Shown: one piece after another, positions 1 through 64,000 of the stretch
Layout of the letters: every line of letters starts with the position of its first letter
Position numbering within the stretch: position 1 is the first letter of the stretch
Source of the DNA: Paramarasmius palmivorus
Taxonomy: Eukaryota; Basidiomycota; Agaricomycetes; Agaricales; Marasmiaceae
Length of the DNA: 64,000 bases
NCBI GenBank assembly: GCA_037176845.1
Contig: JAYKXP010000119.1
Coordinates: 1-64,000, forward strand
Direction of reading: 5' to 3'
Translations under genes and position numbers: made by a program
Notes under the pieces: generated by a model
Database searches by the model: none
Told to the model about the DNA's origin: nothing
The model's input: the letters and a program-made list of their open reading frames with translations, nothing else

Positions 1-3000
1 GTCGTTCGAGAGCCGATAGTCAATTACTAAAGAAGCTCTCAGTAGTCTTCTCTCAGTATCTGATTTTCAGCCGCCGACTATATTGTACAGAAGAACGTCG
101 ATAGACTCTGAAAGGCAAGCAAAATATTCGCAAAGTACGAAGGAACTAACTATTCCCCTCCAAGATAGACAGAGCGAGAAGCCCCTCAGAGGGACAGAGT
201 CAGCGAGATGGTATGCCCCATACCTTGCTACTACTCGTCGTCTCTGATATCAAAATTTTTACAGCACACTAACCGACGAGCTCAGACGATTCTTTGGAGT
301 TTTCCTCAAAATCGCTACATCCATCACACTCATAATTTTGATCCCAGATCGATCAGATGGTCGGTTGTTGAAATGCATCCGGACATCAGACTCGGACCCC
401 AGACGTCAACTTTTCCGTGGTATTTACACTCAGATGAGTCGACAACGACAATACGCCAGCGTCACCCACAGTTCCACCAAGAATACATACGTATTCCTGC
501 GCGGGTCAAACATTGCACGCGCACTAATCCATCAACTTTCAGCCGAACCCTCCTCCTTCGTACTGTTTCTAGTCCGTTCCTCTCATCATCACTAAAATCC
601 CATCCACTCCGACGACAAGAGGCTTTCACAATGTATAAACCATTTCCGCCACGACCATTCCCGAAAGACAGAAATAGCTAGGTCTTTGTGGTAGACAAAG
701 CACCACCCCCCCGTTTGTGGCGCCCGGTATATCGCTACTTGGGGAGTGTGTGTTGCAAGCCTCACCTCTATCAGCACAGACCTTCCTCTCGGCAGGTACA
801 GGATAGCGCCTGTAGATCGCGGGTCCGCGGTCATTCAAAGTCTTTCACTTCTTATGATAGAACCCAAAACGTTATCAACACCCATCAAAGCAGTTATCGA
901 GCGCTTCACGACGATCCCTTGGACGGTGGCTCACCCAATGTATACGTCGTCACGCAAGGCATCCTCCCAGCCGTGTATAGCAGCGGGTAAGTACTTGCGT
1001 TCCCTCAAGATCTAACATCTTACGTAAACGATCTCCAGCAACTCGGCTCTCGCGAGGGTTCCTTGATTAGTGGAGAGCATTGTACATATTCCATTATCGC
1101 GCAAGTCCGAAACTTTTTCCAGTCGGAGTCGACCGCTTCGTCGCACGCTAAATCGTGGGCTCAAGTCAAACATGGACCACTAGTGCGAGGTGACAAAGTA
1201 ATTGCATTGCTTGCTGAACCGCAGTATACACATGGAAGGAACGCGCATCTCTGACGATACATGGTATCTATATGGATTTCATATCATGTTTTATAGTTGA
1301 TTAAATACCCGATCAATATCAAGAGACATTGTGTTGGTGTGAACGGGACTATGCGCGCTCATTGATGGAGTTGAAGACCCGAAATTCCTTATGAGCTTTA
1401 ACTTATGGAATTGGTCTTTCCACTCCTCAAATTTGGATCTGTATCTTATGAGTACAATAAAACTATTGCCAATTCCAAGGCCCGTCTAAGTAAGATTATG
1501 TCAGAGGAAAAAATGAGACGCTACATTGCGAGGCCATTCACAAGTAATGCCTGAACGCCTTACCCGACCCTTCAACATGCCTCGACCCAAGGAAACTTGC
1601 ATAACGTGCGCCAGCGCGCCATGACTGCTCTATCAACGCTGCAAAAGACTACGCACTTTAGTAATTCATTGTTAAACTTAACGCAGCTCTGACCCTCCAC
1701 AGAATCCGGAAAGATTAAACAACACAAACGGGATGTAACAGAGCTCTTCTCAAAGAGCAGAGTAAGTCCTCTTGCCTTGTCTCCATACTATGCTCCGAGC
1801 CGTTGTTTCTCATATCTGCACTAGCAGAGCTCAATCTTCGCAAGGAGCGGCACGAAAGAATATTGCGGAAAAGGAAACAAACATCGTCGAACTGAAGCAA
1901 GGCCCATCAAGTGGAGACACAGAAAGTCGTCTGATTGCTATTATTCTTCTACCTTCACTCATCCTCAACCAGAAAAAAGTCACCCTTCTGGTCGATTCGA
2001 TCCTGCAAATGTGGTGCATAAGGAGACGAATGGATTGCAGGCTCACTTGAATCGATAGATATGTGGAAACGGTCCCTACGCTGGAGCGAGTTTTGGACCA
2101 AGCATTCACTATCGTCAACCTGTTTTCTCCCCTTGCCCCACTGTTTGGAACATTTCGACCTCTTCTAAAACCGTAGAACACTCTCGGAGGATTATTCTCC
2201 AGCTCGAGGTGGTCTATTGAAGATTCCGAACATCCTCCCTGTATTCAACCCTGTTGCGAATTGTCGATGCACTCGAACATCGAGTTGCTCTATTCCTAAC
2301 GGACTGTAAATATAATCTTACCACGCCCCTGCTCTTGTACTATACTCGACACTGCTCAGAACGTTCGGGAATCCACAAATACTCGAAAGGCAGCTTCTTT
2401 TTCACGAACAACTCTGGCGTGACGCTGACAACTGTCAAAGACCTGGCAGCTTGGAGTTACTCTGATAATCATAATATACACGAAACAAGTAGACCTTTTT
2501 GATATTATATTCGAATACATTCAAATCCACTAGTACGAGAGTGGGTGGGGTCGTCTCTCTGCTCCTCTGCTTCTCTGGCCCGTGAATTCGGAGACGCCTG
2601 AAGCCTGTATCCAAGTCCCCACTCTAGCCTTGCTGATACCTGATCTTCACCCAAATGGCGACTGTAGCCCCGCGCCCTCCAAAGAACACCCATTGAAACG
2701 AGGTCGGTGAATGGCTCCTTGATGGTCGTCAAAACTGTATCCATGTCCTTTTGAATCACGTTAGCATCAGGTCACAAGCGGAAGATTCGGTACAGACCTA
2801 AGTTTGCACCCGGGGTATCAGAGTCGCCACGGGATTGTGCGTAAGATGATCCCGTGCCCAACCCTCCACACTAGGTTTTGTCGGCCCTTTGCTAAGATTG
2901 GAACTCAATATAAAATACCTGAGACGAGTAAGAATGGTGAACATATCCTGCTTCGCTCCTCGTACGCATGACGACTGCCGCTCCAGCTCAAACAGTCATT

Positions 3001-4205
3001 TTTGCTGTCGTGTCTCAGGTTATCGTCAAATTAGAGTCAAACACGCCGGAAAAGCGCCAAAAGTGTGTTTCACGTATAAACTTTTAATGAAAATAAAGAT
3101 CTTCCTCCGCCAACTAATACGCCCTGTAACCTAGCACACGATAGACCGAGGTAACTTTCATATGACTGGTATCGATCGGGGGGGCTTGTTTGTTTTCCAT
3201 CGAGTGTTAGTGACGTGAGAGTAGGATTATACTGATCAGTCGAGGCGTTTCCCAGCTAAATAGTCCCGAGCATCAACCCGTTTTACGGTCCGCGATGCGT
3301 GCATTTTCAGATGTGTTTTCTAATACATAGTCTATATGCGCTTACGATTCGTTGCTAGTTCTGTGCCTCTATCGTGCCTCGTTCCCCCCCCCCCCCCTCG
3401 CCTCGATTCGAAGTTGCGGGTTTCCGATTTTGTTTTCTTTTTCCCAGAATCATACGAGCCAGCCAAAGCGATCCGCCCTGCGGTGGGCTCTGGACTCTTT
3501 CCGTGCCCTATAACTGGCGTAGTAGCGAGGAGCGAAAGCTTCCATCACCTGGTATAGCTCCCCAATACACCGAGGGGGTGGCAAAAATTGTGGAGGAGAC
3601 TGGAACCGAAAGCGACTCGTAGGTGCCGGGCATTAAACCACGATAATCATTGGGGAGTTATCGTTCGTCGTGTTCCGACTCAGAGCTATCAGAAAAATCA
3701 GTTATGATTTGATCCCAACGTAGAAAATGGAGGAAATTCGGTGTACCTGAGAGTCAACATCTGATGTAGGTGGAGTTGTGCCAGAGGTTTCGTCTGCGTG
3801 GCACCTGTATCAGTTTCGGCGTCTTCTGAACTGTCTTGATTCCCTTGAACATTGCGTGAGTCCGTAACGTGGAGAGATAATTGTGCAGAAAATGACGGTA
3901 TCCTGAGGGGACATTCGCATACCAGGAGACTGTGCCAGTATAGCGTTGGCTAGAAGGATGTGAGTGACGGCAGCATTTGTGCAGGGTAGTCTCACCTTTT
4001 CTGGTCATTCCAGTGTCTCAGGACCCTTTGTGAAGCCTAGTCAGTAATTTTTTGACGTGATCAAATAGCACTCACTGTTCCTCAGGCAATGTAGAGTCGT
4101 CCGGTTTGACTGGGGCATCTTTTGGCTGGGTGGACATAGTACATCAGGAGGTAGTGATCGCTGGGACGTTGCTGATAAGCGTTAGAACGTTAGACTTTTA
4201 ATGGA
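1..4205. other. Region with no supportable gene
   Basis: I find no protein I recognise here. Two + strand stretches have a coding look: about 690-990, and 1040-1250 after a possible GTAAGT...CAG intron starting near 989. Their phases do not join, so I do not call a gene. There is a run of 14 C at 3384-3397. No repeat of this stretch was seen elsewhere in the window. Confidence 0.5.
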
Positions 4206-4239
4206 ATGTATTGTGATTGCATCAGAACTCGCTTTATTG

Positions 4240-5771
4240 GCTATATCGGAATACAACTGTCTATTTTGTCTGATAACAAACCCGGGACCGATTCCTTCAA
4301 CTCCGACAATGTGGAAAATAGTGCGAAACCACTGACCCATCGTGACACGCCGGCCACCAATGCCTGGAGCCTTTGCGAGTGTTGCTTGTATATTTTCTCC
4401 GTGACAAAGCCGTGTTCAACCCATCGAAAACAGACCGCCAGCGGAATACAAGGTAAAACGAGTAACGTTTCTCTCCGGAGAGAGATAGAAGTTTTGGAGT
4501 GGGTAGATCAGGGCAGAGGGGATAAAGATGGTGGTTCCAGCGGGAATTCGATAACGAGCTTCAGATCCCATAACACGAGGTGGCCGCCGCAACGCCAATC
4601 AAAATCGCCCAACGCGGTATTATCCGCACACCATCCGTACGCCAAGTTTTTGAGATCGAGATGAGGGTGACAGATGGTTTCGGGGCCGAAGTTGACGGTA
4701 AATGCGGCAAAAACGCACTTGCTGAATGGAAGATGGAGATTGGAGTATTGACCGATGAGGGATGCCATGACCTGAACGTAGTACAGGAAAAGTCTGGGAG
4801 CCCAGGCCAAGAAGACACCTATCAGATCATGTGAGCGTCGGCCAGAGCCTTAGTATCAATATCTATACGCACATGAGATGAAGGACGCAAGGCGAATAAA
4901 GCAGGAACTGAACCTAATCTCGTCCAGCACTTGTTGATTCTTGGGGGTTTGTGAGAGCATGAGTGGTTGCTGTATGGATAAGATTAGTATGGGTCTCGGC
5001 AGGTCTAAAGAATCGCTCACCGTTTGTCCGTTGCCATAGGAGATACCGTAGTTGAGGAACTTGAAGTTCCCTCGGCGTTCGTGTTCCAGATTTTCTATGG
5101 GGCTGCCGGATTCTGCCATCTTCTTTTGCTTGGGGGTAGGTCGCGGGGGCTTGAAGTTGCAACGAGGGCGCAAGCGCTCGATCATCGCAGTACATTCGGC
5201 AATGGTCTCATCCCAGGACTGGGACCCAGGATCAGTGGATCGTGGCCCTGGAACGATAAGCCCTGTAACAGACCCGGTCTCGGCGTGCAAAATAGGGCAG
5301 GTGGAGCTGGAGAAAGGGTTAGTACAGGTACTCGGATAGAACGCGGCAATCGTACTCAGGATTGTGAGGATGCAGCTGAAATCCCATCGCCAAAAGCTCG
5401 TCCTTTGAGTACGAGCGCCTTTCCGGGAGCGGACGTTGGGTTCCCAGGTACCCAGATGAAGTTGGGTGAAGGTGGCTGTCCTGGATCTCCGTAGAGACCG
5501 GTGCTGCACGAGATAAGGTGGTCAGGCGAATTTTGTGTTCCTTGAGACGCCTCGGATCCTTTGCGAACACCAACACATCTCCAAGTTTGCGACGAGCCTT
5601 CCGACGTTCGTGACCTTTCTTCTTATTTCGAGACGTGTTTCGACGATGCGGAGTGGAGTCTGTTGTGGAAGACCGAGGAAGGTTGAGCTCAGGAATGTCT
5701 TCCATAAGCTCGGTTATGACTGATGAGCGTACGTCGGGTGAGGAAGGGGGTGAAGAAGGGGGTGTGGTCAA
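4240..5771 (-). pseudogene. TET/JBP-like 2OG-Fe(II) dioxygenase pseudogene
   Basis: In the intact family this is a double-stranded beta-helix dioxygenase using Fe(II) and 2-oxoglutarate; TET/JBP enzymes oxidise methylated pyrimidines in DNA. The first exon (5771 down to about 5340) encodes a Ser/Pro-rich then Lys/Arg-rich N-terminus. A second exon-like block (about 5276-5026) encodes the segment ending NFKFLNYGISYGNGQT. The catalytic part at about 4810-4420 shows CHPHLDLKN (HxD metal ligands), TALGDFDW and GGHLVLWDLKLVIEF. The C-terminal motifs IPSALI, SGEKRYSF, YSAGGLF and FRWVEHGF then appear in different reading frames within about 180 bases. At least three small indels have therefore disrupted the gene, and the third metal histidine is not readable in frame. 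TET/JBP assignment is by motif order (moderate). The pseudogene call is strong because motifs jump frames. It lies upstream of and divergent from the KDZ gene. Confidence 0.6.
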
Positions 5772-6442
5772 AGGGGAATCGAGGTAAGGGTCGTCGTGAG
5801 CGTTGAGAGCTTCTACAAGTCGAGCATCCAGCGATTCGTCGGTGGTAAGGAGATAAGGGGAGTAGTAGTTTTGGGAGCGAGTCTGTGTGTTTGGTGAGCT
5901 TCGTATCGCGTCAAGAATGGTGACTTACCGTTCGGCCACCAAAAAGTTGTTTGAGCGAATCTGGGTTGGTGAATTAGCGAATTGTAAGCGAGTAAGATAA
6001 AATGAGATGAGAGCATGATAGTTTAGTGAAGCGAGATTCCCTGGCAAGAGTATCAGGCCTTCGTTTGGGGTGAAGCAGGTCTCTGGAAGGCGCAAGAGGA
6101 CAAGATTCCCCTGCAGGAGTATCAAGTCGTTGCGAGTTTCCCTTCAACCGCTTGGAAGGGATAGAATGGCGATGGGATTGACGTTTAGAGCTCACCAGGT
6201 ATGTTCTGAATGATGGACATAGAAAGAAAGGGCGGGTGGCCAGGCTGGGGAGCACAATTTCATTTTGAGGGCTGCAGAATGAGGGAGCGGAAAAAAGAGG
6301 AGCGTTGCCTAGTATTCCCACGTGTGTTTTCGGTCGATTTCAGATTTGTTAATCAAACCTTCTGATGAATGTTTCTGATGTTCGGTCCAAAAAAACATTC
6401 CTGATGACCAAAATAGGTAATAGGTAAATTACAGCAAGATAT

Positions 6443-6980
6443 CTAGTCGGAATAGGCACCGCGAACAAGCGCTTCAAACTGAGCGTCAGAGAGTGAAATA
6501 GTAGCATACTCGCGCTCTTCGTCCGTGTCTGGGGCCAAGTCTTCGAGTTCCTCCCTCAGATTTTCCACTTCCAGTAGTAACATCCGGTTAGCACTCCTCA
6601 GTGAGAAACTCTCGCGTTCCAAGGCGTTGTTTTCGCGTTGTAGGTAGTGATTTTCGCTGCGCAGAGCACGAAGGTTGGCAGATAGCCGACTGAGACGACC
6701 GTGCAATTTTTGCACGGTGAGTATCAAATGCTCTTGACTGGCTAAATTCTTTATCAGGGGACTATAATTGGGAGAAGCAAGTCCTGATACTCACCATTAC
6801 CGTAACGTGCAAGTACAGACGCGCTGACACCATCAAGACGTGAACAGGAAACTCTGTTTTCCTTTCTGGCATCATACTCAGTGGTAATAGCTAGTAATTA
6901 ATTAGCTTTGGTACAGAAATACCTATGTAAAGCTCACCTTTCTTTGTGGATTGTCGGAAAGCGATAGGCTTTGATTCCAT
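6443..6980 (-). CDS. Small coiled-coil protein, two or three exons
   Basis: The last exon encodes about 95 residues of heptad-rich, charged sequence (LSRLSANLRALRSENHYL... type leucine repeats) ending in an acidic tail and stop at 6443. It probably forms a leucine-zipper-like coiled coil. Upstream on the same strand a GTGAGT...TTTAG intron (about 6797-6747) joins it to an exon reading DGVSASVLARYGN. A candidate start ATG at 6980 begins MESKPIAFRQ, followed by a GTGAGC donor; the phase of that first junction could not be settled. The start lies about 105 bp from the divergent KDZ start at 7085, so the two may share a promoter region. Function unknown; no basic DNA-binding region typical of bZIP proteins was seen next to the coil. 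A KDZ accessory gene is possible but unproven. Confidence 0.5.
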
Positions 6981-7084
6981 TGTGGATGGGTGTGAGGAGC
7001 AAGTGTGACATGAGTGACAGGGATGTCACTCATGCCCACGAGATCACTACGCGTTTCACGCGCTCAACAATCAACAACCATGCT

Positions 7085-10000
7085 ATGAGCACCAAACGGA
7101 AGAGAAAGGCCCCTCAACTTAGGACTCACGTCCGACAAGACTTGGACTCCCCTGCTCCGTTTTTCGACGTCGTATCTCTTTCCTCGGATGGACTTCGTGG
7201 GACGCGTAACAGGGTACCTCTGGCGCTGTCGCCCCCCAAAAAGAAAACGCGTTTGGATTCGACAACTAGAATAGATGGGAATGAAGGATGGGAGGATTTC
7301 GGGTCGTTCTCTGGCATTGAAGAATCTAGCTGGGAAATGGGGGATACTGAAGAAGTGGTAGAAGAGGATCGAGAGCAGCTGAAATCGGAGCTGAAAGAAT
7401 CTGTGAAGAGAAACCATGCTTCAGTGAGTGGTACAAGTTCTGCATTGAATTATTATTAATCCTTCGGCCTCTGTCAGGATCACCCAATGAAGGAATGGGT
7501 GCCGCAGGCATCCCTCTTTCTCGACGAGCTCATGCGTTTGGAAAGTCGACACGGAGCTCCTGTACGATGCTTTCGTTGCAAAACCAGCGAGGTTGACCTA
7601 TATCGCTGTAAGGATTGCAGCGAAAAACGGCTTTCGTGCGCGGAGTGCATCGTTTTCGATCATCGTAGGCGGCCGTTTGATCGAATAGAGGTATGTTTTT
7701 CTAAATCGTCATCCAGCGTGTTATTCAGTGGGTTGTAGAAATGGAATGGAAGGTACTTTGAGCGAGTTACGCTCAAGTCTTTGGGTCTCTTCGTGCAGTT
7801 GGGTCATCCTCCTGGCGAGAAATGCAACATGCACAATCGAGGGTCGGATAGTTTTGTGGTCGTGGACCTGAACTCGATACAGGAGGTGGAGATTCGTTAC
7901 TGCATGTGTCAACGAGATGTTGGGAAGGAATGGCAACAGCTGATGCGTTACGAGCTATATCCGGCGACGGTCAATGAGCCCCGCACTGCGTTCACTTTCC
8001 AGACACTATCCCTATTCCACACCATGACTCACCAAGGGAAAATCACCCTATACGACTTCTACTATGGTTTGGAAGCCAGAACCGACGGCGCTGGGCTTGG
8101 CGGTCTAAAGGTTCGTTATCGGAAATTGGATTAATGAGTTATCTGCTGATGGTTTAAGAATAGGATCGATATGAAGCCTTTGTTCGTGTTGTGCGTCAAT
8201 GGCGGTATCTCAAGATGCTCAAACGTGGCGGTATAGGAAACGTACCGTCAGCGACTCGGGATTTGTCACGGATTCCCCGTGGTTCGTTGTCTTTGCGGTG
8301 TCTTGCTTGTCCAAGGCCGGGAGTGAACATTCCGAACGACTGGCGGAAGGCTAGCCCGGATAAGAGGTGGGCTTGTTCGTATGAATCACAGTAAACTTGC
8401 TCATGACACGACAGTTTCTTGTACACCAAGTTCATAGGTGTTGATGCTTGCTTCCGCTTGAAAAGGCGGCATATTTCTTCTGAGGAGAAGGATCCAGGAC
8501 TTTGGACTGGCTCGGCGTACTACGTACCTCAGGAGCAGTACCAGAAGTTTGTCAAGGTCCTGACGGAGCAAAAAGAGGTGCGGAATACTTGTTCATGTAT
8601 GTTGGCATCGAGCTAATGCTACTTCCCGGATGACCAGACCAGCTCTTGCACTGGACTACAAGCAGTCAAACAAGCAAACTCAAAGTTTAGCAAAAGCTAT
8701 GCCACGACTGGGGTTTTGCTTTGCCTCTGCATTCGGCATGAGATGGTAGAGCCGAATGGAACTGTCGATCTCAACAAAGGCGAGAAGTGAGTGTCCATGA
8801 GATAGCCAAGCTTCACTTTCATTGACATTCCTCTCAGGTTCGGTCATGCTGATTACGCTATATCGGCATCTCAGAGTTTGGACGACCCTCATTTGAAGCG
8901 AGTGCTGAGTTATGATATAGTTTGCCAATACTATGTCAAATTCTTTGGCCGTATGGAATGGATCCCGGATCCATTGAAGATGGTTATCATCGCGGAGCTT
9001 TGGCGCTTTGTGGTGCCGAAACTGCACATCCAGGGTCACGAGAGAAAATGCCAGGAGAATTTCTCCTTGCACCTGTGCCCTGGAACCGGACAGACCGATG
9101 GGGAAGGAGTTGAACGACACTGGGCGAGTGACGGTCCGATTGCAACGAGTACCAGGGAGATGGGCCCGGGTCATAGACGAGATACTATCGACGATCATTT
9201 TGGAAGCTCGAACCACCGGAAACGCATTGGAATAGGTAAGTTGGTACCGTCGTATGAAATTTTAGTGCAGAGACTGACGGTGTATATAGGTCGTCTTCTC
9301 CACAAGCGTCGTCGAGAGGCGGCATCCCGGGTGAAGGTACACTCTCGAGAATTCGAGCTTTTCACATCGAACCAGGATGCCTCGTCGATAGAGGAATGGA
9401 GGAGAATAGTACTGGATTGGGAGAGTGGGGCTTCTAAGAAGAATCCTTATTCTTTACCTCAGACAGGTAGGCCTCAGGCTTATGTATCTTACGGCGACAT
9501 TGACTAACTTTCTTCAGGTGAAACCGAGCACGACGTACGCCTCCATTATGCAAAGAAGGAAGCACAAGAGCTCAAGCAGGGCATGAGCGCTGCTCTAGAC
9601 ATCAGTGCCAGCGCGTTCATTTACCTTGCTTTGGAGGTTGAGGAGCTGCAGTGAGTAATCATATAGTTCATGCCTGAGGAGCCATTGTTGACAATATGAT
9701 TGACAGACGACGACTGGTTGCATACATCAAAGAGAACAAGGCCAACACCACGCTGCAGCAAACGGACCTCGCAGACCGGCGTGCCAAGCTAGAGCGTGCC
9801 ATTGCCAGAGTACGCCGATTGCAAGAGGTCTACACACCTATCATCACCACCCTTGATGGCGTACAAGAGTCTGCTCCCGAACCCGAGACTGTCAATCTGC
9901 TGCTCCCCTCTGGATTACCGGATGAGGTTAGGAGGCAGCCGGTGATGGAGAAATGGGTAGCAATGGAGGCGGAATATCGTCGAGGGCAGTGCGAGAGTTC

Positions 10001-10754
10001 ACTTGATGACATCCGCACTCGCCTGTTTGTGCGGACGAAACTGCTCACTAATAGAGATCTAAACGCACGTCACCAGAAGGGGGCCAGAGATGCCAGGGAA
10101 GTCCTCGCTCGCAACAATCACAAAATGGAGGAGGCAAAGGACAAATATAGGGCGGCGTATACGGCGTTAATGTCCCTGCGGAATGGCACACTGCAGAATC
10201 GAGAGAAGAAATTTCAAGAGCTACGGGATGCTGATGTGCGTTCATTGGACGAGGAGGATACTCATGCGATGAAGAATGTACGGAAGGCTCTGGGAAAGGA
10301 ACGATTAGCGGCGGAGAGGAACTCTTTAATCCAGGCTGGAGAATCACGTCGCACTACTACCTGGATATGGAGGGATGTAGATGTCAGTGGTGATCCAGAG
10401 ATTGTGAAGGAGGTGGTACGAGTAGAATGGAGCAAGGCCTGGGCGCGGAAACGCCGATGGGAGGAGGAGGAGCTTTTGGTGGAAGAGGAGATGAGGCGAG
10501 TGATTGAGACACTGGCTTTCGAGGCCGGGGAATGGCGGGAGCGATTGGTAGAAGGGGAATCGAGTGTGGAGGAAGGGATGAAAGCATATGCAGAGCGTCA
10601 GGCAGTTCTTCGTGAGCAACTAGCTTCACGGTTTCGTCGTATATGGTCCGCTCCAGAACGTCAGCGTCCTGTGCAGCACAGGGAGCAATTGCTACAACCA
10701 GCCGAATTGGAGAGCGATTCAGGGGAAGAGGATTCGGCAGATGAGGAGGAATAA
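7085..10754 (+). CDS. KDZ (Kyakuja-Dileera-Zisupton) transposase with CxC2 domain
   Basis: A ten-exon model keeps frame throughout: 7085-7423, 7478-7690, 7739-8110, 8164-8366, 8415-8577, 8638-8786, 8838-9235, 9290-9466, 9518-9650, 9707-10754 (about 1064 aa). Start MSTKRKRK is a basic N-terminus, likely nuclear. An acidic linker is followed by the CxC2 zinc cluster in exon 2 (CFRC, YRCKDC, LSCAEC, DH). The family block WNGRYFERVTLKSLGL and HPPGEKC follows in exon 3. The RNase-H-like KDZ core is in exons 4-7: FIGVDACFRLKR, SYDIVCQYY, VPKLHIQGH, TDGEGVERHW, STREMGPGHRRDTIDDH. The C-terminal 350 residues are a charged coiled-coil region ending in an acidic tail. No stop or frameshift was seen, so it may be active. 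KDZ elements are cut-and-paste DNA transposons of fungi and some animals. I could not delimit the element's ends. It is convergent with the JmjC-like gene 300 bp downstream. Confidence 0.9.
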
Positions 10755-11053
10755 GTCTATTGCAATAGCATGGTACTATTGCAATGGACAAGGGAAGGAT
10801 ATTCTCGATTCTCGTTCCATGATTCTATTGCAATGGAGCCGTCCGTGTATTTTCGTTAAAATTATCATTATTTATTTTATTTATTATCATTATTTACGTT
10901 GGCTTACGTTGGCAATAGGCTTAGCAGAGCTTGAGCAGATCCAGCTATCACGTGGCATACTATTCTATAATGGCGCGGATGTTTACCTCCTGTGAGTTAC
11001 TGTGAGCATTGCAATTGCACCTAGGGCTATATGTCCTGGATATTGCAATAGTA
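10755..11053. repeat. CTATTGCAAT repeats / short inverted repeat between convergent genes
   Basis: CTATTGCAAT occurs at 10757, 10776 and 10825 on the + strand, and its reverse complement ATTGCAATAG at 11042-11051. The longest inverted pair is GTACTATTGCAAT (10773-10785) against ATTGCAATAGTAC (11042-11054), with about 256 bp between arms. The right arm touches the stop codon of the JmjC-like gene (11054-11056, minus strand), and the first copy follows the KDZ stop by 3 nt. The interval also holds an A/T-rich TTATTTAT stretch. It may be a small non-autonomous element, a KDZ end, or a shared 3' region. Confidence 0.5.
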
Positions 11054-14000
11054 CTACAGGGTTGGGTGATTATAATCACCATCATCTGCCAATTCGCCGA
11101 CCGAGAAGAAAGGCCCAGCTTTTGGACATTCATGAGCCCAGGAATACGAATCAGCGTGGGATGGATCGTATGTGAACGATCCATTGAGCTGGATGGTGCT
11201 CTTCGCATCCAAGGCATTCTTGAGTTGAGCAAGGAACTCTTTCTTGCCCCGAAACTGTTCCTTGATTGCTGACATGACTTGCTGGGAGCTTGGCTTGGTG
11301 GACTCCTTGGCTTGGCGAAGAAGTGCGCATACTTGCTGGATAAGCAAGGATTCGCGAAGATGTCGAATAGAGAGAGTGAACCACTTGTCATAATCATGCC
11401 AATCCTCCAGATAAAACCCACGTAAGACAAAATGAGTCTCAAACCAATCAAGCACCTGCTCTCCACGGGCAAGAGCATGGCTATAAAGCTTGACGTCTTC
11501 TTTGGGGACCGTTTCATGATTGTACTGTTCTCTCCAGAGGACCCGGCCCAGCTCCATGAGGTTCAGCAGATACAGGAAATCGAGCAATCCACTGAACAGT
11601 TGGAGGTTAGGCAAGTCAGACATCTGATCATTTGCTGCACCGTAAGCCAGGTAAAAATCTTCCTGGTCCAAGATCGTGGAAGCCCAAAACTCCATAATTC
11701 GAGAAAGCATTGCACGGTGACAGTCGTGCTCAGTGTTGGTGAAGTTATCGTGGTGGACCATGTGTAGTAGCGCCCAGCAAGTTCGGCGCATAGTCGACAT
11801 GCAATAAAAATGCCCTCCGCGACAGGCAGATGTTTCTATCGTCGAGACATAATGAACAGTCATAGGAGGCATGACTCTGAAAGGTAACAAGAAAATCAGG
11901 CGGGGTCAATATACAGCACAAAACCACACTCACATCGAGTCTCCAGCAGCTAATAAAAAGGTGACTACCTTGAATCCGACAGTGTTGCGTAAATTGAGTT
12001 CAAGTCCACGGAAAAACTCCAGAGACGCAGCTGGTGTCCAGTCGTCGATATTTTCTGGGATCAGAATAGACACGAGTTTGTAACCTTCTTGGACCGTAAT
12101 TATCGTGCAAAACCCCGCAGCATCGACATGACCTCGATGGAAAGCATGTTTCAAGGCAAACAGCGACCATCGAGTGTCAAGGACAAAAGAAGGTAGGGGA
12201 GCATCATCCTTGGGTCGAGCATCGTTGCAGGAATTGTATGCCACCATATCAGTGAAGAGTGCGGTGGGCATCCAAGTATTATCGCCGGACGAAGGCATCG
12301 AGAGAACGTTCACCGGTTTGACCTGTCCTTTTCCCTTTGAATGTTGCACCAATTGCCAAAGAGTGGCCTCGACATGAACCTCGTCAGGATCTGCGTCCTC
12401 TGTATTGGAGAAGAGTGACAAATCTGATAAAAATGTCATCAATTGGTCCTACTCTAGCTGAGATTAATACGAACCATGAACAGTACGGGGCGTAAAGATG
12501 TTGCCCAGAGACATTAACATCTCGATGATGGTGCGGTTGTCAAACTGATAGTTTTCGCCACGCTCGATAATATAGGGGACTTGGGCGAAGGAAACCTGGC
12601 GAGCAACTCCTTCATAGTGCAACCAATCATGAACCGTAATGTTCTGAACTCCCAAGACCTTGACGGCACCCTTGACCTTCACAACTGACGGCTCGGCCTT
12701 ATTGTTGTATTCACAGATTTGAAGCTTGGTTCTGGTCAACTTGTTTCCCTTTTCGATCAATTCGTCAAAATCCTCGAGATCATCCTCGAGGAACCGCTCC
12801 ACGGTATGCACGACAGGGGAGCCGCGGAGATCTCGTAGAACATATGTTTTCCCTATGACAGGCTGGATCTAGATAAGTAAAGAACTGGTATGGTCTTATA
12901 GAAATACTCACTTTGCGTTCAGTGAAATCCTCGAAGGGTGGCAAACCCGTGACAGTGTTGTGTGATTTAGACTTTGCAGTTTTGACGGGTTTTTTCTTCC
13001 TCAACGTCGGGGAAGTTGTACTGGTGTCTTTGCTCTTCTTCTTCAACGTGGTAGAGGCCTGGGAATCCTTCTTCTTCCGTTTTTTGGTACTGGTTGTCGA
13101 TCCCGCAGCGCCAGTGGTCGTCACATTCTTGTTCTTGTTACGATCAGAGCGTCTCACTGTAAGAGTAGTTAATAATTGCCTAGTCTTGGAATCTATTGCC
13201 TTACGGGTTAATTCAGGTTTGTCAGTCTCGAGGTCAGTCAACTCAGATTCTTCTCCCTCCGTCTCCTCCCCTGCTTCTTCCCCTTCCTCTTCGTTACCAT
13301 CTTCTTCCCCTTCATTGTTGCCTTCTCCTTCTTCCTTCTCCTGGTCTTCCTTGGCTTGACCTGGCTCCCCATCATTTATCTGTTGTTCTGTGGACATTTG
13401 GGAAGATGTAGGATCCTTATCAACGTCCATATCTTCATGAGAGTCCTCCTCTTCAACAACATCCATCTCCGTGTCGATGTCCATATCAACATGTGCGTCC
13501 ATGGCCTCTTGAATACCCCTCTCATCGTCGACAATCTCCTTGTCGATTTCCATGTCCCCATCGGCATCTTCAGTATCCATATGGTCCTCCTTTTCAACGT
13601 GTTTCTCTGCATCGCTATGCTCTTCGGATGACAGTTCTTCGTCCGTGTACCTCTCATAAGCAGAGGTATATGAAAACGATTTGTTAACAAACTTGTAATC
13701 GTCCTTGTCATCTGGGGGGATTTCTCCGTCGTCTGGCTCTTCGTCTGTGTCGGTGTCGTAGGCAGAGGAATGGGAAAACTCCTCCATGTCAATCTCCAGA
13801 TCATCCTCATCAGACACCCAGCTTTCTTCGTCGTCGTCTGGAATATAAAGAGGACTATCGGGCTGAAGCGCATCGTCTGCAGTCAAATCGAAAAAGGGTA
13901 TAGTCTGTACATCCCTTTCGATAGATGCACGAGTGTGCAAAGGATTCGCTGAGCCTAGACGGTAGAAATGAGTCGGGGGAGATGGCTGATACAGAGGAAG

Positions 14001-17000
14001 GTCGCTACTGGGGTCGAGTTGGCATGGAGAAGCAATCCTTATGGCGGCAGAATCCTTCAAGAATTGATCGACCATAGGATCTGGATGGAGCATGGGACTA
14101 ACAGCTTGCCCTGCCGTTCCACCACTTTGAATTGATGGATCTTCGTTGACCTGTCCTGAAAGTGCTACAGGACCGCGCTTTGAGGGTAATGGAACGTCAA
14201 CCTTCTCCTGACTAGGCTGTTCATCCGCAGGAGGAGGCATAGATTCGTGTTCACCATCTTTAGGTAATTCTTCTTCACCCTCTGACTCCTCCAAACCGCC
14301 TTCTTCGTCGCGGCCATTACTAACATCATCCATATCATACTCAGGCGTGAACCCTGGTGCTGGCTCCATGTAAAGGAGCATAGCGTTCGCGTCAACCTTG
14401 TGTGGCAGCACCTTGGGTGTGATGGGAACCCCAGTATCTCAAGAAAAAAAAGTTTTTGTCTCTTCGCCACATTGGAGAGAAAGGCCTTCCCACCGAGTAA
14501 GGAAGTTTCGAAGAGCTTGTTCTGCTGACCGATTCTGGGTTACCATCGACATGAGCTCCCTCCACAGAGCGTGTTCCGCAGCAACAAGAGCTAATGGTTT
14601 TGCATTGCCGTGGTGAAGCCAGAGCTAGACAAGTCAACTACCGTTCATGTTCGTTTGGGGATAGGAAACTCACTTGGGCCAAAGTACTGCGTTGTACTTT
14701 GGTGATCAAGTCTTCGCCCATGAGCAATAGCAAAGGAGAGACCATCGCTGCCGCATACAAAGGGCTTCGATACTTCCACGCATCGTACCCTCCTTTCACT
14801 TCTCCTTGGTCAGAGTCCCTGGAACCCATGTAAATTTCACTATCGTTAAAGTCTTGTGGACAGAAACTCACACATCTAGGAGTGCTTTCAACGCCTTTTT
14901 ATCCCCGGGAAGATCACTCGATCCCTATATGCGCATCAACTTTGTGTTTCGAGCCCGTCGCGTACATACTCACGAGCTTCATGCACGCCAAAAAAAATGC
15001 AGCGCCCTCCATATTTAATAGCGCAATATCTAGTGACACCTTCGTCCGGCGTTTTTCAATGGATTCCAGAAGCCTTCGAACAACATTGCCTTCAGGTATA
15101 TCTTGAGCAGCCGTTCGGTTATCAAGTTCGAGCTTCAAGGTTTCGAGTCGGGGTATCCAGTCTTCCAGATGATCTAATCCTGGCTAAGAGTAGGTGAGCA
15201 AATATGTATTAAGAAATTAACAAGTGTCAACGCACCACGCCTCGACGCTTCTCTGCTCTCATAAGGTATCTGGTACGGTCCAAAACGCGCGATGGGCAGG
15301 GTCCATTATCCATCGCTGCCAGTAGGTCGAAAAGTACATATAGAAACAGCGCCTGAAACGCAGGCTTGTGCTTTGTCGAGAATCGAATATCGTATCGTAC
15401 GACTGATACGAACGAGCGTTCGGGTTTGGTGCCGTATTTCTGGTTGATGACTGCAAGACCTTGTGTTGCAGCATTCTACAAAGACATACTGTACCATTTC
15501 GACCGACTGTTCATGGGGTGTGACCTGTGACCACAGACACCCAAGTGTTCACAAGTTCATGGCTCCGTGTGACCAGTGACCATCGCCGTGAACTGTTCAC
15601 AACTGTTCAGACAAATAGATTATCTCCATCCGCCATATCTGATTACATTGATGTAGATTACCCACACTCACGTGTTCCAATTTTTTTTTGTATCGTCCGC
15701 AAATCGCGCAGAAGCATTCAGAACACAAAAGATGGACAATTCCATTCGAAAATGGCGACGCAAGTACAAGGAATGGAAAGAAGTACCGAAAGATGTCCAG
15801 CAAGGCATCATTACCACTATTCTCGAACCACCTGCTGCTGTTCTTCAGCATGTTCTTCCCCCCAACGACGGATCAGTTAGTGCTCTACTTGACCACGAGC
15901 TACCCGCAATCCTATCCCGAAAGGTCTGTCAAGCAGACGACACCATGCCTTTCCTTCACGAGCCCGAGCCAAACTTTGATGAAACAGACCCTGATTTCCT
16001 CAGCCGAGTCATGCGACACCCAGTTCCTCCACCGGTCTTCATCCGTTCATTAGCCAAGCCTGCAAAGCAATATTGGCTGGATGGCGTCAGCTCCATCACC
16101 TACGAACATCTGCCGCTGAAGGGAGGAGGCTTCTTGTACCCCATGTGGATCATTACACTATGGAATCGCATCTTGATGGCCCATGAGTCAAAGGAGCAGT
16201 GGGCAACGGCGCAGTCATGGCTTGACAAATTGATGAAGGGGAAGAAGAAGGTGGTGGCAGAGGACGTGCGAGAAAGGGTCGAGAACGTAAAGGAATTGTT
16301 CGCGTGTCTACCGTGGAATCAGAAGAAGCAGGGTCTATCGAACGGCGATCCAATCCATACCTTGACACGGTACCTGGGACCCACATACACCTCCGATAGC
16401 AATCAAGCTGACATGCTTGAGCTTCTTCGCCTTCGGATTTCCACCAAGCTCGACCTTTCCCGTCGCTTTACCGTTGAGGATGTCTTCATGACGTCGAAGC
16501 TTCAAGAGGCATACACAAGGCGCCAATCAGACGTGTACAATATTGACCAGGGGTATGAGTGGCTTCGCAACCTAGCCGCTGAGTCAGTCAAACACAGGAA
16601 AACCATCATCACAAATGCACACCTCAAAGGAATCGCAGTTAGTGCTCTGGGCGAGGCCGAAAACCATTGGATTGCAGTTGCTTTAGACTTCAAGGCACAA
16701 GTCATTTGGATAGGAGAGCCCCTCGGAGGAGGGGCCCCTGCTGGATTGCTTAGCCTGTACCAGTGGTGGGTTAGCAACCATACTGCTAGCAAGTGGGTTG
16801 AAAAGCCCCTACCTATAACGGTTCAGATCGATGGCCATTCATGCGGGCCGTTAACATCAAATTGCCTAGAGCATTTTGTGTTCCCAGAGGTTCCTCTGGT
16901 GAGCACAAAGAATGTTCACGTATACCGTATGGATATCTTTTGTCGCCTTGCAAAACGGGTCCTGGAATGTGTGAGTGATTATGGATGAAGTTTTGATGGT

Positions 17001-20000
17001 CAACAATTTACTCACTCGCATGTTCTAGCTTGAGGATGATGGTGAAGACTCCTCACAAACTGATGGATCATCTCAATCAGACTCGGAGTTTGACAGCAGC
17101 GATGAAAGCGATGATGAATCCAGCTCTGAGGGGGACAGCGATTATGGTTACGGCACTGATGGAGAGAACGCAAGTGATGGTGGGCTGGAAAAGAGCACTG
17201 ATGATGACTGCAGCAGTGTCAATGGTGTGGGAGATGGTACCGGCAACTCTGCAGAGGATGTTAGTGGGGCAAAATCGGAGACTGAAGACATGCCCGTATC
17301 CACAGACTCACCTATCAGTCTTGGCGTCGAAAAGCCTAATGCTAATCCTCTACCGGAAAAGAAGTCACCAAAGGCTTCTTTGATTACGCGATTCTTCATG
17401 ACTGCGACACCTGAGGAGAAGGCAGCTCAGGATAAACGTGATTGGGATCAACTTGCAAACACTTACGATCAGCACCAAGTCAACGAAGCCAAACAGAAGG
17501 CAAAGGCTGCAACGAAGAAGCGGTTGGACGCTAGGGAGCGAAAGCAGGAACAACGGGCAAGAGACAAGATACGCAGAGAGGCCCTTAAGCAGAAGATGGT
17601 CAGTTCCGATTGGATTGTATGTTTGCGTCATTACTCACCGAAATGATAGGGATTAGTGCTGAGAGATGAGCAAAGCACAAGGTTGAACGTAGCTGAAGTG
17701 TCACGGCCACGTCGTGCGTTGAAGAAAGATATTCGCGCAAAGAAGAAGAAGCCTCAGGGACGGAAGCCCCTCAAGGAGGACGGAGAGACTGATTTAACCA
17801 ATTGGCAGCAGCCAATCCTATGGAGTGGGATTGTGCTGGCCGCTAAACGAACTGGCAAGCCTTGGTCTCCACGCGCGATTGTTCAGGAGTTACACCGAGT
17901 CAACTTTGAGCTGTATGGCAGGCTGAGGGAACAAGTTGTTGGGCGCTGGATAGATCGGGAGGCGAAGGCAAGGGGCGAATCAAAATGGCGTGATGAAATC
18001 CTTGAACGCGTCAAGAACGGAAATTCTCCAGGGGGTCAGACGACACGAACTGGGATCCTTGTAAGTCTATGATGGCATCCTCAGTTCCAAATGTCTGATA
18101 AATGATGTAGGAGCCATACCCTGAACTGCGTCGATCAATCAATGAGCGATTGGAAAGCCTGCGATTTGCAGGCGTACCACTCACGTCACTCTCAATCAGA
18201 GCCATAATGGTTGCCATGATCTCCAAGCAGGCACCTGAGATCTTCGAAACAGTTTTATCAGATGGGAGCCGCTTCAAATGTTCGGAATCATTTGTGAAGG
18301 ACTACCTGCACAAATTGAATTGGTCAAAGCGAAAGGCAACACGAGCAGCACAAAAGTTACCAGAAGACCATGCCGAACAGATTTACGCATCATTCCTCTT
18401 CGAGGCGCTCACAGTACGAGACCATGGAACACCTGCAGCATTGAGGGTGAACACGGATCAGGCACAATCAGTTTACCTTGAAGGGACAGATCATATCTGG
18501 AATAAAAGCGGCGAGCGACAGGTATCCACCATTGGTCAGGAGGAGAAGCGGGCCTTTACTGTCATCCCCTCAATTGCAGCTGACGGCACACTCCTGCCCT
18601 GGCAAGCAGTCTATCATGGCCAGACTAAGCTCTCATGTCCTGACCCAAAGACATCACGAGGCTGGGAGGAGTTGAATAAGCTTGGATTCCGTCTTCTACC
18701 ATCCAAGTCGCATACTTACTGGTCAACTCAAGAGACGATGCGGGACCTGGTAGATAATATCATTGCCCCATACTTCAGGGATGTTCGGAAGAAGCTTGGC
18801 CTGTCCCCCGACCATCGAGCAATCTGGCGCATCGATTGTTGGTCAGTTCACCGCTCGGAAGAGTTTCTGGGATGGATGAAGACTGCTCACCATGATATCA
18901 CAATCATCTTCGTTCCTGGAGGGTGTACTGGACTTTTTCAGCCACTTGATGTCGGCATCCAGCGGGTTATGAAGTTGGCAATGAGGCGGTCTTCACACCG
19001 CGATATAGTAGGGGAATTGATGGAGAAACTTGAACAGCATGCGGAAAAGCAGCTGAGCGAGGCTGAAGCGGTGGCAGATTTCAAGTTGGACGTTCGTCTG
19101 AAAACTGTTCGGGATCGTTCCGCAGGTTGGATGTTGTATTCCTATAGAGAAATCAATGATCAAGAGCTGATTATGAAGGTAAGCCTCACACACCTGTGAT
19201 TGTTCATATATTGACCAGCGGGAACAGGCCTTTGAGCTTTGTCGTGTACCTGACCAACCCTTCAACCTCTCTCATGCAAGCATCACCTCCCCTGAGGCCC
19301 TTGCTGCTCTTCGCGACCTCCCAACTCAAAATCTCAATCTCTACAAGAAGATAATAGGCCTCGGGACTGCCGAACCTGCTGATAACGGCGTAAAAGAGGC
19401 TGCATTTGAGGACCTTGATGCTGTCGTGGACGAGAGTGATGTGGTGACAACGGATTTGATTCAATTTTTGAAGAAGGGAGAACAGGGACTTCGAAAAGGG
19501 CTTGCTGTCAACGATGACGGCAATCTTGTCCGTTCGACTCAAGCAGATGAACCTAATGTCGACATCGGTGGCTTGGATATCGGAGAGCGGAATGGCGAGA
19601 AAAAGGTTCTGAAGGAGACTAGGCTGGGTCGTAGAGTGGTTGCCCCTAAACGTTTCGGTGGTTCTGAGCTTTGGGACGCAAATGATGACGACGATGAAGA
19701 CCCCTTACCTCAGCCCAAGAAAAATGCCCGGAAGCAAAAGAGAAAGGTCTCGTCTTCAGAGGATAAAGGGAAGAAGTCAAAAAAGAGTAGGAAGGGAAGG
19801 AAATCGTCCGCAGAGTGAAAGCTCGTCGTCATCATCGGCGTTGACACCCCCGTCAACTGTGGGAACAGGTTGCAGTGCTTGCCGCGGCTCTTAGACTTAC
19901 TCCGATACTCAAATTACTCAAAATTCATGTAACTACGCCCGTTTTAACTGATTTTTTTTACTCATATGTCACACAGTTCATGGCCGGGTGTGACCTAGGA

Positions 20001-20288
20001 CATAGGTGTCCAAGTGTTCATGTCACAAGGCTCTGTGACCTGTGACTGAACAGTCGGTCGAAATGGTACAGTAGTTTAGCACCGAATCCTTGTAGAATTT
20101 TACGATATTAATACCTGAGACTTCACAATCTGTTCCGCAGTCATCTCGAGCAAAATACGCGTATTCCAGGGGAATACAGCAATGTCCGTCCATCCCTTGG
20201 GATCAAGCTGGACGACCACTTCTTTCTTCGTGCGCCGTTTTTTCGCGTTTACAGCGACTTGAGAAGAGGAGGAGCTTTGAACATCCAT
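11054..20288 (-). CDS. JmjC-like 2OG-Fe(II) dioxygenase, intron 1 invaded by a transposon
   Basis: Exons on the minus strand: 20288-20115, 15475-15236, 15183-14974, 14924-14872, 14839-14674, 14624 to about 12912, 12868-12475, 12423-11934, 11876-11054 (about 1420 aa). Exon 1 starts MDVQSSSSS and ends KSQ. Exon 2 resumes NAATQGLAVI in the same phase, and the 4.58-kb element between them sits inside the intron. A large central region (about 14400-12912) is acidic (MD, ED, EE repeats) then Lys-rich, suggesting a nuclear protein. The C-terminal cupin domain shows AFHRGHVDAAGF (HxD ligands), PPMTVHYVS (third His) and GGHFY. JmjC enzymes hydroxylate or demethylate protein substrates; the substrate here is unknown. 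An in-frame TGA at 14439-14441, after a run of eight T on the coding strand, needs either a very short intron or is a real stop. It is divergent from the KOW gene at 20716. Confidence 0.7.
15489..15513 (+). repeat. Left terminal inverted repeat of the Ulp1-DDE element
   Basis: The 25-bp sequence starting CTGTACCATTTCG is matched exactly in reverse complement at 20047-20071. It is preceded by TA. Confidence 0.93.
15732..19818 (+). CDS. Ulp1-like cysteine protease fused to DDE transposase
   Basis: Five exons, all joined in phase 0: 15732-16970, 17029-17598, 17650-18060, 18111-19178, 19219-19818 (about 1295 aa). Start MDNSIRKW; an upstream in-frame extension has no ATG support. Residues about 1-413 end in a Ulp1/SENP-type protease domain: ENHWIAVALD (catalytic His), IGEPLG (Glu at the usual Asp position) and VQIDGHSCGPL (Gln and nucleophile Cys). 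An acidic Ser/Asp/Glu linker and a basic coiled region follow. The DDE domain in exons 3-4 shows RVNTDQAQS (Asp 1), WRIDCWSVH (Asp 2) and GGCTGLFQPLDVGIQ (Asp 3), as in the Tc1/pogo DDE_1 group. The C-terminus is Lys-rich, likely nuclear. The DDE part would cut and join the element's ends. The protease might act on SUMO-like conjugates, by family inference. Consistent phases and no stops suggest one intact gene, though two adjacent genes cannot be excluded without cDNA. Confidence 0.85.
20047..20071 (-). repeat. Right terminal inverted repeat of the Ulp1-DDE element
   Basis: Exact inverted copy of 15489-15513, ending ...GGTACAG and followed by TA at 20072-20073. Confidence 0.93.
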
Positions 20289-20715
20289 AATTTATCAAAT
20301 AATCTATTATCCGAACGGGTATCTGACTGTATTCTAACGAACGATGGTGGTGGTATAAAGGAAAGGGCAGAAGGATTGCTTACGTGTTCTGGTCATGAGG
20401 TTGACGGAAACTAGCGCTGAAAGTGGTTTCAGCGCCTGTACAAGTGTAACCCTAATGAAAAAATTCATTAGGGTTACACTTGTACAGGCGCTGAAACCAC
20501 TTTCAGCGCTAGTTTCCGTCTTGGGAATCATTGTTCCCACACGTGCAACTTCTGCACCTTGTTCCAAACCACCACCACTGGTAAGTTTTTGGCGTCTACC
20601 CAGATTGTTACTGTACTTTAAATGTGTTCAATGTATTACTGTATCATTCCTTTGCAAAATACAAATGAGAAGCCCAATAAACTGATCGTAAATTGAACAC
20701 AGACGCAAAGCCAAC
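20289..20715. promoter_or_regulatory. Divergent promoter region between JmjC-like and KOW genes
   Basis: The 427-bp interval lies between two starts pointing away from each other (20288 minus, 20716 plus). It contains the perfect palindrome at 20403-20520. Its flanks are themselves weakly inverted: GGTGGTGGT-type sequence near 20345 and its complement near 20570. No TATA box could be assigned with confidence. Shared regulation of the two genes is an inference from layout. Confidence 0.5.
20403..20520. repeat. Perfect palindrome, 57-bp arms and 4-nt loop
   Basis: Left arm 20403-20459 starts GACGGAAACTAGCGCTGAAA. It is matched base for base by the inverse arm 20464-20520 around an AAAA loop. 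Each arm contains a second, smaller inverted repeat (GCGCTGAAA-GTGG-TTTCAGCGC), so the DNA could form a branched cruciform. Open frames across it on both strands are a by-product of the symmetry and are not genes. Confidence 0.95.
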
Positions 20716-23700
20716 ATGAACGCTGCGGGTCCATCGAATAGCAGCCAAAGAGAGCAGGACGACACGGTTTTGCAGTTCTTGGATATAGAAGCCTTCGCAG
20801 AGAGTGATGAGGAGGAGGATTGGGACACTGAAGACGAAGAATTCCAAGGTATGTGGAATATATAACTCAACGACTTTGACGTTCTGTCTAAAACAGACTA
20901 GACCTGTTTGTAGACGATAGCCAAACTTCTGAAGAGCAACCTGTGGTCCACAACCGTCAAAGTCTCCATGAAGAAGAGGCCAGGCAACTAGATGCCATGG
21001 CGGAAAGCTTCCAAAGAAGAGAACGCGAGTCACACTTTAATCCCCAGGCGAAAGAGTCTACACAATCCAAAGACTACGACGCTGAACACGACACTTTGGG
21101 CCGTATTCTTGTCAGATATGCGGATTCTGCCGTTGCAGCTGATGCCTTCAGCAGCTCTCATGGATCAAGAAGCATATACCGGGAAGGAAAGCGTTCCAGA
21201 CTAACTGGTTTGCCTATTCCTTTGGGGAGGCATTTACCGACAAAACATTATCCCCACCTCTTTGGAAAGGTTGACTGGGAAAGGTTGAAGAGAGCCAAGG
21301 ACCAAAGGAGAGAGAAGGCGATAGATGCAAATAAAACAACAGAAGATGAGGAGACAAAGGAAGAGCGAGAGAAGGAGGAGAGGCAGGAGAAAGAGAAGCA
21401 GGTCAAAGAGATAGCACATCGACAACAGCAGATGCTCGGTGTTCAATCTGGGAGCAAACGAAAGTTGCTTCAAACATGGGAATCATACGGACGTCGACTT
21501 TCATCTCATACCAAACCTCTCCGTCGGTTGCATGAAGGAGAATGGGTATCAATTCGTCGAGGACGTTACAAGGGCGATGTAGGCATGGTTTGGAAGCTGC
21601 GGAAGAAGGTCATTCCAAAGAAGCATACCATAGTCGGCTCAAGCGCATCCTCTGAAGTGGAGGGAGAGGATGAGCCCGAGACAGAGACTTGGTACATTGT
21701 TTTCGTTGTACCTAGACTGGACGAGCACATGCCCCACAATCCAATCATGCACTTTCTTCCTCGTCTTGGAGTTCAGCCTAGAGATAACAAAAAGGATACC
21801 TTCGCAAAGAAAGGTGGTATAACTGAATCAGAGCCACAGGCGAGTGCGAAGACATTTGCAGGGGATGCAGTTGCCGCCCCTCGCAAGCGTAAACGGCTAT
21901 CGAGACCTCCCCCTGTTCTTTTTAACCCCAACAACTGGCCACGTTCGAGGATCAAGGCCCTTGGAGTCAATACTTCTCTCTTCAAAGATCCCTCATTTCG
22001 GTATTGTCTTCCAGATGCCTCCACTTACACCAGGTGGGAAGATAGAGTCAATCATACGTTCCGGCTCGATAGTCGAGTTGATCGAACGATGGTATTCGGA
22101 CTCTATCCCAAATTGTTCAAGGAGGATGCATTGTATCCTGCCAATTCAATGCCCGAAGAGCTTGGGAAACTTTTCGCATTATCGTGCCACCCATTGATAC
22201 GCAAATTTCCTTCACCTGTACCTGATACTTGGCGCTTCGAGTCTGGAGACTATGTTGTTTGTTCTCCACTCGAGCATCACTCATTTCAAGGATGGTTCGT
22301 AGAACTGAGCGATCAAGGACACGCCACTATCGAAGTTGATAATGGAGATGATACGCAAGAACAGAGGGTTGCAATGGTTCATGATGTTAAGAAGCTTTTT
22401 GAACCAGGCGACTGGGTACATGTTTTGGCAGGTCCGCACGAAGGAAAGGAGGGATTTGTTCTGTCAAAGTTGGATAGCTTTGTTGGCGTGCTAGAGCATC
22501 AGGCCACCTCAACTCAGCCGGTAAGGTATTATACATGAAACCGTTAACATGCTAACGATCTTTGAATAGGATTTCTTCGTTCATGTCAACGCTGTCCAAC
22601 GCACTGCTCCAAAGTGGACTGCAGTAGACGATGTACCCTGGCGCAACGTCGTCGTCAAGATTTTGGAAGGGTCCTTACAGATATCAAAGAGGAATAGTAA
22701 AGGATGTCTTGCGTTCGATTCGTCGTGTGGCACTGTTCTTGTCGGTATATATTCCAGATCATGATTGCACAGAACAGTTCATGTACCCAGAGGTTGTGGA
22801 GTTTGTGTGAGTACACGTCCATGTTTTGTTTTCTTCATCTCTCATCTTTAAATAGTACACAAAAGGCCCTCTTAGACTTTCAACCTTTGACATCGGTTCA
22901 AAAGCCCAGGTTTGCTCTCTATCGAGATGTGTATCAGTGCTCTTCTGGTCCAACGCCCTGGATCAATATGGTGGTCCATGTTGTTAGCGGACAGCATAAA
23001 GGAAAGACAGCGTTGGTTCGGGACGTCAATAAGCAACCCATGCATTACGAACACACAGGATCATCTCTCTGTTTGTCTCTGGAACTGCAGGTCGTCACTG
23101 CAGGTCAAGTCAATCCATTGGTCGAGGTAGATTATGCTCATGTCCGTGAGATTGTCACCGGAAAACCTCTTGAGTTTTATCAACCTCTCCGTCGCGACCA
23201 AAGTTTCTATTCGCCTATATTCAGCCCTGGCCTACAGTTGGACGTTATTGCATTCAAAAAAAGCCTTCCAATACCCGATCTCTCAAACAGGCGACCTGTG
23301 ATCAGTATTCTTGGTTACGATCCAGATTACGATCCCATTTCTGCACGACTTCGTGACAAGACTCCAGCAGAAGATGGCTCGGCAACACCTAGACCATCTC
23401 GCTCTGAGGAAATGGACCCAGCATGGCAGATCAGAGAGGACGAGGTTGAAGAAGAGGTAGCAATAGCAGAATACGGTGGCAGTTCATGGTGCGACCCCGA
23501 CCTTGATAGGCGTTATGCAGACACGCAGAGTGACTGGTTCTACACCATCACCGGGAGAATTCTTGACCGTTCATCTACGCCTCCCATGCTCTCTATGTCG
23601 CCTTTATCGCAACCTTCGCATTGGATCTTGCATCCCAAGCTTCGTGGCATTGCTATCTACGTTGAAATTGAAGGAGGTGATCACGACACATTGCAGCGGA

Positions 23701-24137
23701 AGAAGGGGGTTTCAGTGGTACCCGATTTGAATGGACGTGAAGAGCCTGTGGTCAGATTATATGGCCGTACAGCTACAGTGGAGGTAGATGCCACCAGAAT
23801 TGTTTCTTACCGCAAGAGACCAAACCCTAGTCATGAAATGGCTCTCATGGTTGTTGCCCGGGGTTCAGAAGAGCACATCGGGAAGCTTGTCAGGCGAATC
23901 TTTCACTTTTACAAGGGTAGTAAATCGGACGATAACCATTGGTTCATCTTGGCCGTGATGGATGTGTCTACGGGCGAAGAGACATTGACTGCAGAATGTT
24001 TAGAACTCCACCCCAGGGACCTAGAGTACACAGAGGAAACACCCGAAGAGCGTAAAAGAAGTAAAGAGCTTTTAAAAGATGTTAGAGAGGTAGCAAAGCG
24101 CGAGAATCGGCGACCAGAGATACGATCTGTAGATTAA
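20716..24137 (+). CDS. SPT5-like KOW-repeat protein, one apparent frameshift
   Basis: Four exons: 20716-20848, 20902-22520, 22570-22806, 22856-24137 (about 1089 aa if the shift is ignored). Start MNAAGPSNSS; the N-terminus is acidic and Ser-rich, followed by a Lys/Glu-rich coiled region. KOW-type motifs recur: EGEWVSIRRGRYKGDVGMV (about residue 255), GDWVHVLAGPHEGKEGFV (about 555), a GPYRYQRGIVKDV segment in exon 3, and VVHVVSGQHKGKTALVRD in exon 4. This resembles the C-terminal half of SPT5, the RNA polymerase II elongation factor. KOW proteins bind RNA, DNA or polymerase. Exon 3 begins in the frame DFFVHVNAVQ...VVVKIL and continues in the next frame from KGPYRYQRG, so one extra base lies near 22665-22670. 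Exon 3 length also misses the needed phase by one. It may be a recent pseudogene or a sequencing error. It is head-to-head with the JmjC-like gene. Confidence 0.72.
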
Positions 24138-24285
24138 CTGTTGTAAAGTTATTGTGTACCGTTGCAATGTATCTTGAACGCCATTAAATTGTGTAGCAAT
24201 AACAGTAGTAGCAAATAATGATAGATTATACATCGCGCTATCGTCCGAAACGACGTTAAACTACTCTAAATCATACTTTTGACAA
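24138..24285. other. Short intergenic gap between convergent genes
   Basis: A 148-bp A/T-rich stretch separates the stop codons of the KOW gene and the MULE-like gene. Nothing distinctive is visible beyond 3' UTR-like sequence. Confidence 0.5.
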
Positions 24286-27200
24286 TTACTCTCGACGTGT
24301 TCTCTTCACCTGTACCATGCCGCTTCCTCTGGGTAGCTCTTTTCCATTTAGCTCATCCAATTCCGCCATTAGCTTTTCATAACGCTTTTTCGTCTTTTGG
24401 ATCTTGTCCTCAACCTCCTTCAATTCTTTGTCCGTCCCACTCTCCAAGATTTGTCTCTTCTTTTGCCACAACTTCATCCCAGTTTCCTTCGCCTTGATGA
24501 ATTTTTCGTGTTTTTCGTCAAGCTTGTTGTTATATTTGCGTATGTCATCGTCCTGACGTCGCAGAACTGACTCGTCTGCGAGTTCTGGATGATTTATTAG
24601 TGGGTAAATGATTACAATCAGCAAACGACTCACGCTTTCTTTTGATCCCCCTCGTGGCGTTGTCTACTGGTAGCCCTGAAGCGTACGTGTGTCTTATATG
24701 GGACGTTTCAAACGTCTACCAAGATTTAGCATGGAGATACGTTGAACATGGGGTGACACATACTAAAAGGTCGGCTTGTTTTCTTGCATCGTATGCCCGT
24801 CCTTTCTCGATCCCTCCAACTAGGGTACATCCCTTACCTTCCAGATTGACATCTGAGTGAGCTCCCTCAACGACATTGTCATTGGAATCCCCTGCACACC
24901 AGATGTATTCTGGTATTTTGCTCTTTTCCCAGCAGATTGCCTCGAGAGCAAATTTGCTCTGGATCTTGTTCTCGAGCCAATCTATTACGCTTGATGAGCT
25001 GCATTCACTAAATCGAGAATACGAGACTAATCACCAATTCCAGCTCTTTTGCCTTTCGTACGAATGTATTCCAAGGTCTCGTCCCAGTTCTTATGTCATA
25101 GACACGCCAGGCTGGACATCGCACGCTTGACGTCCTTGGGCACAGCGCATTCCTTGATGTTTTGTCGGAAATGTACCCGGCACAGTCGAAATATACGGTG
25201 AAGGTGGTCGTATAATGACAAGTCTCGCAATCGACGGTGGGGTTCAAAGAGGTCGTACCCATCTAGTGTCTGCGCGATGCTTTGCAGATGCATTGCTAGA
25301 CCTGGAGACACCCATTAATGAATTTCTAGGAAACGGAGGCATTCAATCTCACCTTTCGCTTGTCCTAGGTGCTGATCTGCTACGAACATCCACATTAAAC
25401 CATCTTGATCCTTCTCGTCGTTGCTCTTGGCGTACAGGTGTCGCCAATATATAGGTTTCCCAGTATCTTGACGGACAATTTCCTCAATGGCTTGGAAAAC
25501 GAGGAAGTGCGCCGTTGTGGTTTCCCTGGTCATGTATACTCGGCCGAATACATTGACTGTGATTTTCATTAGACTATGTGAGTGAGGATTACGCATGACA
25601 TACCAGTATTTGACGGTCTATTCCTTGCGACCATCTCAAACTCCTTCCATCCAGGGATTCTTTTGAACGCGATGTCTGCCTGTAAAAGGTTAGATTTTTG
25701 TAGACGCCGCGCCCCTTCCTTTGTCATCGTGACAATGATCCTCAGATCCTCGCCATTGTCGTGCTCGTCTGAAGGCAAGTTCGCGTTCTTGACCTCGATT
25801 ATCTTTCTGATATACTGAGAGTCGGCTGGAAAGGTTTCCTTCTGTAGCTGGAATAGATACTTGGCCCCTGCCACAAGATCAGGAAACATATAATGGATAA
25901 TGGTAGTTAGTGGCCTACCTTCCCACCCGGTCCCTTTGGGGTACGACTCTTTTTTGGCCTTTTCGATGTACCATGCGATGTGGGAGTGGTTGGCCAATGA
26001 TGGATGGAGATCAGAGATTGAAGCAAGAGGATTCTCCGGAAACACTTGATGGAGCAGGGACTGTGTAGCCGTGTGGCGAATGAACGATCGAGCGGTTAGG
26101 TCTGCAAGGTCAACCCCAATGGACTTGAAGATTTCGAAGAGTTTGGATCGAAGCCGAGGAGGCGTTTTCTTTGGCATCGGTATTGGGTGTTTGTGAATGC
26201 CCTTCACTACAAGAATAATATAAGGGTGTTGTTGCCGATATTCTTCCAGTGGTTCAAACGTTCGAAAGGTGACTTTGCAGGGTTTTAGAACCATGAGTGG
26301 CTGGTAAAGGTCGCCGTTGTCTTGGCGGTGAGCATAAGCTGACATACATTCAGATTAGGAACCATGATAAAATGAATTGTACCCACGACAATTTTTCCTT
26401 TGCGACGAACGGTTCTCCATCCAGTTACACGTCGCTAGGGGTCCTGCATTCAATCTAGTAGCAGCGTCCTTTTCGATCTCTAGTGCAGCTTCGTTGTTGC
26501 CAGACAAGACAGCTTCTATATATTCGGCTCTGTAAGATTCATCTAATCGTTCATGGTAGTGCGTTCTTGCATTTCTGGAGTCGTAATGTTCGCAGCTATC
26601 TGGGGTCAGCCGACTAAACGAACAGTCCAGGAATGAGAAACTTGCAACACGGTCGGTTTCTGGTCCAGGTCCCAGGCGAATACAATCCGTCCACCACATC
26701 TTGGTATCTTGTCTTGGTATCCTCGCTTGAGGTTCTCGTGGCGCTCATGTAGAGTTGCTTGATCTTCCGTGAAAGCAGTATGCGCCTCCAGATCTGGGGA
26801 CCCATCTAGTCTAGCTCTACAGCCCAGACGTCGAACAGCAGTGAGCCACGAGCTTGTTTTCACCATTGTCATCCGGGAGGGGTTGTCGTAAACGTCCAAG
26901 TCACCATTACACTCGTCAAGCTGGGCTTTCCACATCTCTGGTGTTACCTTTGTATGGGTGATATCGTCCGTGTGCGCGTGTGGGCATACCTTCATGCCAT
27001 CACCTTTATTGCTGTCAGATCGTGAACCTATTATAACACGAAAAAAAACTCACACTTCCAGTGCTCAATTCTGCATGGGACCTCACCATCTCCCAGTAGC
27101 GCGTGGTAGAACTGCGACTTTTGCGTCCTGTCCAACTTGTTCGTCCTGGAACTCTCGCCCCCGTGTCCTGTCAAGGAATACGCAAAGTCCTCAGTAGGAG

Positions 27201-27663
27201 AAGTCCAATTTGATGTGTTCCTTCGGATCTTGTAAGCCACTCCTTCCGAAGAGGTCTCTGGGTATTCGATATACGCCTCCGGGTCTTCGTATTCGTAGTA
27301 GACGTCAACAGTCGTTTGTCTGTTGATGGACTTCTTTTGCTCTGATTTGCTGGGTCTATCCACTATGCTACCGACACTTGGAAATACTACTCGGGATTGT
27401 GGGACCGAAGAGGTTTCTGGAGAGGATATCGGAGAACTGTTGAGCGATTGGGAACGAGAAGGCGGTGGGGTAGCGAGCTGCGTAGCAGATGTAGATGGTA
27501 TCGGAGATGCTGGAGCTAGGTTTCTGACAAGTCGCTGTAGAGTAGCAGCCTCTTGAGGCGTAACAGAGAGTGTATTCCCCGCTTGCAAGAGTGTGTGTAG
27601 CTGTAAGATGCAGGATTGTACGGACTGTACGCTCGACGTGTTTTCCTGGTGAAATTGGGACAT
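24286..27663 (-). CDS. MULE-like transposase, nine exons, one in-frame stop
   Basis: Exons: 27663-27054, 27003-26649, 26595-26387, 26338-25604, 25556-25353, 25301-25035, 24981-24764, 24715-24634, 24584-24286. All phases join (about 992 aa). Start MSQFHQEN; the N-terminus is Ser/Pro-rich. A zinc-binding block spans exons 2-4: CPHAH, CDGD-like, GPLATC and NCPYAH. The catalytic core carries ADIAFKRIPGW (first acidic residue), WMFVADQHLGQAK (second) and LYDHLHRIFRLCRVHFRQN, then EYIWCAGDSNDNVVEGAH (third). The last exon is a Lys/Glu-rich coiled coil. The layout matches transposase-like proteins common in Agaricomycetes; I call it MULE-like by motif pattern and am less sure of the superfamily. A TGA at 25096-25098 interrupts exon 6 between SLACL and HKNWDETLEY, both family-like, so the copy is probably inactive. 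No terminal repeats were found. Confidence 0.7.
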
Positions 27664-28100
27664 AGTGGTCGGAAGTGATGAGGGTCAACGAGATAAGGGT
27701 ATCTGAGAGCTATCGACAACGGCGAGTTCGAAATCTTGGGGATGGAAGTGCAAGTTCGGTTCAAAGAACTGAAATTCCGTTCGGACCACCACCTATGACT
27801 GCGTTTTTTCTGCATTTGACGTTCTCTTCACAGAAGCTTGATTTTATCTAACTACATATGGTACACACGCTACTATCTATGGTAGTGTTGGGGAAGAAGC
27901 CATCACATTTGGGGAAAGAGCGGAGAAGGATTTTGGCAGGGCGCGCAGAGGCGCGTTCAAGCGCCCAACCGGAAGTTCAAGACTTCCGATTTGGGACTTA
28001 GCAGGTTCCTGAGACTTAAAAGGACTTAGCAGGACTTAGCAGATGACGATTCCGACGTCATGTTTCTGTTATCTTGACATCTGACATGGTCCGGCACCTC
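27664..28100. repeat. Intergenic stretch with hairpin and GGACTTAGCAG repeats
   Basis: A hairpin-forming sequence (CCGGAAGT-TCAAG-ACTTCCG) lies at about 27969-27989. GGACTTAGCAG occurs three times at 27994, 28022 and 28032, the last two directly abutting. No coding signal was seen. The stretch separates the MULE-like gene start from the first degenerate family copy. Confidence 0.5.
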
Positions 28101-28109
28101 CCGAGTTGG

Positions 28110-29640
28110 ACCAATCGTCTGTACCCAGTTTTTTTTCTCCTCCGCTTTTTTCTTTTTCATTCGCGCCTCTCTGGTTTCTCCAACCACCACTACTTACAGA
28201 GGTACCTGTCTGGTCTCAGCATCAGATACCAACACCAACGTTCCACGTCGATTTCCCTTGGCACCTTCCACTGGATTCACTTCAACGCCAACACGAGCAT
28301 TACGCTCTTCTCTACACAGAAGCCTACAATGCGATATACATCCCCCAAGCCTCCAAGCTACTGTCCAAAACCCCTCCGCCATGCGATACCCCCTCCTTCC
28401 CCCTTGGAAAACACCGTGTCCTTGCGAAAAGGAAATCAACCCGCGGAACATAACACAGCCGCCAACCAGCTCTTATAACGCGCTCCCTCTCAATGCAAAG
28501 ACTATTCCTTCCAGTGCCGTTCGTATCTCTCATTTTTTTTTACTATCTCTTTTGGGCTCATCATTTCGCAGGTAAACTATCGACAATGGACATCTCAAGG
28601 CAAGCTGGCGTTGGGACAGTTTTTTGGTTAGACGCGATCAGGAGTATAGAAAGGTTCTGGCGTGGACAGTGAGGCCGTTTCGGTACGTTTCTCTTCTTTA
28701 CCCTCCGCTGTTCACCCCTTTCCCTTCCACATGTCTATCGCGTTCACAGCTTTTCAATTTCACGTACCCCGTAAAACCCGTTACTAACTCATCCTCCTTC
28801 TTTCACAGAGCCTTCATATGAAGCAAGGTACACCTTCCCCTTTCCCCATTCCCATTGCCCGGGATCCTGCAAGACCAAATATAACGTTCGCCCAGAAGAT
28901 ATCTCTAGGCAAGTCCTTGGAATCTCGTTCAAACCATTCGCCATTGCTTGTCCTTTTGCCTCTTCGCTCATGCTATCGTGGATTCGTTGCGTCATCGTGC
29001 CATCCCACACCGCTTACGGTGTACGCTGCATCCAGTCCTCTTCCTTGGCTAGTGATTCCGATCCCAAATCGCACTCCTTCCCTTTCTTCCATGACTCGTT
29101 TTTTCATCCTAGAGCTGACGTTACTATACCACTAGGCTTCGAACGTCAAGATTAGGCTTCTATCAGTGTCTTTTGCTCTTCATTTCTGAAGTTAACGGTG
29201 CAATCATGTAGTAAGTCCCCGAACGTCTTTCATACCGGCACATATTGATAGCCGTACCCTATTACCTTTAGAAAACCTTCCACGTCGACGATCCGACGTC
29301 TTCCTGAACGCTAGAACGCCCGCCTCCAAAGCCACTTCGAAACACGTCATGTCTATGCGCTCACAGGCAACGCTCTCCCTCGACCTCGGGCCCAGGATCT
29401 ATGAAGACGGCGTTCCCTGTACCGGTTTCCCAGATGTTTGAAGTTGGCATCTGCGTTGCTGTAGGTATGTTTCCGGTTCCGTATCGTATACTGTAACTTC
29501 GCTAACATGGCTTCTCCTAGTAATCTTATCGTCCTCCTCGTTAGACGAGCCATTCAGCTAGCGTCAATGCAGTAGTTACTCCGCTACCCCATTCCGTTGC
29601 ACTGCCAGCGTTCTGTACAAGAGGAATCACTAACGCTTGC
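28110..29640 (+). pseudogene. Degenerate gene-family copy I (unknown multi-exon gene)
   Basis: After a CT-rich leader (28128-28180) a long exon reads QHEHYALLYTEAYNAIY and PQASKLLSKT. This aligns with the first exon of copies II (35654) and IV (47050) and with copies III and V. Later blocks also match the others: QAGVGTVFWLDAIRSIE (28585-28635), an exon near 29385-29437 reading RIYEDGVPCTGFPD, and one near 29525. The frame shifts between blocks. At the position where copies II and IV have a Gln codon after Leu-Leu, this copy has TAA (about 28476). The protein is not recognised, and the copy probably extends past 29640. Confidence 0.45.
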
Positions 29641-31214
29641 CAAGTTTCGAACACATCATGTACCCATACGTCAGGATTTGGAAAGTCGTGGTTTCGGAGC
29701 GATGGCCAGAGGCATGTGCGAATGGATGGTTTGTTCATAAAGAGTTGGTGCTATGCTCATTGTTGACCGGGCGAGAAGATCTTCAGGATTATGGTGTCGA
29801 AATCTCTATGACGTACGTCGTTGTCATTCCACTTTCACGCCATAGCTGACAACTTCTTTCCCTAGATACCTGCAAGAGAATTTGCAATCAAGACGGAGCC
29901 AAGACAGCGACGAGGTCAAACCTTCGCTACGCCTACGGACATTGAAATCCATTCACGGGCTTCGCACAGGATAGTAGCCAGCATTGAAGACGCAGATCAG
30001 GAGACGGAACATGCGTTATGGCAGGGGCTACATTGTCGAATAACGTTCCAATGTTTTTTCAAAACCTCAATACGTACACATGCGCGTTCAAGAACAGCTG
30101 GAATATCGCATGGATGATTCGCTCACTTGACCGTCGTAAGTCGGAAATATTCTGCGGATCAAGAGTTATCTCAGGTCTGTCATCTCGTTGACCCCTCGGA
30201 AGAGTGCTCATGCTTGACAAACTCAGAGCCAGTTCATCTATTTGAGCGTATGGGCGTTTCTTTGGCGATCGCAGACACGGAGTAGAAGAATCTAGATTGT
30301 TGTAAGCCCATACACAGATTTACATTCTTTTGAGCATTGGTGAACGCTCTACTCTACCAGCATCTTTCTCTCCTTCCTTAGGTTCGAAGACATGCATATC
30401 TTTCCTTTTCGTCGAGCTAACGTTCTCGTACAACTAGACCTTTCGACTTCAAATTAACCTTCTTATATTCAGTTGATATCTCCGTGCTATGCGTTTAAAA
30501 CTTGGTCAATGTAAGTATCCATACTGATTGTTAATCAATATACATTCAAGGATGCGCATTCATCGTACTTTCCGCAGGCGAGCCGCGATAAAAACCCACC
30601 CATTCGATACATCCCTCCACTCTGTATCATGCTACTTACCGTGGTGGAATGTTTAGGAGACAGAAGACGGCTGATACGCTGGAGCTCTTGATTTTTTGCG
30701 GTGAATATCACTATGTCTTCTAGATGAGCTGGGCCAACGGCTCTTCATATCAACGTTCATCTATCGGATATTGGAGCTGATGGTGTACTCATCTAACGGC
30801 AGTTCCGGTTGAGTCGCTGGAGTCGTGTCCGTATATGATATGAGGGCAAGTACCTGTCTTCTTCACACTGCTGTACTTATTGCTCCCGTCTACCCAATGG
30901 CACCCGAAATCATCCTCGGTATCTCGTCGTGCGTTTCTTATTTTGTGGATTCCGCCTTCGTTGATTGTTGAATGCCTTTATTTGTCTCTAGCCTTTCCCC
31001 TGACGTATAACTGGCAGGGGGACTCAAATACTTTGGACGGTGAAACGAAGATAGAAAGGTTGAAAATCGAATTTGAGCGACTGTAGGAAAAGACTCGGAG
31101 CACTGTCGCATCGCAGCTGGTCGTTCGATTTTGCTGTGCGGACAAGAGGCGTAGCCTTTATGTGTTTCGTATACGCCAGAGCTCTTTTCAGAGCTCGAAG
31201 CCTTTGGGTTTCGT

Positions 31215-31727
31215 TTATGCATTGTGAACTAGTTCCTTTTTTCTTGGTATCACAAAGTCTTGGTACTTACGAATCCAGTCAGGTCCTCGATACTGAAGCT
31301 CTATTGATGTAGGTGAAGGCGGGCTGCTTGATCCCCTGGGATAAGTCGATATCTGGAAGCAGGATGGGGCATGCGCGTGCAATGGAACGGCGGACAGTTG
31401 GAACGTGTCTTCTTGCATGGTCTTTACCAGGGTTAATAAGGCTCTCTGGTAATATTCAATGGTCGCTCTACGAGCTTTATCCATGACTGGCATTAAAGTA
31501 GGTTTCTTCCTGTTCCGATCGTTGTGCTCAATGGTCTTCATTTTTCGCAGATCATAGCGGTCGCAGTTTATAAAGAATTCAAGTACGAAGTAGATGAACT
31601 TGGGGGTATCTATCGGTGTGAATACAAACTCCGTGCGGCCGGAATATCTATGAATGTCGTTTCTCTGTGAGTGAACAGTCCAACGACCATTTATTACAGA
31701 GCTAATCATCGTATTAGTGCGTTTCAA
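31215..31727 (-). CDS. Hypothetical protein, 170 residues, weak support
   Basis: An uninterrupted frame from ATG at 31727 gives a mixed-composition protein with stretches such as GRTEFVFTPIDTPKFIYFVL and KARRATIEYYQRALLTLV. It looks more protein-like than neighbouring frames. I recognise no domain and see no paralogue in the window. It could be one exon of a larger decayed gene. Confidence 0.25.
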   Translation of the reverse strand: MKRTNTMISSVINGRWTVHSQRNDIHRYSGRTEFVFTPIDTPKFIYFVLEFFINCDRYDLRKMKTIEHNDRNRKKPTLMPVMDKARRATIEYYQRALLTLVKTMQEDTFQLSAVPLHAHAPSCFQISTYPRGSSSPPSPTSIELQYRGPDWIRKYQDFVIPRKKELVHNA

Positions 31728-34404
31728 TGAAAAGGTGACGTACTCGAAACAAGGGAGCTACCAGGAATCATTGGCGTGCATATAATAGTGGCCAAGTACG
31801 CGTTGCATTCTAGATCTAGTACGTAGCCTCCGCGATGCATGTTTACTTTCAAATCGAGCATCTATTTCATGCCCTTCTCTCGTGCTGTCATGAATGTTGA
31901 GCTGATCTGACCTCTGTCTGACAGATCTATTTGGACATGTGCCCTTGTACATCGTCGCCCTCAAGTTTGATCGGCGATTACTGGTGACTGTCTACTTTTC
32001 GTATGCGCCGACGTTCTGCGAGTTCTACACACATATCTCTGTTCGCATAAACCTTTGTGGATATTCCCCGGATACGTACCCTGCCCTAATATAAGCATCC
32101 TTCTGTTTGTGTCGTCAAAATCCAAGCTAACTATCTTTGACTCATCTAGAATCTGCCAGCTCGAGTTTCTATTCATCTCGCTTACTTCTTAAGACATGTA
32201 TACTTGAGGCAAGTCCAATTCTCCTGGTATCAGACTCGCGGTGTGAATGTTCTCGTTCTTCCCATCGACGTAGATCTAGGATTTACGCAGGTTTCAACCT
32301 GCAAGACTGCGCTTATACCGAGGCCAAGATACCTTCCATCTCGCCTTCGTCTGGCCTTAGCGGTTAATCTTTCTGGTTCCTGTAGTACGTACCCACGAGT
32401 TTGTATATCGAGGTTAGGCTGAAGAACATTAAAGGTCAAAGCATTAGTATCCGGTGATACATTAGTTTATCAACGTTGAGCAATGTCGAGCGTTAGCGAC
32501 TCATCCTCATGTTCAATCTATGCTATCGGTTTATCGCTAAGGAGTTTGTTCCGGTTCTTCAGATTATATCCTTCGGAGAAGTGTGATAATTGCTCAGCCA
32601 CATGTCTCATTCCAAGTACGTTTGGGACTTTCCCCGATGAACTATCGCTCACAACAATGCATATAGCTGGTCTTTCCCGCTCGTGACAGTGATCAAAGGT
32701 AGCCACAAGCCATTTCTTGCTACACTACGAGAACGGTTCTAGAGAAGAGATTTACGAAGGCACACGAGTCGTGCTAGCTTGGGATCGTGTTTCATTGGCC
32801 CATTTAGTCATAGTTTGTACGTACTGAGCGCTGAGCCTCTGAGCTTAGGACTCGAGCGACGGCAGATTTACCAGGCAGCTGAGGTTCGTGTGTAGCCTTG
32901 AAGAGTGGAGTCTGAGAGACTCCAGGAACTAACCAAAGTTCTCTCCCCTGAGGGAAGTAGTACTCAGGTGACGTATGCTGTTACTCATACCAGGATCATC
33001 TCTACCTGGGATCGCAACCCCATTCATATTACCATGTCCAATTGCAAACACCAAACACAATCTAATCTCCGCAATCACGTCCAGGAGTTGGGACCGTGTT
33101 GGCCTCGAGAAGCCTTGGTTCGATAATTCTGGATCTGCCATCTGCCTGCTTCTATGACTCCCCGAAGCTATCGCACGGGATGCCAGATCAGAGAGTTTGC
33201 GTTGGTTATATATTTAATGTGTACTTGTTTACTCACTGGCCATCTATTCTAAGGCTTAGATCCCCGACATCGCAGCATGATCTCTCGCGGGAGTTGAACG
33301 TGCTTACTGCCCCGTTTACCTTACTCGCCATTACTCTTTGATGCAGATGTTTAACTTGATCATCGCACGTCGACTCGGAATCGTCGGGTATGAAGGGGTA
33401 GATTGTGTGGGTATAAAACTCGTACATCTTCCTCGTTGGCAGTTCTTCGAGAGACTGCATTATGAATGATTCATCTCAATATGTTCAGAGATTCACGGCC
33501 AAGAGCAGCAAACCATGCACATTATAGAACCTGAGACTTGTCCATGGATAACAAACGAATTGGCTATGTTTTCAAGATACTAGCCAGGTACTTAAACATG
33601 AGGAGAGCTACCTCCATTTGACTTTCCCCCAGCCTTGTAGGTTTCCAACTTTCTCCCGTGGCTATCTGGTACATGTCCTCGTGTCCACATGAATCGACCG
33701 ACGTTTCACAGTACTGATATATTACTTTCTGCGCTTACTCTTTGTCCCAAACGCTACTTCGATCGCATATATTAGGCCAGAGCCTAGCCTGCAGTCATTT
33801 GCTCGTGCCTTTCTTCGATGAACGATTACTCATGTAGTAGTTATTCATATAACGTAGAACCCTGACATTTTTTGTCCTCGATGAAATTCTTTGATGTTAG
33901 AGATCTAGCTCACTCGCAACAAATCAAGATATCTTCTGAGATGACCGGGCAAGAACGAGTTGGGACCTGTAGACCCACTAAAACCAATCATTTCGCTGCC
34001 TTTGCGTCGTCAAATGCTGGATAAGAGCTGTCCAGAAGCGATGGCAACGAACACTGGAGTCGGACAAACCACAGGTTGCGGACCACCTTGAGTTGTAAAA
34101 TTATTCGTTTCTTGGAGTATGGTCGCTTCATCGTGACTGAAGAGGCGTAGATGCATTGGAAATTCGAGACTTGCGGAACGTTAGACGATTTTGAAGAGGT
34201 AAACACGAGCAGCTTTACCAAGAGACTGGATTTATTGCGTACTCATCGAGTTATCGCGACGCTAGAAACATCGTTCGAGATTCAATAGCATCATACAAGA
34301 TTCAAGTACGTTCTTGAGCCACAACGAATCGAATCATCATCATTTCGCTGCCTTTTCGACCTGAAAGGCTTGATACGACCTTATAAATCATCAAAAGAAG
34401 CAGG

Positions 34405-35400
34405 CTAGATGGAAAGCAGGACGAAACGTCCGAGTCGAAACGTTGAGGTTTCATGCGCCTCTCGCAGGGTTTTGACTGGGAAAGGCATAAGTAGTCCGAA
34501 ATTCGAAACCGGCGGAAAGTACGTGCCTTTGAATAGGTAACACAAAGTTTTCAAGAAAGAGAAACTGGCCGTAATTATGATGCAGTGCCCAGAGATAACG
34601 AGAAATGACTGGTAGATGGCGTGTATGTGGGTATGCATAGACAAAGAACTCGATCTTGACGGGTCTCGATATGCTTGAAGACAGACCTCGTAATACCTCC
34701 GGTACGACAAGAAGGGGTTCTTCAAGTGAAAGGGCGGTCTCGGAGACGAATTTTCCAGGCGTATGGCTTCAGAGCACCTGCGACCTCTATAGGGGTACAT
34801 ACCCATAGCCAAAGCCCTTTCGAGTGGCTTGGAGCCAATAGGGATGTCGCTTCTAGCATCCGATTGGAAGGTATCTTGATTTGAGAATATACCAAGTGCC
34901 CATCCTTTAGTGTTACCGTTTGAAACGACCTTTCAGAAGAGTATCTGTTCAAGGGAACACCAGACACTGACAGAGAGCCGACAAGGGAAGCGAGCTGGAC
35001 GTGATGGTGTGAGAAGAAGCTATTGTCGTGGGAAACGATGTCGACAGCTTCTTGATCCCGAACCACGACGACAAGTATCATTCCTTCCTTTTTCTTTTCA
35101 TCTACCGCATGAAAATGAACCCTGGGATAGATTGGTACGTTCTGTCTCTTACTGCAAATCGCTTTGATAGTCACTGAGATCAAAACATCTCTGTCTCAGT
35201 AGAGGTGCCTCATGCCAGGAACTGGCCATCGGATGCGGATCCTTGCCTGTTGAGGCTGATGTCGGGCTAAGAGGCGGGGGATATGCATCAAGCGGGACGG
35301 ACAGAGGTACAGAAAGTACCATGTCACCGTATCGGTAGATGGAACTTGTGGATAGCTGTGAATACGATCGACTGGCGCTGATAGCATCGTAGGCAGATGT
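34405..35400 (-). CDS. Possible multi-exon gene fragment, unrecognised
   Basis: A Ser/Pro-rich stretch (about 35390-35165, YDAISASRSYSQLSTSS...) joins in frame to VHFHAVDEKKKEGMILV (from about 35134) only through a 31-nt GTAAGA...CCCAG intron. That is shorter than others in the window. The frame continues to GVPLNRYSSERSFQTVTLKDG and then shifts to another open stretch ending at 34405. The short intron and frame change make this a weak call, perhaps a pseudogene. Confidence 0.2.
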
Positions 35401-35568
35401 AGTTTCCTGGGTATTGGCGCTCTAGTTACTGGACAACGATAGTGTTTGTGTCCTGTATTCTCTCTCCTGCAGCTGCAGGTACGGAATCGAGAATCGAAGT
35501 CATCGAAACGTGTGTCTTGGCGCCATGACGTACTGTGCCTGGAAGTCTAGAACTTTGACGTAAGTGGA

Positions 35569-35653
35569 ACCTTTTTTTTCCTCCGCTTTTTTCCTCTTCC
35601 CTTTGCTCTCTTCTGCTCACCGACGACCACAACGTTCAGCTCCAACATAGACA
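35569..35653 (+). promoter_or_regulatory. CT-rich leader before family copy II
   Basis: A pyrimidine-rich tract (CCTTTTTTTTCCTCCGCTTTTTTCC-like) lies just before the ATG at 35654. A similar tract precedes copies I (about 28130), III (about 41090) and IV (about 46970). Such tracts are common upstream of fungal transcription starts. Its retention in decayed copies suggests promoters were duplicated with the gene. Confidence 0.5.
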
Positions 35654-38200
35654 ATGACTATTGCGCTGACACCCCACACCAATACATCCTCAGACTCTAC
35701 GTGGCAGCCACCAGATTACCAGGTTCCCAAACACGACCATATTGCTCCTTCTCTTCACACAGCGATTTGTGTCCTCCGACTCCTGCTGAATATGCCCTCC
35801 CGCATTCCTCTCCCCAGCGAGTATCCCATCCCTTCCCCTCATAGGCGCGAATACCCTACAAGAAGGGCTTCCACCATCGACAACTGGCTCCTCCAACATG
35901 GTCCTCTTGCCGCCGCGCGTGCGATATTGATTAGTGATACCTCCAAGGAAATTCGGAAGTATGTGATAATCCTCTACTCTTCTTCTCCCTTTCGCTCATT
36001 CCTTGTTAGATTCATCTGCACGGAACGCGATCTAACCGTTGACTCCTCCGCAGAATCGTGCGCTCGTTAGGACACGAAGGCTGGGCATATCAATCGTAGA
36101 TGTACTGTGAGTGCTCTTCGCTCCTCCATCCCTTGTCTTAGTGCTTACTAAATATCTTTTGTAGTACCTAGTTCTTATATGGTCTCCGAGCCTTTTGTCG
36201 CCGATACCATGAAGACCAACTCAGATGTGAACTATTCGACGGCTAAGCGTGTTCTCTCAGAACATATTATCAGGTATGTGCATGCTATCAGGTTCGACTG
36301 GCCCTTCCACGCTTTGCTCTATCACATGTCCGTTTCTCCTCCGATGTCGTTGCTCTCTCGTTATTGGTTTCTTCGTTCGTGACGCACTGCCGCCCTATTC
36401 CCATTCCGTGTTTCACTGCACTTCTTTCTAGAGCTAACATGACCCCGGTAGGCCTCAAACAACAGCCTCCCTTGCTCTTCACGATGAGAAACATCTGCCT
36501 ATGGACTACCAGGATCAAGGTAAGTTTTCGGATAACTCCTTCATCGAGATATATAATACTGATACACGTTGTAGAATAACCCTTTATCACATTCCGGTGG
36601 CAACGACCATGCCAAACTGGGAGCCACCACGTCAACCAGAACGCTCTAAAACCCTCAGACTCGTGTCACATCCAAGTGGTTGTAAACCATCAATCTGCGC
36701 GACTAGAGCGTCGCGCTCGTGTTTGCCCCCGCGCTGAATCCAAGCCAATCTTCAACACCAACATGTATGGGCTCTCCATAGCCGATGCTCTCGGCGTGCG
36801 GATGTACTGCTGTACGTTTCCATGTCGCTCGCATGTGCACCTACTGATCCGTTCTACTGCAGTCAAGGATCATAGTATCACGATACACCGGTGCTGATGG
36901 GTACTCGTTGAAGGACTCTAGCTGTTCCGCCAGCCACGTGTTTCTGGTTACGCTATGCTTGAAGTTGTAGGCAAGTCATACCCCTTTCGTTCATTGATTC
37001 GCTATACTTACCCTGTTGCTAGTATTCAGCTTGGCGCTCGTCTAGGTTCGAGGATATGGAAGAACAACCATGCAATGCTGAACTCGGCGAGCTTAGGTAC
37101 GTCTAGCATACCTTATGCTCTGTATACCTTACTCACCACACGGCGCCACAGCTCCCAACATGATATGTGTATCCATAGCCAAAGGAACTGAATGTCTTAT
37201 GGCCAGTATGTTTTGTTCAACCGATTGGGTCAGGTTCATGCTAACGAATACTTTGTTAGGTTTTTCGATATCCCCGACTCCAGTAATCACCGGCATTACG
37301 CTACGAGCTCCCAGTCGGCGGTCCTTGAACGAAAGATCTCGGTCATGCCATCCTTGTTGGCTTCCAGAAGTTCTCTTCGTACCTTCGAGCGTCGATGAAC
37401 ACTCCAAAGGTAGGTATTGCTTACTACCCGCAAGCTCTGAGTACTAACAGAGTTTCTAGGAATCAACTCCTTCTCTGTCCCCTACCCCGATTCGTAGCCA
37501 TAGTCTACCAAGTCCGAGGTATGTTGTGCCTATACTCTATACCTATCGAACTCGCTGACTTTCGTTATTGTTACACAGATGCCGTTCCGCACCATATACC
37601 TATTCTAGATTGCGCCTGTCAATCAGAGGTATTCAAGTGTCTACCCTCTATATATAACTCATGCTAACGGTTATCTAGATCAATACGGGAACTACTTTAT
37701 CGTAGGCCGGCAGTTGTACCTAGACTGCTCCCGTGACCTGTCAATGTTCGACGTTTGTCCTGTCGTTTAGTCTGCGCTAGGCTTGTTGATGATCAAGCAG
37801 CGCTAGCGGCGGCTGGATCGACCAACAATTCGAACATAATCGATTCATGTTTCTTGGGCGCAGGGTTACCTACACGGATGACAACGAAGCTAGTAAGTGA
37901 TGAATTCCTCTGCATGCTTTCTACCTATGTAGATGATGTCCTTCACAGCTCATAATGCACCACTATTCTAAGGCTGGCGTGTGGTATCAGGCGTCAGGGA
38001 ATTCAGGTTTCGCCCACCGTGCTGGCCTTTTACTCATAGTTGGCGCTGTCCTTGTAGGGTACTCAAGATATCCTCGTCTACCTAAAATACCGTACTACGC
38101 TCAAGATGTCAGACGTAGCTCGAGCAATATAAGCGGTGAACGATGTTTGACTTATCTTGCTTTCTTGAATGTCATGAACTCTCGCCAGTTAGCTGAGTGA
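35654..38200 (+). pseudogene. Degenerate gene-family copy II (unknown multi-exon gene)
   Basis: The first exon is open from ATG at 35654 and reads PPDYQVPKHDHIAPSLHT and IDNWLLQHGPLAAARAIL. It joins through a GTATGT...CGCAG intron to IVRSLGHEGWAYQS then TAG. Later exon blocks align with copy IV: the GTAAGTTTTC intron near 36519, NMYGLSIAD near 36763, the IDQ-FEH...FLG segment near 37815 and MMSF near 37932. They are out of a common frame. I do not recognise the protein. It may be a decayed copy, or a living gene with very short exons that I cannot assemble. It is convergent with the membrane gene. Confidence 0.45.
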
Positions 38201-38889
38201 ATATGGGCTCTGAAGTCTATTGGGTCTAGTTGAACATTGTATCAGGCTACACCTAACGTGACAACGCGGTGTAGATTGAATGAACTGCTACCATGGAGTG
38301 CTTGTGGGACGCAGCGCTTCCTCGACGTCCTAAGTGGATCCTTATTGCCCTTTCTCGTACTCTAGACATCAGGATGGCACTCGGGATAGAGTGCAGGAGA
38401 ACGATGGCCAACGTCAAAAGTATATTAATACCCATACATCAGAATCTTGGTATATATAGTATGTGTATCCCTTTCCTGTGCAAATGCGACTGGCGCTACT
38501 GTGAATGGCTAGTGGCACCAACAAGACGGTAATGCATGTATAGAAATGTAGGATAGGCGAGAAAGCATAGTTTAAAATAGATAGATAGAAAAAGAATATG
38601 GCGCATATCGACGCAGGCTGTCTTTAATAAATATACGAATAGGATTTGTGATATAGCAAGGAACCAGCCAGTAATAGTATCATGCGAAACCAAGATAGCA
38701 AAGAACACAATGGCGAAGGTGCAGATGAAATATATACAGAAACTAGAAAGCATGATCGAAAGCGAACAAACGAAATGAGATAGCGTGGCATGAATATGGC
38801 AACAGATCTACAAAAAAGCTGAACCTACGAACAACGAATTAGCCAGAGAGTTCGTTCATCGAGTGAAAGAGGAAATAGACATACCTAAA

Positions 38890-40551
38890 TCATCCGATGT
38901 GCGGAATGAAAGTTGTCCATTGAACGGTTTGATATGCGCTTGGAGAGAGATCTCGTAGGGCGGTGAATGCGATAACGAGAAGGGTGATGCGGAAGACGAC
39001 GTATGCGAAAGAAAGGATGAAGGCAAGGATAATGGACAATGTTTCAATCCATCCTGGTGCTGAGTCATTCAACTTCTTCACATATACATGCAAGAACCCC
39101 ATCGCAATCGGCGCAACCGCAACCGCAACAGCTGATATCCGCCAAAGAAGCTGTTCGGTATGAGTGGGAAATTGGAAAACCCATGGGATGCAGTGGATGG
39201 CGCCGAAGAGAGTGGCGATTCCGTAGACGGCGATGTAAAGATGGAGAGGATCGTCGTCTAATCGGGAGGAGATTGGCATTGCTAAGTCGCTGTCGTCGCC
39301 GTCGAAGAGGATTCGGGAGCACAGCCAGAAGATGTGCCAGAGGATCCATAGCGGAAGGAGGAGAAGTCGGACAAATATGTTTCCAGGGCTGTCGATGATA
39401 TCAAAGAAGTCAAAGGCATAGATATACTCCACAATCGCATTGGCCCCCTCCCAGCACGTCCTCCAAATCCCTTCCTTCCCCCCATCGGTATCCCCTCCCA
39501 TCGACTTCTCCGTCTGTCTCCAATACACCCTCACAGGATGCCTAACTCGCAGGGGCTTGTTCCACCACAGGAAGTAAGTCCCAAAATTCAGGATCGCGAA
39601 TCCAACAGTAACGATCTCCAGCTCCGTGATAGCCAGACCCTCGACTGCGCGAGCGATGACCTGCGCGACGAACCAGATGGTTTGGATGACGGCGATGGAT
39701 TTGGTGATGACGTCGCTATGGCTGAGGTTGTCCTTGATCTCGTCTTCGGTGAGGGTGATGTAGCCTTTGGCGACGAGGAATTCGAGGATAGTTTGGGGTT
39801 TGTTGATGGTGAGGGGTTCATTCTCTGGGGTGTTTGCGGTGGAGGAATGATCATGTTGTTCCGAGGGCGTGGGTGATCCTGGTGTGTTCTCGTTGTGACT
39901 GCCCTGTAATGAAGCCTCCTTCAAACAGCACGATATATGGGTAAATGGTAGGGCTTACCGTGTTCTTGAGGCAATGTTTCCTGTGCTCCTCATGATAGCT
40001 CTTGATTTTCCTGAGATGTTTTTCTGCAGTTCCATCATACGGTCGGAGGATCGGATGATGACTTTGGTCTCTATCCCACAGATACCCACAGAACTTATCA
40101 CCGTCATACAACGCAAAACCTCCCATGATGACGAAGAACCCATGCGGCATTCCCCACCCGTATTCTGACAGGAGCACATTAGGAACAGCACTAGGAATCC
40201 AAGTGGACACGTACTTTTGAACCTATCACGAATCTCTTTTGCCTTCTCCCGCTGCCTCATTGCCCACAGAATCATAAACTCCGGCGCAAGAAGCGCTACA
40301 ATCATCAACTCGATGTTTTGGTAGACCGCTACCGCTGAATGAGTTCCTGGAACTGGAATGTTGGGGTGGATGGCGACCCAGGTGCAAATAAATATGACGG
40401 AAAGGCAGCTCCATAGTATTCCAGTGGTGGTACGGCAGCCGTTGATGTCGATGCATTCGCCCGTTATGGGATCGAAGGATGTAGAGTTGGTGGTGGAGGA
40501 GGCGGAGAGGCTGGAGGCGATGGGCCTCGCCAAGGCGTAGAGAAGGAGCAT
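38890..40551 (-). CDS. Polytopic membrane protein, copy A (intact)
   Basis: Three exons, 40551-40215, 40164-39959 and 39903-38890, keep frame and give about 518 aa. Start MLLLYALARPIASS looks like a signal or first membrane segment. The family motifs are CIDINGCRTTTGILWSCLS, CTWVAIHPNIP, PEFMILWAMRQR, HGFFVIMGGFALYDG and LAITELEIVTVGFAILNFG. About eight hydrophobic segments are visible, six in the long third exon. A Ser/Pro-rich soluble loop lies at the start of exon 3. It is an integral membrane protein of unknown function, of a type repeated in agaricomycete genomes. A paralogue with the same exon structure lies at 50383-52060. No disruption was seen. Confidence 0.88.
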
Positions 40552-40803
40552 GGAAGGGTGAGGAAGGGAGCTAGGATTGTGCGACCTTTATGCATGAAGG
40601 ACATGCGTTGAGCGTGTTGTCTGTGTGTTGTACATGCCGGCGTTTACTTTGACAGGTAGAACAGTGGACAGCCACTGCGGTGGAGCAGATGACTGGGAGC
40701 GAGGCAGAGGCGTGTCACAGAAGCTAAGAATAGCGAGAAGCATGGAAATGAGGACTTTGAGCGCTAAGATGAGATCATGGAAGAGAAGAACGCGATCGTG
40801 AGA
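40552..40803 (-). promoter_or_regulatory. Duplicated 5' flank of membrane gene A
   Basis: The 250 bp upstream of the start (GATTGTGCGACCTTTATGCA..., TTTGACAGGTAGAACAGTGG) are nearly the same as 52061-52323 upstream of copy B. Similarity ends abruptly near 40803 and 52323. The promoter was therefore duplicated with the gene. Confidence 0.7.
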
Positions 40804-41084
40804 AACCTGGGGTGGACCTGTGACCTTTCGGTCTTTTCGGGCTTCTATTCGCCGACCGAACCATGGTTTTCTTCTTTCTCTCTTGCACAGTTACCATATA
40901 CTGTATCTTGGGTTGTATTGATCTTCAGATCGTCCTGCTGGCTTGGGGAATCACACCGAGACGCAGGTAGACTCTGATGTTTCCTTATCTCAAAGGACTG
41001 TGTTCGCTGAGTCGCTTGAGCAAAACGCGGCGACAGGTAAGTACCTGAGGCAGTGCCTGCCAGGCACCGTCACGTCAGCGGAAA

Positions 41085-44000
41085 TTTCTTGTCTCCGCTC
41101 TCTTTGCTCTTTTCTTTCCTTCTCTCTGGGCTCTCCCCCTACCGTACGAATACAAATCACCCAGCTAATCACATCGCCGACTTCAACCACCAAAACTCAA
41201 TGCCCCTCGCCGCCTTTCACTGTACGACTTGTCCGCCGGATCCACTTCAACATGAGCATCTGACTCTCTCTTCGCTCCTTTCTACGCTATAGAACGCGAC
41301 AATTCAGTCTGCATCCCCTGAAGTCTCCAAGATATTCTCTTCCCTTCCTCCATCTGCTACCTCCTTCCACACGCTTGTCTAACACCAAGTCCTTGCGAGA
41401 AGGACATCCGGCCTACACCTCCACCAGCAAGCTTCTCTAATGCGCTCCTCGCAATGCGACGCCTATTCCTCCATGTGCCGCGTATGCATTACGCTGCCAC
41501 TCAGTCGTATGTGCTCATACCCTTCCCTTTCTTTCACCGTACTCACACTCTTCCGATAGATCTAGATACTCTCCAGCTGCCTACACTCCCGATGACAACT
41601 CACATAGCAGGGACCTCGTATTTGGAAAAGATAAGATCAGTTGGGAACGGTCTGAGATGAGGCATGGGCATTCTTCTGGTGACGATACACGAGGGCCGCA
41701 TTTGGATAGTCGAGACCTGCACTCTGTACGTAGCTCTTCCTTCATTACACTTTCTCCTCTCTCCATTCTTTTCGATGCCTCCTTTCGTGTCCTTTCTCTA
41801 CAGATTGAAATGATCAATGCTTACTTATTTTTCTTCTGCAGGACATCTACACGAAGCCCTACACGCCATCCCCATCTCCAAGTCACAGTGCCTGTCATCA
41901 AAGCATGGTGACTGTCCAGAACATACCCCCAGGCAAGTTCCCTGAACCAAGCTCGGAGCGTTTGCCACTACTTGCCCTCTTTCCCCATCTTCCGTGTTCT
42001 TTTGGCTCCTCATGCTTCATTTCCATTCACTACCAAGTAACGTGCACCATGCACGCTCTTTCAAATCCCATTCGTTCTCCGCTTGCCTCGTCTTCTGATT
42101 CAAGCTAATGCTACCATGCATATAGGGTCTAGGTACTCAACAACATTGGCTATTGCTAGTTTCCACGAGGGAGTGTTTGTTCCGCAGGCAAGGCGCATAT
42201 CTGAACCATTTCTAGACCGATATATGCTAATACGATTACTCAGATTCAAGATGACCTGATACGCACCTGAAGGCCACAATATCAATACAGAAGCTGTCAC
42301 ATTCGAAACAACAGTCGCGTTGGTACCGGGTCATGCTTGGAGCTATCCTCGATGAACCTGGCGGTATTTCTGCCAGTTCCAATTGTCCCAACTGGGCTAT
42401 TGAAGTACGTTGGCGCGTGTAATCCGCTGGTTACCCTGCTAAACGTTTCTCCAGTCAACATTCCGACTACATATGAGACGTCCATTTCACCTGGAGTCGA
42501 CGAGGCATTCCGCCGGCGCTTTTACGATGGTTCCTTTGCTACGATTTCGTTGGTGGTCAGTCTATACCTGCATTGAAGGTAAGTAATGCTCTTTTCGTTC
42601 CTTGGATTGTCATACTCACCTTCTTACGTAGACACTGATGAACTACCCAGTACAATGAGTTCTTGCCACCCTTCCCAGTACAAAGGAGAGAACCTCTGCC
42701 TTTTGTTTCTGTTCTGACGACGGGTATGTCGCCGCCACATTCCTCATGCACCCTTACTCACGCATACTTATCCCTCAGATCCTATAAACCGTCTATGGGG
42801 CATAATCAATGTGTGTTTTCAGCCCAAGCTTGTTCGTTCTGAGGCTCATACTAACAAATGGTATCCATAGTTCGAAGACCACCGCCCATCCTCGAGGTCG
42901 GAGTTCCCGCAAGGATGGTTTCTTTTCCAAGCGAACTAAGCAATACTGCTGGATCTCGAGTGTCTTCTCGTCTACCTGGAACCGGATTCTGCTGGTATTG
43001 TTGTCGCTCGGTGAACATTCTGTAGGTGAGTACCATTTACCCGTTTACTGCTGTAGTACTGATGGGTACAAGTAGCATCTCCGGGATCTTCGTATACGGA
43101 CACTGTATCGCAGTGCTTGGCGTTACTCTGTCTCTTGTACATGCAGATGTTGGCAGTTCTATCCTATGTTTTTAAGGACATAGGTGTGAAGTTTAGGATC
43201 TGTTTATCTTACAGATCATGCTCATGCCTCCAAGGTACGCTCTCGTACCGAGCTTGTTCTATGCATTCTCACATTGATATCTTATTGTTCAAGTGAGCGG
43301 TGTCGCCTCTATCAGGTCATTTCATCGATGAAACGCAAACGGTAAGCGTTACCCTTCCAATTGTTTTGCTTGCCATCACTTATGCCTAGTCGCATGACGC
43401 GTGGCTACGCATGTTATATTAGAGTACGGCGTAAACAGTCCCGAGAACATAGGCACTTTAGCCTCGATGAATCATTGCAACTTGAATGTTCGTGTAGCTG
43501 CCGCTCGCGGTCGCAGCCGCGACTAGCAGGCAGTTATAGTAATTGTGGTGCTGAGGATATGAAAATGTCGTGGAAGACTCGAGATGCTTTCTCTTGTTGA
43601 CAGGTAGAGTAGAAGGAACGTCATTGCAGCAGGCGGTCTCGTGTCGAAATAATCAAAACGATCAGATTCTGTAAAACGTGTTTGTTGCGTGTCCGTTGAT
43701 CGAAAAACGCGCCGGTGAGAAATCTGGGGCTAACCCGTGACCCGTTCTTTTTAGCATTGCGTTGTAGCACCCATGTTCTCATTCTTCCTGAATCCTCGAC
43801 CATCCCATCACTGAGGTACTCTATGATTTGTCCAACTCGGCACATCCTCAAGGAAAGATTCAAGCATGATCACAAGGTTACACTCAGTTTCAGTGATAGT
43901 TTTGATTCTCGTTGAATTTCTATCCGAACAGTGAAGCTCAGCGCTCTTGTTCTCTTGTACTCCTAGACACAGTATCCATGACCGGTCGTCAGGGCATCAA

Positions 44001-44800
44001 GTACAAGCTTCGAGTTGATTCCTGCGTACGTTGACGTCTCAGCGTTCGCCGTTTCTCTGCACCGAAGACACCTGCCAGGTAGCGCCAGTCCCGCATAGCC
44101 CAAAGTGTTGATCCCTGGATGTTTGTTGTGTTTTGATATAGTGCTAACGTGGATTACAGGTAGAACACATGATGCCTTCTTGACTTCAAGGACGTTCACC
44201 CGAGAATGTTTTCCAGTGGGTTCAGAGATTGAGAATCAGAATCTCTCGCTACCATCAACTCGCGGGTATGTACTTATCGCAGATTCTGAACTTCTTTTGT
44301 TTCTAACCTAATAACGATATATTTAGGTCGCTTCAAGGTTTCCGGTGGTTATTGGGCCCGGAACGACGAGTGTTAGTACGGCTCAGTGTCGTCCACATAT
44401 TCATCTACCTACTAACAGTGTATAGGATGCAACTACCCCTTCCGGATCCGCAGTCTCAGAGTTGGGAGCACAAAAATGTTGCTCAAAGTACTACGATCCA
44501 GGTGTGTTCACATCTCGCTTTTCCTATAGCCATTTTCGAAACCCAGTTGACGACAAGGAAAGGTATTTTATTGGAGTTGTATCGTCTGACCAGCCCCGGT
44601 TTCCCTGGATCCCGCCCAAATTTGCTCTGGAATATCGTATGAAGGCTAAACAATACGGTGCTTCGGTTATGGTTCCATGTCGTCCGCATATGTTCACTCA
44701 CTCACTGACATTCTCTTTTAGGTGCTCGGTAGTTTTACACTTCGATAAAGATATGATCTATTAATCTCCTTAATACAGGCATGTGCATACGGCGCCCAAG
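41085..44800 (+). pseudogene. Degenerate gene-family copy III (unknown multi-exon gene)
   Basis: Begins with a CT-rich leader and a first-exon block reading PDPLQHEHLTLSSLLSTL then stop. It continues with VLARRTSG and TSTSKLL followed by TAA, the site where copies II and IV have Gln. Further exon blocks match copy V: AGTSYLEKIRSVGNG (41607-41652), ILDEPGGISASSNCPNW (about 42345-42395), DEAFRRRF (about 42505), NEFLPPFPVQRREPLPF (about 42655-42720). A later open block at 44462-44700 reads NPVDDKERYFIGVVSSDQP. Introns with GTAAGT and TAG ends lie between blocks. Frames do not join, so it is called a decayed copy. It starts divergently about 530 bp from membrane gene A. Confidence 0.45.
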
Positions 44801-45958
44801 GTGCGAAGTCCTATTTTTCTCTGAGACTGGTTATCAATACTCATCTTGGCTTTCTTTCTACACAGCTCAGATTGTGTTGGGCAAGATCCAGCGGTATGAC
44901 CTTGGGCTACCGAGTAACGTGAATCAAAGCTTGTCTACGTCCCTGTATTCGTGATTTCAGTATTCTCCGCGGCTCGTACCGGCACGTCTAGCCCATGTTC
45001 ATAGACTTATTGGACACGAAACCTCTGCTAATTAGCTCCTCTAACTGGCACGAGACTTTTGAGGGTTCAGGTTCATGTATGTCTATGATCAAGGTGAGTA
45101 AATCCCGAAGTTACGCTGTGTTAAGAGCCTCAGATGGTCTAGAGACTTGCAGTGATGGTAGTTCTTCATAAGCTGTGTTGAACTCAGAACCATCGCACTA
45201 GTGTTGAAATGGAAGAGACGATACTCGTCCGAAGTATTGCCAGGTATGCGTCTCGTCTAGCTTCGCTATTTAGATGAAGGCTGATGTTAGCCTTTATATT
45301 AGCACAGTTCATGGAGCTGCACGCAATCTCATCCTTTACACAGGACAGAGAGTCCTACGTCGAAGAGATGTTGTCATGAACGCCAAGGCTGAAGTCGTGC
45401 ATGAGCGATACAAATACAGCTTGGATATTCCTCGCATTCAGTGATGCTGCCACTACAGGTCATGCGAATCGAGTATTTCATTTCTTCAAGAGAGCGGCCT
45501 GAGGACGAGATATAGCCTGGTGCGTCTGGAAATGTCAAATACCACCTTTCCTATGTTGCTGAGCGATGAGGATCTCATAAAGACCGGTCATCTAGAGCCT
45601 CGGCCAAGAGACCATAGCATCGATTTCTGTACATACCTATCCCAGTAATTAGTTCCAAACTTGGGTTTCCGAGGGAATTCATGTATGTTTCTCGTTGAAA
45701 CTCCTCCTTTGCATGGGAGCGAATAACATGTTACCTCCTGGCTCCTAGACTCAAGGAACAAGGCGCAGACACACAGCGGCTTCTGACTCTAAAGAATAGA
45801 TCAAGACCACAACTTACCACCACCATAGAACACTTCCTTCACGTTGTTCCAACATTTCATTTCAATCACTCAGGTTCCTTGTGATGAGCTTTATTTGTTC
45901 GGAAAAGTCCACTGGCATTGAAGGTACTGTTATAGCGTGTTTCTCAAATGTCAGTACT
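44801..45958. other. Stretch without a recognised gene
   Basis: Probably the decayed tail of family copy III. Some short exon-like pieces with GTGAGT/GTATGT donors occur, but nothing can be assembled. Confidence 0.4.
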
Positions 45959-45960
45959 TA

Positions 45961-46606
45961 CAGTCAACCCCCGGTCCTTGCAATGGCGAATTTTGTTTCG
46001 GCTCGGAAAAACTCCTGAGCGCAGCTTTTCGCACTGGTTTTTTTAGATGTCTAGAGAGACCTTATGAGAATCGTACGGAACACCAGAAAGGGATGGATAG
46101 GGAGGGATAGTGTCCTGTAATTTTTTTTTTCGATAAAGGTTCTGAAAAGCTGTTTCTCATTCCTTGCAATCGAACAAATTTCCTTATTGAGCAACCATCT
46201 GAGGCATCTGATTGGTGGATCAGTGTAATGACGTACACTTTCAATGCCAGCTTTGCTCTCTCCTCCACAGCTACACTTTCCCTGCTGTCCAAACCCCATG
46301 CACCACCCTAAAGAATATTCTGACCCATTCATATAACTCATTTGAGTATGCTGAATTTTTTTTCTGATTTTTGTAGCATGTAGTATCATATAACTCAGCC
46401 GGCAAATTTGATTTTTGGTGGGTTTTACTGTAAACATGTTCGCCATTGCTACAGCAATGGATGGATCAAGCTACGATTATTATACATAATCTATACATAC
46501 TATAAGACTTCCCTGAAGATTTCTCCGAGGGAGATTTTGGCGTGTGTAGAGCAAGGGAGCGTCCATTGCAAGGAACGGGGTCATTGCAAGGACCGGGGGT
46601 TGACTG
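45961..46606. mobile_element. 646-bp MITE with TA target duplication
   Basis: The ends are inverted copies of a 25-bp sequence starting CAGTCAACCCCCGGTCC (45961-45985 and 46582-46606). TA lies immediately outside each end (45959-45960, 46607-46608). The right end carries a second copy of the CCTTGCAATG motif just inside. There is no transposase and no credible gene; the 131-residue open frame inside is not protein-like. This fits a non-autonomous Tc1/mariner/pogo-type element. Its ends differ from those of the Ulp1-DDE element, so another transposase must mobilise it. Confidence 0.88.
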
Positions 46607-47049
46607 TATAGGTTTGAATTGCGCGAGTAGAAGCGGATACCGGGATATCGGATGCGGACGATTGCTTTTCTGCCATCGGGATGAGGAGCGGACAATACAT
46701 CATGATGTAGAGGAAGGACACAAAGTAAAATGTGTACGTTCGGTAGAGGTTGTGCCTAGCCGTGGATGTAGGTGACTTGTATGATCCAGATAAAGAGGCG
46801 TATACAAAGGTGCCTTTCATGTTATTGGTTGGAGCAGTGTTCGTCCTCTCCTGCAGCTGCACGTATGAATTCCAGAATCGAAACAATTGCTGGAGCGAAG
46901 AAACGCGTGTCTTGGCGCCATGACGTAGTTCGTGCCTGGGGTCTAGACCTTTCATGTAAGCGGAGCTTTTTTCGCCTCCAATTTTTTTTCCCTTCCCTTT
47001 GCTCTCCGACGACGAAAAGGACCACAAAAGATGTTCAAATTCACCATAC

Positions 47050-49560
47050 ATGACGACTACACGCGACTATCTCGCGTTCACACTCCACACCAATCTATCC
47101 TCAGAGTCCACTAGGCAACTACCAAACTACCAGGATCCCAAATACGACCATTTTCCTCCTCTTCACGCAGCGACCCATGTCCTCCGATTTCCTCATCATG
47201 TAACACCTATCCGTCCTCTCATCAAGGACCTCCTCCGTTCCTCTCACAGCCGCGAATCCCCTACAAGAACGATCTTAGCCCTCGACAACCGACTCCTCCA
47301 ACGTGTTCCTCTCAACGTGACTGGTTATACGCTCGCCTCGGATAAAGACGTATGTGGTCTGTCCCTACTATCCTCCTTTGTGCTCATCTTCCACGTAGAC
47401 CCATCTACGACCAACGTCCCGCAACTATGAACAACGCAGCGGAAAGATCGCACTTTGCAGGAGACGAGGCTTGGCATCAATGCCCAATGGGTTGTTGTTT
47501 TCTGTAAGTGTTCCTTCGCTCCTCCCCTTGCCTCCACCCATTCTACTCCTCTACTACTCAACTTCGCGCTCACTAAACGCAGCTTGCAGCTCTCAGCACG
47601 ACACCCTTAACTCCCCCGCCGCTGATGGCATGAGATTTCGTGCAAATACGATTCATTTTACGTTTCAGTAACCTACTACTGAAGAAGTCATGTAGGTATG
47701 TAACAATCGATCTGGACCTATCCCTTTGGCGCTGTGCCTCCCCTACCGTTCATCTCGCAAGTTCATTCATCCTTTTGTCTGGTTTCCGCCATGATTTCTT
47801 GCGCCAACGACAATCTTCGGCCTACTCTCGCATCCCCCGGCTTATATCTCTTTTTCTTCCATTTATCTTCATTCTGAAGCTAACCTTCTTCCACCTGTAG
47901 GCCTCAAGCAACGAATCGAACAACATATCTCTACCGACCTTTTCTCTTTGGGATGGGGAGAATCTAGACATTGACTAGCAGAGTCGAGGTAAGTTTCCAG
48001 ATATCTTCTTCATCGAGATATTCAATGACGATACAGCATATTAGGCCTACCACATCATTAATCTTTCCGACAAAGAAAGCCATGCCAACCGGTACCTTGA
48101 AGCCATCACGCCACCCAGGACGCTCTAAACTACATCCCTCGGACTCGGTGCCCCATGTAACATGTCTAGGTGGTCACAAACGATTAATCCGCGCGACTAG
48201 CACATCGTGCTCGCGTTTGCGCCCATGCTGAAACCACGTTGCCGCATCACCCTCGACACACAACATGTACGGGCTCTCCATAGCCGATGTCAATGTACTG
48301 TTGTATGTTTCTGCATTGCTTGCTTGTTCACCTACTAATACAATTACCTTCAGTCAAGGGTTATGGTTTCACGATAATAGCTACTCGGCCAACGCCGTGT
48401 GTCAATGGCCACCATACGATCAAGGTCGGAGGCAAGTGGTACCCTTTCGTTCACCGTTTTACTATACTTACCTTATCGTTCCTAGTCCTTAGTTTGATGC
48501 AGGATGAACGTAATTAAAAGACGGAAGGACAATCTCTCAGCACTTGAACTATACGAAACCAGGTGCGTCTAGGGATAAGCTATTCTCGGTGTATCTTACT
48601 CACTATAAGACGCTACAGTTCCTGACAAAATAGCCATCGTCGAAGGCGCCAATCGTCATATGTCTGGTACGTCTTGTTCTTGTTCAATCGATTCGGTTAT
48701 GGGTTCATCTAGGTCTAGGTATCCCAGCTTTAGGAACCACCAGCGGTACTTTGCGAGCTCCAAGTTGGTCATTCCGAGGGAACGATCCTCGTAGTAGTAT
48801 GCTCATTAGCATACCTGCCAACTTTCTCCGACATCTTCGAGCCTTGGGGAAGGTTCCAAAGGTCGGCATTGGTTGTAACCTCCGGAGTACTAATAGAGTT
48901 TTTAAGACCCAAAGCCTTCCCTGTGACGTCATGGCCTACCTGTCCTAGGTATGTTATACCGCCTTCCTATCAAACTCGCTAACATGACCTCGTTCTCGAT
49001 ACACAGATCCTAATTAGTGGTTTACACCTCGGTCTTGTCAATGTGCGCGCGTTAAGGTACGTTCAAAATCTATCCTTTGTATAGCTCGTGTTCACAGTGC
49101 TATCCAGATCCACATGGGAATCACTCTTCGTTATCCCGACAGTTTTTGACCGTTCCCATGATTGTTTCGACGTACGTTTCAGCTTTTCGTCTGCTAGGTG
49201 TGCTAACGTTCAAGTAGCGTTAGCGGTGGTCGGATCGACCAAGAATTCGAACATGATCAATTCGTGTTCCTGGGTACTGGGCTACCTACACCAATAACAC
49301 CGAAGCTAGTAAGTCACAAATTTCTTATTACGATACTGCTGGTAGTGCTTACCTCTACCCGCGTTCTACCCGTGTAGATGATGTCCTTCGGAGCCTGTCA
49401 CGTACGTTTAGTGTGTAAGGCTGGTGTCAGATGTCACATGTCAGGTAATCCAAAGTTTCGTCCAACGCGCTGAATGTTTGCTCACGTTGATGCTGTTCTC
49501 GTAGGTGGTGTCTTTGCGGTCGCGTTGGCTTTTGTATCAATGGCTGACATGGGTCACGTT
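47050..49560 (+). pseudogene. Degenerate gene-family copy IV (unknown multi-exon gene)
   Basis: The first exon is open from ATG at 47050: LPNYQDPKYDHFPPLHAA and ALDNRLLQRVPLNVTGYT, parallel to copy II. After a GTATGT...CGTAG intron the second exon contains RLGINAQWVVVF. Later blocks match copy II: an exon after the CTGTAG acceptor at about 47901, NMYGLSIADVNVLLY at 48262, IDQEFEHDQFVFLGTG near 49235 and MMSFGACH at 49378. Several blocks carry stops or are out of frame. Not recognised; convergent with membrane gene B. Confidence 0.45.
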
Positions 49561-50382
49561 CGAAGATACCCGAGAAATCTGTAATAGCTCCCTAGACGAG
49601 ACGTCTAGGTATGGTAGCTGAGAGCCTTAAATCACCCGAGACCTGGACACAACGAGGTTTTATAACGACGTAGGTACAAGTACTGGGCAAAATAAGACTA
49701 ACAAAGGTAAAGAAATGGGCTTGTTTATATAGTGATAGTCCGGGTAAACGGGTAATGGGGGACCGGAGATTATAAGGGATGCATAGATGGTGAGAAGTAG
49801 GCGTAGGCGTTACAAAATCCTTGTCTACGTAAAGTACTCTACTACGCTCATGATGTCAGATATAGCCCGAGCAATATAAGTGAACAATGCGTCAGTTATG
49901 TCGCGCTCTTGATTGACACGAACACTCAGAAGTTGAGCCAACGCACTTCAAGGTACATCCCCAGGCAGATAGAGGCTAGCGTTGATACATCTTGACATAG
50001 TGTGTATGTATGTATCTTTCCTGCGCAGACACGACTGCGATACTGTGAAAAAATACGGCTAGCGGCACCAACAAGACGGTAATGCATGCATAGAAAGTAG
50101 ATATATAGATCGACATAGGCTGTTTCTAACGGATATAAGATTTGGATTTGCGGACATAGCGAAGAAACGGCTGGTGATAGCTCTACATGGAAACAAGAAT
50201 AGAAAATGATGACGACAGCAATGCATACGAGATATACATAGACGAAGGCAAGACCGAAAGCAAATAAACAGAACGAGATACATGAGGATATAACAACAGA
50301 TCGACCAAGAGCTGAACCTACGAAGAACGAATTAGCTATACAGTTCGTTTGTCGAGTGAAAGAGATGGTGGACGTACCTAAG

Positions 50383-52060
50383 TCAACCAATGTGAGGCCA
50401 AAAAGTCGTCCACTGGACTGTTTGATACGCGCTTGGACGGAGATCCCGTAGGGCGGTGAATGCGATGACGATAAGGGTGATGCGGAAGACAGCGTATGCA
50501 AGGAAAAGGATGAGGCTGATAATGCCCATCATGATTTTAACCCAATCTGGACTTGAATCCACCAACTTCTTGAAATACCCATGCAAAACCCCCATCACAA
50601 TCGGCGCAACTGCAACTGAAACAGCTGATATACGCCAAAGTAGCTGTTCGGTATGAGTCGGAAATTGGAAAACCCATGGGATGCAGTGGATGGCGCCGAA
50701 GAGAGCGGCGATTCCGTAGACAGCAATGTAAAGGTAGAGAGGGTCGTTGTCTAATCGGGAGGAGATTGGGATTGCTAAGTTGCTGTCGTCACTGTCGGTG
50801 AGGATGTTCCCACATATGTTGAAGATGTGCGATGGGATCCATAGCGGAAGGAGGATTAGTCGGAGAAATATGTTGTCAGGGCCTTCAAAGGAATCAAACA
50901 GCCCGAGGGCATAGATATACTCCACAATCGCACCAGCCCCCTCCCAGCACACCCCCCAGATCCCTCGCTTATCCCCATTGGTTTCCCTTGCCCCCGACTT
51001 CTCCGTCTGCCTCCAATACACCCTCACAGGATGCCTAACCCGCAGGGGCTTGTTCCACCATAGGAAGTACGTCCCAAAGTTCAGAATTGCGAAGCCAACA
51101 GTGATGATCTCTAGTTCCGTGATAGCCAGACCCTCAGCTGCTCGAGTGATGACCTGCATGATGAACCAGATGGTTTGGATGACAGCGATGGATTTGGTGA
51201 TGACGTCGGCATGGCTTTTGTCCTTGATCTCATCTTCGGTGAGGGTAATGTAACCTTTGGCGACAAGGAATTCAAGGGGCGTTGTAGGGTCGGGGGTGGG
51301 GGACAAGGGGCCGGTCTCTACAGGTTTCGTGATGGAGGGATTTTCATGAATTGCTGGTGTAGATGATTCCGAGTTCTTCTCGTCATTTCTGTCCTGGTCG
51401 GCAAGAAGGATCAAATGTGGTCCCATATGAAAAGAAAAGGTACATGACGCACCGTGTTCTCCACCTTTTGATGCTTTTCATGATAGGCCTTGATGATCTC
51501 AAAGTAGCCCTCTGCATTCCCTTCGAACGGTCTCTCATCTGCATAATGAATCTCTGATGTCCGGTCCCTATCCCAAAGATACCCGCAGAACTTCTTCCCA
51601 TCGTATAACGCAAACCCGCCCATAATCACGAAGAAACCGTGTGACATCCCCCACTCGTGCTCTGAGAGGCAAACATCAGCAGCGGCACTAGTAATCCAAG
51701 CATACACGAACCCTTGAACCTCTCTTGAATCTTCTTTGCCTGCTTCCGCTGCCTCATCGCCCACAGGATCATAAACTCGGGGGCAAGGAGGGCTACAACC
51801 ATCAACTCGACCTTTTGGTAAAGCAGGGCCGCTGGGTGCCATGGCTTCCCTTGCTTATCCTGCACAGTTGGAATGTTGGGGTGAATGGCTACCCATGTGC
51901 AGATGAAAATGACCGAGAGACAACTCCAGAGGATGCCGGTGGTGGTGCGACACCCGTTGATATTGATGCATTCGCCCGTTATGGGATCGAAGGATGTGGA
52001 GTTGGTGGAGGCGGAGAGGCCGGAGGCGATGGGTCTCGCAACCGCATAGAGGAGGAGCAT
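50383..52060 (-). CDS. Polytopic membrane protein, copy B (intact)
   Basis: Three exons, 52060-51712, 51661-51453 and 51393-50383, give about 522 aa with the same intron positions as copy A. Start MLLLYAVARPIAS. It shares GILWSCLSVIFICTWVAI, PEFMILWAMRQR, SHGFFVIMGGFALYDG, LEFLVAKGYITLTEDEIKD and the C-terminal ALRDLRPSAYQTVQWTTF. The first donor is the less usual GTTCGT. Variable parts are the loop after HPNIP and the Ser/Pro linker at the start of exon 3. About eight hydrophobic segments; function unknown. It has no stops, so both tandem copies may be expressed. Confidence 0.88.
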
Positions 52061-52323
52061 TGAAAGGTGAGGAAGTGAACTAGGATTGTGCGACCTTTAT
52101 GCATGAAGGACATGCGTTGAGCGTGTTGTTCGTGTGTTGTACATGCCGGCGTCTACTTTGACAGGTAGAACAGTGGACAGTCACTGCGGGGGAGTAGATG
52201 ACAGGGAGTGAGGCAGAGGCGTGTTGGAGAAGCTAAGAATAGCAGCGAGCATGGAAATGAGGTGAAATGAAGACTTTGAGCGCCAAAATGTGATCATGGA
52301 AGAGAAGAACGCGGTCGTGAGAA
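52061..52323 (-). promoter_or_regulatory. Duplicated 5' flank of membrane gene B
   Basis: Matches 40552-40803 (GATTGTGCGACCTTTATG, TGTTGTACATGCCGGCG, AGAAGAACGCG). Homology stops near 52323, where the flanking DNA becomes unrelated. Confidence 0.7.
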
Positions 52324-53054
52324 AGGAGTATTCTATTGAGAAACCCGGTTTCCGAAAGCAGCTATTTAGTAACCTGGTTTCTCGGCCGGAGAGATGGCCG
52401 GCCACGGCCTTTCACACCACTCTGGCAGCGCGTCGCCACTGCGCGTCTTGAATATTTGAATCTTCATGTTCATCGGCGCCTTTCTGTTTCATGGATGATG
52501 TATATGGCCCAGCTCTCATCTTTCACATATGTAGAATCCAGTAGCCCGATCTGTATAGCTTGAGTTGCGTGAAAGCTACAATAAGAAGGCACAAACGACA
52601 AATCGAAGTCTTCAGTGATCCTATCCATTAGCGATAGCAGTCTCGAAACTTGTATTTACATGTGTACGACGTAAAGCGATACCGTGATATGTATTCAGTA
52701 ACTTCAATCTTGAAATGTTCTACTGCCAGTCCAATGTTATACTATTATCGTGCAACGTCTTCAACTCGGGAGTCAGGGCGCCATTTGAGGTCATCCAATA
52801 TTTGAGAGACATTCTTTCACCACCAATTACCACTTTTATAACAGTATATTACTTGCAGTACGTGTTGTAGTAGGGGCTACCGGCATAGTCCGAGCCGGTC
52901 TAGCGGTCACGTGAGCTCTATCTATGTAGTCATTCCTGTCGTAGCTACCTTTACCAATCGCATCCACCGCGTTAGCAGTAGCTAGGGCTTCCTCAGCCCC
53001 TCCTTGCCCACTCCATCTGGTGACGAGAGCGCGATTCGTCTACCACATCTTTTC
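52324..53054. other. Intergenic stretch, nothing recognised
   Basis: No gene, repeat or motif supported here. Confidence 0.4.
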
Positions 53055-53513
53055 TCACCTTACCGTATCGCCATTCCCGCACTTTTTTCCTGGGTCACGC
53101 CCCATCCGTACTCTGCAAGGTACAGTAAGAGTCAGCGCTGACATCAATACCCAAAGAAACACACTCTCAAACTTCTTCCCAATCTTCCTTGCCGCCGCCC
53201 TTTGTCTCATAGCCCAGAGGATCATAAACTCGGGGGTGAAAAGGGCGATAACCATCAATTCGATATCTTGATAAAGCACGACCGCTGGATGGATACCGAT
53301 CTTGGGAATGTTCGAGTGTATTGCGACCCAAGTGCAGATGAAGATGACTGAGAGACAACTCCATATGATGTCGTTGATGTTACGGCACTTGTTGATGTCT
53401 ATGCATTCAATAGGAGAGTCTATGTGACTAAAGGTCAAATTTTCTGGTTCGGTAGTAGCGGTGAGCGTGACGGAAGCGAGAGGCCTGGCGAGCGCGCGGA
53501 GAAAGGGCATCAC
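53055..53513 (-). pseudogene. Truncated membrane-protein copy C
   Basis: The first exon (53513 to about 53167) is complete: MMPFLRALARPLASV, ECIDINKCR, IIWSCLSVIFICTWVAI, PEFMILWAMRQR. A GTGTGT...TGCAG intron follows. The second exon starts EYGWG as in copies A and B, then loses homology after about five residues and reaches a stop. The rest of exon 2 and all of exon 3 are missing, so six of the usual membrane segments are absent. It is more diverged from A and B than they are from each other. Confidence 0.7.
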
Positions 53514-54600
53514 TGGAAGGAAAGAATCATGAGCGTCGTGATTTCGGTATTATATAAGATTACTTGGATCTGATGCACGCACTGGAGCGGTCCTAAGGTG
53601 ATCCTGATTCCTCTGCACCATGACAACATTATCTTGGCCATAGTCAGCAGAACGGAGTTGGTAAGAGGATCCTCGGAAGGGCCTGAGGTTCTGGAACATT
53701 CAGCATGCTTCACGTTCTTGAAGCTTGTTCGGGTACCCCAGGCTGCGGTTGATGATGGCGATAGCCTTATCGCTCGCCAGAATCATCGCAGGACGTCAGA
53801 CTTGACCTACTCAAAAAAGAATCATTTGATACCACTCAAATCTTTGATACATAGCAATATATCATCACCAGGGCCGAATCGAGGTGAAGACGTTCAAGCT
53901 GAGCTAGTTATACAAGAACGTGCGCCCTTTCAACTGGTCACCTGGCTTCGAGGCCAGGATAGCCTTTTCACGGGCGACTAGGAACGATAGTCAGATTAAA
54001 CGATGGGGAGAATAATTCCGAATGTACCTCGAAGATTTCGTTGATGAGCCAAACATGGCATGTCCCTTGGTAAGTAAGAGACTGTCCCTGAAGTGGGGCA
54101 AGGCCTACGCAAAAAGAGTCAGTTTCAGCGCGCCATTGATGAATGAACCTGTGCGTACCCGCATCTCAAGAATGGCCTTCGACTGCCCTTAGAAAAGGAT
54201 CACAGGAAGAATAGGTGTCCATGTCACATCTTAGGAAGCTGTCATGTTTCGTAGGCGACCCCGAGATTAGCGCCAACACGACGTCAACGTGAGTACATCG
54301 AGCTTAAGCTAGATACATGAAAACATACGCTAGCAGGCCATCAAAGCCCCTTGACTACCGTTTTGATAGATACCTAGAAAATATCATGAGCTTGAACGAT
54401 GGGAAAAGCAGTACCTCACGTACGTCGTCCTTGGAGAGTTCCAGTCAACGGGCCCGGCATGAAATTTCCACAGAACGCACCGCCGTTTGCGTAAACTGAA
54501 TGCCGAATGAGCACAGCTAGAGGAACGAACGATAAAAATACCTACCTCGGGTTCCCTGTACACATGCCCCCAACCATAAGAGACGAGACTTCTGACTGCG
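53514..54600. other. Stretch with weak exon-like traces
   Basis: A 127-residue open frame at 53598-53981 (+) has no recognisable content. On the minus strand, about 53990-53905 reads AREKAILASKPGDQLKG, possibly an exon of the decayed gene at 54.6-56.5 kb. No gene is called. Confidence 0.3.
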
Positions 54601-56500
54601 TATTCTTGAGAAGCTGGTTATACCTGTGTGCTTGCGGGTCATAAAATTGCGGGATGACAAACAGTTGCCTGCGGGGCTTTCAGCCGTACAAGAAAACTGC
54701 AGGAAATCATGTCAGCAGCCGGAGTACTACTATCTGTACGGGATGAAATCATGACCCAGATCAAGGCATTCAGGCGACACTAGGGTGTTATCTGGACATG
54801 TGCCTTGACGTTATAAAAAGATCCTGGTATCGGCCACTCAAGTACTCAACCAGCGTCCTCCAGCATCTCGGAAGAGCGACCCAACTTTCAAGCGAGTGGT
54901 GCCAGGTTGCTCATTGAGTCGATATCTCACCTAGAATGGGGGCGAGTTAGTATGACTACGAGGATCCAAACACAAGAAACGTACGAATTTTTGCCATCTC
55001 AAGGACTACGCTCACTACCAGCAGTATGTCCTGAAGAGCCTGACACGTCGATGTACGCAGGATCGTGGAGGCGATTTGGTTTAAGCGTGAATGTATGTGG
55101 TTCACAACGTCAGAGAGGTGCTTTGAACAGTAAGAGACTCTGACCTTGGATATTGGGGACAGACAAGAGGCTAATATAGCGCACTGAGCAAACAGCTTTC
55201 CGCTCCCACCTAGAATCGAGACGCGTTAGTATGGCTACAAGAACACAAACATAACAAACGTACGAAGTTCTGCACTCTCGAGGAATACGTTGTTCTGAGT
55301 GCCAATAAACAAAGGAAGAGGACACGTCGACGTCCACAGGTCCCAGAATTGTAGAGGCGAATGGCGAAGGTTAAAGCTTAACGCCGATCATAAGTCTATC
55401 TGGGTAATGAGGTCAAGAGGTGTTTAGAACAGCAAAAGAAACTCAGAACTCTTACCTTGAATATCGAACGGGCACGAAGCTAGCACAGCGATCCGACTTT
55501 TTGGCTCCGGTGAGCCACTGACCCATCTGGTTTTCTATGACCCTGAGCTGTTGAGTCCGCTAGAAAGGAAAGCATGAGCACGGAAAAAGGTATCACCAAT
55601 CGTGAAGTACTACTCCAACTCGAAGTCTAAGATACGCTCCGGATTTCGGTGTAGTCATAGGTCGTCTACATCGAAAAACTCACGTCGAGGAATTAAAGTA
55701 CAAGGTCGATGGAGAGAAGAATGCCCCCAAATCGGCGGCAAGCATCCATATCGACATGGACGTCTCGGCCTGACGTGCACTGCTTTGTTTTTGATCAGAT
55801 ACAAAGCAGAAGGGGCACTAAAGCATGATGTTGAATCAAGGCATGCACCGGAGGATGTACTGAATGCTCACCTCGCGAGTTTAGAGGCTAAGGGCCAGCA
55901 CGTTGAAGAGCGTGTTGGTATATGGTACTTGAGTCATCACAGTGGCAGTCTGTGTGCACCACGGCGTAATCTAAACATACAACCTAAAACATCAGAAAAA
56001 TGGACAGTACAAGTACCGTGAAAGAGACTTACATACTGGGTGTCCTAGTATCTGGTACCCCAAGGAGCGTGCTCGTGACACCTTTCGCAAGAGTGCCTCC
56101 AACTTGTAAGCGAAAGGAGGTAGGACGATCATTCGTCAGTTGATGTTCTTCCTGGAATCGAAGCGTGTTAGTATGGAGATCATGACCCAAACATGGTAGA
56201 CCTACAACGTTCGGCCGCCCTTTAGGACATGCGAACCGTTTCGAAGGTGACGCTAGTGTGCTGTAACTTCAACGTCGACGCACGTGGGACTGCGAAGGCG
56301 GAAGTAAAACAATGACCGGGCATGAACGCGTCTGGGTAGAGATAATGAATCATTTCAAGTTTTTGTAACAGCAAGAGAAACAATCACCGTACCTTGAACA
56401 TTGAAAGTAGACCCTAGACTCCGTCTTTTTAGCTCCAGTCAGCCATTGAACGAGTCCTTCTTGGCCTTCGATGTTGCTTGTTGTCTAGAAAGGAGCGCGT
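54600..56500 (-). pseudogene. Decayed minus-strand multi-exon gene with repeated exon units
   Basis: Two exon-like units on the minus strand align with each other. One is 56484-56393, reading IEGQEGLVQWLTGAKKTES. The other is about 55564-55457, reading IENQMGQWLTGAKKSDRCA. Each has a CTAG acceptor and ends TCAAG before GTACGG or GTAAGA. Following blocks also repeat: the TTAGTATGG segments at about 54948, 55229 and 56171, next to CCTAGAATC/CTGGAATC. A further open exon (about 56155-56040) reads RPTSFRLQVGGTLAKGV. Stops interrupt other blocks. The protein is not recognised. Confidence 0.35.
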
Positions 56501-57368
56501 GAGTGGATGAACGAGTATGGAAACATGTAGTACTAACCGCACGAATGCTCCACCGAGCATGGCCCGTTGAGTCATGAAGAACGACAAAGAGGAAAATGAC
56601 ACGAATACACATTAACGTGGAGATGTCGAATAGAATATCCCGTAGATATCCTGTATTGCTCTAGGGGAATTTGGTTGTTCTTGGCCTCTGAGTGTTTTCA
56701 TTGGGGTATCGAGCATAGAGAACGGTGTTGAATCCAGGCACTGAGCGCTCGCTTAAGCCCGCAAGATAAGGTTCCGATTATCCTGAATTATGATTCCTGA
56801 TTACACTGCATCCCAAGTGTTTGATAACGATGATCAAGCTTCCTAGGCTCCGAGGCTGGGGCTTTGAAGTGTGCAGAAGAAGTCGGGTGGATCCTTATTA
56901 GGTTTGCGTGGTGAAATCGACACGTGAAAGGTCAGGATTGGTTGAAGAGCAGGGAACTGTTCACGGTATCTATACTGTCGAAAGAGCAGGTATTAGTATT
57001 GACGAAAGGACGGAGAAATAGTACTTACCGGTCCTCTAGAATTGGTAGATCCCATCAACGTTCTGAAGAAGCTGCAGGAAGAAAACACGTGTTTGCTGCG
57101 GTCCCTGAAAAATCGTCATTTTTCACACGCTCGCGTTTTTGCTCGGTACCACAACCGACGGAGTTCCTACCACTTCTCAGTCGAGACTCGAAACCCAACT
57201 TTTCTCTGTCCATGTACAACCTTTTCCGGACAATTCTCGGACCACATCGACATCGACAGCAAAACAGTGATTTGTGGGTCCATGACTCACGCCAAGCAAC
57301 GCGTGTAGATCAATATCCGCGTCGTCATGCACGTAGCAAGCCCTTTTGAATCTTCACTCCCACTCCAT
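56501..57368. other. Stretch without a recognised gene
   Basis: No supported coding or repeat feature; an open frame at 56924-57349 (+) has low-complexity basic content and is not called. Confidence 0.35.
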
Positions 57369-57932
57369 GCTCCTCCTCTACGCTCTCGCAAGACCCATCG
57401 CCTCCAGCCTCGCCGCCGCCTCTTCCAATACCTCTACGCCCTTCGACCCCATCACCGGTGAATGCACCGACATCAACGGATGTCGTACCACAATCGGCAT
57501 CCTCTGGAACGGAGGTACCGACACCATACGACGGAGAAGCCGAACAATACTTTGAAGTCATCAAAAACTGCCATGAAAAACCCCAGACCCATTGCCTATC
57601 GGATATGGTACGTCGTCGTCCATAAATCCACTCAACTCAGTCTAACCTACGCTACCCAAGCAGGACAAGACTTCAGAGCTTCAGACCCCTACACCCCCTC
57701 AGAATACCACTCTCCTCTCCGAAACCGAACTCTTGTCCGCCTCTCCCGGCTCCCAAAGCACCTCACCAAAGGCTACATCCCCCTCACCGAAGAAGAAACC
57801 AAAGACCGCGGCCACGCAGATTTCATCGCCAAATCCCTCGCAGTCACTCAAACTACCTGGTTCACACTCCAAGTCGTCGCTCGCGCCATAAAGGCCTCGC
57901 CATCACCGAACTCGAAATCGTGGTCCACTCCA
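57369..57932 (+). pseudogene. Internally deleted membrane-protein copy D
   Basis: Opposite strand to copies A-C. Starts MLLLYALARPIASSLAA and follows exon 1 to CRTTIGILWN. It then jumps to the end of exon 2 (PYDGEAEQYFEVIKNCHEK), skipping the first two membrane segments. An intron (about 57598-57661, GTACGT...AGCAG) leads to exon 3: TKGYIPLTEEETKD, AKSLAVTQTTWFTLQVVARAI. A one-base shift precedes GLAITELEIVV, and homology stops at about 57932. The sequence then continues directly as family copy V. Internal deletion, frameshift and 3' truncation make it a pseudogene. Confidence 0.75.
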
Positions 57933-60310
57933 ACATGGCATGAGCATTCGCCTCTCTTTGCTCCCTTCTACGCTATAGAACGCGAAGATTCAGTCTTTAG
58001 CGCTTTAGCCTCCAATATACTCTCTTCCCTCCTTCTATCCATCCTCCTCCCGCAGGCTTGACGAATACCATGCCCTTGCAAGAACACCCAGCTTACACCC
58101 CTACCAACCGGCTACTCTAACGCGCTCTTCTCGATACAGCGACCATTCCTTTGTGACGTGGATGTGCAGCACGCTGCTATTTTGCCGTATATGTTCTCAC
58201 CCATCCACTTCTTTCATCGTACTCACGTTCTTCTCACAGATATTCCTCAACGTGCAACACGTCGAAACCCAACTTATCTAGCTGGAACATCGTGTTTGGA
58301 CGAGGGAAAATGAGCAGAGATGAGGCGTAGAGATGAATGGTGTCGATGCCTGAGGTCATTTCGATGGTTGGGACCCGGACTGTGTACGTGACTCTCCCTT
58401 CATTGCATATTCCACCTCCGGTCCGCCTCCACCGTCCTCCTACCCTATCTATGACTCTTCTCGTGACCATAAAGGATGTGAGTAAAGGCTAACCTATCAT
58501 ATTTCAGTAGGACCTCCATCCGATACCTTGAACGTTCCCCCCGTCATACCGTCCCAGTACCTGTCATCGAGCCCAAGAAGATACCCCCGGGCAAGTGTGC
58601 TGAACGTGTTCGGAGCGTTCGCCGCTGTTCAACCCATTGTACAATTTTCACCTACTACCGAGTAGAACCGTGCACACTGCGTACGTTTTGTCCATCCATT
58701 CCCAACCCTTTTCGTTTCTTTCTTGCCTTCTCTCGGCTGCCTTGAGCTAACATTACCACAGATCTAGACTCCTAGGACTTCAACAACCTCGTCTGTTGTT
58801 TCTTTAGGACGGTAAATGTGCTTCGAAGATCAGGGTATGTTTATGAGTGATTTTCTGGCCAGCATATACCAATACGACCACTCGGATCCAAGACGCCTGA
58901 CACGCACCTGAAGACTACGACACCAATCCAAAAGCCACGCATCACAGGTCACTCTCAGTTGCAGTCGTGTTCATGCACTAAATCTCGGCTCTGGATTTGG
59001 AACTAAACTCTACGAAGCTGGCGTTAGATTCGCCAGTCCCGACTTTCCTAATTGGCTACGTAAGTATGTTCCCATGTAAATGCAATACATCGCTCACTTT
59101 GCTAACATAATTCTCTGTAGTCGACATCCAGACTATGGATACTCGATGCCCTGACGACGCCGGTGCTGACGAGGCATTCCGCTGGTGCTTATCCGATGGT
59201 ACATTCCCTAGCCTTTCTTGATGAACACTCCGCACCCTCGCGTTGAAGGTAAATGATGCTCTCTTCGTTCCTTCTAATATGATTCTAAGCTTGTTCTTTT
59301 TACGCTGACTTAGTACTTGGTAGTACAACGGGTGCCTGCCAGTGCTTTCAGTACGAAGGAGAACCCTGCCTCTCGTTTCTGTCTGGCGACAAGGTATGTC
59401 GTCACTGTCATATTCCTCGTGCACTCTTTACTTACGTATACATATCCCGCAGGACTCATGAACAGTATATGAATCAGAGGTTAGAACCGCATGCTCTGTG
59501 TCCATTTTCGACCCCAACTCGTTCCTTCTCGGGCTCCTGCTAACGAACACCAATAGGTTGAAAAACCTAGCCGACTTCTCGTGCTACCTCTCGAGCGCCG
59601 AGTTTGGCGTTCTTTCTTAAACGGATTCCTTCCCGAGCGCAGGAATTATAGAAGAGATACCTCTGGAACTCTGTCGTATCCTCGCGCTGCTATTGCTGTG
59701 CTTTGATGAACGCGTTCCGAAGGTGAGCGTGATTTACCCATGTACTCTTCGAGAACTAAAGAGTACACTGAGTATTAGGAATGGCACCTGCGGGATCTTC
59801 GTATGCCCATACCGTGTCGCAGTGGGCTTGCTCTAGTCACTTGGTCACAGGGGTGAACTTTCGGCAGTTCCAAAGCGTGCTTTGAAGGACATAGGATCTG
59901 TTTCTCTCACAGACCATGCTCGTGGTGCTATTCAGATATATCACCGTCGGGCTAGTTCCGAATCCTGACTTCCTTTGTACTTCAACCGCGCAGATCTTCA
60001 AGGTACGTCCTTTCCGTCGTATCTAGCTTGTGCTATTTATTCTCATATTCGATAACATATAGTTCAGGTGATCGGTCTGGCAATCACCAAGTCGTTTCAT
60101 CCACGAATTATGCACGGTAAGCTTGACCTTTCTATTTGTTTTACTTGACATCACTTATGCCTAGTCCCTTTCCTATTCGTTTTAGGTGCAGGACGCGTGG
60201 CTTGGCATGTTATATTCGAGCATGGCGCAAACGGTCTCGGGAGCCCGGGCACTTGAACCATGGCCCACACCAACTTGAACGTTCGTGTAAAGTAGTACCA
60301 ATAGCCAACA
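57933..60310 (+). pseudogene. Degenerate gene-family copy V (unknown multi-exon gene)
   Basis: Starts mid-exon, at the position matching 41245 of copy III (CATGAGCAT...TTCTACGCTATAGAACGCG). It shares the YTPTNRLL then TAA block (about 58111-58121). Later exons are the best preserved of the family: KLYEAGVRFASPDFPNWL (about 59008-59058), NGCLPVLSVRRRTLPL near 59330-59380, and GIIEEIPLELCRILALLLL ending DERVPK at about 59722 before GTGAGC. Other blocks hold stops. No known domain recognised. Confidence 0.45.
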
Positions 60311-61975
60311 AGAGATGACCCTTGTTCGTCCAGCTCGCTGTGTCTATGTCGCTGTTACAAGCCTATGGGCATTCGCCCTTAGTACCTGGAATACATATAT
60401 CCAATCGTTATGGTTTAGCCTTTCATTATTCGCTTGGATGATCTTTCATACATTCTCTATTGTTTACCTGCACCTATGAAGTACCACTGGCGACTGACGT
60501 GTGATTCTCGAACGCTGCGGGAGATCCATGCTTGACAGATTATCACAGCCATGCAAATGCTCGTCGATTCCAGATTTCACAAACGATGATTAGGTATTTT
60601 TCCATGTCATAAATACGCTCCAGGTACTTAACGCACTCTGTTGGTGTTCATGTGCCTCTGAGCGTCAAAAAAGGCCCAACAAAAGGCCCTACTCGTCGAG
60701 CTCGATATAATCACCTTAGCGTTCACAGTCAATCTATGCAGATGGAACGAACTCTTTGCAATCCGCGACGTAATTGAGCTGAACTAGTAAGAAATGCTCT
60801 TAATATCACTCGAACTCACAGTGCTTTCCAGGAGTACCTCTCAATATATTTACTCTCCGACGCTGCAAGTTGTCCAAGTCCAGTAAGTCGTTTTCTGGCA
60901 AGGGTCGCCTGTACCTCAAGAAATATACGTGTTATGGTCTTGGATAGTATTCAAAAGTCAAGCCCTTGTCCTCCGTGATCGCACCATCACTAGAAAGGCC
61001 AGCGACTTCAAGACCTGGACATGACATGTTGTGGACTCCTAAACACGGCCTCACATTCACAGGATTCTACATCCTTATCCAGGTATACAGCTGGCATTGC
61101 AATCATGATTCACATATTGACACGCCCAATTCGCAATGAACTATTGCTGTGAAAGTGGCTGTGACTCTGGCATGAGAGTCGAACGGTGTCGTCGAGAATG
61201 AAGTATATCCTCAAGGTCTGCGATAGCGAGTTGCCGCTAGACTGTTCACAGGCGGTATCTTCGTTTGCAATTCGGATTAGTTCTGTGCGTTCCTTAGCAT
61301 TTCAGCGTGATGAAATAGACTCTGACTACTCTTTAATAGTGTTGACTCTTGTGAAGGAACCAAATGGTCCACGCGACTGGGAACAGAGGATATATCGTTT
61401 TGAATCGCTACTGGACATCTCTTTCATCCGTCATCCTTACTTGTTCGTCGCTGTAGTAGGCGCTTGCTCGAGCCCTGGGTACGATAAAGCAAGACGATGA
61501 TGGGTCGACTCGAGTGGGATAGTCTCGGATGCTCAGCGCTTAGCATCCAGCATCTTTTTCATGAGCGATCTTGCCGTGAGTGTGAGACTCCAACCATCAT
61601 ATCACGTTCAATCGTTGACTCGTTGACTCGTTGCTTATCTTCTCAGGTCAAAACCAGAACTGACGACTCCATATTCTCTCTACACCGGACATGACTTGCC
61701 GTATCTACTCCGAATAGCGAACGAAAACATGTCCACAACCTCAATAGTAAATCCTAATCTAGATATGGATCATCGAATGGTTAATTGGGCTGTAGCGGAA
61801 CACGTCTAGGTCTCTACTTGCCCATTCTCATCTTTGTGTTCTCTACCACTTATTGTCGCTTGCTCGTCCTCCTCTACTAGTACCTTGCGTAGTTATCCTT
61901 CTACTATCTTCCATGCTCGGTTTGCTCTTCGACATTGAGTTTCTATCTAAATTCTTCCCTTCTGTCTACAGCTAA
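60311..61975. other. Stretch without a recognised gene
   Basis: A few short open frames (61186-61500, 61497-61694, +) have no recognisable content. They may be decayed family sequence. Confidence 0.35.
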
Positions 61976-62410
61976 TGCGGCTCAGCGTCTAGGCTTCAAA
62001 GGCATTGAACACAACACCTCCCCGGGATATCTCCCCGGGACGAAAAGCCTGAGCATCTCTCTGGATACTTTGGTATTACCAAGGTGAGCATCTGGATAGG
62101 TGTTTGCCCCACATATATAACGGATGCTGAACTTCTAGGATATCCTGTTGTCGTGCTCTCCGAAGAAGATGACCCAGCAATGCGTCCACCTGGAATCCTC
62201 CGCACCATCCGACAAATACATTCTTTACAATCAAAGCTACCTGTACGATGTCTCGTGCTTAGCTCGATAACCATCCTCGTTCTGAACCATAGCTATCGCA
62301 TCGTTCTGGATCTGCAACATGGGCCCTTCGTGGGCAATGTTCTCACCTTCCAAAGTACATTTCCATACTGTTCGCTTGTGCACCTACTAAACCGATATCC
62401 TTGCTAGTAT
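61976..62410 (+). pseudogene. Degenerate gene-family fragment VI
   Basis: The CGTCTAG acceptor at about 62001 is followed by an exon (FKGIEHNTSPGYLPG). A GTGAGC...TTCTAG intron at about 62081-62139 and a longer open block to about 62355 come next. The exon-intron pattern and sequence match about 36456-36900 of copy II and 47901-48300 of copy IV. Only this part of the family gene is visible. Confidence 0.35.
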
Positions 62411-62601
62411 ATTACGCGAAACCCTCGGATTCGGTGAACGTTTCTAAGGTTCGTGTTTCTCTAGTTCCGAAAGATGCATTTCGTTTTCTTAGGCCTTAAA
62501 ACCGTGTCTATTTCCTCTAATTAGAGTGGTATAGATTTGTTCAATGCGGGATAGTGAATTCCACATATATGAGTGTTAAAGTGTTCAAAAAATAAATCAG
62601 G
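62411..62601. other. Intergenic stretch, nothing recognised
   Basis: No supported feature. Confidence 0.4.
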
Positions 62602-62760
62602 TCCCCGGTAATAACTTTTCAGTCCCCCGGTAATATTTTACCTACTTTTGTGACATTCTAGTACATTACGCCCCCCGTAAATAACATCGAAATCCCCCGG
62701 TAATAACCAAAAATCCCCCCGGTAATAACACTCTTCGACGAAACACCGCCCGGTAATAAT
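62602..62760 (+). repeat. Cluster of CCCCCGGTAATAAC-type motifs
   Basis: Six near copies on one strand start at about 62603, 62632, 62670, 62693, 62714 and 62748. The C run varies from 3 to 6, and the third copy has CCCCCCGTAAATAAC. Spacing is irregular (about 20-40 bp), so it is not a simple tandem array. It could be subterminal repeats of a transposon or a clustered binding site. Confidence 0.8.
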
Positions 62761-64000
62761 CGGCTATTTCGGCTAAGCTTTTCCCACGCACGTGGCCTAT
62801 GTCGAACACATCTTGAATGCATCCTCAGTGCTCAGGCATCATGATCTAAGCTCAAATATAGGTAGGTTCTGATCCAGGATATATCTAAGTACTTGAATGT
62901 GCAATATTTAGGAGTCCATGACATGTAGAGTATGAAACCTAGCCACGTACTTCTGTGACTTGCCGAAAGGGACTTTCCCACGCATGAACTTTTCAGTGTC
63001 GTTCAGAAAGCCAGCGCGCCTCTTGAATGTGAATCATTGCTAAGAGTATTACATTGGGAATAGTCATTGTTGAGTACATTGGGTACTCTATGGAATTGAA
63101 CGTCGTGATGGAGCGCTATACTCACAGATGGTAGTCATTCTGTGTACGAGTGAAGGTGAAGTGAAGTCAATTTAGCGCCGAACAAGCGCCGACCTTTCCT
63201 CACAAATGCGAAGTTTTAGGTTGCTTCCATGGGATATAATATGTTAGTGCACAATTGATCAAGCTATCAGAGTTGTCTATGGAATCATTGGTAGTATGTA
63301 TGTACCAAATGACATGAAACGTAGTCAGAAAGAGCTGACACAATGAAACTAGTGACTTACAACTTACTCTCCTCCGCAGGATGGTCAAGGTCAGTTGTAT
63401 GAAGCCGATTCCCACCCAAGTTAGCTCTTCATATATACACAATACAGAGTCAAGCCTAGATTTATCCCCATAGGCAGTATACCTATTGCTCAGATTGGCA
63501 AAAGTTTGACTATGTGGACTAATTGATAATTGGTTACTCTATTGGTCGTACGAATGATAATCATGTACACCCTCAGCTTCTTGAAGTGCGAATATCATGA
63601 ACGTCAAGAAGCACTTACCTGAGGAAGTTCTCACGAGTTATACATCATTGCTACCCCTCATTGAATTACATTGTGCAAGAATTGATTGATATCTGGCTAA
63701 GTATTTTCCCATGGCATTATGATATCAAGGTGTTTACTGACAGTTGAATAATGGCAATCTCTGTACAGGAAGGTACTTCCCATATTCTTGCAAGTTCGGC
63801 GAGAGGCATTTTGGAGCCTTACCATATCGGGTAGCTCTTCCAAGTCGCATATGACCAATGAGCCAGCTCTCTGAACGAAGCTGAGGACCTTGTCCGTGTG
63901 TGGGAAATTCCCTTTCAGAAGTCATTCCATAAATACTCTAAACCAAGCTATACATTGTTCATACCTTGCTGAATCATATCTAAATGGCAGGGTAGCTATC
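62761..64000. other. Terminal stretch without a recognised gene
   Basis: No supported coding region, repeat or RNA gene; the short open frames at 63200-63442 and 63734-63925 are not protein-like. Confidence 0.4.

What the first reader, a model, noticed from the sequence alone, without database searches (positions are those of the whole stretch)
15476..20114. DNA transposon inserted antisense in intron 1 of the JmjC-like gene
Exon 1 (ending KSQ at 20115) and exon 2 (starting NAATQ at 15475) are in phase across the insertion. Removing 15489-20071 plus one TA leaves a roughly 50-nt intron with GT and TAG ends, typical for this genome. The host gene could survive if the 4.6-kb intron is spliced, or be silenced by antisense transcription from the element.
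Basis: seen in the sequence. Interest (0 to 1): 0.75.

Follow-up and report, generated by a model that had tools for sequence, protein, structure and literature searches.

The report
Jumping gene inside a fungal intron
In a mushroom-forming fungus, a 4.6-kb DNA transposon that joins a SUMO-protease-like domain to a mariner-like transposase sits inside a tiny old intron of a JmjC-like gene and probably disturbs that gene's splicing.

Summary
The window is Paramarasmius palmivorus (Agaricales). A 4,583-bp element (15489-20071) with 25-bp perfect TIRs and a TA duplication lies antisense in intron 1 of a JmjC-like gene. Of 8 paralogous loci fetched, 7 could be read; all 7 (at most 6 independent) have a short phase-0 intron (46-71 nt) at the same aligned column (6) or one column off (1). 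The empty intron would be 54 nt. One annotated paralogue aligns across both exons (E 3e-20). The public host model starts at Met113, in exon 2, and lacks exon 1.

The insertion separates the likely branch site from the 3' splice site, so clean splicing of 4.6 kb looks less likely than cryptic splicing, loss or truncation; the branch-site test is weak. No RNA data were available, and antisense silencing is untested.

The element encodes one uninterrupted 1,292-aa protein: an N-terminal Ulp1/SENP-fold domain, with Glu at the usual Asp place, plus a Mos1-like DD37D transposase. Similar fusions are predicted in other Agaricomycetes. I found no description in five searches of the held library.

The parts
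15489..20071 (+). 4,583-bp DNA transposon
   Evidence: perfect TIRs, TA on both sides, a decayed relative and short elements with similar ends elsewhere in the genome
15489..15513 (+). left terminal inverted repeat, 25 bp
   Evidence: first mismatch at base 26
20047..20071 (-). right terminal inverted repeat, 25 bp
15487..15488 (.). target-site duplication TA (left)
20072..20073 (.). target-site duplication TA (right)
15732..19818 (+). transposase gene VNI00_016160, 1,292 aa; exons 15732-16970, 17029-17598, 17650-18060, 18111-19178, 19228-19818
   Evidence: spliced model compared residue by residue with P0002, no difference (exons as, comparison); P0002
15732..16970 (+). exon 1, Ulp1/SENP-fold (C48) protease-like domain; H312, E329 at the usual Asp place, Q365, C371
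18111..19178 (+). exon 4, DDE_1 / mariner-like catalytic core; D856, D982, D1020 (DD37D)
20115..20288 (-). host gene exon 1 (58 codons, MDVQ...KSQ), absent from the public model
15236..15475 (-). host gene exon 2 (NAATQ...); the public model starts inside it at Met113
11054..15183 (-). host gene exons 3-11, with the JmjC-like region at the 3' end
   Evidence: equals P0001
20074..20114 (-). 5' part of the old 54-nt intron 1, with branch-site candidate TGCTAAA (branch A at about 20076, counted on the sequence)
15476..15486 (-). 3' part of the old intron 1, ending in TAG

Best explanation
Shown: an element with the anatomy of a cut-and-paste Tc1/mariner-type transposon and an uninterrupted transposase gene sits at a TA inside what was a 54-nt, phase-0 intron 1 of a JmjC-like gene, in the opposite orientation; paralogues keep the short intron. 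Inferred: the transposase, joined to a SUMO-protease-like domain, moved it there. The 5' splice site and likely branch site are now on one side and the 3' splice site is 4.6 kb away, so the normal mRNA is mostly lost. Exon 1 would run on to a stop in the intron or splice to an AG in the element's right end. Exons 2-11 would at best give a shorter product from Met113.
For: Insertion: TIR, TA and empty-site reconstruction. Old intron: 7 of 7 readable paralogous loci (8 fetched) have a phase-0 intron, 6 at the host's alignment column and 1 a column off, 46-71 nt. Same gene: P0024 aligns across both exons, 54 of 192 identical, E 3e-20. Splicing: branch candidate TGCTAAA 15 nt before the end of the empty intron scores 4.43; best in the last 45 nt of the occupied intron 1.35; 17 reference introns 2.31-8.93 leave-one-out. 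First AGs, 29 and 35 nt after the presumed branch A, lie in the element (offsets). Unspliced exon 1 meets a stop after 4 intron codons. The public model lacks exon 1. Possible recent activity: uninterrupted 5-exon gene, and two short elements 99% identical to each other whose right ends are 95% identical to this one's.
Against: No transcript was seen, so every step after the insertion is inference. The branch-site model rests on 17 introns whose sites I first picked with a CTRAY-like consensus; random 60-nt windows reach the empty-site score in 27%, the occupied score in 80% and even the lowest reference score in 60% of 5,000 draws. Nineteen antisense acceptors with good branch-like sites lie deeper in the element, so stepwise splicing is possible. 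Exon 2 alone finds only itself in the genome, and the P0024 query reaches host exon 2 only at E 0.86. A missing exon in an automatic gene model says nothing about RNA.
Confidence: 0.65

Rival explanations
1. The element is a tolerated long intron: the spliceosome removes all 4,639 nt and a normal 1,386-aa protein is made.
For: Both splice sites are in place and in phase. With the public introns the exons show no stop or frameshift.
Against: Branch-site candidate and acceptor are now 4.6 kb apart, and the best replacement in the last 45 nt scores below all 17 reference introns, in a weak test. The 13 other introns of the two genes are 33-58 nt. The public model does not bridge it.
Confidence: 0.25
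2. The host gene is silenced by antisense RNA or by chromatin aimed at the element.
For: The transposase gene (15732-19818) reads towards host exon 1 (20115-20288) on the other strand, so run-through would be antisense to it.
Against: No RNA, small-RNA or methylation data; nothing here tests it.
Confidence: 0.1
3. Exon 1 belongs to another gene, or the insertion is an assembly error.
For: The public model starts in exon 2; exon 2 alone finds no paralogue at E 0.001.
Against: Paralogue alignment across both exons and shared intron position; TA-TIR-TIR-TA structure.
Confidence: 0.03
4. The Ulp1-like and DDE parts are two adjacent genes wrongly merged by gene prediction.
For: The parts are joined only through predicted introns of 49-58 nt; the other fusions are gene predictions too.
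Against: 18 of 21 aligned proteins have C at the Ulp1 Cys column and D at the first DDE column (one of them, P0022, lacks the His and Gln and is doubtful). 4 of 22 hits carry both precomputed Pfam domains.
Confidence: 0.1

Closest known systems
Tc1/mariner superfamily (Mos1, SETMAR/Metnase, Sleeping Beauty catalytic domains)
   Different: 1,292-aa protein with an N-terminal Ulp1-like domain; 8-12% identity to those structures
maT elements (Tc1 family, group 11 of PMC7325037)
   Same: DD37D spacing, and hosts that include basidiomycetes (passages read)
   Different: Relationship not tested by a tree; no Ulp1 domain is mentioned in the passages seen
pogo/Fot1 elements
   Same: DDD triad; Fot1 is a fungal pogo element (PMC7325037, passages and section 10 read)
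   Different: DD37D here against DD30D to DD35D in that section; no CENP-B-type Pfam hit
Ginger1 transposons
   Same: Ulp1 protease domain joined to a DDE transposase (PMC2836005, passages read)
   Different: There the Ulp1 domain is C-terminal and the transposase is of the Gypsy-integrase type; here it is N-terminal and the DDE is mariner-like
Mutator elements with Ulp1 domains
   Same: Ulp1 domain in a DNA transposon (stated in PMC2836005)
   Different: Another transposase superfamily; TA duplication here

Membership tests
Tc1/mariner superfamily | TA target-site duplication | tested here: met
   for this element; for short relatives
Tc1/mariner superfamily | terminal inverted repeats | tested here: met
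   25 bp, 100%
Tc1/mariner superfamily | DDE/D catalytic core of the family's fold | tested here: met
   DDE_1 above cut-off; best fold matches are Mos1 (E 1.3e-4) and SETMAR/Mos1; three Asp columns
Tc1/mariner superfamily | placement in the superfamily tree | not tested
   no tree was built
pogo/Fot1 | DDxD spacing 30-35 | tested here: not met
   37 residues between D2 and D3; range from PMC7325037 section 10
pogo/Fot1 | HTH plus CENP-B-like DNA-binding domain | tested here: inconclusive
   no CENP-B Pfam hit; HTH_33 below cut-off
Ulp1/SENP (C48) cysteine proteases | fold | tested here: met
Ulp1/SENP (C48) cysteine proteases | His-Asp-Cys triad with Gln | tested here: inconclusive
   H312, Q365, C371 present; E329 in a column with 15 Asp, 2 Asn and 1 Glu among 18 letters; residue roles recalled
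Ulp1/SENP (C48) cysteine proteases | cleavage of SUMO or ubiquitin | not testable with these tools
   needs an assay

The most novel reading that the evidence does not exclude
The element has rewired the gene: exon 1 is captured by an acceptor in the element's right end, and the element's left end acts as a two-way promoter that drives the transposase one way and an N-terminally shortened JmjC protein from Met113 the other way. The carrier belongs to an unnamed Agaricomycete lineage of mariner-type transposons that carry their own SUMO protease.
Probability: 0.15. Interest if true: 0.6.

Novelty: new variant of a known kind. Interest (0 to 1): 0.4.

Why it matters
Insertions in introns are common, but here the old intron, its position in paralogues and the break between likely branch site and acceptor can all be read, so a simple RNA test can show how a fungal intron of about 50 nt copes with a 4.6-kb insert. 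The element also joins a SUMO-protease-like domain to a mariner-type transposase, which raises the question whether SUMO removal helps transposition in fungi.

Tried and rejected
An allele or recent duplicate without the element: each flank and exon 2 found only themselves in the assembly. Dating by copies: not possible; the only close transposase copy found (C4) is 71% identical with 5 stops and broken into pieces. Further matches on C221 and C296 are 32-41% identical. These searches give lower bounds.

Two apparent lesions in the host gene (a frame break after exon 3, a TGA before DTGVP) were rejected: the public protein explains both by introns, one of 33 nt.

The palindrome 20403-20520 as a second mobile element: no other copy at E 10 or less.

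Bacterial promoter/terminator scan of the element's left end: not meaningful in a fungus. Host homologues elsewhere: the N-terminal region found only P0001 (303 candidates), the C-terminal region 3 proteins, all of this species (590 candidates); the search needs shared exact words, so distant ones can be missed. Profiles A2 and A3 against solved structures found Ulp1/SENP-type proteases and a few weak unrelated chains, no transposase chain.

Literature: searches of the held library listed no paper whose title or abstract start describes Ulp1 joined to a mariner- or pogo-type fungal transposase; most listed papers were seen as listings only. PMC12730594 holds none of five terms, Ulp1 and Tc1 among them. 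PMC5751038 was not held.

Rows dropped: P0023 left out of A1 (21 of 22 hits used); A2 has the exon plus 18 of those proteins, A3 the exon plus 11. The protein search scored only the 7,994 candidates sharing most words. Of 8 loci fetched for the intron check, L070 was not used because I recognised no exon 1; a weak exon-1-region hit on C98 (E 0.445) was not fetched. L065 and L066 are 99.8% identical, so the 7 loci are at most 6 independent ones. I chose the acceptors by eye, in phase; for L063 the choice agrees with the annotated protein P0024. The shared column was not tested against chance. From the 17 reference introns I left out those of L064 and L066 (near or exact copies) and the 33-nt host intron.

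Full report
Where it is. The window is the first 64 kb of contig C119 (147,213 bases) of a 68.3-Mb assembly. The two proteins are VNI00_016159 and VNI00_016160 of Paramarasmius palmivorus, from a contig of the same length; the species is in Agaricales, Marasmiaceae.

Relatives. The protein search gave 22 hits including itself, in Mycena, Agaricus, Hohenbuehelia, Pholiota, Lyophyllum, Tricholomella, Ceratobasidium, Rhizoctonia, Cylindrobasidium and Hymenopellis (a capped candidate list). Scanned one by one, 17 of 21 reach DDE_1 and 11 of 21 the C48 family at E 0.01. In its own genome this is the only uninterrupted copy found. C4 holds a decayed copy whose remains include Ulp1-like and DDE parts, so the arrangement is not unique to this copy. 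Short elements with similar ends exist. C11 (225 bp) and C17 (213 bp) are 99% identical over 204 bp, and their right ends are 95% identical to this element over 60 bp. C45, C277 (250 bp each), C205 (265 bp) and C306 (266 bp) form a more distant set. A scan for TA plus the first 16 TIR bases with up to 2 mismatches found 29 sites, against 5 for the reversed control pattern.

The host gene and its intron. With exon 1 included, the host model encodes 1,386 aa and equals the public protein from Met113, so the public model lacks 112 residues. To ask whether exons 1 and 2 are one gene, I compared paralogues in the same genome. The annotated protein P0024 aligns across the junction (54 of 192 identical, E 3e-20). 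At DNA level, 7 of 8 loci fetched could be read. All 7 have a GT-AG phase-0 intron, of 71, 71, 51, 51, 46, 66 and 48 nt; six at the host's alignment column, one a column earlier. Two of the seven are 99.8% identical copies. I chose the acceptors by eye, in phase; one choice is backed by the annotated protein P0024. The host's empty intron would be 54 nt. Against this, exon 2 alone finds only itself, and a P0024 query reaches host exon 2 only at E 0.86: the paralogues are distant.

What the insertion does to splicing (inference). A branch-site matrix from 17 introns picks TGCTAAA, 15 nt before the end of the empty intron, as the only good candidate (4.43; next -0.25). The TA target begins 3 nt after the presumed branch A. 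In the occupied intron the best site in the last 45 nt scores 1.35, below all 17 reference introns tested leave-one-out (2.31-8.93, median 6.12). The test is weak: of 5,000 random windows 27% reach 4.43, 60% the lowest reference score and 80% the occupied score. The first AGs after the old branch site lie inside the element's right end, and reading through from exon 1 meets a stop after four codons. I therefore rate clean removal of the whole intron as less likely than loss or truncation, but transcripts must decide.

Comparison with what is known. The features tested fit the Tc1/mariner superfamily (TA, TIR, DDE_1, fold); no tree was built. The pogo/Fot1 spacing is not met (37 against 30-35; PMC7325037, section 10 read). 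The same paper gives DD37D to maT elements, with basidiomycete hosts among them (passages). Ulp1 domains in transposons are known from Ginger1, at the C-terminus, and from Mutator elements (PMC2836005, passages read). PMC10799480 (one passage seen) ties DDE_1 to Tc1-Mariner in fungi. I found no paper on a mariner-type element with an N-terminal Ulp1 domain in the held library (searches, mostly seen as listings); papers outside it were not searched.

Verdict. As an event it is ordinary; the fused transposase and the readable break of a shared mini-intron raise it somewhat. Interest 0.4.

Noticed in passing
window 20403-20520: A perfect 57-bp inverted repeat with a 4-nt loop upstream of host exon 1; no other copy found in the assembly. 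Could be a template-switch product or an assembly artefact.
   Followed up: partly
C11:900703, C17 near 420,500, C45:147,481, C277:18,822, C205:39,935, C306:4,099 (loci L013, L075, L071-L074): Short elements without the gene, with TIRs like those of the finding's element, in at least two families.
   Followed up: partly
window 14438-14470: A 33-nt intron in the public host model, the shortest of the introns read in the two genes.
   Followed up: no
window 38814-40805 and 50307-52324: Long direct repeats about 11.5 kb apart, 80-92% identical in pieces, pointing to a segmental duplication.
   Followed up: no
L065 (C54) and L066 (C41): JmjC-like paralogues 99.8% identical over 1,603 bp on two contigs: a recent duplication or an uncollapsed haplotype.
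   Followed up: no
own genome, many contigs: A family of genes related to the host gene: 38 matches at E 1e-5 or less, the host's own included and several per gene, with almost no Pfam JmjC signal in the three proteins tested.
   Followed up: partly
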